Positions 1 through 46,646 of a DNA stretch of 46,646 bases are shown piece after piece. Source of the stretch: Thermoanaerobaculia bacterium (lineage in GTDB: Bacteria > Acidobacteriota > Thermoanaerobaculia > Thermoanaerobaculales > Sulfomarinibacteraceae); NCBI GenBank assembly GCA_027067575.1, contig JAMOVQ010000069.1:1-46646 (forward strand), written 5' to 3'. The position numbers were made by a program, and so were the translations under genes. Below the pieces are notes generated by a model that did no database searches, was not told the origin of the DNA, and saw only the letters and a program-made list of their open reading frames with translations. Positions within the stretch are counted from its first letter, which is position 1, and each line of letters begins with the position of its first letter.

Positions 1-174
<174 letters not shown>

Positions 175-192
175 TCATGAGGAAGGCCGAGC

Positions 193-1401
193 TCATGCTC
201 CGGACCCTTCCGGCCAACGGCCGAGGCGCACGGCGTTGAAGCCCTCGGCGCGCCGCTGTTTCCAGACCGTGCCCCATCCTGCACCGAGCTCCGACTCGAT
301 GAGCCGCCAGAGCTCGCCCACGTAGGCCTGCGGGTCTCCCCGGACCTCGTCGAAGCAGTAGACCGTTCCCGCGGGCACGGCCCGCTGAGCGGGTTTGGGC
401 CGGTGTGCCGCCACGTCCCAGCCCGACACCACCTGCGCCCGCGGCACGGCGGCGGCGGCGAGACGGGCGGAGAGACCGTCCACCTCGATCCGAAGATCCT
501 CCGGATCCATCCCGGGTGGGACCCAGCCGCCCGGGAAGATTCCCGGTGTCTCCAGGTAGAGCACGAAGGGCTCGCCGGGGGCCACCCCGGAACCCTCCGG
601 GGCAGGACCGTCCCACTCCGCGATCTCCGCGCCCCGGCCATCACCACCGAGGCGAAGGAGCCCGTCCGACGGGATGGCCTCCTCCGAAACCCCTTCGATC
701 CCCACCAGAAAGCCTGCACCCGGAGTCATGGCCACGGTGTCCGAGGAGTAGAGCTTCCCATCGGCTGCGGTGCGGCTCCCGTCGTCCAGGGCGATGCCGA
801 GCCGGGGATCGAACCTCCAGAGCTGCGAGGCGTGGACGAGGGCCTCCGGCCCGGGTGTATCTCCATCCAGCCACACCCTGAATCCCTCGAGTGTCAGCCA
901 CCATCCCCTCTCGGGCTTCGCCGGAACGTCACGACGCAGGACCAGTGCCTGGGGCAGCGACGACGAGGTGCGGACCCCACCGGGCCAGGCCTCCGGGTGC
1001 AACCGGGTCACCTGGACCCCGCCACCGCTGGAAACACTCCCCGCGCCTCCGTCCCCGTTCCCCCGGGTCACCACGAGGTCTGCGGGAAGGGGAAGGACGG
1101 GCCTCCCCCGGGTGCTGTCGGCCGCCGGGGCGACCAGTCCCACGTGGGCGATCCGGAAGGAGCCGGGCTCCGCGGGGGTTCCCAGAACACTCTCGAGCCC
1201 CGCCGGCGGCGCCGCGGCCTCGGCGGTGAACCGGCCGAGGTCCACCCCGGCGTCCACCAGCATCCGGCTGCGGATCGCCCCGGCGAAGACAGAGGGCCAC
1301 GGGGGCATCAGCGCCTCGGAATGGCCCGCGGCCTCCCCGAAGAGGTTGTTGCCCCGAAGGTAGAGCACATCGAGCGGGCGGATGATCCTCCAGACCGTCA
1401 T
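193..1401 (-). CDS. cmr3: Cmr3, type III-B CRISPR-Cas RAMP protein
   Basis: A 402-residue protein of normal Cmr3 size. The N-terminus has the Cmr3 signature: an early RPLDVLYLRGN stretch, then HSEALMPPWPSVFAGAIRS, which is the conserved PP.P....GA.R region. Cmr3 is a Cas5-like RAMP that binds the 5' repeat-derived tag of the crRNA and contacts Cas10; this role is family knowledge. The start codon ATG at 1401 overlaps the cas10 stop by four bases (ATGA), which implies translational coupling. The C-terminal part (roughly residues 290-400) carries a second RAMP-like region with FVLYLETPGIFPGGW and GWDVAAHRPKPA. No frameshift or truncation is seen. Confidence in family is high; exact domain limits are estimated by eye. 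Confidence 0.9.
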   Translation of the reverse strand: MTVWRIIRPLDVLYLRGNNLFGEAAGHSEALMPPWPSVFAGAIRSRMLVDAGVDLGRFTAEAAAPPAGLESVLGTPAEPGSFRIAHVGLVAPAADSTRGRPVLPLPADLVVTRGNGDGGAGSVSSGGGVQVTRLHPEAWPGGVRTSSSLPQALVLRRDVPAKPERGWWLTLEGFRVWLDGDTPGPEALVHASQLWRFDPRLGIALDDGSRTAADGKLYSSDTVAMTPGAGFLVGIEGVSEEAIPSDGLLRLGGDGRGAEIAEWDGPAPEGSGVAPGEPFVLYLETPGIFPGGWVPPGMDPEDLRIEVDGLSARLAAAAVPRAQVVSGWDVAAHRPKPAQRAVPAGTVYCFDEVRGDPQAYVGELWRLIESELGAGWGTVWKQRRAEGFNAVRLGRWPEGSGA

Positions 1402-4400
1402 GCCGCACCTCCCTTCCCGGCGGGGGCCTGTACGGTTTCAGCACTCGTCCCACCCCGCCTGGGAACGGCCCGCCCCTCCCGGGCCAGGAACTCCGCCACG
1501 GTCAGGAGGCCCGCCAGGTGCTCGGGGTGGCTGAACTCCGGCCCCCGCCGTGAAGCCTCCGAAAACGTGGCCTCCACCAGGTCTTCCGCGAGCCTGCCCG
1601 CCCACGGTTCACCGTCTTCGGTCCAGGTGACACCCTGCTGCCTGAACTGCCAGGCCATGGACCGGACGAGCATCTCCCGGTAGTCCGATGCATCCAACCC
1701 TCCGTCCCCCGGCCGCTGCGGGAGATCCCGGATCCAGGCGAGAATGTTGTAGGCCGCCCTGCGCGACACGTCCTCCGTGGCCAGGGTGTCGGTCAACGCG
1801 AAGAGACTCGCGATGGGGAGGGGGCCCCGCGGCCGGCTTTCCCCACCGTGCCCGCCAAAGCCGAAGCCGGCCGTGAAGTGCGTGGTTCCGCCGGCCCGCT
1901 TCATGAGCGCGATGGAAAAGGCGTTGCGCCCCCCATCGTTCTTGGCCCTCCATTCCGCAGCGCGGAGCTCCCGCAGCACCGACTGGAGCGGCGTCTGGTG
2001 GTGCGCGATGACCACACCCGCGGAGGCCGTGGCCCGACGGCCCATCATCCGGAGGAGCCTGCCGTTCCTGCCTCCGAGCAGGACGTGGCCGCCACCGATC
2101 CATGCCAGGCGTTCTCCGAGTTCGCCGTGGAGCTCCTCGACGGCCGTCGTGCCCTCGGGAACCGTACCGCTGTAGGCACACCGCAGTGTCAGGAGGCACG
2201 GCAGCACGTCGTCCACGGGGAGCATGGCCATCACGTCGTCGCCACCCGCGTACAGCACCTTGCCCGGGAACAGCTCCTCGACCACCCACGGCGCCGCGTG
2301 AAGCGAAAAACCATTGAGCGCCTCCGAAATCGCCTGGTGGCGGCCAGGGGATGGGGGGCGGCGCATGCCGAGGTACCGACCGAGCCGATCCTCCCCCTTC
2401 GCCATGTCCCGGAGCGCTCCCGCAACATCGGGATGGAACACGTTCTCGAAGGTGATCTGGAGATCGGGATCCGTCCCCGAGATCCAGGCGCCCATACGGT
2501 CGCCGTCGAACAGGATCATGGCGTAGTAGGTCTCGGGCCTGTTGCCAAGTGCCTCCTTGATTGCACTCTCGAGCCGTGAAAGCGCCGCACCGTCCCCGCT
2601 CTCACGGGCCGCATCGAGTGCCACAGGAATGCGTGCCGCGACCGCGGCCAGGTCATCCAGGCCCCCCGCCTTCGTGAGCTTCAGGTGGACCTTCTTGGGA
2701 AGGGCCGCCCTCTCTCGCTTCGTGAAAGGCTCCATCGCCTCGCGAATACCCCGGACGGCCTCGGCGTCCCCCGTACCGGCGTTCCGTTCACCAAGCCGAA
2801 GCAGGTCCCGCGCCAGCGCCATGGTGTGAGTGGAGACCACGTAGCGCGACAGCTTCTCCTTCTCCAGCTCTGGAACGTGCCGTGCGGCCCAACCCGCGAA
2901 GAGGTCGGGCCAGACTCGCTTGAGGGCGCACAGGGCGCACAGGTGCTCACCCTTCCGGGACCACGCCGGCCGCTTCGCGGCGACCTTCGTCCAGAGCGTC
3001 TCGCCGCGCTGACCGGCGGGCTCTCCCCCGTGGGCCTCGTCCCCGGGCCCCCGCAGCCACTCCCGCTCCCCGCAGAGGGAGCACCGGTACCCCTCCTCCC
3101 GGACCTGGTCGAACGGCCGCGCCGTCTTCGCCGCGGCCGCCACCCGGTCGAGGAGGTCGTAGAGCGCCGGGTAGAGCACGCCGGGGTTGGGAACGTAGAC
3201 GAGGCCACGGCTCTCGATGGACTCCTCGAGCAGTTTCCACTGATCCGAGCTCAGGAAGCCGGGCCTGCCGTTTTTCGGGTAGAAGGTCCTCAGCGCCGCC
3301 TCGAGGCCGTCCACCGAGGTGATGGTGGTCTTCTTCCCATTGCGGGCCGCCGACTCGTCCCACGTGACCAGCGGGGCGAACGGCACCACAGCCCAGTGGA
3401 CCTCGGGGAACCCCTCGAGCTGCCGTACGATCTGCTCCCGGGCGTCGCAGGCTGCCTCCCGGTCCTCGCCCGCCGCCTCCAGGAGGCGGTCGAGCACCTC
3501 CTCCGCCTGCTCCCGGACCCACGAGCGCACCGTCTCCTCCACCTCGCAGGCCACGTCCTCTGCTTCCGACGCGGGAACCAGCGCCACGAACCGGTTGGGG
3601 AGCGCCGCCACGAACAGCGGGTTGGCGTCGGAGGCCCGCCGCTTCCATTCGGGAGCCGTCAGGCGTTTCGATAGGGACTCGAGTCCGCGCTCCCCGGCGC
3701 CGCCTGCGTCCGGGAACACCACACCCTGCTCTTCCAGCCAAACGTCCACCACGGGAACGCCCCAGAGGCTCGGGAACAGCACGGCGTCCGGGCCGTACCG
3801 CTCGCAGACGACCTTCATCGCCTGCCAGGACAGGGTGGCGAGGAGGTGGGAGCCCGCCCAGAGGTCCGAGGTGGTCCGGGCCTGGGCGATGAACGACTGC
3901 ACCGGTCCCAGCGAGACGGCCAGCAGCGCGGGGTTGCCCTCCGGGTCGCCCGCCATCGCCCCCGCGAACGCCGAGGCCAGGGAGAGGTGCTCCCAGATGG
4001 AATGGTCCGGGATCCGCGTGTCCGCGGGAAGGAGCCGCCACAGGTGCCCGAGGCCGAGACCGGGCGGCTCTGCTTCCGGGCCGAGGCGCCAGAAGCGGAG
4101 GAACGCCGTGCGCGGATCCGGTTCGCCCTCGATGAGTTTCCGGAGGCCCGCGAAGCTGGCCTGCACGATCTTTGGCGCCGTGTCCACGTAGGCGTCCCAG
4201 ATCTGGTACACGCTGCCGTCAAGCGGGTGCTTCAGCACCGCCCCGTCCCGGCCCCAGAACCGGATGTCGAGGGCCTTCCTTTGCTCCGCCGTCATCTCGC
4301 CCGGCTTCGGCAGGGTGGGCCGGTCCGCCGCCGAGGCCCAGTGGTCGGCGAGGCGGGCGATGGTCTCCAGCTCGTCGGGAACCCCATCCTTGAACAGATT

Positions 4401-4529
4401 CCTTTTCAAGTCGGCGATGGAGGTGTCCTCCTCGTGGTCGGCGCGCATCAGGATCAGCGCCTTCTCGACAGGATCGTGCAGCCAGGCTGCAAGCTTGGCC
4501 TCCCAGAGACGATCATCGGAACACGTCAT
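1398..4529 (-). CDS. cmr2: Cmr2/Cas10, large subunit of a type III-B CRISPR effector with HD and GGDD motifs
   Basis: 1043 residues from the ATG at 4529, which is chosen because AAGGGAGGGCCC precedes it; longer in-frame starts give an uncharged, non-homologous leader. Features in order: an HD-type motif (LHDP, H18-D19) near the N-terminus; a Cas10 palm segment with LGPVQSFIAQARTTSDLWAG around residues 200-230; a zinc-binding cluster with C483-x2-C486 and C531-x2-C534; and a second palm carrying AGGDD (G762-G763-D764-D765). In the family, the HD domain cleaves single-stranded DNA and the GGDD palm makes cyclic oligoadenylate messengers. Both motifs appear intact, so signalling capacity is inferred. 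No CARF effector (Csm6/Csx1) lies in the window. It is the first gene of the cmr operon and overlaps cmr3 by 4 bases. Confidence 0.92.
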   Translation of the reverse strand: MTCSDDRLWEAKLAAWLHDPVEKALILMRADHEEDTSIADLKRNLFKDGVPDELETIARLADHWASAADRPTLPKPGEMTAEQRKALDIRFWGRDGAVLKHPLDGSVYQIWDAYVDTAPKIVQASFAGLRKLIEGEPDPRTAFLRFWRLGPEAEPPGLGLGHLWRLLPADTRIPDHSIWEHLSLASAFAGAMAGDPEGNPALLAVSLGPVQSFIAQARTTSDLWAGSHLLATLSWQAMKVVCERYGPDAVLFPSLWGVPVVDVWLEEQGVVFPDAGGAGERGLESLSKRLTAPEWKRRASDANPLFVAALPNRFVALVPASEAEDVACEVEETVRSWVREQAEEVLDRLLEAAGEDREAACDAREQIVRQLEGFPEVHWAVVPFAPLVTWDESAARNGKKTTITSVDGLEAALRTFYPKNGRPGFLSSDQWKLLEESIESRGLVYVPNPGVLYPALYDLLDRVAAAAKTARPFDQVREEGYRCSLCGEREWLRGPGDEAHGGEPAGQRGETLWTKVAAKRPAWSRKGEHLCALCALKRVWPDLFAGWAARHVPELEKEKLSRYVVSTHTMALARDLLRLGERNAGTGDAEAVRGIREAMEPFTKRERAALPKKVHLKLTKAGGLDDLAAVAARIPVALDAARESGDGAALSRLESAIKEALGNRPETYYAMILFDGDRMGAWISGTDPDLQITFENVFHPDVAGALRDMAKGEDRLGRYLGMRRPPSPGRHQAISEALNGFSLHAAPWVVEELFPGKVLYAGGDDVMAMLPVDDVLPCLLTLRCAYSGTVPEGTTAVEELHGELGERLAWIGGGHVLLGGRNGRLLRMMGRRATASAGVVIAHHQTPLQSVLRELRAAEWRAKNDGGRNAFSIALMKRAGGTTHFTAGFGFGGHGGESRPRGPLPIASLFALTDTLATEDVSRRAAYNILAWIRDLPQRPGDGGLDASDYREMLVRSMAWQFRQQGVTWTEDGEPWAGRLAEDLVEATFSEASRRGPEFSHPEHLAGLLTVAEFLAREGRAVPRRGGTSAETVQAPAGKGGAA

Positions 4530-5312
4530 GGGCCCTCCCTTCACAGTGGACCGTGATTGGCAGTACGCTGCCTTGAGCTTCACCCGACCTCGTTTGGTTG
4601 TCAAGGGGTGTGCGGCGAACGTTCGTTTGTTGTGCAGCTCGCCCATGAGTCCACGAGATTCCGCCGCGTTGGCCATCCACCGGTGGGTTCCTCCGACGGA
4701 CGAGGGAACGACACCGGTTGGGAGTGCGGATTCCTCTCCACAGGGACCATCGCCCGCATCCATCCTTGTTCGACCCGAGGCGAGACGGGCCGAAGCCCAC
4801 GCCCCATCGGCTGAGCGGCCCGCGGAGGATCACGGTGAAACGGCCTCGACCGGCCAATGCACATTCATCCGTACCGATCCGATCATGCCGGACGGAGTGA
4901 TGCCGCCCCGGGCAGCGATTCCTGCCATCTCTCGCGATGCCCGCGAATCTGGATGCCGCTGCCAGCTTTCTTGAAAGCAACGCAACGATCACTTCAGCAT
5001 CCAGATCCCTGAACACCCGGCTTCTCCCTGGCGGGGCCTGGCTCCTCGCTCGCCCCCTCGACTCATCACAATCCGGCAGAACACGACCGCACATGAGACG
5101 AACGATAGGAGGCAGCGGGGCCCAGTACGTTCCGCTCGGCGAAATATCGCCTCGTGATCAAGAAGACGAACATCTGAAAGCAACATGGACTCGACCAACC
5201 GACACTCACATGAGACCTCGGTCTTGTTGCTTGACATGACACTGTTGCCACTTCTTGCAGAACAGACACCGGCCCCTTCTCCCTTCGTTCGCATTCACGG
5301 AAATGGAGAAAG
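4530..5312. other. 783-base intergenic gap between cas10 and the permease gene
   Basis: No convincing gene was found on either strand; open frames here lack recognisable motifs, ribosome sites or consistent codon use. I looked for regularly spaced direct repeats of a CRISPR array and saw none. The right half (about 5090-5330) is noticeably less GC-rich than its surroundings. It contains GACACTGTTG at 5238-5247, whose reverse strand (CAACAGTGTC) resembles the dispersed AACAGTGTCC sites described elsewhere in the window. A promoter for the cmr operon is likely in the left part. Confidence 0.5.
4576..4604 (-). promoter_or_regulatory. Candidate promoter for the cmr operon
   Basis: On the minus strand TTGACA (4599-4604) is a perfect -35 box. 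With 17-base spacing the -10 position reads GAAGCT, a poor match. A perfect 10-base palindrome CGAACGTTCG lies 11 bases upstream (4616-4625) and could be an activator or repressor site. Only the -35 and the palindrome are convincing. Confidence 0.3.
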
Positions 5313-6539
5313 TCAGACCGTACCGAGGATCCACAACCAGCCGAGGGCGAGGAGGCAGAGCGCCGCGGTCAATGGCACGCCGATCCGGGCGTGCTCCCGC
5401 CAGCCGATGGCGATCCCGGAGCCGGCCGCGGCGGAGGCGACGATCATGTTGGCGATGCTCCCCACCAGGAGCAGGTTCCCGGCGAAGGTGCTGACCAGCG
5501 CCAGCAGGACCGCCTGCCCGCTTGCGTGGATCGCGGGAAGCAGCAGCATCACCGCGGGGACGTTGGAGAACAGGTTCGAGCCGGCCAGGGTGACCACCGC
5601 GAGGCCGAGCGGCGAGCCCAGCGGCACCCCCCACGCCTCCACCGCGGCCAGCCCGCGGGCGGCGAGCCCTGTTCCCGTCAGCGTCTCCGTCACGACGAAC
5701 AGACCGAAGAACAGGAGCAGGAGGTTCCAGTCCACGAGCTGGAGCAGCCGGCGGGAGGTGATCTCCCGGTTGACCAGGAGCAGCGCCCCCGCGCCCAGGG
5801 CCACCACGGCCCGGTCGGGACGGCCCGCCAGGAACAGGACCACGATGGCCGCCAGCACCACGAGGCCCTTCCCCGTGTGCCAGCGGTCCAGTTCCGGGAG
5901 CGGGCCGGTGGCCGGACGCCACGTGGAGGGGTCCCGCTCGAGCCGCCCCCTCCAGGCCAGCCAGACGGCCCCCCAGACCAGCGCCAGCCCCACCAGCGCC
6001 GGGACGCCGCCGTCGAGCAGGTACCGGGCGAAGTCCAGCTCCATCCGTTCGCCCACGAGGATGTTCTGGGGGTTCCCGATCAGGGTGGCCGCCGATCCCG
6101 TGTTGGCGGCGAACGCCAGCGCCAGCAGGTACGGCACGGGTTCCAGACGCCGCCGGTGGGCCACCTCGAGCACCACCGGCGCCATGGCAAGGCAGACGAT
6201 ATCGTTGGACAGGAGCGCCGACAGCAGCCCCGCCGCCGCCACGAGGAGCCCGAGCAGCCCGGCCGGGCCGAGCGCCTCCCCGCCGAGGCGGCGCGTCACC
6301 GCGGTGTAGAACCCCCCGAGGCGTAGCTGGGCCGAGACGAGCATCAGCCCGAAGAGAAGCGCCATGGTCCCCACGTCCACCGCGGACCACGCCCCGGCCG
6401 GTGTCACGACGCCCCCGACCACCAGGACGATGGCCCCGACCACCGCCATGCCGGTCCGGTCGAGGGCCAGCCCCGGGATGCTCCCCAGCAGCATCCCGAG
6501 GTACACCACGACGAACACGCCCACCACGAGTGCCGTCAC
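5313..6539 (-). CDS. ArsB/NhaD/SLC13-superfamily membrane permease (YbiR-like)
   Basis: 408 residues from a GTG at 6539 preceded by GCGGAGGACCGGC; a longer ATG start at 6596 adds a polar leader without a ribosome site. The protein is almost entirely hydrophobic, with about 10-12 membrane spans. Two motifs in the ion-transporter superfamily pattern are visible: LLSNDIVCLAMAP and NTGSAATLIGNPQNILVG. The first half-repeat ends with the GNPQN loop; the second half carries GSNLFSNVPAVMLLLPA. These are typical of ArsB, CitM and YbiR-like anion or metalloid carriers in the inner membrane. The substrate cannot be read from sequence. It is divergent from a zinc/cadmium-type ATPase with a shared palindromic operator, so a role in metal or metalloid resistance is inferred. 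Downstream (towards 4530) there is no partner gene. Confidence 0.8.
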   Translation of the reverse strand: MTALVVGVFVVVYLGMLLGSIPGLALDRTGMAVVGAIVLVVGGVVTPAGAWSAVDVGTMALLFGLMLVSAQLRLGGFYTAVTRRLGGEALGPAGLLGLLVAAAGLLSALLSNDIVCLAMAPVVLEVAHRRRLEPVPYLLALAFAANTGSAATLIGNPQNILVGERMELDFARYLLDGGVPALVGLALVWGAVWLAWRGRLERDPSTWRPATGPLPELDRWHTGKGLVVLAAIVVLFLAGRPDRAVVALGAGALLLVNREITSRRLLQLVDWNLLLLFFGLFVVTETLTGTGLAARGLAAVEAWGVPLGSPLGLAVVTLAGSNLFSNVPAVMLLLPAIHASGQAVLLALVSTFAGNLLLVGSIANMIVASAAAGSGIAIGWREHARIGVPLTAALCLLALGWLWILGTV

Positions 6540-6600
6540 CGCCGGTCCTCCGCGCCAAGGATAGCTCGGCTGGCCGCGCCTGGCGGGAATGCCCAACCAC

Positions 6601-6620
6601 GGTTGAGCGTATACTCAACC
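6601..6620. promoter_or_regulatory. Perfect 20-base palindromic operator between divergent metal-transport genes
   Basis: GGTTGAG-N6-CTCAACC is an exact inverted repeat with spacer CGTATA. On the plus strand it contains TATACT (6610-6615), a good -10 box, so a repressor bound here would block the ATPase promoter; no matching -35 box was seen 17 bases upstream. The TTGA...TCAA half-site layout resembles ArsR/SmtB-family metal-sensor operators; that resemblance is family knowledge, and no regulator gene is present in the window. Confidence 0.6.
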
Positions 6621-6656
6621 AACGGCGCCCGGCACCACCGGGCAGCGGAGGCTCCG

Positions 6657-8954
6657 ATGAACGACCACGACATACGCCACGCCCCAGCAGTGCCGCCCCC
6701 TTCGTGCGGCTGCGACGGCTGCGCTGTGGCGGTCCCGGACGATCCGCCGGTGCGCCGTTTCCGGATCGCCGGAATGGACTGCGCCGAGGAGGTCGAGGCG
6801 CTCCGGCGGGCCCTGGGGCCGCTGGCCGGCGGAGCCGGCCGTCTGGAGTTCGACCTTCTCGAGGGCACCATGGCGGTACACGCCGATGAGGGGGAGCTCT
6901 CCGACCGGGCGATCCTCCGGGCCGTCGCCTCGGCGGGCCTCGATGCCGTCCCGGTGGAAGCCTCCCTCACGCCGCCGGGACCCGGAACGGCCTCCCTCCG
7001 GAAGACGGCGCCCGTCCTCGCGAGCGGCGCGGGCATCGCCGCCGCGGTGGCGGTGGACGCCGTCCTCCGCGGAAGTCTCGCCGAGGCCGTCGGCCTGGTC
7101 CACGGAGCGGGCGGCCCGGTCCCGCCCGCCGTCGCCCTGTACGCCGCGGCCATCGCCGCCGGGGCCGCACCGTTCGTCCCCCGGGCCGTCGCCGCCGTCC
7201 GCCGCCTCCGTCCGGACATGAACCTCCTGATGACCGTCGCCGTGGCCGGCGCCGCCCTGCTCGGCCAGTGGCTCGAGGGGGCCGCCGTCGCCTTCCTGTT
7301 CGCCCTCTCCCTCCTCCTCGAGTCGTGGAGCGTCGCCCGCGCCCGCCGGGCCGTGCGCGCCCTGATGACGCTGACCCCGCCGACGGCCCGCGTGCTCCGT
7401 GGCGGTGGGGGCACGGTGGTCCCGGCGGAATCCGTCGAGCCCGGGGAGCGGATCGTGGTCCTGGCGGGCGAGCGCGTCCCCCTGGACGGGGAGGTCGTGG
7501 AGGGGGCGAGCCTCGTGGACGCCTCCGCCGTCACCGGGGAGTCGCGCCCCGCATCCGCGGAGGCCGGCGACGCCGTCCCTGCCGGGAGCGTCCTCCTCGA
7601 CGGGACCCTGACCCTCAAGGTCCTGCGGCCCGCCTCGGACACGCTCCTCGCCCGGATGGTGCGGCGCGTGGCGGAGGCCTCCCGGCGCCGCGCCCGGGTG
7701 GAACGGTGGATCGACCGGTTCGCCCGCGTCTACACCCCGGCGATCCTCGCCCTGGCGGTCCTGACGGCCGCCGTACCGCCACTCGCCGGTCTGGGGGAAG
7801 CGGCCCCGTGGTTCTACCATGCGCTGGTCCTCCTCGTGATCGGCTGCCCGTGCGCGCTGGTCATCGCGACACCGGTGGCCGTGGTGGCGGCGCTTGCGAC
7901 GGCCGCGCGCCACGGCGTCCTGCTCAAGGGCGGGGACGTGGTGGAGGTGCCCGCGGCGCTCGTCGCCGTGGCGCTGGACAAGACCGGCACGGTGACCACC
8001 GGCCGCCCGCGGGTCACCGCCGTGGAGGCGGCCGCCGGGCACTCGCCGGAGGAGGTCCTCGCCGTGGCGGCGGCGCTGGAGCGGTGGAGCACCCACCCGC
8101 TGGGCGAGGCGGTCGTGCGGGCGGCCACCGAACGCGGTGTGGAGCTCCCGGCTGCGGAGGCCGTCCGCGTGCTGCCGGGCCGCGGCGTGGAGGGGACCGT
8201 GGGCGGCCGGCCGGCGTGGCTCGGCTCCGCCCGTCTGCTCGCCGAACGCGGCCTGGGCTCCCCATGGCTCGACGCCACGCTCCCCCGGGTCGCGCAGGGG
8301 GGGCGGACCGTCGTGGCCGTCGGGCGGGAGGACCACGTCTGCGGCATCCTGGCGCTCTCCGACGAGCCCAGGCCCGGGGCCGTGGAGGCCGTCCGGGAGC
8401 TCCGCCGGGCCGGGATCCGCCGGATCGCCCTGCTGACGGGCGACGGACCGGAGACGGCCCGGGCGGTCGGCCGCGCCGTCGGGATCGACGAGGTCCACGC
8501 CGGGCTCCTCCCGGAGGACAAGGCGCGCCTCGTCGAGGAGCTGGCCGCGGAGGGTCCGGTGGCGTTCGTCGGCGACGGGATCAACGACGCCGCCGCCCTC
8601 GCCGTGGCCGACCTCGGGATCGCCATGGGGGCGGGGACCGACGTCGCCCTGGAGAGCGCCCACGCCGCCCTGATGACGGGAGAGCTGCGGCGCGTTCCGT
8701 GGCTGGTCCGCCTCTCCCGGCGCACCCTGCGGATCATCCGGGCGAACATCGCCTTCGCGCTCGGGCTCAAGGCGCTGTTCGTCGTCCTGACCGTCGCGGG
8801 GCACGCCACGCTCTGGGCGGCCATCGCCGCGGACACGGGCGCCTCGCTCCTCGTCATCGCCAACGCCCTGCGGCTGCTGAACCACCCCGCTCCGGTACAC
8901 TCGTTCAGGGCGAGCGGATGGTCACCTTCCTCGGCACCGCGGCCCCGGGCGTGA
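6657..8954 (+). CDS. zntA: P1B-type heavy-metal translocating ATPase (Zn2+/Cd2+/Pb2+ exporter, ZntA/CadA type)
   Basis: 765 residues from ATG 6657, preceded by GCGGAGGCTCCG. A cysteine-rich N-tail (C17-G-C19-x2-C22) precedes an HMA metal-binding domain with GMDCAEE (C42). Then come membrane spans, the actuator TGES loop (SAVTGESRPAS), the transmembrane CPC motif (C397-P-C399), the phosphorylation site DKTGT (D441), the HP motif (H480-P481) and GDGIND (639-644). The GMDCxxE form of the HMA and the CPC support Zn/Cd/Pb rather than copper specificity; substrate is inferred. It pumps metal out across the inner membrane. The last about 20 residues (after LRLLNH) do not look like the family and are probably read-through into an unrelated fragment (see the MarC remnant). 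Confidence 0.92.
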   Translation: MNDHDIRHAPAVPPPSCGCDGCAVAVPDDPPVRRFRIAGMDCAEEVEALRRALGPLAGGAGRLEFDLLEGTMAVHADEGELSDRAILRAVASAGLDAVPVEASLTPPGPGTASLRKTAPVLASGAGIAAAVAVDAVLRGSLAEAVGLVHGAGGPVPPAVALYAAAIAAGAAPFVPRAVAAVRRLRPDMNLLMTVAVAGAALLGQWLEGAAVAFLFALSLLLESWSVARARRAVRALMTLTPPTARVLRGGGGTVVPAESVEPGERIVVLAGERVPLDGEVVEGASLVDASAVTGESRPASAEAGDAVPAGSVLLDGTLTLKVLRPASDTLLARMVRRVAEASRRRARVERWIDRFARVYTPAILALAVLTAAVPPLAGLGEAAPWFYHALVLLVIGCPCALVIATPVAVVAALATAARHGVLLKGGDVVEVPAALVAVALDKTGTVTTGRPRVTAVEAAAGHSPEEVLAVAAALERWSTHPLGEAVVRAATERGVELPAAEAVRVLPGRGVEGTVGGRPAWLGSARLLAERGLGSPWLDATLPRVAQGGRTVVAVGREDHVCGILALSDEPRPGAVEAVRELRRAGIRRIALLTGDGPETARAVGRAVGIDEVHAGLLPEDKARLVEELAAEGPVAFVGDGINDAAALAVADLGIAMGAGTDVALESAHAALMTGELRRVPWLVRLSRRTLRIIRANIAFALGLKALFVVLTVAGHATLWAAIAADTGASLLVIANALRLLNHPAPVHSFRASGWSPSSAPRPRA

Positions 8955-9043
8955 TCACCCGGATCATTGGGCTGATCCCGGCCTCCATCGGCGTGGAGAT
9001 GCTGACCGAGGAGATCCAGGCCGCGTTCCACCTGACCGCCTGA
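8909..9043 (+). pseudogene. C-terminal remnant of a MarC-family (UPF0056) membrane protein
   Basis: In the frame that contains an ATG at 8918, the peptide VITRIIGLIPASIGVEML followed by EEI and a stop matches the last transmembrane segment of MarC-family proteins (pattern VxTRxMGLxLAAIxVxxI). Nothing upstream in this frame is MarC-like; it falls inside the ATPase gene. The rest of the gene is therefore missing, apparently cut at the junction near 8890-8915. The overlap with the ATPase 3' end is out of frame. Either this is a deletion scar or an assembly-independent remnant of a neighbouring gene. Confidence 0.55.
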
Positions 9044-9229
9044 GCCCCTTGACCCTTCTCCGGTATCCCAGAAAGGGCGCACGACGAACCCCGGTTCCAA
9101 CGCACACCTTGGACAGCCTCGTGCGCGTACGACGATTCACCCGGTCCCCTGCGCGCCAGGGGATGCTTCGCGATGGCGTCCCCAGCGTCTTCGATGCGAG
9201 TGCGGTTCCGGAGTTTCGTGAGGTTCCCG

Positions 9230-12200
9230 TCAACGCGCGAGCAGCGCGGCGACGTCGGCGGCGGCGATGGTGCCGTCGCCGTCCATGTCGTAGTCCGGGC
9301 CGCCGCGGTGACTGCCCCCCGCCGCGTCGGCGGCGGCGGTCCCGTCCAGGTCGAAGATCTCCGCCACCTCGTCGAGCACCGAACCGGGGCCGGGGAGCTC
9401 GCTCCCGTCCGCGGCCGACGCGCACCCCGGGTCGAACGGGAAGTCGGCCAGCCCGTCCCCATCGTTGTCCTTTCCGTCGGCGCACGGAACCGGCGTGCGG
9501 TCGAGCCCGCCGACGGGGGTCAGCGGGACGTCGAAGACGTTCGGGTGGGCGGCAATCACCGGCGTGTACCCGTTCCGCATCAGCCGCCCGACCCGTTCGG
9601 CGAACGCCGGATCGTCTCCGGCGCCGAGGTAGACGGCGATCTCCGCCCCCGGGTTGAGGTAGGCGGGGAGCAGGGCCGGCTCCTCGATGGGGGTGCCCGC
9701 CCACGGTCCAGCGCTCCACGGATTCTCCGGCTGGAGAAAGATCGCCGAGCGGGTGTGGAGCCAGTCGGTGACGGAGCCCTCGCTCCAGAGCTCGATGCCG
9801 GGCGCACGCTCGGCGAGGTGCGCCAGCCAGCCGAGCTGGTCCGCCCGCGCCATGTTGGGGAAGGCATCGAGGCCCAGCATCACGGCGCCCCGCGCCACGG
9901 CCAGGGACAGCTCGTTGTCCGCGAACGCCACGTGGTCGGGGTTCGCGGGGTCCAGGGGCACCACGGCGTCGGGGTTCCACGCCATCGGCTGCGGAACCTG
10001 CCCGGCCCGCCCCCACCAGAACCCCAGCTCGATCCCGGCGTCGGCGAAGGCGCCCAGCGCGTCGAGGGAGCCCTGCATCGCCGGGAGCAGGTCGCTCATG
10101 AACTGGTGGGGGAAGTTCGTCCCGCAGGAGGGGTGCGCCCCGGGGATCACCTGGTCGTCCGGGCACCGCCAGAACTGGCCGGAGAACGTCCACATCATGG
10201 CCCGCTCGAACCCGGCCTCCTGAAGCCGCTGGATCCAGGTGGAGACGAACCCCCTGCCGCCGTGGTCGGGGTTGGGGCCGTCGAGGCCGTACCGGTCGGT
10301 CCGCAGGTACCAGTTGGACCCGCGCAGGTTCCAGGCGACGACCGTGTCGGTGTCCGGATCGCTGCCGTCCGACGGGCAGGCGCCGTCCGCGAGGCACGCC
10401 TGGTACTGCTCCCACGCCACGGTGTCGTAGGAGAGGCTGACGCCGCTGACCGGCCGGGTGTCCCTCGGCACCACCGCCGCCTGGCCGCCGTAGAGCCCGT
10501 CGAACCAGGCTCTGTACGGAAAGAGGGTCACGAGCCAGTTCCGGGGCGCGGCGAACCGGAGCGAGGCCGTCACCGTCACGGTCGCCCCGGCGGGGATCGT
10601 GGCCCCGCGCCGCCCGAGGTCGTAGACGTGGCACCAGTGCCCGTCCGGAAGCAGCTCCACGAACATCTCCGGCCGCAGGCCGTCCTCCGTGCCGTGGACC
10701 AGGAGCGCCGAGCCCGCCGTGAACTCTCCGTCGCCCGCCACGATCACCGGAGCATAGATCCTCGGGTACGGCATCGCCACCAGGCCGTTGACCTCGAAGG
10801 TGCCGTACCCCTGGAACTGGCCGTTCCCGTCGAGGAAGCCATCCTCACCGAGCGACCGCCGGTGAAGGTACTGGTGTGTCGCCGTGGAGAGGATCTCGAG
10901 CGAGTCCGTCACCTCGTGGGCCGCGTAGCGAAGCCCCTCGATCCGGAGCTCCGGAAGAGGCTGCTCCGATCCCGAGGGGTTGAAGATCGTCCATGCGACG
11001 TCCACGCCGCCGGACCGCTCGTCGATGGTCCAGGTACAGTCCAGCGCCCCCCCGCTGCGGTCCCCGACGAACCGCTCGCCGCCGAACGGCTCCCGGAGCA
11101 CGGTGCCGTCGGACCGGGTGGCGGTGAACGTCGGCACGCCGCCCGAACCCGTCTCCACGGTCACGGTGATCTCGCGGCCGTTGCGGTACAGCAGGTTCGA
11201 GTCGGAGGCCATGGCTTCGAACTCGTAGACCACCTCGGCGTCCGCAGCGTCGCCGAAATCGCTCTTGAACATCACCCGCCGTCCGTCCGGCGATGGCACC
11301 GGCATGGGCGACTTGAGGTAGCTCGCCGCCGAGCTCATGTGGTGGCCGAACAGCTCCACGGTTCCGCTGCCGTCGAGCTTCACCGCCACGACCAGGCCGT
11401 GGCGGGAGGGGTCGGTGCTGACGTAGGCCCATCCGGGCCGAAGGATGTTCCGGCACGACAGGTGGGCGTCGCCCACCCCGAAGTCCGGGTGGGTCTGGAT
11501 CACGGTCACCGAGCCGTCGTCCAGGCCGTAGGCGTTGATCGTCCCGTCGTCGCCCCAGAACTGGACGTACACCTCGTCGCCCGACGGCGTGAACCCCAGA
11601 TCGCCGTGGTTGCCGTACCGGACGAGCCGGCGGACCATGGACAGATCCGAGGGATCGTACGCCTCCACACCGTAGTGCCCGTCGAACGGCTCCACGTCCC
11701 ACGGCGGACCCGAGACCCACGACATCACCACGTACCGGCCGGACTGGGAGACGGACACCCAGTCCACGTGCTCGGGCATCTCCCCACCACCTCCCCACGC
11801 CCCGGGGAACCGGCGCCGCGCCACCTCCGCCTGCGCCTGGAGGTCCCAGACCACCACGTCCAGATCCTCGCCGCTCTTGCCGACGAACGCCACGAGGTGG
11901 TCGTGGATGTCGATGTTGCCCTCGCCGGGGCCGAGCTTCACCAGCTCGTACCCTCCAATGGAGCCCAGGACCTGCCGCTCGCCCGTGGAGACCCGGTACG
12001 TCTGGATCGTGCCATCGGCGCGGAAGCTGTAGAGCAGGTCGGGGTCCGTGTTGGACCAGTACGTCGGGTACAGGTCGCCCGGGAGCTCCCGGAGCACCCG
12101 GTGGGTCACCGCGTCGAAGACCGCCACGGTGTAGAACCGGTACAGGCTCTGGTCGATGTTCCACGGCTGGGCCTTGGAGTACTCGTGGTGCGGGTACCAG

Positions 12201-12451
12201 TCCCAGTCCGGCTCGTACCGGGTGATCCGCCGCACTGCCGTCAGCGTGGTCGGGTCCTCCCATATAAACAGGTACCCCGGAAGCGCCGCTCCGGGAGCGT
12301 CCGGCGGATCGTACGCCACGTCCTCCGGATATCCCGCTCGTGGCCCGACCCACGCCGGCGGAGCCTCCGCCCAGACGACCTGCAAAGGAGACAACACCAC
12401 AAACAGGAGCACCACAACAATCTGACGGGAACGATTCCTCATTGCAGACAT
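9230..12451 (-). CDS. Large secreted protein: propeller-like N-terminal half, possible barrel-type C-terminal half, dockerin-like tail
   Basis: 1073 residues. Residues 1-28 form a signal peptide ending VVWA. The N-terminal half has repeated short beta-strand units with WD/YVTN-like spacing (for example SQSGRYVVMSW, TPSGDEVYVQF, SPDGRRVMFKS), so a beta-propeller is likely. The region from about residue 690 to 960 (WNLRGSNWYLRTDRYG, MWTFSGQFW, GIELGFWWGR, ARGAVMLGLDAFP, GIELWSEGS, NPGAEIAVYLGAGDDP) looks like an enzyme barrel of the glycoside-hydrolase kind, but I do not recognise a family. It is followed by CADGKDNDGDG...DPGC, a calcium-binding spacer motif common in secreted proteins, and by a dockerin-like loop DMDGDGTIAAAD at the extreme C-terminus. 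The start could be 12451 or 12442; neither has a clear ribosome site. The gene is monocistronic. Confidence 0.7.
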   Translation of the reverse strand: MSAMRNRSRQIVVVLLFVVLSPLQVVWAEAPPAWVGPRAGYPEDVAYDPPDAPGAALPGYLFIWEDPTTLTAVRRITRYEPDWDWYPHHEYSKAQPWNIDQSLYRFYTVAVFDAVTHRVLRELPGDLYPTYWSNTDPDLLYSFRADGTIQTYRVSTGERQVLGSIGGYELVKLGPGEGNIDIHDHLVAFVGKSGEDLDVVVWDLQAQAEVARRRFPGAWGGGGEMPEHVDWVSVSQSGRYVVMSWVSGPPWDVEPFDGHYGVEAYDPSDLSMVRRLVRYGNHGDLGFTPSGDEVYVQFWGDDGTINAYGLDDGSVTVIQTHPDFGVGDAHLSCRNILRPGWAYVSTDPSRHGLVVAVKLDGSGTVELFGHHMSSAASYLKSPMPVPSPDGRRVMFKSDFGDAADAEVVYEFEAMASDSNLLYRNGREITVTVETGSGGVPTFTATRSDGTVLREPFGGERFVGDRSGGALDCTWTIDERSGGVDVAWTIFNPSGSEQPLPELRIEGLRYAAHEVTDSLEILSTATHQYLHRRSLGEDGFLDGNGQFQGYGTFEVNGLVAMPYPRIYAPVIVAGDGEFTAGSALLVHGTEDGLRPEMFVELLPDGHWCHVYDLGRRGATIPAGATVTVTASLRFAAPRNWLVTLFPYRAWFDGLYGGQAAVVPRDTRPVSGVSLSYDTVAWEQYQACLADGACPSDGSDPDTDTVVAWNLRGSNWYLRTDRYGLDGPNPDHGGRGFVSTWIQRLQEAGFERAMMWTFSGQFWRCPDDQVIPGAHPSCGTNFPHQFMSDLLPAMQGSLDALGAFADAGIELGFWWGRAGQVPQPMAWNPDAVVPLDPANPDHVAFADNELSLAVARGAVMLGLDAFPNMARADQLGWLAHLAERAPGIELWSEGSVTDWLHTRSAIFLQPENPWSAGPWAGTPIEEPALLPAYLNPGAEIAVYLGAGDDPAFAERVGRLMRNGYTPVIAAHPNVFDVPLTPVGGLDRTPVPCADGKDNDGDGLADFPFDPGCASAADGSELPGPGSVLDEVAEIFDLDGTAAADAAGGSHRGGPDYDMDGDGTIAAADVAALLAR

Positions 12452-12504
12452 CGTACAGCAACCCGGGTCCGGGGCTCGTGAGCAGAATCACTACCCTACT
12501 AAAT

Positions 12505-12522
12505 GGGGACACTCCCTATATC
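12505..12522 (+). repeat. Left end repeat of the RAYT unit
   Basis: GGGGACACTCCCTATATC. The first nine bases are the inverted complement of the right-end repeat. TTGACA at 12523-12528 directly follows and could act as a -35 box for the transposase, but the -10 position (CATCCT) is weak. Confidence 0.55.
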
Positions 12523-12589
12523 TTGACATCATCCGATTTCCGGCCCATCCTTGATGGTGGACCTTCCACACGTCCGAAAGGAGCGCACC

Positions 12590-13531
12590 ATGGCTCGTCT
12601 GGCCCGTCTGAAGTTCACTGGCGTGGACACCTGGTACCACCTCACCTGCCGGATCGCCGGCCACGAGGGGGAATACCCTCTCGCCGACCCACTGCGCCGG
12701 CGCCAGCTCATCAACACAATCCGCCACTACGCCTCGATCTACTTCTGCCGTGTCGCCGCCTTCTGTATCATGGGCAACCACTACCACCTGGTCCTCCAGT
12801 TCGAAGCCGAGCGCGAAGTACCCCGCAAGAAGCTGGAGGCCAGAGCCAAGGTCATGTACCCCGGAGGCCTGATGAGGCAGCGTCTGGCCACATGGTCTGA
12901 TGCGGACTGGGAACGCTACCGGAAACGCCTTTTTGACGTGTCCGAGTTCATGCGGAACGTACAGATGGCCTACGCCCGCTGGTACAACATGACGTACAGG
13001 CGGAAAGGACGTTTCTGGGGTGACCGGTTCCATTCCGTGGTATTGGGGGACGACCGGGCGCTGCTGGATTGCATCCTGTACGTGGAACTGAACCCTGTTC
13101 GTGCAGGAATCGTCGAGCGTCCCGAGGCATGGGATGGGGCATCGATGCACCACCGAGAGGCCGCAGCAGACAAGTGGCTCGTGCCGATCGAGAAACTCTT
13201 ACCCCACAACAGCCGCGAGGCCGCCATGGTGGAGTTCCGGCAGTTGCTGTACCACCGGGGTGCGGTGCCGACAAAGGCGGGACAGGCCAGAATATCTCAG
13301 GAGCTCCTGAAACAGGAGGCGGCGCGCGGATATCAAAGCCAGGGGATGTTCCTGCGGCGGCTCCGGTTCTTCACAGACGGCGTTGTGATTGGAACGGAGG
13401 CGTTCGTGCGGGCACAGATCGGCATCCTACGCGGGAAGGGGTGGTACCGGAGGCGAAAGAACCCGGTCCGGCAGCTCGACGGGAACCTGCACTCCCTACG
13501 GGAGCAACGGAGCAACGCCATCAACCTCTGA
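12590..13531 (+). CDS. REP-associated tyrosine transposase (Y1_Tnp domain, IS200-like HUH family)
   Basis: 313 residues from ATG 12590, preceded by GAAAGGAG; an upstream ATG at 12551 lacks a comparable site. The Y1 transposase fold is shown by WYHLTCR near residue 17 and the HUH metal site MGNHYHLVL (H64-Y-H66). The nucleophile helix is VQMAYARWYNMTY, with Y128 and Y132 as candidate catalytic tyrosines, followed by the RAYT pattern RRKGRFWGDRFHS and VELNPVRAGIV. RAYTs are single-copy, domesticated relatives of IS200/IS605 transposases that nick single-stranded REP-type hairpins. The C-terminal extension (about residues 210-313) resembles the extra helical region found in long RAYTs. It sits alone between two unrelated genes and carries short inverted ends. 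Whether it is still active is unknown. Confidence 0.9.
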   Translation: MARLARLKFTGVDTWYHLTCRIAGHEGEYPLADPLRRRQLINTIRHYASIYFCRVAAFCIMGNHYHLVLQFEAEREVPRKKLEARAKVMYPGGLMRQRLATWSDADWERYRKRLFDVSEFMRNVQMAYARWYNMTYRRKGRFWGDRFHSVVLGDDRALLDCILYVELNPVRAGIVERPEAWDGASMHHREAAADKWLVPIEKLLPHNSREAAMVEFRQLLYHRGAVPTKAGQARISQELLKQEAARGYQSQGMFLRRLRFFTDGVVIGTEAFVRAQIGILRGKGWYRRRKNPVRQLDGNLHSLREQRSNAINL

Positions 13532-13718
13532 ACAGCGCCGACCGTGCATGGCGGAGCGGAGAGGACAGGCGTGGTGGGAAAGGTGTGTCGCGGGACAGCG
13601 CAATGCCCACGAGCAGGCGCTCCAGGCGTGAGGATTGGGGAACTCTGGCAGATCAGGGAAGCTGAGGGGGATGCTGGAGCTGTCGATGGCGGGAGGGAGA
13701 TGGGGACGGAAGAGAAGA

Positions 13719-13736
13719 GCAGTGTCCCCTATATTG
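13719..13736 (+). repeat. Right end repeat of the RAYT unit
   Basis: GCAGTGTCCCCTATATTG; AGTGTCCCC is the inverted complement of the left end. The same core (ACAGTGTCC) recurs at 25109 and 36488. Confidence 0.55.
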
Positions 13737-13769
13737 GAATGGGATCGGAATCGGATCGGTTTTCGGAGC

Positions 13770-15857
<2,088 letters not shown>

Positions 15858-15880
15858 CGGACTCCCGCCGCGCCACCCTC

Positions 15881-16156
15881 CTACCGCCCCCTCCGCCGCT
15901 GCTGAAGCGTGTGGCGGACGATGCGGAGCGCCCCCTCGATCCGGGAGATCCTCCGGTTCCGCTGCTGAAGCGCCTGGATGTCGGCCAGGTCGACCTGATC
16001 GCCCCGGATCTCCCTGAGTCTCCGTTCGAGCTCGGCCTGGAGCGTCTGGAGCTCCGCCGGCGTGAACCGCTTCAGCGAGACGGCCGAGACCAGCGTGAAC
16101 CCCTCCGTGATCTGCCGGACCATGGCGGGAGCAGACCCCCCGACGAAATGACTCAT
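15881..16156 (-). CDS. Small helical protein, partner of the degenerate ABC-like protein
   Basis: 91 residues, start ATG 16156 overlapping the stop of the upstream gene by four bases (ATGA), so the two are translationally coupled. I do not recognise a family. The N-terminal half has a short mixed segment (VRQITEGFTLVSAVSLKRF); the C-terminal half is strongly charged and helical (AELQTLQAELERRLREIRGD, then IQALQQRNRRISRIEGALRI), suggesting a coiled coil. No signal peptide or membrane span is visible. The basic tail QQRRRGR could bind nucleic acid or a membrane surface. Function is unknown; the coupling argues that it works with the membrane protein encoded just upstream. Confidence 0.6.
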   Translation of the reverse strand: MSHFVGGSAPAMVRQITEGFTLVSAVSLKRFTPAELQTLQAELERRLREIRGDQVDLADIQALQQRNRRISRIEGALRIVRHTLQQRRRGR

Positions 16157-17283
16157 CGCGCCTCCTCCTCGGCGAGCACCCCCGCCCTGAGCACCACCAG
16201 CCGGTCGGCCCGAGACGCCAGCTCGCGGTCCGACGTGATCCACAGCGCCGTCCGGCCCACCGACGCACGGACCACGGCCCGCCGCCAGATTTCCCCGGTC
16301 ACCGTGTTGACCCACGGCTCGGGGTCGACGACGAGGACGATCCGGTACGGCGAGACCAGGACCCGCGCCGCCAGGAGGAGCATCCGGTGCACCGTCCGGA
16401 GCGTCTCCCCGGCCCCCCCACGTTCGAGCGCCGCCGTCACCTCGTCGAGAGCGCACGCCTCCACCGCCGCCGTCATCTGGGTCTCCCCGACCGGGCCGGG
16501 GCACAGGGCGGCGATGTTCTCCTCGAGCCCGCCGGGGACGAACGGCTCTCCGGGGGCGATCGCCGCGACGAGCCGCTCCCCGGGTCCGACACGCTCGCCG
16601 TCGATCCGGACCTCCCCGGCCGCCGGAGGGCGGCGCCCCAGGACGGCCTCCACGAGCGACGCCGCCGCGGAGACCCGGTCGAGCAGCAACGCCACGGACT
16701 GGCCCGGCTCCACCACGAGGTCCACCGGCCGGGCCGCCGGCAGACCCGACGGCGTGGCGCCGACGAACCCGTCGAGCTCGAGCCGGCCCCGGACCTCGCG
16801 GGAGGGCGGCCCGAGCGACGGAGCCTGCCGCCGCACCCGGTCGGCGGCCAGCCAGAGCGCCAGGCGGCGGACCGCGACCAGCGCCACGGTGGCGCCCAGC
16901 CAGCCCGCCGGGACCGCGAGCTGCCCGGGAACGGCCGCCAGCAGGATGCCCCACCCTCCGGCGGCCAGGGCGTCCGCGGGGTGGAGGCCGCGGTCCCTGC
17001 CCCGGAGGACGAGGCGCAGGGCGGCACACGTCACGGCGAGAGCGCTCCACAACCCCGCCGCGGCCGCCGGGAGGAACGCCCACGCCGCGGCGAGCCCCGA
17101 CACGGCCTCCAGCGCACCGCCCCACGGGTCGCTGCCCGCCCGGGGCCGGAGCACGGGGGCGACGAGCACGGCGAACGCCACCAGCACCGGCACGGCCTCG
17201 GGAACCCGCAACGCCACCCACGGCGCCGCCGCCATGGCCACGGCGGCGGCCCAACCGCCCACGGACCGCCAGGGAACCGTCAT
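16153..17283 (-). CDS. ABC-exporter-like membrane protein with a degenerate nucleotide-binding domain
   Basis: 376 residues from ATG 17283. The first about 160 residues hold several hydrophobic segments. The last about 200 follow the layout of an exporter nucleotide-binding domain (DLVVEPGQSVALLL, AAGEVRIDGERV, FVPGGLEENIAALCPG, RTALWITSDRELASRADRLV) but the catalytic motifs are lost. The Walker A position reads LLDRVSAAAS with no GKST, the LSGGQ position reads LRTVH, Walker B is VLVVDPEPW with the glutamate displaced, and the H-loop histidine is serine (ITSDRE). ATP hydrolysis is therefore unlikely. It is coupled by ATGA to the 91-residue helical gene. It might be a structural or regulatory pseudo-transporter; no intact partner ABC protein is adjacent. 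The frame is intact over the whole length, which argues against simple decay. Confidence 0.6.
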   Translation of the reverse strand: MTVPWRSVGGWAAAVAMAAAPWVALRVPEAVPVLVAFAVLVAPVLRPRAGSDPWGGALEAVSGLAAAWAFLPAAAAGLWSALAVTCAALRLVLRGRDRGLHPADALAAGGWGILLAAVPGQLAVPAGWLGATVALVAVRRLALWLAADRVRRQAPSLGPPSREVRGRLELDGFVGATPSGLPAARPVDLVVEPGQSVALLLDRVSAAASLVEAVLGRRPPAAGEVRIDGERVGPGERLVAAIAPGEPFVPGGLEENIAALCPGPVGETQMTAAVEACALDEVTAALERGGAGETLRTVHRMLLLAARVLVSPYRIVLVVDPEPWVNTVTGEIWRRAVVRASVGRTALWITSDRELASRADRLVVLRAGVLAEEEAR

Positions 17284-17378
17284 CGTGGGGCCATCATACC
17301 GCGGCTCCCCCGCGCCCCGGATCCGGGTGTGGCAGAATGGGACCCGTTCCACGGCGGCGCGCCGCAGACGGAGGGTGG

Positions 17379-18563
17379 ATGGTCTCGTTCGACGATCTCG
17401 ACCTGTACCGGTTCGATTCGCAACTCGACGAGGAGCAGCGCATGGTGCGGGACACCGTGCGCCGCTGGGTCGCGGACCGGGTCCTCCCACGGATCGAGTC
17501 CTGGGCGTGGGAGGGAACCTTCCCCAGGCACCTCGTCCCCGAGATGGGCGAGCTCGGGTTCCTGGGCGCGTCGTTCACCGAGTACGGCCTGCCCGGCCTG
17601 GACGCCGTGGCGTACGGGCTGATCAACCGCGAGCTCGAACGGGGCGACTCGGGCCTGCGCTCCTTCGCCTCCGTCCAGTCGGCGCTGGTCATGTACCCGA
17701 TCCTCCGCTGGGGTTCCCAGGACCAGAAGGACCGGTGGATCCCGGCGCTGGGGCGGGGGACGGCCATCGGGTGCTACGGCCTGACGGAACCGGACTTCGG
17801 CTCGAACCCGGGGGGAATGCGGACCCGGGCGGTTCCCGACGGGGACGGCTGGATCCTCGACGGCGAGAAGGCGTGGATCACCAACGGCGGCATCGCGGAC
17901 GTGGCGGTGGTCTGGGCGCGGACACCGGACGGGATCCGCGGGTTCGTCGTGGAACGCGGGACGCCCGGCTTCTCCACAGTGGACCACCATGGGAAGTATT
18001 CCCTGCGCGCCTCGGTGACCTCGCAACTCGTGTTCGAGGAGTGCCGTCTTCCGGGCGATGCCATCCTGCCCGGAACCACCGGGCTGAAGAACCCGCTCAT
18101 GTGCCTGACCCAGGCGCGGTACGGGATCGCGTGGGGGGCGCTGGGGTCGGCCATGGCGACGTTCGAGGCGGCGCTGGAGTACGCGAGGACGCGGATCCAG
18201 TTCGGCGGCAGGCCCATCGGGGCGCACCAGCTCGTCCAGGAGAAGCTCGTCTGGATGTACAACGAAATCGTCAAGGGGCACCTGCTCGTGCTCCAGCTCG
18301 CCCGAATGAAGGACGAGGGCACCATGACGCACCAGGCGGTCTCCCTGGCCAAGCGGAACAACGTGTGGGTGGCCCGGGAGTGCGCGCGGCTGGCGCGGGA
18401 GATCCACGGCGCCAACGGGATCGTCAACGAGTACCCGGTCATGCGCCACCTGATGAACATCGAGTCGGTCTACACCTACGAGGGGACCCACGACATCCAC
18501 ACCCTGGTCGTGGGCCAGTACCTGACGGGCATCCCCGCCTTCGATCCGCCGGCGGAGGGCTGA
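17379..18563 (+). CDS. gcdH: Glutaryl-CoA dehydrogenase (acyl-CoA dehydrogenase family)
   Basis: 394 residues from ATG 17379 with GGAGGGTGG just upstream. It aligns by eye over its whole length with glutaryl-CoA dehydrogenases: SVQSALVMYPI, GCYGLTEPDFGSNP, the FAD-contacting WITNGGIADVAVVWAR, GKYSLRASVTSQLV, ARYGIAWGALG, QFGGRPIGAHQLVQEKL, SLAKRNN and the catalytic glutamate in YEGTHDIH (E368). The enzyme oxidatively decarboxylates glutaryl-CoA to crotonyl-CoA in lysine, tryptophan or aromatic degradation, passing electrons to an electron-transfer flavoprotein; this is family knowledge. Other genes of that pathway are not in the window. It precedes the glycosyltransferase gene by three bases, so the two share a transcript without an obvious functional link. 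Confidence 0.9.
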   Translation: MVSFDDLDLYRFDSQLDEEQRMVRDTVRRWVADRVLPRIESWAWEGTFPRHLVPEMGELGFLGASFTEYGLPGLDAVAYGLINRELERGDSGLRSFASVQSALVMYPILRWGSQDQKDRWIPALGRGTAIGCYGLTEPDFGSNPGGMRTRAVPDGDGWILDGEKAWITNGGIADVAVVWARTPDGIRGFVVERGTPGFSTVDHHGKYSLRASVTSQLVFEECRLPGDAILPGTTGLKNPLMCLTQARYGIAWGALGSAMATFEAALEYARTRIQFGGRPIGAHQLVQEKLVWMYNEIVKGHLLVLQLARMKDEGTMTHQAVSLAKRNNVWVARECARLAREIHGANGIVNEYPVMRHLMNIESVYTYEGTHDIHTLVVGQYLTGIPAFDPPAEG

Positions 18564-18566
18564 ACG

Positions 18567-20168
18567 GTGGCGTTCCGGGGCCGGGCTTCGCGCGACGTCG
18601 CCGGCCTCCTCCTGCTCGTGCTCCTTCTCGTCGCCGTGGGAACCCTCGTCCTCGCGGCGGGCCGGGATCCGTGGGACCCCGACGAGACACGGTACCTCCA
18701 GATCACCCGGGAGATGCTGGACCGGGAAAATCCGTTCCTCCTGACGTTCGACGGCGAGCCGTACAGCGACAAGCCGCCGCTCTATTTCTGGGCCATGGCG
18801 CCGCTCGTCGCCGTTCTCGGTCCGACGTCGGCCCTCGCCGGGATGCTGCCGGCGCTCCTCGCCTTTCTCCTCCTGCCGGTCGCCGTGGCGCGCCTGGGGC
18901 GGAATCTCGACCTCGACGTCGTCACCGGGCGATGGGGGGGGTTCCTCGCCGTCACGATGTTCCTCCCGGCGCTGGTGGCCGGGGGGTGCCGGATGGACCT
19001 CCCGTTCACGCTCCTCATCGTGCTCGCGCTGGCGGAGCTGGGACGCCTTGCGAACCACCGGACCCGGACCGCACTGCCGTTCTGGGTGCTCACCGGCCTC
19101 GCCGTGCTGACCAAGGGGCCGCTGGCCATCATCCTCCCCCTCCTGGCCGCCGCACCCCTCCTCCGGGACCACAGGCTCCGGCGCCGGCTCTTCTCACTCC
19201 GAAGCGTCGCCGCCGGTGTCGCGGTGGTCGCGGTCTGGCTCGTCCCCGCCGCCATCGCGGGGGGGCGGGAGTGGTTCATGGACGCCGTGGTCCACCAGAG
19301 CGCGGGCCGTGCCGTCGCGTCGTTCGCCCACCGCGAGCCGTGGTGGTACCACCTCGGCACCGTGCCGCTGGGACTGATCCCGTGGTCGTTCGCCGTGCTC
19401 GCCGCCCTGACCCGGCTGGCGACCCAGCGGCACGCGCTGGCCGGAGCGGGACGGCTCCTCCTCCACTTCCCCGTGGCGACGATCCTGCTCCTCTCCGCGA
19501 TCTCGGGGAAGACGCTGCTCTACCCGCTGCCGCTTTACCCGGTGGTGGCGCTGGCCGCGGCGTGGTGGATCCTCGACGACCCGGGAGCCCCCTCGCGGCG
19601 GCTCGTGCTGGGGCTCGCGGGCGCACTCGGGCTCCTCCTTGCGGCGGGTCACCTCCTCGTCCTCGCCCCGCACCGCGACCTCGCGCTGGAAGGGTTCGCG
19701 CGCTGGGCACCGGCCATCGGCATGGCCATACCCTCCCTGGCGGCGCTGGCCCTGGCGGGTGCCGGAGCGGGCCTGGCCGCCGCCCGCGCCGCGGCGCTCG
19801 TTGTCCCGCTGTTCATCGCCCTCGTCCTGCCGGCCATCGGCCCCGGAATGAACCGCCTCCTCTCCCTCCGGCCGTTTGCCGAGGCGTACCTCGACCTCGC
19901 ACCGGACGAACCGAAGGGGTACGCCTACGCCAAGATCCAACCGGGGTTCATCCTGTTCACGGGCCGCCCGTTCGTCCGTCTCGACCGCCCCTCGCAGCTG
20001 TGGCACGCCGTGGACGCGGGCCACGCCGTGGCGATCGAGCAGAAGACGTTCCGACGGCTCCCCGCCCACGTGCGCGCCCGGCTCCCGGTCCGGGCGCGGG
20101 TGCCGTACCGGCACACGGAAATCCTGATCGTCCGTTCGCCCGCCGGCCCCGGCACACCGGGGAAGTGA
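18567..20168 (+). CDS. Membrane glycosyltransferase, GT39/ArnT-like (dolichyl-phosphate mannosyltransferase type)
   Basis: 533 residues from GTG 18567, with GGCGGAGGGC ahead of it. An N-terminal span is followed by the extracytoplasmic loop with RDPWDPDETRYLQITREM, the DE pair used by ArnT/PMT-type enzymes, and then EPYSDKPPLYFW, the KPP motif of the same family. About a dozen membrane spans follow, with an LTKGPLA motif and a small periplasmic C-terminal domain after about residue 430. These enzymes transfer a sugar or aminoarabinose from a polyprenyl-phosphate donor to lipid or protein on the outer face of the inner membrane; acceptor and donor here are unknown. Its stop is followed at 127 bases by an intrinsic terminator, so the gcdH-GT39 transcript ends there. 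Confidence 0.85.
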   Translation: MAFRGRASRDVAGLLLLVLLLVAVGTLVLAAGRDPWDPDETRYLQITREMLDRENPFLLTFDGEPYSDKPPLYFWAMAPLVAVLGPTSALAGMLPALLAFLLLPVAVARLGRNLDLDVVTGRWGGFLAVTMFLPALVAGGCRMDLPFTLLIVLALAELGRLANHRTRTALPFWVLTGLAVLTKGPLAIILPLLAAAPLLRDHRLRRRLFSLRSVAAGVAVVAVWLVPAAIAGGREWFMDAVVHQSAGRAVASFAHREPWWYHLGTVPLGLIPWSFAVLAALTRLATQRHALAGAGRLLLHFPVATILLLSAISGKTLLYPLPLYPVVALAAAWWILDDPGAPSRRLVLGLAGALGLLLAAGHLLVLAPHRDLALEGFARWAPAIGMAIPSLAALALAGAGAGLAAARAAALVVPLFIALVLPAIGPGMNRLLSLRPFAEAYLDLAPDEPKGYAYAKIQPGFILFTGRPFVRLDRPSQLWHAVDAGHAVAIEQKTFRRLPAHVRARLPVRARVPYRHTEILIVRSPAGPGTPGK

Positions 20169-20580
20169 CCCGGCACACACGATGCGCAACCTCCACTGTC
20201 CGAGAACCGTATCAACGAACGAACCGTTCGACACGTAAGAGTGAGTGAACGGGACGTGAACGAGTCCGACACCAACCAACCTCCTCCTTCCTTCGGCTCC
20301 TTCGGGAGCCACCTTTTTGTCCGGGGTTCACCCGTCGGGATCACTCGGCCGAGGGCCCCGGGGAGGAGCGATACCGGTCCGTACGGCGCCACGGAGTACG
20401 GCGTGCGGATCATCAGGATCAGGCACCACCGCGACCGGTCGGCTGTGGCCGAAGGCCCGGGGAAACGATCCGCCCCCTCCAGGTAGCGCCCTCGTCCGTA
20501 CCGCCCATCTCCAAGGGCACACCGGACGGCCCGTGACCGGCCTCACGGAGGCCTGCGTCCCAGGGGCCCACAATGAAACC
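20169..20580. other. 412-base intergenic gap with a terminator and small inverted repeats
   Basis: No gene is supported. It contains the inverted repeat CGAACG-AAC-CGTTCG (20216-20230), the terminator at 20295-20318, and presumably the promoter for the beta-helix gene, for which no good -35/-10 pair was found. Confidence 0.5.
20295..20318 (+). terminator. Intrinsic terminator after the glycosyltransferase gene
   Basis: Stem GGCTCC / GGAGCC closed by a TTCG tetraloop (20295-20310), followed by ACC and TTTTT (20314-20318). Confidence 0.7.
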
Positions 20581-22155
20581 ATGAACCCTCGCACAGTGGC
20601 CCTCGTCGCGGCCCTCGCGGCTTCCATCCCCTCCGCCGCGGCTGTGTACGACGTGGGTCCGGGCCAGCCGTACACCGCCATCGGCGAGGTGCCGTGGGAG
20701 TCGCTGGGGCCGGGGGACGAGGTCCGGATTCACTGGCGGAGTGAGCCATACCGGGAGAAGTGGGTGATCTGCCGCCGGGGCACCGAGGCCGAACCGATCG
20801 TGGTCCGGGGCGTCCCGAGCTCCTCCGGGGAACGGCCCGTCGTCTCGGGAGACGGTGCCACCACACGGCGCGCCCTCGACTTCTGGAACGAGGAGCGCGG
20901 GCTGCTCAAGATCGGGGGGGCCAGCGTTCCAGCGGACACCCTCCCCGCATGGATCGTCGTCGAGGGGATCGAGTTCCGCTCGGCCCGGCCCGCCTACGCC
21001 TTCACCGGGGACGACGGCTCGTCACGGACCTACGCATCCAACGCCGCCGCGATCTACGTCGAGAAGGCTCAGCACCTCGTCATCCGGGACTGCGTCCTGA
21101 CGGACTCGGGGAACGGGCTGTTCATCGGCGCGTACTCCGGCCAGACGCAGGAGATCCTGATCCAGGCCAACCGGATCGAGGGCAACGGGATCGAGGGCAG
21201 CTACTACGAGCACAACACCTACACGTCGGCCCGGGGCATCATCTACGAGCTCAACCTGCTGGGGCCGCTCCGCGACGGCTGCGGCGGGAACAACCTCAAA
21301 GACCGGTCGGCCGGTCTCGTGGTGCGGTGCAACTGGATCGAGGGTGGCAACCGCCAGCTCGACCTCGTGGACGCCGAGGACTCCGACGCCGTGGCCGCCG
21401 ATCCCCGCTACCACGAGACGTTCGTCTGGGGCAACGTCCTCATCGAGCGGGCCGACGAGGGGAACTCCCAGATCGTCCACTACGGAGGCGACAGCGGCGA
21501 CACCTCGATCTACCGCAAGGGGACGCTGTACTTCTTCCACAACACGGTGATCTCCCGGAGGGCCGGCAACACCACCCTCCTTCGCCTGTCCACCAACGAC
21601 GAGCACGCAGACATCCGGAACACCGTCGTCCGGACCACGGTCTCGGGGCCCCGCCTGGCGCTGCTGGCATCCAATGGGACGGCCCTCCTGACACACTGCT
21701 GGCTTCCCACGGGCTGGGTGACGAGCCACGACGCATTCTCCGGAACGCTGACCGACGACGCCACCTCGATCTCCGGCAACGACCCGGGGTTCGCCGACGA
21801 AGGCGGCGGCGACTACCGTCCCGGCGCCGGTTCGCCGCTCGTGGACGCCGGAGGACCGCTCCCGCCCGCAGCCCTCCCCACCCAGGCCCCCGTCTTCGAG
21901 TACGTTCCCAACCTGGGCTGGCGCAACCGCCCGTTCGACGGCGTGCCGGACACCGGGGCCTTCGAGGCGGGCTCCCCTCCGTGCGGCGACACCGACGGCG
22001 ACGGCCACGTCACCCCTGCCGACCTCGCGGCATGGCTCCGGTGGCGGTTCCCGGGAGCCGTTCCCGCAGGTGAGCTCGACTGCGACGGCTCCGGCAGCGA
22101 CGACGCGCCCGACCTCGCGTGGATCCTCCCGGCAGCGTGGGGCCTCCCCCGCTGA
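20581..22155 (+). CDS. Secreted right-handed parallel beta-helix protein with dockerin-like C-terminus
   Basis: 524 residues from ATG 20581. A signal peptide ends at about residue 22 (SIPSAAA). Residues about 100-400 have the repeated strand pattern of parallel beta-helix carbohydrate-active proteins (AIYVEKAQHLVIRDCVL, NGLFIGAYSGQTQEILI, LYFFHNTVISR, ADIRNTVVR). A DPGFADEGGGDYRPGAGSP motif and VDAGGP...PDTGAFE, both typical of such proteins, close the helix. From residue about 465 comes a doublet of calcium-loop sequences, DTDGDGHVTPAD and a weaker DCDGSGSDDAPD, each with a helix, like a dockerin type I pair. The substrate (polysaccharide or other) is not deducible. It is followed by another secreted gene in the same direction. 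No strong ribosome binding site was seen. Confidence 0.75.
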   Translation: MNPRTVALVAALAASIPSAAAVYDVGPGQPYTAIGEVPWESLGPGDEVRIHWRSEPYREKWVICRRGTEAEPIVVRGVPSSSGERPVVSGDGATTRRALDFWNEERGLLKIGGASVPADTLPAWIVVEGIEFRSARPAYAFTGDDGSSRTYASNAAAIYVEKAQHLVIRDCVLTDSGNGLFIGAYSGQTQEILIQANRIEGNGIEGSYYEHNTYTSARGIIYELNLLGPLRDGCGGNNLKDRSAGLVVRCNWIEGGNRQLDLVDAEDSDAVAADPRYHETFVWGNVLIERADEGNSQIVHYGGDSGDTSIYRKGTLYFFHNTVISRRAGNTTLLRLSTNDEHADIRNTVVRTTVSGPRLALLASNGTALLTHCWLPTGWVTSHDAFSGTLTDDATSISGNDPGFADEGGGDYRPGAGSPLVDAGGPLPPAALPTQAPVFEYVPNLGWRNRPFDGVPDTGAFEAGSPPCGDTDGDGHVTPADLAAWLRWRFPGAVPAGELDCDGSGSDDAPDLAWILPAAWGLPR

Positions 22156-22318
22156 TCAGAGCCGCTCCACCGGACCGCCCGGACATGGTGTTTCAACGGA
22201 AACACCGGACCGTGCCCACGGTACGGACAACGTCTTTGACGAAACGTTGACAGGTCCGGGCGGACGACCGCTCCCGATCATTGGTATGATGGCCTCAACA
22301 ATTCCCAAGGAGGCTTCC

Positions 22319-24919
22319 GTGAATCTGAGCCACCTGCCATCACAAGCCAAGAGATCGTCAGGTATCGCCGGGTTGACCGTGTTGACCTGCGTGGTGCTGG
22401 CCTTCCCGCTGCTCCGTTCGGCCCGGGCCGACTTCCGGTGGGAGAACCGGCTCCCCATCGGCCCCCCCCTGACGAGCGTCATCGCCTTCGCGGAGGACGA
22501 CGTGTGGGTCGCGGGGCAGCTGGGCTCGGTCCTCCACTGGGACGGAACGGTGTGGGACACCCTGTGGGGAGCCCGGTCCCTCGGGGACGACGACATCACC
22601 GGGGTCTGGGGCAGCTCGAGCTCCGACATGTGGTTCTGCACCGCTTCCGGGAACGTGTTCCACTGGGACGGCAGCTCGTGGAGCGCCGACTCCATTGGAA
22701 CCGGACTCCGCGGAATCTGGGGCAGCTCGTCGAGCAGCGTGTGGGTGGTGGGCAACAGCGGGACGATCCAGCACTGGGACGGTTCGAGCTGGTCGAGCCA
22801 GAGCTCCGGAACCTCTGAAACGCTCTACGGAATCTGGGGCACATCGGCCGCGTCCGTCTGGGCCGTCGGCGGGAACGGGACCATCCTCGCATGGAACGGC
22901 CTCGCCTGGATCTCCCTGACATCCGGTACCACTGCGACACTCCGGGCGGTCTCGGGAAGCTCCGCCACCGATCTCTGGGCCGTCGGCGCGAGCGGCACGG
23001 CGCTCCACTCGACGGACGGCATCTCCTGGTCGAGCGAGCCCACCGGCGAGACGCCGGCCCTGTACGGCGTCGCCGCCCTGGCCTCGGACACGGTCTACGC
23101 CGTGGGGGCGTACGGGCGGATCTACCTGTGGGACGGTTCGGACTGGTCCCGGATGACCTCCCCCGTCGCCCAGTCGCTCTCCGGCATCGCGGCCGACGCG
23201 TCGGGTTCCGGACGGTGCTGGGCCGCGGGGTACTACGGCACCATCGTCACGCTTGAGGACGGTGCGTGGAGCGAACTCTCCTCCGGAGAGATGCCTTCGT
23301 TGCGGGACGTCTCCATGCTCGACGCCCACTCGGGGTTCGCCGTCGGCACCGGCGGCGCCATCTACTCCCGGAGCGAAGGCCGCTGGGAGGCGAAGGAGAG
23401 CGGGACGACCGAGTCGTTGTTCGGCGTCTGGTACCCGGCGGCGGACCTCGCGTTCGCCGTGGGAACGGGCGGCACGATCCTCCGGTGGGACGGTTCGGAG
23501 TGGACCGCCGACACGTCGGGAACCACCGAGACCCTCAATGCGATCCACGGCTGGGCGTCCGGTGAGGCCGTGGTGGTGGGTGTCGGTCCGACCCTTCTCC
23601 GGTACGACGGCTCGTCCTGGTCCTCTGGCACTGCGCCGACAAGCCTGATCGGCAACCCGACCGACGTCTGGGGCCCGGACCCGGACACACTGTTCGTCGT
23701 CTCGGACCAGGGCGAGGTGGCCACGTGGAATGGGAGCTCCTGGTCGGTCACGACCCCGACGGTCCAGATCCTGAACGCCGTCTGGGGCCGGACCGAGGAC
23801 GACGTCTTCGCCGCGGGGGATGGCGGGATCGTGCTCCACTGGGACGGCTCGTCGTGGGTGGACATCTCGGACCCGACGGTCACCACGGAGCGCCGTGGGC
23901 TGGGAGGCAACGCCGTGGCCCTGCTCGTGGTCGACGTCCACGGGAAGATGCAGCGTCTGACGATGATGGGAGGCTGGGAGCCACCGTTCGACCTCTGCGA
24001 TCCCGGAACGCTCCAGGCCGTGGGATCCGGAGGACCGTTCTTCTGGTTCGTCGGCCAGTACGGAGCGGTGATCCGGTACGGCCCGCCGGCCATCGACGCG
24101 GAGCCATCGGGCACGGTCGAAGGCGAGACCGGAACCATCGTCGTGCGCCTGAGCAGCCCACGCACCTCCACGACCACCGTCGACTACCAGACCGCCGACG
24201 GGACCGCCACCGAGGCCTCCGACTACACAGGGGACAACGGGACCGTCACGTTCGCTCCAGGAGAGACGGTGGCCACCGTGGCGGTGGCCACGCTGGACGA
24301 TTCGAGCGAGGAACCGGACGAGACCATGGTCGTCCTGCTCGGCAACTCCTCCGGCCCAGTGATCGGTGACGGCGTGGCCACGCTGACCATCGAGGACGAC
24401 GGCGACCTCCCATCCGAGCTCTCGGTCGCGAGCGTTCTGGCACCCGAGGCTGCCGGGGCCGTGGCGGTGACCGTAACCATCGCCCCCCCCAGCGGCTACG
24501 CTGTGGGGTTCCACATGGAGAGCGCCCAGGGTACCGCGGGCGACGGCCTCGATTTCCAGGGTCGGAGCATCGACATCGAGGTCCCCCCGGGAACCACGAC
24601 GGTCACGAGGAACTTTGGGATCATCGACGATCTGTGGGAGGAACCCGACGAGACGTTCACCGTGAGCCTCTCGTCCGCGTCCCACGCGACTATCGCCGCT
24701 GGAACGGGCACCGTGACGATCGAGGACGACGACACCTGCGGGTGGGGCGGCGATCTGGACAGGGACTGCGACGACGAGGCCGACGACCTGGCGATCCTGA
24801 TCCGAAGGGTGGGTGACGCCGGTCTGGCGACCGACGGCGATCCGGACTGCGACGACGACCTTGCCGTCACGACCGGGGACGTGACCTGCCTGGTCGAGGA
24901 GATCTTCATCGGTCCCTGA
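22319..24919 (+). CDS. Secreted beta-propeller/Calx-beta protein with degenerate dockerin-like tail
   Basis: 866 residues from GTG 22319, chosen because AAGGAGG sits five bases upstream and the product then opens with a basic N-terminus and a signal peptide ending RSARA. Residues about 45-580 are about a dozen or more repeats of about 40 residues built on VWAVGxxGTIxxWDGSSW and SGTxxxLxGIWG, a pattern of secreted propellers. Two Calx-beta domains follow (about 588-695 and 700-805), each with EEPDET and a closing TLTIEDD or TVTIEDD. The tail (812-866) has two cysteine-containing acidic loops, DLDRDCDDEADD and DCDDDLAVTTGD, that resemble a dockerin pair with one loop degraded. Surface binding or adhesion is a reasonable guess. 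A GC-rich hairpin lies 12 bases past the stop. Confidence 0.8.
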   Translation: MNLSHLPSQAKRSSGIAGLTVLTCVVLAFPLLRSARADFRWENRLPIGPPLTSVIAFAEDDVWVAGQLGSVLHWDGTVWDTLWGARSLGDDDITGVWGSSSSDMWFCTASGNVFHWDGSSWSADSIGTGLRGIWGSSSSSVWVVGNSGTIQHWDGSSWSSQSSGTSETLYGIWGTSAASVWAVGGNGTILAWNGLAWISLTSGTTATLRAVSGSSATDLWAVGASGTALHSTDGISWSSEPTGETPALYGVAALASDTVYAVGAYGRIYLWDGSDWSRMTSPVAQSLSGIAADASGSGRCWAAGYYGTIVTLEDGAWSELSSGEMPSLRDVSMLDAHSGFAVGTGGAIYSRSEGRWEAKESGTTESLFGVWYPAADLAFAVGTGGTILRWDGSEWTADTSGTTETLNAIHGWASGEAVVVGVGPTLLRYDGSSWSSGTAPTSLIGNPTDVWGPDPDTLFVVSDQGEVATWNGSSWSVTTPTVQILNAVWGRTEDDVFAAGDGGIVLHWDGSSWVDISDPTVTTERRGLGGNAVALLVVDVHGKMQRLTMMGGWEPPFDLCDPGTLQAVGSGGPFFWFVGQYGAVIRYGPPAIDAEPSGTVEGETGTIVVRLSSPRTSTTTVDYQTADGTATEASDYTGDNGTVTFAPGETVATVAVATLDDSSEEPDETMVVLLGNSSGPVIGDGVATLTIEDDGDLPSELSVASVLAPEAAGAVAVTVTIAPPSGYAVGFHMESAQGTAGDGLDFQGRSIDIEVPPGTTTVTRNFGIIDDLWEEPDETFTVSLSSASHATIAAGTGTVTIEDDDTCGWGGDLDRDCDDEADDLAILIRRVGDAGLATDGDPDCDDDLAVTTGDVTCLVEEIFIGP

Positions 24920-24930
24920 TGAACGACCAC

Positions 24931-24959
24931 GGCCGGCCGGAGATCCCATCCGGCCGGCC
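24931..24959 (+). terminator. GC-rich hairpin after the propeller gene
   Basis: Perfect stem GGCCGGCCGG / CCGGCCGGCC with loop AGATCCCAT. It is followed by CTTCCCCCTTT rather than a clean T-run, so termination may be partial. Confidence 0.55.
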
Positions 24960-25104
24960 GCTTCCCCCTTTGGGGCAGCCAGGACCTTCGGGCGATGCCA
25001 GTGCAGCCGGTGCGTTGGCGGCCGAACGGCTGAAGAACCGAAACGTCCCTCGCAGCCTGGCAGGCCATACACCGATCACATGCCCCGATCCATTCGCATT
25101 CGAG

Positions 25105-25118
25105 AAAAACAGTGTCCC
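25105..25118 (+). repeat. Solo RAYT-end-like site
   Basis: AAAAACAGTGTCCC, matching the core of the transposase right end and the site at 36484. It abuts the terminator of the minus-strand gene. Confidence 0.45.
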
Positions 25119-25127
25119 TTTTTCTAG

Positions 25128-25160
25128 AAAAACCCCGAGGCCACGGGCGGCCTCGGGGTT
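25128..25160 (-). terminator. Intrinsic terminator of the IPTL-CTERM-like gene
   Basis: Stem of twelve pairs (25131-25142 with 25149-25160), loop of six bases. Reading the minus strand, CCCCGAGGCC and its partner are followed by TTTTTCTAG. Strong and classic in form, 28 bases after the stop. Confidence 0.85.
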
Positions 25161-25187
25161 ACAGCCACGATCTCAGTCCGGAAGAGC

Positions 25188-26108
25188 TTAGCTATTCCGG
25201 CGCAGCACGAGCAGCGCTCCGGCTGCCAGGGCAAGCAGGAACACGGTGATCCCGGTCCGGCTCTGAGTCGGGATGCCGGGGACCGCGAAGGGTGTCGGGG
25301 TCGCAGCCGCCGCAGAACAGATGAGCGGGTTGCCGTTGGCATCCTGCGCCGCGGGCGGAGCGAACGCCACCGCAAGCCCGGGCGAGAGCGCCGCCACGTT
25401 GCACGAGTACTGGAGTGCATTCGTTGGCGGGGTGGTGTCCGTGTCCTGGATCCCGACCGTCGCGCTCTCCCCGTTGTCGTGAGCACCGCTCGCCGTCGAC
25501 TGGTACTGGAACAGGATCGTACCGTCCTCGAAGAGCACCGCTTCGAAGTCCATGCCGGTGGTGCCGCCACCGTACCGGAGCACGTCATGGTACTGGATGA
25601 CGGTGCACTGGCCCTGGCCCACCGGGCAGGCAGTGAACGTCTGGGAATAAATCGCCCCGTCCACGATGAGGTCGTCCCAGTGGAGGGCGATGAACCGCTG
25701 GATGCCGTAACTGTTGTTGCCCGGCAGGCAGATGTTGGTCAGGCCGTTGTAGTCGTCAACGAAGTAGATCGTCCCGTTCGAGGCAACATAGAACTCGTTG
25801 TAATCGTTCCCGTAGAAGGGGAACGCAAAGCCAAAGCTGACCGGTCCTCCGTAGCCGTCGTCGTTGTCGTCGAGGGTGATCGCAGTGCCCGTCCCGGTGA
25901 TGTCGACCCAGTTGTAGAGGTCTTCACACCCCTCACCAGCAGCGTTGTCCTGGTAGATGTACCCGAAATCGTCCGGCCCCCCGGAACTCCGGGGCATCGT
26001 CCCGGTTCCCGCGTACGGATCGGTTGCTGGCTTGTCCTCGGCCATCCCCTGCACGGCGAACGCGAGCACAAGGACCGCCATCATCGCGATGACTCTTTTC
26101 AAGACCAT
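25188..26108 (-). CDS. Secreted protein with IPTL-CTERM-like sorting tail
   Basis: 306 residues from ATG 26108 with GGGAGGAGAAGGC upstream. A signal peptide ends near QGMAED. The body has alternating aromatic beta strands, including VSFGFAFPFYGNDYNEFYVA and SNGTIYFVDD, then FIALHWDDLIVDG and FEAVLFEDGTILFQYQS, a nidogen-like arrangement seen in other exported bacterial proteins. The C-terminus has VPGIPTQSRTG, a hydrophobic span and LRRNS. This is the layout of IPTL-CTERM/PEP-CTERM-type tails (motif, membrane span, arginine cluster), though the usual IPTL reads IPTQ here. Such tails direct sorting by an exosortase-like enzyme, none of which is in this window. The gene has its own promoter and terminator and is monocistronic. 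Confidence 0.75.
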   Translation of the reverse strand: MVLKRVIAMMAVLVLAFAVQGMAEDKPATDPYAGTGTMPRSSGGPDDFGYIYQDNAAGEGCEDLYNWVDITGTGTAITLDDNDDGYGGPVSFGFAFPFYGNDYNEFYVASNGTIYFVDDYNGLTNICLPGNNSYGIQRFIALHWDDLIVDGAIYSQTFTACPVGQGQCTVIQYHDVLRYGGGTTGMDFEAVLFEDGTILFQYQSTASGAHDNGESATVGIQDTDTTPPTNALQYSCNVAALSPGLAVAFAPPAAQDANGNPLICSAAAATPTPFAVPGIPTQSRTGITVFLLALAAGALLVLRRNS

Positions 26109-26152
26109 GCCTTCTCCTCCCTTACCGTTCGATGCTTCCCTCGTTGCCCCCC

Positions 26153-26181
26153 AATATAGTCGCTGCTCGGATCACTGGCAA
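26153..26181 (-). promoter_or_regulatory. Promoter of the IPTL-CTERM-like gene
   Basis: On the minus strand, TTGCCA (26176-26181), 17-base spacer, TATATT (26153-26158). It lies 45 bases upstream of the start codon. Confidence 0.65.
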
Positions 26182-26561
26182 GGCGTTGCAGACAAGAATT
26201 TCCGGAACGCTCCCGATCGCCCTCCCGCACGCCGCGGCACGGGCGGCTCCAAAGGGTGTTCCGCCAGGAACTCCAGCATCTCGACCTCGTGGTCGATCCC
26301 CGAGCCGACGGCGACCCCGAGCCCGGCGGCTGGCCGATCGCAGACTGCCTCCGCACAGCTCTTCACCGGCCCGTCCAGCCCCGTTTGGGGGTTGCATGAG
26401 ACCGCGTCCTGCCCGGTGGCGATCCCCGGTGCCAGGGTCAGCGCCAGGACCGCGATCGGCAGCCATCACCCCGGGAACCAGTCCGGGACCCGGAAGCTCC
26501 CCGCGGGGCCGGACCTCGTCGCCGCTCCCGCGGACGTCCACACGTTTGAGGAGCCGCTCAT
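26172..26561 (-). pseudogene. Possible interrupted small exported-protein gene (in-frame TGA)
   Basis: The frame from ATG 26561 meets TGA at 26466-26468 and then stays open to 26172. After the stop it reads W followed by LPIAVLALTLAPGIATGQDA, like a signal-peptide core, and then a cysteine-bearing region (SCNP, KSCAEAVCDRP). The pieces together would make about 128 residues. Neither half has a clear ribosome site, and no family was recognised. It could be a decayed gene or chance; in this GC-rich genome long open frames are common. The -35 box of the next gene overlaps its 3' end. Confidence 0.3.
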
Positions 26562-26625
26562 GGGTCGAGTGTAGCAGCCGCCCCGGACACGACGGTCCGG
26601 ATCCGATCCATTACTCCCCGGACGG

Positions 26626-27216
26626 TCAACGGTCCGGTCTCCGGTCGAGGTCGGCCAGTGGCCGCTCCAGGCAGATGGTGGCGACCCGGTCCGGACGCTG
26701 CCGCAGGAACCTCCTCGCACCACGGTCCCCACGAAGCCCGAGGAGCTCCGGAAGAACCTCCCGGGAGAACCATGCCGGCGCCTGGAGCGGTGCGCCGGGC
26801 CAGGTGACGGCGGCCATGGGCAGCGCGGCGGCCTCCGCCGCACGGGGGAGGGCCTCGAGGACCGCGGGCTCCAGCGTGGGGAGGTCCGCGGGAACGACGA
26901 CGACCCCGGAGAGGCCGGAATGGCGGCCCAGGAGGTGCGCCACGCCGGACGCGATGCTCGACCCCATCCCCCGCCGCCACCGCTCGTTCTCCACGATCTC
27001 CACCCCCGGCCCTCCGGCGATCGGGCGGAGCCGTTCGCGGTGCGACCCGAGCACTGCGACCACGGGACGGAATCCCGCGGCGAGGACCACCCGGAGCGTC
27101 CTGGCGAGGAGCGGCTCGCCGCCCACAACCTCCAGCAGCTTGGCCCCCCCGAACCGCCGCGAGGCCCCGGCGGCGGGAACCACAGCGCAGCGCACCACCG
27201 AATCGCCCCGGCTCAC
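26626..27216 (-). CDS. MocA-like nucleotidyltransferase (molybdenum cofactor cytidylyltransferase family)
   Basis: 196 residues from GTG 27216. That start gives a GTGA overlap with the upstream gene and has GGGAGG five bases ahead; a GTG six bases earlier is an alternative. The NTP-binding N-terminus reads VVPAAGASRRFGGAKLL, followed by the family's GMGSSIASGV and by VVPADLPTL, where many members have ADQP. The C-terminal region LGLRGDRGARRFL is typical (GD.G.R). MocA and relatives add CMP (or GMP) to molybdopterin to make the dinucleotide cofactor; NTP and acceptor here are inferred. It is the last gene of the ECF-type cassette, so it may modify the imported compound. No xanthine dehydrogenase-type enzyme is in the window. 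Confidence 0.8.
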   Translation of the reverse strand: MSRGDSVVRCAVVPAAGASRRFGGAKLLEVVGGEPLLARTLRVVLAAGFRPVVAVLGSHRERLRPIAGGPGVEIVENERWRRGMGSSIASGVAHLLGRHSGLSGVVVVPADLPTLEPAVLEALPRAAEAAALPMAAVTWPGAPLQAPAWFSREVLPELLGLRGDRGARRFLRQRPDRVATICLERPLADLDRRPDR

Positions 27217-28361
27217 CGCCACCTCCCGCCGCCACGGCCCACGGCGGTCCTCAGCGCCTCGAGCACCACCGGCACCGCCCGCTCCGGATCGGCAAGGCTC
27301 CCGAGATCGACCACCACCGCATCGCCTCCCCCGATCCTGGCCAGGAGCGCCGGGACCAGCGATCGCCGGACGACCAGGAGCGCCGCCGCCGGACGGGCCG
27401 TGGCGAGCACTGAGCGGATCGCCGGCATGTGGCCGCCGTCCCTGAGCTCCAGCGGCCCGATCTCGTCGGCCACGACGACGCCCGTTGCGGGAACGGACCG
27501 GATCGCCCTCCGGGCGAGGGCAAACCCCCGGGGGTCGAACCGGTATGGCGTTCCGGCTTCCCCCGAACCGGTACCGGCGAACACCGCCAGTGGCGCCTCC
27601 TCACCCGACGCGACATCCCGGACCCTGAACCCGCTCCGGACTCCCCCGCGCTCCACGGCCGGCTGCACCACGCCCCCGACGGGCACACCCTCCGCCCGCA
27701 GCGCGGCGGCGACCCGGTCCGCAACGGCCGTCTTGCCCGACCCTCCGGGCCCGGTCAATACCACGAACGGGACGACCGCAGGCAGGGCGCGCTCGCCTCG
27801 GATCGCCCCCGCGTGGCCCCGCAGCGCCGCGGCGGCCGCCGCCTCGTCGGCGAGCCGCGCCGTGTGCGCCAGCAGCACCTCGCCGAGCCGGGGCAGTCGC
27901 CGCACGGCACGCCACCGTCCGCCGCTCCGCTCGACGAGCGCCCACCAGGCGTCCCGGCCAGCGGCAGCCAGCACCGGAAACGTGTTGGCCGCCAGCCCGA
28001 AGCCCATGACCACCGGCCCGGTCGAACCGCCACGTATCCGGGCCGATCCAAGCGACCGGATGGCCATGGCGATCCCGCAACCCGCCAGCACGAGCAACAC
28101 CACCAGCCGCACCGCCACCGTGGCTCCCGCGACGAACCCGGCCCGGATACCTCCGGACGCGCCCACCGCCAGACCGGCCGGCACCGCGGCCCCAAGGACG
28201 GCCAGGACGGCGAACGGCCGGAGCACCGCAGTCAACGCCTCCGGAGCCCGGATCCGCGCAACGAGCACGACGGCCGCAGCACCGATCGCCTCCGGCACCC
28301 CCCGCCCAAGGAGCGCCGTGGCAGCCCCGAGAGCCAGGACGGCAAGCGCCACGGCCTTCAC
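27213..28361 (-). CDS. Fusion of EcfT-like membrane domain and THEP1-family NTPase
   Basis: 382 residues from GTG 28361, chosen because it makes a GTGA overlap with the upstream gene. Residues about 1-195 are membrane spans (five or six), ending in helices with AAAAALRGHAG, which resembles the Ala-Arg-Gly coupling motif of ECF T components. From about residue 195 to the end is a P-loop domain of the THEP1/NTPase_1 family: Walker A GPGGSGKTAVADRV, VGGVVQPAVERGGVRSGF, and Walker B VVVADEIGPLEL with the hallmark DEIGxxEL. THEP1 proteins hydrolyse NTPs in vitro, with no firm physiological role. Joining it to a transporter T component is unusual. The previous gene is the small membrane protein, the next is mocA-like; the four genes read as one operon. 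Confidence 0.72.
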   Translation of the reverse strand: MKAVALAVLALGAATALLGRGVPEAIGAAAVVLVARIRAPEALTAVLRPFAVLAVLGAAVPAGLAVGASGGIRAGFVAGATVAVRLVVLLVLAGCGIAMAIRSLGSARIRGGSTGPVVMGFGLAANTFPVLAAAGRDAWWALVERSGGRWRAVRRLPRLGEVLLAHTARLADEAAAAAALRGHAGAIRGERALPAVVPFVVLTGPGGSGKTAVADRVAAALRAEGVPVGGVVQPAVERGGVRSGFRVRDVASGEEAPLAVFAGTGSGEAGTPYRFDPRGFALARRAIRSVPATGVVVADEIGPLELRDGGHMPAIRSVLATARPAAALLVVRRSLVPALLARIGGGDAVVVDLGSLADPERAVPVVLEALRTAVGRGGGRWR

Positions 28362-28942
28362 ACCGTCCTCCCGAGCCGCACGAGCACCCGCCCTGCGATC
28401 CGCCACGCGCCCCTTCCGGCCAGCCCGCCGGCCACCCCGGTCGCCAGCACCACCGCCCCGAACAGCGCCGCCGCTCCACCAGGCACCCCCATCGACCGCG
28501 CCAGGGAATCACCCCACACAGTCAGAGCCTCCGCCGTCTCCCGCCCCGCCACGATCCGCAGGGTCACGACGGCCTGGACCGGAGCGGCCACGAACGCCGC
28601 CGCGCCCCCGAGCAGCGCAGCGGCGGCACGGTTCCCGGCCAGACCGAAGGCAGCCTCAACGGCAAGGGCTTCGAGAAGAATCGCCACCACGGGCCCGGGA
28701 TGGACGGCACCCGTCGCCCCGGCCCGGAGGAGCGCCGCCACGGCGCCCGCGGCAAGCACCACACCGGGCGTCGGCTGGAGGCGGCGCACGGTCACGGCGC
28801 ACACGAGCCCGGCGGCGGCGAGCAGGAGCCCGGAGAGGGGGACACCCGCTGCCTTGAGCGCCACCCCGGCCGTGGCCTCCGCGGCTCCCCACAACGTGCC
28901 GAAGAGCACGGCGTGGGACCAGGCGGAAACAGGAAACTTCAC
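28358..28942 (-). CDS. Small integral membrane protein, likely substrate-binding (S) component of the ECF-type transporter
   Basis: 194 residues from GTG 28942, overlapping the ATPase stop by four bases (GTGA), with GGAGGGGCC ahead. About five to six hydrophobic segments, alanine/glycine-rich, starting with HAVLFGTLWGAAEATAG and including GAVHPGPVVAILLEALAVEA. No S-component family (ThiT, RibU, BioY and so on) was recognised, so the assignment is from size, topology and position between ATPase and T-like genes. The substrate is unknown; the mocA-like neighbour suggests a molybdopterin precursor, nucleotide-like compound or oxyanion, as inference only. Confidence 0.6.
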   Translation of the reverse strand: MKFPVSAWSHAVLFGTLWGAAEATAGVALKAAGVPLSGLLLAAAGLVCAVTVRRLQPTPGVVLAAGAVAALLRAGATGAVHPGPVVAILLEALAVEAAFGLAGNRAAAALLGGAAAFVAAPVQAVVTLRIVAGRETAEALTVWGDSLARSMGVPGGAAALFGAVVLATGVAGGLAGRGAWRIAGRVLVRLGRTV

Positions 28943-30255
28943 GGCCCCTCCACGATCCGTCCATCCCGGATCGCCAGCGTGCGGTGCGCTGCGGCGCCGA
29001 GCTCCTCCCTGTGGGTCAGGATGAGGCAGGCACGGCCCCGGGCGGCCCGCCGGTGGAGAAGGTCGACGAGCCGGAGGAGGTTCCCCGGATCGAGTCCCTG
29101 CGCCGGCTCGTCGAGGATCGTGACGGCGGGGCGGAGGAGATCGAGCACGGCGTGGACGAGCCGGCGGGCCTCGCCCCGTGACAGGGTCCACGGGGCCCGG
29201 GCCGCAAGGGCGGCGAGGCCGTGCCGCCGGAGCACCCTCGCAACCGCCTCCTCCCCCGCCCCGGTCGAGGCCGCCTCACGAGCGACGGTCGCCTCGAACA
29301 ACTGGAGGGGGTCCGAGGGAAGCATCAGCGCCACCCGTCCAGCCCTCCGTACCGTCCCGGCCGCGGGACGTTCCAGACCGGCCAGGACGCGCGCCAGCAC
29401 GCTCTTGCCCGACCCGTTCGCCCCGGACAGCACCACGACCTCTCCCCGCCGGATCGCAAACGAACCGTCCCTGACGAGACACCGTCTCCCCCGCTCGAGC
29501 CTCAGGCCCACCGCCCTGAGAACGGACTCCCGGCCAGGAGGCTCCGGCGGCGCAGGAAACGCCGGAGGGCCGGGCGGCGCGGCCGGGACGGCCCTGCCGC
29601 CATCCAGGATCACCCACCGCCCGACGGCCTCCCTGAGCCGCCACCCGGCCTGCTCCGCCAGGACGATGCACCCACCTTCCCGGGCAGCGCCGTCGAGGAG
29701 CTCCCCCAGGGCGGCGACGCCCGCCGCATCCAGGTGCGCCGTCGGTTCATCCAGCAACACCGGAACGCCGGGCGCCCCGGCGAGCCCCAGCGCGAGGGCC
29801 ACGCGCTGCCGCTCCCCCGAGGACAGCGTCGCCGTGGAGCGGTCGAGCAGCGGCCCGAGACCGAACGCCGCCACCGCGTCGCACTCCCCGGTCCGACGGA
29901 GAACGGTCACCGCCTCCAACTCGGCGCGCGGCGTCCCGAGGAAGAGCTGGGCCTCCGGCCGATCCAGCACCGTCGCCAGCAGCGGGGCACGCTGGGCCGG
30001 ATCGAGTCCTTCGACCGGCTCGCCGTCAAGCAGCACCGAACCCGTCATACGTGCGGGCCGGTGCCACGGAACGAGCCCGGAGATCGCCGCCAGGAGCGTG
30101 GACTTCCCGGCACCAGATGCGCCGGCGACGCCAACGACCTCTCCCGTGCCGGCCGACAGGTCGACGCCGTCGAGCACCGGCCAAATCCGGTTCCCGGGAA
30201 CCACTCCGAGCCCCCGCGTCTCCACCCTGGCGACCCGCCTTCCCACCACCGTCAA
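28939..30255 (-). CDS. Double ABC ATPase of an ECF/CbiO-type transporter (EcfA-EcfA fusion)
   Basis: About 438 residues; the start is uncertain (TTG 30255 or GTG 30249). Two nucleotide-binding domains are fused. The first has Walker A GASGAGKST, signature LSSGERQ and Walker B VPVLLDEPTAHLD. The expected H-loop histidine is not evident (VLAEQAGW), so this half may be catalytically weak. The second, after a proline-rich linker (PPGPPAFPAPPEPPG), has Walker A GANGSGKS, LSRGEAR, TILDEPAQGLD and LTHREE with its histidine. Both halves look like the cobalt/ECF ATPase group rather than exporter or MacB types. It powers the membrane components encoded immediately downstream and is the first gene of the cassette. 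Confidence 0.82.
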   Translation of the reverse strand: MTVVGRRVARVETRGLGVVPGNRIWPVLDGVDLSAGTGEVVGVAGASGAGKSTLLAAISGLVPWHRPARMTGSVLLDGEPVEGLDPAQRAPLLATVLDRPEAQLFLGTPRAELEAVTVLRRTGECDAVAAFGLGPLLDRSTATLSSGERQRVALALGLAGAPGVPVLLDEPTAHLDAAGVAALGELLDGAAREGGCIVLAEQAGWRLREAVGRWVILDGGRAVPAAPPGPPAFPAPPEPPGRESVLRAVGLRLERGRRCLVRDGSFAIRRGEVVVLSGANGSGKSVLARVLAGLERPAAGTVRRAGRVALMLPSDPLQLFEATVAREAASTGAGEEAVARVLRRHGLAALAARAPWTLSRGEARRLVHAVLDLLRPAVTILDEPAQGLDPGNLLRLVDLLHRRAARGRACLILTHREELGAAAHRTLAIRDGRIVEGP

Positions 30256-30631
30256 GACCTATCCGACTCCATCCCTCCGGTCAAGCACCCCGCACTGCCG
30301 ATTCTCCCGGAACACCGCGTTCTGCCGCCCCGAACCGGCCATGCGCCGTGAGACCCGGCCCATCGCACACTTCCACTCCGTTGGATCCCCGGACGCCTTG
30401 CCGGAAAGGAGCGAGCACGGACACAGGCACGGTCCTCATGACACGGAGCCCATCCCGGGACTACCGCCAGTCCCGCGACCCCGTTCATTCAAGAATGCAA
30501 GGACGTCCCTTCGACGAAGCCCATGCGGGCGGCAGCGACGCCGCAGGCGGCGCCAGCGGTACGGCCCGCCGTCCGCGCGAAATGCGGGAGCCGGCCGCCG
30601 CCCCCCCGGAGGGCCTCCCTGGCGGCCTGCC
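30256..30631. other. 376-base intergenic gap between serC and the ECF cassette
   Basis: No gene is supported on either strand. Visible elements are the hairpin CGGGACT-ACCGCC-AGTCCCG (30456-30475) and the short inverted repeat CATTC-AA-GAATG (30485-30496). Upstream of the ATPase start on the minus strand, TTGACC is 17 bases from TAGGTC, a weak promoter candidate. I looked for a molybdenum-cofactor riboswitch by eye and could not support one. Confidence 0.45.
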
Positions 30632-31720
30632 TCAGCCGTGCTTCGCGGCGAACGCCTCCATGAACCGGCAGAGCGCCTCGACGCCCTCGGGTTCCATGGC
30701 GTTGTAGATCGACGCGCGGCAGCCGCCGACGGAGCGGTGCCCCTTGAGCCCGACGAGACCGGCCTCCTTCGCCTCGGCGACGAACCGCGCCTCGAGCTCC
30801 TCGCTCGGGAGGCGGAACACGACGTTCATCACCGAGCGGCTGGCCTTCTCCACCGGACAGCTGTAGAACCCGGGGTGCCCATCGATGACGCCGTAGAGCC
30901 GGTCCGCCTTGGCCCGGTTGCGGCGCTCCATCGCCTCCAGCCCGCCCTGCGCCTTCACCCACGCCAGGGTGTTGCGGAGCATGTAGATCGGAAAGGTCGG
31001 CGGCGTGTTGTAGAGGGAGTCCTTCTCCACGTGGGTGGCGTACTTCAGGAGCGTCGGCAGCTCCTGGTTCGCCTGCTCCAGCCACGACTTCCTCACGATC
31101 ACCACCGTGACCCCGGAGGGGCCGAGGTTCTTCTGTGCCCCGGCGTAGATCAGGCTGAACCGGTTGGCGTCGAACGGGCGCCACAGGAGGTCCGAGGACA
31201 TGTCCCCCACCAGCGGGACGTCACCCGTGTCGGGGAACTCGTGCCACTGGGTCCCGGCGATGGTGTTGTTCGAGGTGATGTGGACGTACGCCGCGGAGGG
31301 GTCGAGGTCGAGCTCGTCCTGGCCGGGGATCCGCGTGAACCTCCCGTCGGACTCGGTGGTGGCCGCGACCCGCCCCGAGGCGACGATCTTCGCCTCCTTG
31401 AGCGCCTTCTTCGACCATGCGCCGGTGATCACGTAGTCAGCCGAGCCGCCCTCGGGGATGAAGTTCATCGGGATCATGGCGAACTGGAGCGACGCCCCGC
31501 CCTGCAGGAACAGGACGTGGTGGTCGTCGTCCAGCCCGAGCAGCTCGGCCATGAGGTCCATCGCCTCGTGGTGGAGCGCGTCGTACTCCTTGGAGCGGTG
31601 GGAGATCTCCATGACGGACATCCCCGTCCCCTCCCACTCCGGGAGGTCCGCCTTCGCCCGTGCGATCGCCTCGGCCGGCAGGGTCGCCGGTCCCGCGTAG
31701 AAGTTCCAGACCTTGCTCAT
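30632..31720 (-). CDS. serC: Phosphoserine aminotransferase
   Basis: 362 residues, the normal length. The N-terminus has VWNFYAGPATLP (the FNAGPA-type family start), followed by GMSVMEISHRSKEYDAL, then LFLQGGASLQFAMIPMNF. The PLP lysine lies in YAGAQKNLGPSGV (the AQKN motif). TPPTFPIYML and GLKGHRSVGGCRASIYNA are the usual C-terminal substrate-phosphate residues (HRSVGG.RAS.YN). The enzyme transaminates 3-phosphohydroxypyruvate with glutamate to phosphoserine, and serves pyridoxal synthesis in some bacteria. It is the last gene of a DUF1015-serA-serC operon with gaps of 12 and 16 bases. No serB was found nearby. Confidence 0.95.
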   Translation of the reverse strand: MSKVWNFYAGPATLPAEAIARAKADLPEWEGTGMSVMEISHRSKEYDALHHEAMDLMAELLGLDDDHHVLFLQGGASLQFAMIPMNFIPEGGSADYVITGAWSKKALKEAKIVASGRVAATTESDGRFTRIPGQDELDLDPSAAYVHITSNNTIAGTQWHEFPDTGDVPLVGDMSSDLLWRPFDANRFSLIYAGAQKNLGPSGVTVVIVRKSWLEQANQELPTLLKYATHVEKDSLYNTPPTFPIYMLRNTLAWVKAQGGLEAMERRNRAKADRLYGVIDGHPGFYSCPVEKASRSVMNVVFRLPSEELEARFVAEAKEAGLVGLKGHRSVGGCRASIYNAMEPEGVEALCRFMEAFAAKHG

Positions 31721-31736
31721 ACCGTCCTCCCCGGCC

Positions 31737-32618
31737 TCAGGCCGTCCGCTTCGTGAAGTCCTCGAGAAGCTCGACGACCACGTCGCCGATCCGCCCCATG
31801 TTCTCCTTCGTCGAGGCCCCGATGTGGGGCGTCATGATCACGTTGGGCGCCGACAGGATCGGGCTCGTCGGTTCCGGCGGATCGGAGTACCAGACGTCCG
31901 TGGCGTAGGCCCGGACCTTGCCCGACTCCAGCGCCGCGGCCATGTCCTCCTCCACGACGCACTGCCCGCGGGCGGTGTTGACCACCACCACGCCGTCCTT
32001 CATCTTCGCGATGCTCTCCGAGTCGATCATGCCGCGGGTCTTCTCGGTCAGCGGCACGTGGAGCGAGATGAAGTCCGCCCGGGCCAGCAGCTCGTCGAAC
32101 GGCACGAGCTCGGCGATCTCGTGGCTCGTGATGATCGGGTCGAAGGCGATGACGGTCATGCCGAACGCCGCCGCACGGCGGGCGAGCTCGGTACCGATGT
32201 TGCCGGCGCCGATCAGGCCCAGCGTCTTGCCGTAGAGCTCCGTCCGCTTCATCTCCTTCTTGGCCCAGCGCCCCTCCTTCATCGACTGGTGGGCCTCCAC
32301 GAGCCGCGTGGGCACGGCGACCATCAGGGCGAACGCCATCTCGGCCACGGCGATGGCAGAGGCCGAGGCCGTGTTGTGGACCGCGATTCCCTTCTCCTTC
32401 GCGTAGCCGAGATCGATGTTGTCGAGCCCGACGCCCCCGCGGATGATCAGCTTGAGGTTGGGCGCCGAGTCGATCCATTCCTTCGTGCACTTGGTCTTGG
32501 AGCGCACGAGGACCACGTCGGCCTCGGCGAGCCGCGCCGGGTCGTCGGTCACCTCGCCGAACCGCTCCAGCCGTTTCGGCAGCTTGTCGTCGAACGCATC
32601 GGAGATCAGGATCACCAT
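31737..32618 (-). CDS. serA: D-3-phosphoglycerate dehydrogenase, short form without ACT domain
   Basis: 293 residues. The catalytic-domain part has KLIIRGGVGLDNID, followed by VHNTASASAIAVAE. The NAD-binding Rossmann part has LGLIGAGNIGTELARRA and a downstream acidic residue in FDPI. The active-site region includes the arginine in NTARGQCV, and the catalytic histidine is in PHIGASTKENM. The sequence ends right after the catalytic domain; regulatory ACT and ASB domains found in E. coli-type SerA are missing, so serine feedback by those domains is not expected. It makes 3-phosphohydroxypyruvate from 3-phosphoglycerate. The next gene, serC, uses that product. Ribosome site AGGGGAGG lies ahead of the ATG at 32618. 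Confidence 0.92.
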   Translation of the reverse strand: MVILISDAFDDKLPKRLERFGEVTDDPARLAEADVVLVRSKTKCTKEWIDSAPNLKLIIRGGVGLDNIDLGYAKEKGIAVHNTASASAIAVAEMAFALMVAVPTRLVEAHQSMKEGRWAKKEMKRTELYGKTLGLIGAGNIGTELARRAAAFGMTVIAFDPIITSHEIAELVPFDELLARADFISLHVPLTEKTRGMIDSESIAKMKDGVVVVNTARGQCVVEEDMAAALESGKVRAYATDVWYSDPPEPTSPILSAPNVIMTPHIGASTKENMGRIGDVVVELLEDFTKRTA

Positions 32619-32630
32619 GGTCGCCTCCCC

Positions 32631-33872
32631 TCAGTCCTCGAGCGGCCGGACGATCAGCCCGGACCGCAGCTTCGGTTCGAACCAGGTCGACTTGGGGGGC
32701 ATCACCTTCCCCGCGTCGGCCACGGCGAACAGCTGGTCGATCGATGTGGGGTGCATGGCGAACGCCACGGCCCACCTTCCGGAATCCACGAGCCGCTCCA
32801 GTTCGGCCGTCCCGCGGATCCCCCCGACGAAGTCGATCCGCTCGTCCGACCGGGGATCGCCGATCCCCAGCACCGGCGCGAGCAGGTTGTCCTGGAGGAT
32901 CGCCACGTCGAGGCTCCGGACCGGGTCGTCCGCCGGGTACGTGCCGTCCTTCGCGCGGAGCCGGTACCACCGGCCGCCGAGATACATGCCGAACGTCCGC
33001 GGCTCCCGGGGCTTCGGCTCGGAGGCCGCCTCCACGTCGAACCGCTCCCGGACCCGGTCGAGGAACGCCGCCTCGTCCATCCCCGCCAGGTCCCGGACCA
33101 CGCGGTTGTAGTCCATGATCATCATCTGGTCGTGGGGGAAAATCACGGAGAGGAAGAAGTTGTACGGCTCCTCGCCCGTGTGGGCGGGGTTCGCCTCCCG
33201 CCGCTTCGCCCGGACCCGGACGGCCGCCGCCGACCGGTGGTGCCCGTCGGCCACGTAGAGCACGGGGACGCCGGCGAACGCCTCGCGGAGCCGGTCCCGG
33301 TCCGCCGGGTCGTCCACGACCCACAGCGTGTGCACCACGCCGTCCGGCGCCGTGAAGCCGTACACCGGCTCGCCCGCGGTCAGCTCGGCGACGAGGGCGT
33401 CGATCTCCGGCCGGGCCCGGTAGGTCAGGAAGACCGGACCGGTGTTGGCGTTCAACGCCTCCACGTGGCGGGTCCGGTCGTCCTCCTTGGCCCGGCGGGT
33501 GTGCTCGTGCTTCTTGATCAGGTCGGCCTCGTACTCGTCCACCGAGGCGCCGGCGACCACGCCGGTCTGCACGTGGCCCCCCATCCGCTGCCGGTACAGG
33601 TACAGCGCCGGCCGGCCCTCCCGGATCAGCACCCCGTCGGCGATCAGCCGCCGGAGGTTCTCCGCACCCTTCTCGTACACCTCCGGCGCGTACGGGTCGG
33701 TCCCGGGCGGGAGGTCGATCTCCGGCTTGACCACGTGGAGGAACGAGAGCGGGTTGCCGCCGGCCAGCTCCCGGGCCTCCTCGGTGTTGATCACGTCGTA
33801 GGGGGGACTCGCCACCCGCTCGGCGAGGTCGGGGCGCGGACGCCACGCTCGAAACGGCTCGATCCGGGCCAT
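32631..33872 (-). CDS. DUF1015 family protein linked to serine biosynthesis
   Basis: 413 residues from ATG 33872, with AAGGAG ten bases ahead. The opening IEPFRAWRP...VASPPYDVI is the DUF1015 hallmark, followed by NPLSFLHVVKPEID and a central ADGHHRSAAA motif. The C-terminal part has DFVGG and FAMHPTSIDQLFAVADAG, then MPPKSTWFEPKLRSGLI. The family has no firmly assigned reaction; it is repeatedly found beside serA and serC, and the same order is seen here. That supports a role in serine or glycerate metabolism, as inference. It is the first gene of the operon, divergent from ahcY with a 179-base shared upstream region. Confidence 0.88.
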   Translation of the reverse strand: MARIEPFRAWRPRPDLAERVASPPYDVINTEEARELAGGNPLSFLHVVKPEIDLPPGTDPYAPEVYEKGAENLRRLIADGVLIREGRPALYLYRQRMGGHVQTGVVAGASVDEYEADLIKKHEHTRRAKEDDRTRHVEALNANTGPVFLTYRARPEIDALVAELTAGEPVYGFTAPDGVVHTLWVVDDPADRDRLREAFAGVPVLYVADGHHRSAAAVRVRAKRREANPAHTGEEPYNFFLSVIFPHDQMMIMDYNRVVRDLAGMDEAAFLDRVRERFDVEAASEPKPREPRTFGMYLGGRWYRLRAKDGTYPADDPVRSLDVAILQDNLLAPVLGIGDPRSDERIDFVGGIRGTAELERLVDSGRWAVAFAMHPTSIDQLFAVADAGKVMPPKSTWFEPKLRSGLIVRPLED

Positions 33873-33928
33873 GGGCGCACTCCTTCGCTTGTGGGATCGG
33901 GCGGCCGGGCCACCCGCCCGGAATCTAG

Positions 33929-35383
<1,455 letters not shown>

Positions 35384-35393
35384 TCGTTCCAGG

Positions 35394-36161
35394 TCAGGCC
35401 AGCGCGCCGCCGTCGCAGACGACGACGGTGCCGGTGGTGTAGCTCGCCAGGCCCGAGGCCAGGTAGAGCACGGCGCCGACGATCTCCTCGGGCTCGCCGA
35501 ACCGCCCGAGGGCGGTCATCCGGCGCAGCGGCTCCGCGACCTCCGGGTTCTCCGTCAGCACCTCGGAGAACCGGGTCCGCACGACGCCCGGCGCCACGGC
35601 GTTGACCCGGACGCCGTACGGGCCGACCTCCTTCGCCAGGCTGCGGGTCAGGGAGACCACCGCCGCCTTGGTCATGGCGTAGACCGTCTGGCCCGGCAGC
35701 CCGGCGAACGCCGCGATGGAGGCCACGTTGACGATGGCGCCGGAACGCGCCGCCGTCATCCGGCGCACGGCGTGCTGGCAGACGAGAAAGTACCCCTTGA
35801 CGTTGACGGCCACGGTCTTGTCGAACGCCCACTCCGGCGTGTCGGCGACGGGGCCCGAGTACGGGTTCGCCGCCGCGTTGTTGACGACGATGTCGAGCCG
35901 ACCGGCCTCAGCGTCGATCCGTTCGAACAGTGCCCCGATCTGCTCCGGTTCCCCCGTGTTGCACGGTACGACGATGGCCCGGCCGCCGTCCGAGGCGATC
36001 GCCGAGCGCACCCGTTCGAGCTCTTCCGCCTTCCGGGACGAGAGCACCACCGTGGCGCCCCGCTCCGCCAGCGCCCGCGCGATCGCCTCGCCGATCCCCC
36101 GGCTCGCCCCGGTCACCAGGGCGACCTTCCCCGAGAAGTCCAGTGCCGTCACGATGTCCAT
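35394..36161 (-). CDS. Short-chain dehydrogenase/reductase (FabG/DHRS4-like)
   Basis: 255 residues from ATG 36161 with GGGGAGGGCAGGG ahead. A classical SDR: cofactor loop TGASRGIGEAIA, with SSRK after strand two suggesting NADP(H) preference, NNAAANPYSGPV, catalytic Ser in NVASIAAFAG, and YAMTK (Tyr-x3-Lys). VNAVAPGVVRTRF and the C-terminal TGTVVVCDGGALA are also typical. The substrate cannot be assigned; carbonyl reductase/3-oxoacyl-ACP reductase-type enzymes look alike. It is transcribed alone. The 600-base gap upstream carries repeat-type structures rather than a partner gene. Confidence 0.85.
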   Translation of the reverse strand: MDIVTALDFSGKVALVTGASRGIGEAIARALAERGATVVLSSRKAEELERVRSAIASDGGRAIVVPCNTGEPEQIGALFERIDAEAGRLDIVVNNAAANPYSGPVADTPEWAFDKTVAVNVKGYFLVCQHAVRRMTAARSGAIVNVASIAAFAGLPGQTVYAMTKAAVVSLTRSLAKEVGPYGVRVNAVAPGVVRTRFSEVLTENPEVAEPLRRMTALGRFGEPEEIVGAVLYLASGLASYTTGTVVVCDGGALA

Positions 36162-36349
36162 CCCTGCCCTCCCCGCCGGCGCCGGGCCGGCCGGAAAAGG
36201 GTAGCGCAGAACCGCCCCCGCCCGCCACGGACCAGCCCACACGAGATTGTTGGCCGTCCGTCCACCCGGAGAACCGCAGTCAGCTTCCGGGGTCCACCGG
36301 GTCCCCGCGGTTCACGATCGACGCCCGGCCGAGAGCCCGGTCCGTTCGA

Positions 36350-36370
36350 GGGGACAGTCCCGGTCGTTGG
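36350..36370 (+). repeat. REP-like palindromic site, GGGACAGTCCC type
   Basis: GGGGACAGTCCCGGTCGTTG. The GGGACxGTCCC core is a near-perfect palindrome, and it matches the two sites at 42741 and 42947 over about 16 bases. Confidence 0.5.
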
Positions 36371-36483
36371 ACACCCGGTCCAGCACAAGGCCCTCCCCGA
36401 TCGGACCGCTTCTCCAACCGAGCCTTTCGCCAGCCAAGCCAGCGATCGACACCCCCAGCAAGAATCCCTCCCGGCATGGTCAA

Positions 36484-36501
36484 GAAAACAGTGTCCTCTA
36501 T
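36484..36501 (+). repeat. Solo RAYT-end-like site
   Basis: GAAAACAGTGTCCTCTAT, matching the RAYT right end (CAGTGTCCCCTAT) with one mismatch and the site at 25105 over AAAACAGTGTCC. Confidence 0.5.
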
Positions 36502-36571
36502 AACAAGTCAAGCGTGGTTGGTTCCTCCGATTCATCAATAGGGATCGTCGTCGTCGGGGGTGTGGAGGTGT

Positions 36572-36661
36572 GGGAAACCGGCAGGGGGGAGGGGGTGGAG
36601 GGCCGGTTTTCCAAGGGGCTGTGGGAAACGGGGTGGGTGGGGGGGAGGGCGTTTCCCACAG
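36572..36661. repeat. Two tandem hairpins with G-quadruplex-like loops
   Basis: Hairpin 1: GGGAAACCGGC (36572-36582) pairs with GCCGGTTTTCC (36602-36612) around a 19-base loop containing runs of six and five G. Hairpin 2: CTGTGGGAAACG (36619-36630) pairs exactly with CGTTTCCCACAG (36650-36661) around the 19-base loop GGGTGGGTGGGGGGGAGGG, which has four G-runs separated by single bases. The two stems share GTGGGAAAC, so this looks like a duplicated structure. It lies about 105 bases beyond the stop of the minus-strand export operon and could act as a 3' end or REP-type element. Confidence 0.6.
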
Positions 36662-36766
36662 GCCCGGCAGCTCCACACCCCGCTGGCCGGCCGCCGGTTC
36701 ACCTCGTATCGCGCCGTGCCTGCGGAGCCGGGGCGCGAGTCGCGCTGCGTGCGTCGCCTCGGGTCG

Positions 36767-37981
36767 CTACTCGTACCGGAGCGCCTCGATCGGGTCGAGG
36801 GAGGCGGCCTTTGCGGCGGGCCAGGTGCCGAAGAAAACGCCGACGAGCAGGGCGAAGCCGAACCCCAGTCCCACGGCCCAGAGGGGGACGTGGGCGCCCG
36901 GGAAGTTGGGGATCGCCCGTGCGCCGATGGCGCCGATGCCCCACCCGGCGAGAATGCCGATGACGCCCCCGAGGGTGGAGAGCGTGATCGCCTCGATGAG
37001 GAACTGGACCATGATGTCGCTGCGACGAGCCCCCACGGCCTTGCGGATCCCGATCTCGCGGGTCCGCTCGGTGACCGAGACCAGCATGATGTTCATGATC
37101 CCGATCCCCCCGACGAGCAGGGCGATCCCGACGATGGCGGCCACCACGAAGGTGACGGTACCCAGGATCGAACCGATGCTCTTGAGCAGCTCGGACTGGA
37201 GGGTCACCTGAAAGTCGTCCTTCTTGCCGGGGGGGATCCCGTGCCGCTTCCGGAGGACCGAGGCGATCTCGTCCTTCGCGCGCTCCACCACCTCGGGGCT
37301 CTCCGCCTGAAACTGGAGGATCAGCTGTTTGGCGGCGTCGGGGCCGTACACGTCGATGGCAGTCGTGATGGGCATGATCACCATCAAATCCTGGTCCTGC
37401 CCGAACATCTCACCCTTCTTTTCCATGATCCCGACGACGGTCAGCGACGCTCCCGCGACGGTCAGCTCGGAGCCCAGCGGATCGTCGGGCAGGCCGAGAT
37501 CCTCGATGACCGAGGTCCCCACGAGACAGACCTTGGCGTGCCGGTCGATGTCCAGCCTGGAGAAAAACCGCCCCCTGTCCACCCAGTGGTTCGAGACCTC
37601 CTGATGGTGCTGACCGACGCCGAGCACCGTGATCCGTTCGCTCTGATCGCCGTACCGGACCGCGCTCGATGTGAAGAAGACGGGGTTGAAGTAGCGGAGT
37701 GTCGTGGCCCGGTCCATGACGGCCAGTCCGTCGTCGTAGGTCAGCACCACCTCGTGGCCCGCAAGCTCCGGGTCGAAGAGCGAGCCTCGTGGGGTGACGC
37801 GGATGAAGGTGGCGCCGACGCCCTCGAGCTCGTTCGAGATCACGTAGTCGAGCCCCTGCACGATGGAGACCACGGCGATAACGGCGGCGACCCCGATGAT
37901 GATCCCCAGGGTCGTCAGGATCGACCGCAGCATGTTGGCGCGCAGCGCCCTCAGTGCGATGCGGAGGTTCTCCAGGATCAC
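36767..37981 (-). CDS. MacB-type ABC transporter permease (FtsX family)
   Basis: 404 residues. Four membrane spans in the MacB pattern: one after the N-terminal amphipathic segment ([20 protein letters not shown]), then a large periplasmic domain (about residues 45-275), then three C-terminal spans beginning [20 protein letters not shown] and including the FtsX signature region [24 protein letters not shown]. The C-terminus has [16 protein letters not shown], typical of the family. Unlike E. coli MacB, the ATPase is a separate gene, coupled by an ATGA overlap. With the adaptor and TolC-like proteins in the same operon it should form a tripartite pump using periplasmic mechanotransmission. Substrate is unknown (peptide, lipid or macrolide-like). 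Confidence 0.9.
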
Positions 37982-38661
37982 CGGCCCCTCCGGTCCTCGA
38001 CGACCCGCCCATCGCGGAGCCGGACGATCCGGCGGGCGTGGGCGGCGATATCCTCCTCGTGGGTGACGAGCACGATGGTGTTCCCGGCGTCGTTGAGCTC
38101 GGCGACCAGCGCCATGATCTCCTCGCTGGTCCGGGAATCCAGGTTCCCCGTCGGCTCGTCTGCCAGCAGGATCGAGGGCGAGTTGACCAGAGCCCTGGCG
38201 ATGGCGACCCGCTGCCGCTGGCCGCCCGAGAGCTCGGACGGCTGGTGGCCAAGGCGGTCACCAAGGCCGACGCGCTCCAGAGCCTCCCGGGCGCGGCGGC
38301 GGCGCTCGGCGCGGGGGACCCGCGCGTAGACCAGCGGCAGCTCCACGTTGGCCAGCGCCGACGTCCGGGGGAGGAGGTTGAACGTCTGGAAGACGAACCC
38401 GATCTCGGCGTTCCGGATCGTGGCGAGCTCGGCGTCGTCCATCCCCGAGACCTCCTTCCCCGCCAGCCGGTACCGGCCGGCCGTAGGCGTGTCCAGGCAG
38501 CCGATCAGGTTCATCAGCGTCGACTTGCCCGAGCCCGAGGGACCCATGATCGCCACGTACTCGCCCCGTTCCACGTCCAGGTCGACGCCGTCCAGCGCCC
38601 GGACGACCTCCGTGCCCATCCGGTAGTGGCGCTCGAGCCCGCGGATCTCGATCAGCGGCAT
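37978..38661 (-). CDS. MacB/LolD-type ABC transporter ATPase
   Basis: 227 residues from ATG 38661. A complete nucleotide-binding domain: Walker [11 protein letters not shown]-loop [12 protein letters not shown], signature [15 protein letters not shown], Walker [13 protein letters not shown] and H-loop VLVTHEE. The pattern [15 protein letters not shown] is characteristic of the MacB/LolD group. The start codon shares one base with the adaptor stop (TGATG), and its stop overlaps the permease start (ATGA). It drives the permease encoded next. Confidence 0.92.
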
Positions 38662-39905
38662 CAGTCCTCCCGGCCCTCCCCGTCCGCCTTCCCGGACGGC
38701 CCGTCCGGGGAACTCTTCTCGACCGAGATCCTGTCCCCGTCGTGCAGCGTCTTCAACGTCCTGTACGGCCCCGTCACGACCTGCTGGCCTTCCTCGAGCC
38801 CAGAGACGATCTCGACGCGGAGGTCGTCGGAGATCCCGGTCGTGACCGGAACGACCCTGGCCACGCCATCCTCGACGATGTAGACCACATCTTTCTCCTT
38901 CCCGCCCTTGCCCCTCCCGTGGCGCAACTCCTTCCCGTCCGCGTCGAGCCGGCGGCGGACCACCGACTGGATCGGCACGGCCAGGACGCCCTCGTGGCGC
39001 GCCGTCTCGATGTCCACCTTGGCCGTCATGGCGGGGCGGAGCCGGGGGTCGGGGTCGTGGATCGCGACCTTGACCCGGAACCTGATGACGCCCCGGGACT
39101 GGTCCTGCCGGCCGGAGGTGGCGATCTCCACGACCTCACCGTGCTGCGGCGTGTCGCGGAGCGCGTCCACCGTGATCTCCGCCGGCTGCCCCAGCGCCAC
39201 CTCGGGGATATCCACCTCGCCGACCTCCACCTCGGCCAGCAGCCGGGACATGTCGGCGATGGTCATGATGACGGACCCCGGCAGGTTGGTCGTCCCCGGG
39301 ACGACGGTCTCGCCTCGCTCGGCGTCGAGCTGGATGACGATCCCGTCCATCGGCGAACGGATCACGGTTCGTGCCAGGTCGTCCTCGGCCCGCTTGAGCG
39401 ACGAGCGGTACTGCTCGACCGTATGCTTCTGGACCTCCAGCTCCACCCGGGCGCTCTCCCAGCGGAGCCGGTCGGCGTCGAGCTGCTGCTGACTGGCGAG
39501 GCCCTGGGCAAACAACGAACGGGTCCGCTCCAGCGTACGTCGTGCATCGTCGAGCTGGATCCGGGCGCGCTCCACCGAGACCTCGGCCTGGCGGAGTGCG
39601 GCCACGGCCTGGTCGCGGGCCGCACGGTAGAGGTCGTCCTCGATCCGCACGAGCACCTGGCCGCGACGGACGGTGTCCCCCTCGTGGACGGGCAGCTCGA
39701 CGATCTCGCCCGTCACCTTGGCCGAGATGGCGACCTTCCTCTCTGGCGTGACCTCACCCGACGCCTTGACGTGGGAGGCGACGTCGTGCGGCTTCACCAC
39801 CGCCGTCTCGACCCGGGTACTCGTGCTGTCCGTCGAGCGGAGACTGAGCAGGAGCACCGCAGCCACCACGGCGAGGATCCCGGCAGGAAGCAATATCCGC
39901 TTCAT
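38661..39905 (-). CDS. Periplasmic adaptor (HlyD/MacA family) of a tripartite efflux system
   Basis: 414 residues from ATG 39905, with GAGGACGGG ahead. An N-terminal signal anchor ([18 protein letters not shown]) is followed by the barrel-sandwich half [26 protein letters not shown] helical hairpin with coiled-coil periodicity follows (about 95-190; [38 protein letters not shown]), then the second half of the sandwich ([19 protein letters not shown]), a beta-barrel domain, and a C-terminal membrane-proximal domain. A charged insert rich in Lys/Arg/Gly ([13 protein letters not shown]) sits in the last domain. The protein would bridge the inner-membrane MacB-like pump and the TolC-like outer protein. 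Confidence 0.9.
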
Positions 39906-39912
39906 CCCGTCC

Positions 39913-40686
39913 TCACATCCCCGGGACGACCATGGCAAGGACGACCTTACCGGCCACGTAGACCGCCCACGGCACGAGGACCGCCACGGCCGCCCGCCCC
40001 TTTGAGATCCGGGCAGTGATGGAGAACCCGAGCACGAGGAGGACGACGACCCAGATCGAGAAGATGTCGAGACTTCCCGCCAGCGCGGCCTGCCACTTGG
40101 GCGCCGTCTGAGGCAGGAAGGCGGCGAGGTTCGACTTCACCGCGTGCCGGAGCGCCTGCTGGCTCACCATGCCCATCCGCGAGATGACGGCCATGGTCAC
40201 GATGGAGGAGACGAGACCCGGCGGCCAGAACGCGTGCAGCATGGTAGAGAACGTCGTCCGGAAGTCGGTGTCGCCGCCGGTGGTCCGGAGGGAGACGAGG
40301 AAGATTCCGGCGAGCAGGATCATCAGCAACGGGGTCACCACAATGGTGACAAGGAACCCGGCGACCGACCACTTCTCGGCCCGGGCGACTATCCTGTCGA
40401 GCTGGGCCTCGGAAACGTCCTGTCCCATCCGTTCCATGTTCTCGATGATCGAACCCTCGAGGTCCAGGTGGTGCCGAACCACGATCTGGGCCCCAATGGA
40501 CAGGAGGATCATCGCCACGAGGACCAGGATCCACGACGGCCGGATCCGGATGTCCTCGAACACCTTCGCCGGTGTCGTGAACATGGCGAGCAGGCGTGCG
40601 CCGCTTCCGAGCCTCGGTTGCGGTGTCTGTGCCGGCACCGTGTCCTCGAGCAGTTCCGGTTCGTACGACGGACGGTCCTCGTTCAT
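39913..40686 (-). CDS. Yip1-family integral membrane protein inside the export operon
   Basis: 257 residues from ATG 40686 with GGAGGTGGAGA ahead; the start overlaps the TolC-like stop (ATGA). A charged N-terminal tail leads to LAMFTTPAKVFEDIR, the usual Yip1 opening (the short amphipathic segment before the first span). About five membrane spans follow, including WILVLVAMILLSIGAQIVV, FLVTIVVTPLLMILLAGIFL and IFSIWVVVLLVLGFSITAR. No catalytic motif. The family's bacterial role is unknown. The position between the outer-membrane factor and the adaptor, with tight couplings on both sides, suggests a role in assembling or tuning the pump, as inference. Confidence 0.8.
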   Translation of the reverse strand: MNEDRPSYEPELLEDTVPAQTPQPRLGSGARLLAMFTTPAKVFEDIRIRPSWILVLVAMILLSIGAQIVVRHHLDLEGSIIENMERMGQDVSEAQLDRIVARAEKWSVAGFLVTIVVTPLLMILLAGIFLVSLRTTGGDTDFRTTFSTMLHAFWPPGLVSSIVTMAVISRMGMVSQQALRHAVKSNLAAFLPQTAPKWQAALAGSLDIFSIWVVVLLVLGFSITARISKGRAAVAVLVPWAVYVAGKVVLAMVVPGM

Positions 40687-42401
40687 TCTCCACCTCCTCC
40701 GGCCGGGGCCGTGTCCGATGCCTCCCGGACCCGGTTCGCGGCCGTCTCGATGTCGGTGAACCTCAGCCATTCCACGCCGCCCCAGAAGTCGTGGGGGACC
40801 TCGGGGCTGCCGGGATCAGCGATCCGGATCCCGTGAGCGTCGAGCAGCGTGCCCGTGGCGACCTGGTACGCCACCAGCGAGCGGCGGTAGGCGACCCTGG
40901 ACTTGAGCTCGGTCAGCTGCGCCGCAGCCAGGTCGTCCTGGATCTGGAGCACCTGAAAGTTCGTCGACAGGCCGTTCTTGAACTTGGTGTGCTCGGCCTC
41001 GACGTTGCGCTCGGCCAGGCGGGTCGAGGCGGCGGAGGCCTCGATCGATGCGGCGCTGTCCTCCAGCCCGCGGACGGCCCGGCGAACCTCGCGGATCACC
41101 TGCTGCTTGAGCGCCCGGAGCCGGGTCAACGCCTGCTCGTACTCGTACCGGCGCTGCGCCAGCCGGGCCTTCGCATCGTTGTTGCCCAGCGGAACGCTGA
41201 ACGTCACGCCGAGCGTCCAGTGGGGGAAGTCGAAGTTCCGGAGCTGCTCGAACGCATCGTCGAATCCGCCCGGGAGCGTGCCGATGATCTCGCCCGTCTC
41301 GGGGTTTCGGATCGTCAGATCACCGCCGAGTCCAGAAAATCCGTAGGACCCGGAGAGGTCGAGCCGCGGCAGCGTGCCGTTTCGCGCCACCGCCACGTTG
41401 AGCTTCGCCGCCTCGATGGCGAGCATCTGCCGGTGGATCTCGGGCCGGCGGTCCAGCGCCTCGTGGATCGCCTCGGCGAGGTCGGGATGGATCGGCTCGA
41501 TGGCCAGCGCGTCCGTCGTCCGGATCGACGCCGTCCACTCGTCGGGCTCGTCGAAGCCCAGGACGGCCTTGAGGGCGTCCTCGGCGTCCGCCGCCGCGTT
41601 CCGCGCGGCGATCAGCTCCTGCTTCCGGGACGCCACGGCGGCCTCGGACTGCACGAGGTCGATCGGGGCGGAGGTCCCGACGCGGACCCGTTCCTGCGTC
41701 TCCTCCAGCAGCGTCTTCGCCAGCTCGAGCGACTGTTCCTTGACCTCGACCGCCTTGCGTGCCGCCACGAGGTCCCAGTAGGCGTTCTCCACCTGCTGGA
41801 CCGTCCCGATCACCGAAAGGACGAACGCCGTGGCGGCCTGCCCCCGGCTGTTGCGGGCGATGACCAGGCCCGCCCGGTTGACCGTGGTGCCGAACCCGTT
41901 GAGCAGCGGCTGGTTGACCTGGAGCGACAGGTCGGAGCTCCAGCTCGGGTTGAGGAAAAAGAACGTCGAGTTGGTCTCCTGACGGGTCCACCGGTTGGTC
42001 AGGGAGAAGCTCGTTCCGCTCGGGAGTCTTTCCGAGAGGCCGATCCGGAACCGGGTGTTCCGGCCCTCCGTGACGGCCGCGCCGGCCAGTTGCGTCGCAG
42101 CGGGGGACTTGGTGTAGTCGCCGTCGACGGCGACGTCGAGCTTCGGATCGAAGACGCCGACGCTCTGGAGGATTCCCGCATCGGCCCGCGCGAGGTCGTA
42201 CCGGCCGACTTTGAGATCGAGGTTCCGTTCGAGCGCCATGGTGTACGCCTCGTCGAGCCCCAGGGAGAGTGTTCCCCGGGCAGGTTGTACCGCCGACGCC
42301 GCCGGTTCGGGCAGGGCGGAGACGTCGAGCTGGGCGTACGCCGCCGGCGCGGCGAGTAGCACGAGGATCGCCAGGATCGGAACGCGGATCGTGTCGGCCA
42401 C
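40683..42401 (-). CDS. TolC-family outer-membrane efflux protein
   Basis: 572 residues from GTG 42401, chosen because GGAGGAGGTTCC directly precedes it; an ATG eight codons upstream is less well placed. Signal peptide ILAILVLLAAPAAYA. Then two outer-membrane efflux repeats: LGLDEAYTMALERNLDLK with a long helix, QVNQPLLNGFG (the first beta segment), NAYWDLVAARKAVEVKEQSL, then EAIHEALDRRPEIHRQMLAI and the second half with VTFSVPLGNNDAKARLAQ, EVRRAVRGLEDSAASIEAS and KNGLSTNFQVLQIQDDLAAA. This order is typical of TolC/OprM-type exit ducts. It heads the five-gene export operon (TolC - Yip1 - adaptor - ATPase - permease). The promoter lies in the repeat-bearing gap upstream. Confidence 0.9.
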   Translation of the reverse strand: MADTIRVPILAILVLLAAPAAYAQLDVSALPEPAASAVQPARGTLSLGLDEAYTMALERNLDLKVGRYDLARADAGILQSVGVFDPKLDVAVDGDYTKSPAATQLAGAAVTEGRNTRFRIGLSERLPSGTSFSLTNRWTRQETNSTFFFLNPSWSSDLSLQVNQPLLNGFGTTVNRAGLVIARNSRGQAATAFVLSVIGTVQQVENAYWDLVAARKAVEVKEQSLELAKTLLEETQERVRVGTSAPIDLVQSEAAVASRKQELIAARNAAADAEDALKAVLGFDEPDEWTASIRTTDALAIEPIHPDLAEAIHEALDRRPEIHRQMLAIEAAKLNVAVARNGTLPRLDLSGSYGFSGLGGDLTIRNPETGEIIGTLPGGFDDAFEQLRNFDFPHWTLGVTFSVPLGNNDAKARLAQRRYEYEQALTRLRALKQQVIREVRRAVRGLEDSAASIEASAASTRLAERNVEAEHTKFKNGLSTNFQVLQIQDDLAAAQLTELKSRVAYRRSLVAYQVATGTLLDAHGIRIADPGSPEVPHDFWGGVEWLRFTDIETAANRVREASDTAPAGGGGE

Positions 42402-43114
42402 GGAACCTCCTCCGTTCGTCGTCATGCCCCCTGATACGCAGGTTGGCGCCGAAAGGTTTGCCCCGGGTGGTCCCTCCCGCCCGGGTGCTGGCCCGGAGCC
42501 GACAGAGTGGGAGAGACAGGGCACCCACGCTCCGGGAACGCCAACGTGGAAGCGCCTCCCCACTGGGCGAACCTTTCCGGAAATGCTCCCACCCCGGCCG
42601 TGGGGAACCGGCTCACCGCAGAGCGAACCGGCGGCCGTCCCGGGGCTTGCCCTCCCCTCCGTCCCCGGACCGCCCCCGCCCCACACCGGCCCGGTCCTCG
42701 TGGGGTGCTCGATCGCTGGATGGCGGAGGGCTCCGTTGCGGGGACAGTCCCGATCGTGAAGGGCCTGGTTCTCTGAAGCGCTAACCGGAACGTCGCTCCG
42801 CTCGTCCCTGGGCGGGCGGGTATGTGGTGCACTACGCGGGAGGGCCTCATCTCGGGCGAAGGGCTGGAGTAGGGGACAGTGTTCTTCTTTCGATCGGTGG
42901 GTGGCCCGATGGAGCGCGGGCTTCAGCCCGCAACCTGATCGGCGTGGGAACAGTCCCGATCGTGGAGGGTTCGCGCGGTACCGGTCCCTCGGCGATCGGG
43001 ACGGCCTTCCCCTCGGCGACCACCATCGTGGTGCCAGGCCCCGGTCGGACGGCCTCCGGGAGGGAGGTGGGGTAGAATGCGCTGCCCGGCGGAGGGAGCC
43101 GGGCCGGAGGTTCC
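42402..43114. other. 713-base divergent intergenic gap with REP-like repeats
   Basis: No gene is supported; open frames are short and unlike proteins. The right half contains a cluster of palindromic repeats (see 42709-42970). A TAGAAT at 43073-43078 sits 37 bases upstream of mqnD and could be its -10 box, but no -35 box was found. Confidence 0.5.
42709..42970 (+). repeat. Cluster of REP-like elements: two imperfect copies of a larger unit plus a hairpin
   Basis: Copy A: TCGATCGCTGGATGGC (42709-42724) and GGGACAGTCCCGATCGTG (42741-42758). Copy B: TCGATCGGTGGGTGGC (42890-42905) and GGAACAGTCCCGATCGTG (42947-42964). Between the halves of copy B is the hairpin GCGGGC-TTCA-GCCCGC (42916-42931). 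A further site, AGGGGACAGTGTTC (42871-42884), is the reverse-complement form of the AACAGTGTCC-type sites with one change. The clustering and palindromes are typical of RAYT substrates. Confidence 0.6.
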
Positions 43115-43951
43115 ATGACGACGATCCGAGTGGCGCACTCGCCGGATTCCGACGACGCCTTCATGTTCTACGCCCTGGCGACGGGCGCCATCGACACGGG
43201 GGATCTCGAGTTCGAGCACGTGCTCGACGATATCGAGACGCTCAACCGGATGGCGTTCGAGGGGACGTACGAGGTCACCGCCGTGTCGATCCACGCTTAC
43301 GCCCACCTGGACGACCGGTACGCGCTCCTCAACTCCGGCGCGTCGATGGGCGACGGGTACGGCCCGGTCCTCGTGGCCCGGGAGGGGCTGGATCCGGAGG
43401 CGCTGGCGGCGACGGAGGTCGCGGTACCTGGCACGCTGACCTCGGCGGCCCTGGCGCTCAGGCTCTGGAACCCCGCCCTGAGGACGCGGGTGGTCCCGTT
43501 CGACCGGATCATCCCGGCGGTGCAGGCCGGGGAGGTCGGTGCCGGCGTGGTCATCCACGAGGGGCAGCTGACGTACGCCGACGAGGGCCTCGTCCGGATC
43601 GTCGATCTCGGCGAGTGGTGGGCCGGGGAGACCGGCGGCCTGCCCCTGCCGCTCGGCGGGAACGTCATCCGGCGCGACCTCGGGGAGCCGCTGATGCGCC
43701 GGGTCGCCGCGCTCCTGGAGGCGTCGATCCGGTACGCCCTGGAGCATCGCGAGGCGGCGCTGGACCATGCGCTCGCCTACGGGCGCGGGCTCGACCGGGA
43801 GAAGGCCGACCGGTTCGTCGGGATGTACGTCAACGAGCTGACCCTGGACTACGGCGAGCGCGGCCGGCGGGCGGTCCGGGAGTTCCTGGAGCGGGCCCAC
43901 CGGGCGCGCGCGATCCCGAGGGTCCCGCGGCTGGACTTCCTGACCGGGTGA
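43115..43951 (+). CDS. mqnD: 1,4-dihydroxy-6-naphthoate synthase of the futalosine menaquinone pathway
   Basis: 278 residues from ATG 43115 with GGAGGTTCC ahead. It has the MqnD/MqnA periplasmic-binding-protein-like fold. The start VAHSPDSDDAFMFYAL is diagnostic (SPDSDDAFMF), followed by HVLDDIETLNRMAF, TAVSIHAYAHLDDRYALL, NSGASMGDGYGPVLV and VIHEGQLTY. LPLPLGGNVIRRDL and YVNELTLDYG close the protein. It converts cyclic dehypoxanthinylfutalosine to 1,4-dihydroxy-6-naphthoate, so the organism probably makes menaquinone by this route. Other mqn genes are outside the window. The stop overlaps the next gene by four bases (GTGA). Confidence 0.93.
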   Translation: MTTIRVAHSPDSDDAFMFYALATGAIDTGDLEFEHVLDDIETLNRMAFEGTYEVTAVSIHAYAHLDDRYALLNSGASMGDGYGPVLVAREGLDPEALAATEVAVPGTLTSAALALRLWNPALRTRVVPFDRIIPAVQAGEVGAGVVIHEGQLTYADEGLVRIVDLGEWWAGETGGLPLPLGGNVIRRDLGEPLMRRVAALLEASIRYALEHREAALDHALAYGRGLDREKADRFVGMYVNELTLDYGERGRRAVREFLERAHRARAIPRVPRLDFLTG

Positions 43952-45582
43952 ACGCCTGGGGCGGGCTCGCCGTGACGGTCCACGACGCCGCCGCGGCGGT
44001 GGTGTCGCGGGACGGGACGCTCCGGATGGCGGCCGAGGAGCGGTTCGGCGGCCCCAAGCGTGCCGGGGGCTGGCCGGGACGGGCCCTGGCATGGGTCCGG
44101 GGTGCCTCGGGCGATCCGGTGCGGTGGGGCGTCTCCTGGAGGCCCTGGGCCGGCCTCCTCGCCCGGGCGGGGCACGGGCTGCCCTCCCTCTCCGCGCCCC
44201 GGGCCGGGTTGCTCCTCGCCCAGGCGCTGGCCCCCGTGCGGGCCGGCTTGCCGGTCCGGTGGCTCGCCCACCACCGCTGCCACGCCGCGGCGGCGTTCTG
44301 GACCTCGCCGTTCGAACGGGCGGCGGTGCTCGTGGTGGACGCGGCGGGAGAGGGGTGGAGCAGCTGGGCGGGCATCGGGGAGGGGTGGCGGCTCACCCGG
44401 CTCGACCGGACCCCATACCCGCACTCCCTGGGGTTCCTCTACGCGGGGATCACGGAGTACCTCGGATGGGAACCGGACCGGGACGAGGGCACGGTGATGG
44501 GGCTGGCGGCCCTGGGCGATCCGCCGGAACGGCTGCGGGAGGCGGTCCGCTCCATGGTTCACCCCGAGGGCCCCGGGGTCCGGCTCGATCTCGCGGCGTT
44601 CGCCCATCACCGGAGGACGCGGCCGATCCTGTCGGAGGAGGGCGTCCGGCGGCTTGGCGTGCCCCGGCGCGCGGCGGGGGCTCCCGTCGAGCCGGTCCAC
44701 GCCGATCTCGCTGCGGCCCTCCAGGCGCACACGGAGGCGGTGCTCGTCGCCATGGCGCGGGCGCTCCACGCACGGACGGGTCTGGACGCGCTCTGCCTGG
44801 GCGGGGGCGTGGCGCTCAACGGGCCGGCCGTGGAGGCCGTGCGGCGGGAGTCCGGGTTCTCCGAGGTGTTCGTGCCGCCGTTTCCCCACGACGCCGGGAC
44901 AGCCGTGGGCGCGGCGCTGCTGCTTGCCGCGGCGGACGGCGGCGTCGACCGGGAGGCGCTCCGCCGGGGCGTGACGGCGTGCGGGCCGGGGATCGGCCGG
45001 GAGGCCGCCCGGCGGGCCCTGCGCGCCGCCGGCCTCGACTGGACGGAGCCCGACGATCCCGAGGAAGCCGTCGCGGCGGCGCTGGCGGAGGGTGCCGTGG
45101 TGGCGAGGGCGCGGGGCCGGGCGGAACCCGGCCCTCGCGCGCTCGGCCGGCGCTCGCTGCTCGCCGATCCCCGGGACGCTGGCGTGCGCGACCGCCTCAA
45201 CCGGATGAAGGGCCGGGAGGCGTTCCGTCCCGTCGCGCCGGTGATGACGGTGCGCGCCGCGAAACGGTTCCTCGACACCCGGGGCGGCGTGCCGTACATG
45301 GAACGGGCGGTCGCCGTCCGGCCCGCCGCCGCGGACGGGATCCCCGCGGTGGTCCACGCCGACGGGACGGCGAGGGCCCAGACCGTCCGGCCGGAGGACG
45401 ATGCCGCGCTCCACCGGCTGCTCGTCCGCTTCGGGGCGATCGCCGGCGTCGAGGTCCTCTGCAACACCAGCCTGAACGGCCCCGGGGAGCCGATGGCGCT
45501 CGACGCGCCGGACGCCGTCCGGACCGCCGTCCGCCTCGGCGCCGACCTGCTCGACCTCGACGGCCTCCTCGCCCGGCTCTGA
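43948..45582 (+). CDS. Carbamoyltransferase, NodU/CmcH/TobZ family
   Basis: 544 residues from GTG 43948, which overlaps the mqnD stop (GTGA). The N-terminal Kae1-like domain opens LAVTVHDAAAAVVSRDG (the HDAAA motif) with AAEERFGGPKRAGG. The metal-site region WLAHHRCHAAAAFWTSPF is followed by VLVVDAAGEGWSSW, DEGTVMGLAALG and LCLGGGVALNGPAVEAV. The C-terminal domain has EPGPRALGRRSLLADPRD, then FRPVAPVM and VLCNTSLNGPGEPMALDAPDA. Members transfer a carbamoyl group from carbamoyl phosphate through carbamoyladenylate to antibiotics or nodulation factors. The acceptor here is unknown; coupling to mqnD is unexpected. Confidence 0.9.
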   Translation: MNAWGGLAVTVHDAAAAVVSRDGTLRMAAEERFGGPKRAGGWPGRALAWVRGASGDPVRWGVSWRPWAGLLARAGHGLPSLSAPRAGLLLAQALAPVRAGLPVRWLAHHRCHAAAAFWTSPFERAAVLVVDAAGEGWSSWAGIGEGWRLTRLDRTPYPHSLGFLYAGITEYLGWEPDRDEGTVMGLAALGDPPERLREAVRSMVHPEGPGVRLDLAAFAHHRRTRPILSEEGVRRLGVPRRAAGAPVEPVHADLAAALQAHTEAVLVAMARALHARTGLDALCLGGGVALNGPAVEAVRRESGFSEVFVPPFPHDAGTAVGAALLLAAADGGVDREALRRGVTACGPGIGREAARRALRAAGLDWTEPDDPEEAVAAALAEGAVVARARGRAEPGPRALGRRSLLADPRDAGVRDRLNRMKGREAFRPVAPVMTVRAAKRFLDTRGGVPYMERAVAVRPAAADGIPAVVHADGTARAQTVRPEDDAALHRLLVRFGAIAGVEVLCNTSLNGPGEPMALDAPDAVRTAVRLGADLLDLDGLLARL

Positions 45583-45618
45583 GACGGGCGGGGACGGCGC
45601 CCGGGGGGCCGGCCGCAC

Positions 45619-46407
45619 TCAGGCCCGTCCGGTGAGGTCCCGGGCTGGACCGGCCACGAAGTACCGGTAGCTGGTCCATCCGGGGCCGGCGGAGCGGTTC
45701 TCCTCCACGTGGACGAGCCGCCCGCCGCCGCGCCGGACGATCGCCTCGACGGTGGCCCTGGGAACCCCGTGCATCTCGAACGTCTCCGGCGGACGCAACG
45801 CGAGGTGGGCCGAACGCAGGAGGTCGAACACGGGGCGCGGGAGCATCAGTTTGAACCGGTGGATCAGGCGCCTCGAAAGGGTGTGCCCGTCGCCGGGAAG
45901 GAGCGGATCGGCGGCCTCCTGGAAGACCAGGATCCCGTCCGGGGCCAGGACGCGGAGGAACTCCCGGATGACCCGCCGCGCCGCCGGCGGCGGGATGTGC
46001 TGCAACGTCAGCTCCGAGAGGATGAACGCGAAGAACCCGCCGGGGAACGGCAACGGCGGCCGCCGGACCACGTGGAACTTCACTCGCGGATCGTCGGGGC
46101 GGTGTTTCCTGGCCAGCCGGACCATGGTCGGCGAGGCGTCCACGCCGTGCACTTCGGAGACGTGGTCGGCGAGCGCCCAGGTCAGCCGCCCGACCCCGCA
46201 GCCGAAGTCCAGGGCAGGCCCGTGGACGGGGCCGAGCCCGAGGTCCTCCAGCCGCTGGAGGGTGTGGCGGACGGTCTCCCGTCCGCTGGCGTAGAACGAC
46301 TCCGGATCCCACCGGTTCCCGCGGCGTGCCGGATCGCTCACAACCCCCCACAACGGGTCGGTCCGCGCCAGCTCCTCCCACCGCTGGTTGGTCCTTTCGG
46401 TATCCAC
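45619..46407 (-). CDS. SAM-dependent methyltransferase (class I)
   Basis: 262 residues from GTG 46407, with GAGGAGGGCC directly upstream; a longer ATG start at 46536 lacks such a site. The N-terminal helices (TNQRWEELARTDPLWGVVSD) are like other sugar- or lipid-linked methyltransferases. The SAM motif I is ALDFGCGVGRLTWALA, with an acidic partner in VHGVDASPTMV. ILSELTLQHIPPP and LRVLAPDGILVFQEAAD are the post-I motifs. The substrate is not deducible. It is convergent with the carbamoyltransferase gene (36-base gap) and transcribed away from the partial gene at the right edge. Confidence 0.85.
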   Translation of the reverse strand: MDTERTNQRWEELARTDPLWGVVSDPARRGNRWDPESFYASGRETVRHTLQRLEDLGLGPVHGPALDFGCGVGRLTWALADHVSEVHGVDASPTMVRLARKHRPDDPRVKFHVVRRPPLPFPGGFFAFILSELTLQHIPPPAARRVIREFLRVLAPDGILVFQEAADPLLPGDGHTLSRRLIHRFKLMLPRPVFDLLRSAHLALRPPETFEMHGVPRATVEAIVRRGGGRLVHVEENRSAGPGWTSYRYFVAGPARDLTGRA

Positions 46408-46548
46408 GGCCCTCCTCACCGGTCTCGCCGACGGGTCCCGGCCTACGAAGCGTCGCCCTGCCGTGTGCGGCGAACCGGCGCCATGGTACACCCCACGGAG
46501 AACGACTTCCGGACATGTCCCCGGATCCACCGCCAAGGGAAAGGCAAG

Positions 46549-46618
46549 ACCTCGTTGGTGCTGCTGAGTCAGCAGGTTAGAATGCAGTTGTGCAGCGACA
46601 TTCCGACACCAACGAGGT
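46549..46618 (+). promoter_or_regulatory. Promoter with nested perfect palindromes at the right edge
   Basis: ACCTCGTTGGTG (46549-46560) and CACCAACGAGGT (46607-46618) are an exact 12-base inverted repeat. Inside it CTGCTGA-G-TCAGCAG (46561-46575) is another perfect palindrome. TTGGTG (46555-46560), a 17-base spacer and TAGAAT (46578-46583) form a promoter; the right arm of the long repeat contains the ribosome binding site GAGGTG of the following gene. Such a layout fits an insertion-sequence end or an autoregulated gene. Confidence 0.55.
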
Positions 46619-46625
46619 GAAGTTC

Positions 46626-46646
46626 ATGTTAGCACAAGGCGTTCTT
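46626..46646 (+). CDS. Partial gene at the right edge (7 codons)
   Basis: ATG at 46626 with GAGGTGAAGTTC ahead, reading MLAQGVL to the window end. Too short to identify. The palindromic upstream region suggests a transposase gene, possibly IS1380-like, but that is a guess. Confidence 0.4.

Follow-up and report, generated by a model that had tools for sequence, protein, structure and literature searches.

A proposed ECF-type molybdenum cofactor uptake system with a THEP1 NTPase fused to its T component

The window analysed here, a 46,646-nucleotide stretch from a Thermoanaerobaculia bacterium of the Acidobacteriota (genome G000), carries at 26626-30255 of its minus strand, on which all features described below lie, a four-gene operon encoding a double ABC ATPase (A1A2), a membrane protein, a T-THEP1 fusion and a MocA-like nucleotidyltransferase, i.e., all the genes that a sequence-only reading had described. 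GTGA overlaps, reported in that reading, join the first three genes (28942-28939, 28361-28358). At the third junction the called start gives a 10-nt overlap, although an in-frame GTG at 27216 would likewise yield GTGA.

The third gene (27213..28361; 382 aa, structure model pLDDT 83) indeed fuses a T component to a THEP1 NTPase, as had been claimed. Its THEP1 domain (approximately residues 197-370; 27252..27773) matches NTPase_1 (PF03266) over residues 200-345 with E 7e-23 and 81.7 bits against a cut-off of 23.9, and retrieves the human structure 2i3b with Foldseek (E 3.6e-7), the whole-chain search supporting the THEP1 part alone. Both nucleotide-binding motifs are intact: in an alignment of 34 sequences, G204, G209 and K210 of the Walker A GPGGSGKT (residues 204-211; 27729..27752) and D299, E300, G302 and E305 of the Walker B DEIGPLEL (residues 299-306; 27444..27467) are invariant. 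The membrane domain (residues 1-190; 27792..28361) gave no Pfam CbiQ match with the single window protein as query and the neighbouring membrane protein drew a blank in Pfam and NCBIfam, for which reason profile-profile comparison was used. An alignment of the T domains of the window and its nearest relative (G286) matched the CbiQ alignment in hhalign with 85% probability over 188 of 192 columns, rising to 97% when a clear CbiQ homologue from genome G245 was added, so that the predicted EcfT-like character of the N-terminal region holds at this level. The T domain of the wider fused family matches CbiQ only weakly (10%; mixed T alignment 59%), and a clearly EcfT-like T is confined to the window type. 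The window domain spans the membrane with about four helices and adds two long helices of the coupling type, with an ADE..AA.RG motif that aligns with the EcfT coupling motif; THEP1 follows in place of the last membrane helix of a canonical EcfT. Misassembly or a frame error was rejected as the origin of the fusion, since G286 has it too and 74 of 80 related loci, from many assemblies, carry it together with S.

The ATPase gene (28939..30255; 438 aa, TTG start) contains two ABC_tran stretches, which CbiO/ECF ATPase models match below their cut-offs. The lack of an H-loop histidine in its first half, noted previously, is real: motif alignment places AEQ where G245 has AEH. The Q-loop glutamine is also replaced in this half (VLDRPEAQLF), and both changes are common to G286 and absent from G245; the second half retains its H-loop histidine. 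The putatively six-helix membrane protein (28358..28942; 194 aa) belongs to no Pfam family and has only a chance-level match in NCBIfam (E 0.1), yet a profile of 64 N-terminal domains of S-T-THEP1 fusions matches it at E 6e-21 (shuffles, 1.7 or worse), and it is proposed to be the substrate-binding (S) component. The S domain of a modelled fusion has six to seven helices (pLDDT 88), and whole-chain Foldseek of that model retrieved none of the solved S components, the S/T matches being low-confidence MFS/ABC noise. A K-S-x-S-P-S segment conserved among fused S domains is not retained in the window protein, whose substrate could therefore differ from that of the fused family. The last gene (26626..27222; 198 aa, alternative start 27216) encodes an NTP_transf_3 protein (PF12804, E 3e-33) that shares the PAAGASRRFGGAK and PADLP active-site motifs with the molybdenum cofactor cytidylyl- and guanylyltransferases MocA and MobA. 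It is closer to MocA (TIGR03310, its best NCBIfam match, 92.1 bits) than to MobA (30 bits), but as its score falls below the equivalog cut-off of 186.45 it is called MocA-like only.

A contig scan with the T-THEP1 protein alone as query found no relative, whereas an S-T alignment search recovered 417 relatives of the S-T part, of which 80 loci from Acidobacteriota, Bacteroidota, Marinimicrobia and other groups were kept. Most of these (74 of 80) encode S, T and THEP1 as one chain of about 580 residues, and this widespread form has no adjoining ABC ATPase, any ABC ATPase match lying within about 6 kb in just one of the 80 loci. The two ABC ATPase domains typical of ECF systems (EcfA/EcfA'), present in A1A2, are conserved in G286 and, in another gene order with S/T-type partners, in G245, so that the linkage to the ATPase described for the window persists in its close relatives and not beside the widespread form. 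G286 keeps the first three genes (S and T/THEP1 proteins 42-47% identical) but has no adjoining mocA-like gene; the linkage to this enzyme reappears elsewhere, where MobA/MocA-type genes recur beside the family. Since A1A2-S-T/THEP1 is kept in G286 and S-T-THEP1 recurs widely, the arrangement is beyond chance.

Paired ABC ATPases, an EcfT-like T with coupling helices, a separate, proposed S protein of about six helices and an operon without periplasmic binding protein are shared with ECF group I systems (CbiMNQO, NikMNQO, BioMNY). Unlike these, the window system has THEP1 in place of the last membrane helix of T, a degenerate first ATPase half and an S protein resembling no Pfam/NCBIfam family, and its widespread relatives are single chains without a nearby ABC ATPase. 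The literature searched holds no prior description of THEP1 with ECF transporters.

Genes around the family include ModE, MobA/MocA, DUF364, TonB receptors, xanthine dehydrogenase (XDH) and DMSO-reductase-family enzymes. Molybdenum-related genes occur near 26 of 80 loci versus 3 of 39 control regions taken from the same genomes, DUF364 near 14 and ModE near 8 family loci versus no control region. None of XDH, ModE, DUF364 or TonB receptor genes was seen adjoining the window operon itself, and no riboswitch, notably no molybdenum cofactor (Moco) motif, was found in the window or in 11 loci. The type of nucleotidyltransferase fits that of the neighbouring enzyme, MobA adjoining DMSO-reductase-family genes (L077, L085) and MocA adjoining XdhC/XDH (L081, L046). 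The independent operon L046/L047, from two further genomes with XDH and without MoaC, lines up MocA, XDH, an FAD subunit, an S homologue, DUF364, XdhC and THEP1. Standalone THEP1 genes adjoin AOR-type pterin enzymes. An action of DUF364 on pterins or metal chelates has been proposed from structure and context (PMC2954201); a search for DUF364 with molybdenum gave, in the literature searched, no prior description of the S-T-THEP1 system.

The window genome encodes two intact XDH-family enzymes, one above the TIGR03311 cut-off for selenium-dependent XDH, while MoaA, MoaC and MoeA were not found in it (listed completeness 100%). Across its order, possession of the system coincides exactly with the presence of XDH and absence of MoaC, seen in three genomes (the window genome, G286 and G254), which also lack MoeA (MoaA was searched, among these three, in the window genome only); two genomes with XDH, MoaC and MoeA (G200 and G294) lack the system, and G078 has none of XDH, MoaC, MoeA and the system. 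Among 50 genomes of the S-T-THEP1 family, most genomes being metagenome bins and these 50 being without listed completeness, MoaC is absent from 29, together with MoeA in 24; five lack MoaC and have MoeA. Bin incompleteness as the sole cause was rejected, because MoaC is missing in parallel from three carriers with a listed completeness of 96-100% and the absence of MoeA agrees in 24 of the 29. In nine of the 24 genomes lacking both genes, XDH, SsnA/YgfK, a DMSO-reductase-family enzyme, MocA or XdhC adjoins the transporter (L070, L074, L075, L077, L081, L082, L085, L091, L092). A need for Moco without the means to make it thus characterizes the three carriers of the window's order but not 18 of the 50 others, among them the cultured Maribellus luteus (L084), which retain both MoaC and MoeA, so that the system also occurs outside Moco auxotrophs. 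Phylum-wide, carriers are significantly associated with XDH-positive, MoaC-negative genomes (p 0.013 for 7 carriers; p 0.0002 for 9 S-linked carriers, a set widened after seeing the data), a result that is supporting only because it is uncorrected for phylogeny; THEP1 had no match in 17 other such genomes of the phylum.

Together, these sequence comparisons suggest, with a probability of roughly 0.55, that the operon encodes an ECF-type importer of Moco (Mo-molybdopterin) or of a closely similar form. Import of a molybdopterin-related compound followed by nucleotidyl transfer had already been suggested, and gene neighbourhoods and the loss of Moco biosynthesis favour this model; the absence of MoeA as well from the window genome and 24 of the 50 carriers indicates, however, that the substrate is more likely finished Moco than a precursor without the metal. 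We infer the substrate, direction of import, order of steps, role of THEP1 and energetics as follows. The S protein would bind the cofactor and the EcfT-like domain would form the membrane scaffold, to which, in the window lineage, the dedicated and partly degenerate double ABC ATPase would couple. At the cytoplasmic end of T, THEP1 may receive or handle the incoming cofactor in an NTP-dependent manner, as MobB assists MobA, and the MocA-like enzyme would then add CMP, yielding molybdopterin cytosine dinucleotide for the two XDH-family enzymes; Moco salvage in general would consist of import followed by addition of CMP or GMP. Where no ABC ATPase adjoins, THEP1 may double as the motor. Against Moco import, Moco is oxygen-labile and, to our knowledge, free extracellular Moco is poorly documented. 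Decidedly more tentative is the further-reaching claim that S-T-THEP1 represents the first identified Moco importer, a single-chain ECF-like protein that dropped its ABC ATPases and in which THEP1 acts as motor and/or cofactor receiver, enabling whole bacterial lineages to live as Moco auxotrophs; the window locus would then be an intermediate form with its ABC ATPases still present.

The proposed supply of molybdenum, and the ModE link in relatives, recall ModABC, WtpABC and TupABC, from which the window operon differs in having neither a ModA-type binding protein nor a ModB-type permease. Unlike MocA and MobA, the MocA-like protein is encoded with a putative importer in a genome negative for MoaA, MoaC and MoeA. 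Likewise, THEP1 shares domain, fold and Walker motifs with NTPase_1 proteins (PF03266; 1ye8, human 2i3b), but while the solved proteins are soluble, single-domain and of unknown function, here it is predicted to be the cytoplasmic domain of a putative transporter linked to Mo/W-pterin genes, i.e., an unrelated NTPase at the usual coupling position of the ABC ATPase in ECF-like proteins. The proposed acquisition of mature Moco from outside parallels dietary uptake in Caenorhabditis elegans; even in animals proven to absorb the cofactor, the mechanism that carries Moco or molybdopterin across membranes has yet to be explained (PMC9793310), and the literature searched contains no bacterial importer of either. 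If correct, Moco import would supply a candidate gene family, account for the survival of bacteria that have molybdoenzymes yet lack a Moco pathway, and predict Moco cross-feeding in communities. It would also provide a first functional context for THEP1, a conserved NTPase present in humans too, which from Aquifex to man has yet to be assigned a role in vivo (PMC1079890).

The strongest, though unlikely, alternative is that the system imports molybdate, tungstate or molybdenum in chelated form ("molybdophore"): the TonB receptor would serve the outer and S-T-THEP1 the inner membrane, DUF364 would process the chelator, ModE would regulate, and MobA/MocA would be linked only through metal use. 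The ModE, TonB receptor and DUF364 genes directly upstream in Bacteroidota would fit equally well, and further points in its favour are the association of DUF364, in published work, with the transport of molybdate, tungstate and vanadium (PMC2954201) and the 18 carriers able to make their own Moco; but metal is useless without molybdopterin to the window genome, G286, G254 and the 24 carriers lacking MoaC and MoeA, and the partition within the order follows the loss of Moco synthesis. Import of molybdopterin or cPMP, with other proteins inserting the metal, is improbable: it would suit the five carriers that keep MoeA and the operon L124, which holds MoeA and a MoCF domain protein, but not the joint loss of MoeA and MoaC in most auxotrophs, the window genome included. 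An ECF importer of an unrelated micronutrient or of a purine or nucleoside, with molybdenum entering only through XDH and SsnA purine catabolism, appears less probable still; XDH, SsnA and YgfK neighbours do belong in clusters for purine catabolism, many vitamins are substrates of ECF systems and the window S protein deviates at its putative substrate site, yet the pairing of MobA with DMSO-reductase-family genes and the neighbouring ModE and AOR genes bear no relation to purines. Finally, a membrane-anchored Moco-maturation complex without import, in which S-T would anchor THEP1 and the nucleotidyltransferase, draws on the resemblance of THEP1 to MobB (4oyh, 1p9n; weak, non-significant Foldseek matches) and on the lack of an adjoining ABC ATPase in most fusions, but is very improbable given that the window lineage and G245 pair S/T-type proteins with a dedicated double ABC ATPase, and would leave the loss of Moco synthesis unexplained.

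The minus strand from 30255 to 26626 carries four genes whose successive ends overlap by a few bases and which encode, in order, a double ABC ATPase (438 aa), a membrane protein proposed as the substrate-binding S component (194 aa), a protein of 382 aa whose hydrophobic N-terminal half (T) precedes an NTPase_1/THEP1 domain (PF03266, E 7e-23, residues 200–345), and a MobA/MocA-type nucleotidyltransferase (198 aa), the four-gene cassette of the sequence-only reading. In the THEP1 domain both Walker motifs, A (GPGGSGKT) and B (DEIGPLEL), are intact. No other place in the genome gives a clear match to NTPase_1 over its full length; two reach only ~20–25 bits over short stretches. In the first ATPase half, where an H-loop histidine had been reported missing, motif alignment confirms the loss, with Gln at that position, and adds a second change, Asp at the Q-loop Gln; both changes are common to the nearest relative (G286) and absent from G245, another genome of the phylum sample. 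This degeneration of the ATPase (28939–30255), conserved in G286, suggests asymmetric ATP sites.

Although Pfam CbiQ matches neither the T–THEP1 protein nor anything else across the whole window genome, profile–profile comparison upholds the earlier proposal of an EcfT-like domain fused to THEP1. The window and G286 T domains aligned by hhalign to 25 CbiQ proteins of the same phylum with 85% probability over 188 of 192 columns, the EcfT coupling motif pairing with RLADEAAAAAALRGH of the window-type T, and the probability rose to 97% once the G245 T protein was added, itself a clear CbiQ homologue (1.6e-17) whose gene adjoins a double ATPase gene and a separate THEP1 gene. In the AlphaFold model (pLDDT 83), about four membrane helices are followed by two long helices, and THEP1 then stands where canonical EcfT runs on into its last membrane helix. 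The identity of T as EcfT is well supported for such window-type proteins, and weaker for those in which S, T and THEP1 form one chain.

The latter occur within the phylum in G062, G254 and G296, while G007 has an S–T chain plus THEP1. Scanning an S–T alignment against 84,980 species genomes gave 417 relatives, from which 80 loci were kept (Acidobacteriota, Bacteroidota, Marinimicrobia, Ignavibacteria, Gemmatimonadota and others), 74 with S, T and THEP1 as a single open frame. An ABC ATPase match of any kind lay within ~6 kb in only 1/80; the linkage of transporter and ATPase holds for G286 and, in another arrangement, G245, and not for the wider family. In the phylum sample searched, no CbiQ protein was found in the carriers G007 and G062, which therefore probably lack a shared ECF module. 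Against a profile built from 64 fused S domains, the window S protein scores E 6e-21 and the S protein of another operon 8e-8, with shuffled sequences no better than 1.7. A fused S–T–THEP1 model (pLDDT 88) comprises a putative S domain of six to seven helices, a T domain that is short, and the THEP1 fold. The window protein lacks the KSxSPS segment that fused S domains conserve, and its putative substrate could therefore differ in detail. No description of this architecture, nor of a bacterial importer of molybdenum cofactor (Moco), was found in the open-access literature searched.

We favour Moco salvage as the function. The window genome encodes two xanthine dehydrogenase (XDH)-family enzymes with Moco-binding and catalytic-Glu motifs, one above the curated cut-off for selenium-dependent XDH (L171:1505–4075, contig C66; by eye, preceded by a diaminopropionate ammonia-lyase-like gene), and searches of it for MoaA, MoaC and MoeA found none. 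Within the order, the carriers G000 (the window genome), G286 and G254 have 2, 2 and 4 XDH matches and all lack MoaC and MoeA; XDH, MoaC and MoeA are all present in G200 and G294, which do not carry the system, and G078 lacks XDH, MoaC, MoeA and the system alike. XDH without MoaC occurs in only 24/297 genomes of the phylum, and a THEP1 search of such genomes gave no match in 17 (e.g., G003, G124, G212, G228, G284). Since MoeA is missing along with MoaC, finished Moco would be the simplest substrate, MobA/MocA then completing the dinucleotide. Among the 50 genomes of the 80 loci, MoaC is present in 21, MoeA in 23, both in 18 and neither in 24. In at least nine of these 24, molybdoenzyme or Mo-maturation genes lie beside the transporter. 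Most of the genomes are metagenome bins. Carriers that make their own Moco fit the chief alternative, an importer of molybdate or of a Mo chelate.

Among the same-strand neighbours of fused genes are ModE-type regulators, TonB receptors and MobA-type enzymes, DUF364/DUF4213 directly upstream and, nearby, genes for XDH/SsnA/YgfK or the DMSO-reductase family; at L124 they include MoeA and a protein with a MoCF domain. Mo-related genes occur at 26/80 loci versus 3/39 control regions of the same genomes, DUF364 at 14/80 versus 0/39 (p 0.002–0.003 for these two comparisons, uncorrected for the phylogenetic non-independence of loci) and ModE at 8/80 versus 0/39, an approximate contrast, as the controls are shorter in sum (397 kb; loci, 708 kb) and mostly begin at contig ends. 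An earlier proposal has DUF364 acting on pterins or on siderophore-like chelators in the vicinity of Mo/W/V transporters (PMC2954201), which fits Moco import without proving it. One operon, in L046 (56–8157) and L047, both from genomes without MoaC, runs MocA, XDH large subunit, FAD subunit, S homologue, DUF364, XdhC, THEP1 and a PLP enzyme; neither a T component nor an ABC ATPase was seen within it. Five standalone THEP1 genes adjoin or lie very near genes for AOR-type (tungsto/molybdopterin) oxidoreductases (L036:5557–8312, L040:2670–6100, L042:3448–6154, L043:3209–5937, L044:5766–8234), which suggests a general THEP1 role with pterin metal enzymes. THEP1, MobA/MocA and S-type membrane proteins therefore come together repeatedly around Mo/W-pterin enzymes.

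We infer a mechanism for Moco import in which the cofactor would enter (in Bacteroidota, via a TonB receptor), be bound by S, be moved by S–T toppling or conformational change and, at the cytoplasmic end of T, be passed on to THEP1. With a fold distantly like that of MobB (weak structural matches), THEP1 would hand it to MocA for CMP addition or MobA for GMP addition. The double ABC ATPase would power T in the window lineage; in the fused form, THEP1 may replace it as power source.

By eye, standalone THEP1 genes in L031 and L035 lie a few kb from hypA/hypB/hypF-like hydrogenase maturation and ArsA-like ATPase genes. In the window, three consecutive genes upstream of the operon and on its strand (30632–33950) encode a class-V aminotransferase (SerC-like), a 2-hydroxyacid dehydrogenase (SerA-like) and a DUF1015 protein, with an S-adenosylhomocysteine hydrolase gene on the opposite strand (33941–35383). 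A large predicted secreted protein (22070–24919) has Calx-beta domains (Pfam) and, by eye, WDG-type propeller-like repeats and a dockerin-like C-terminus.
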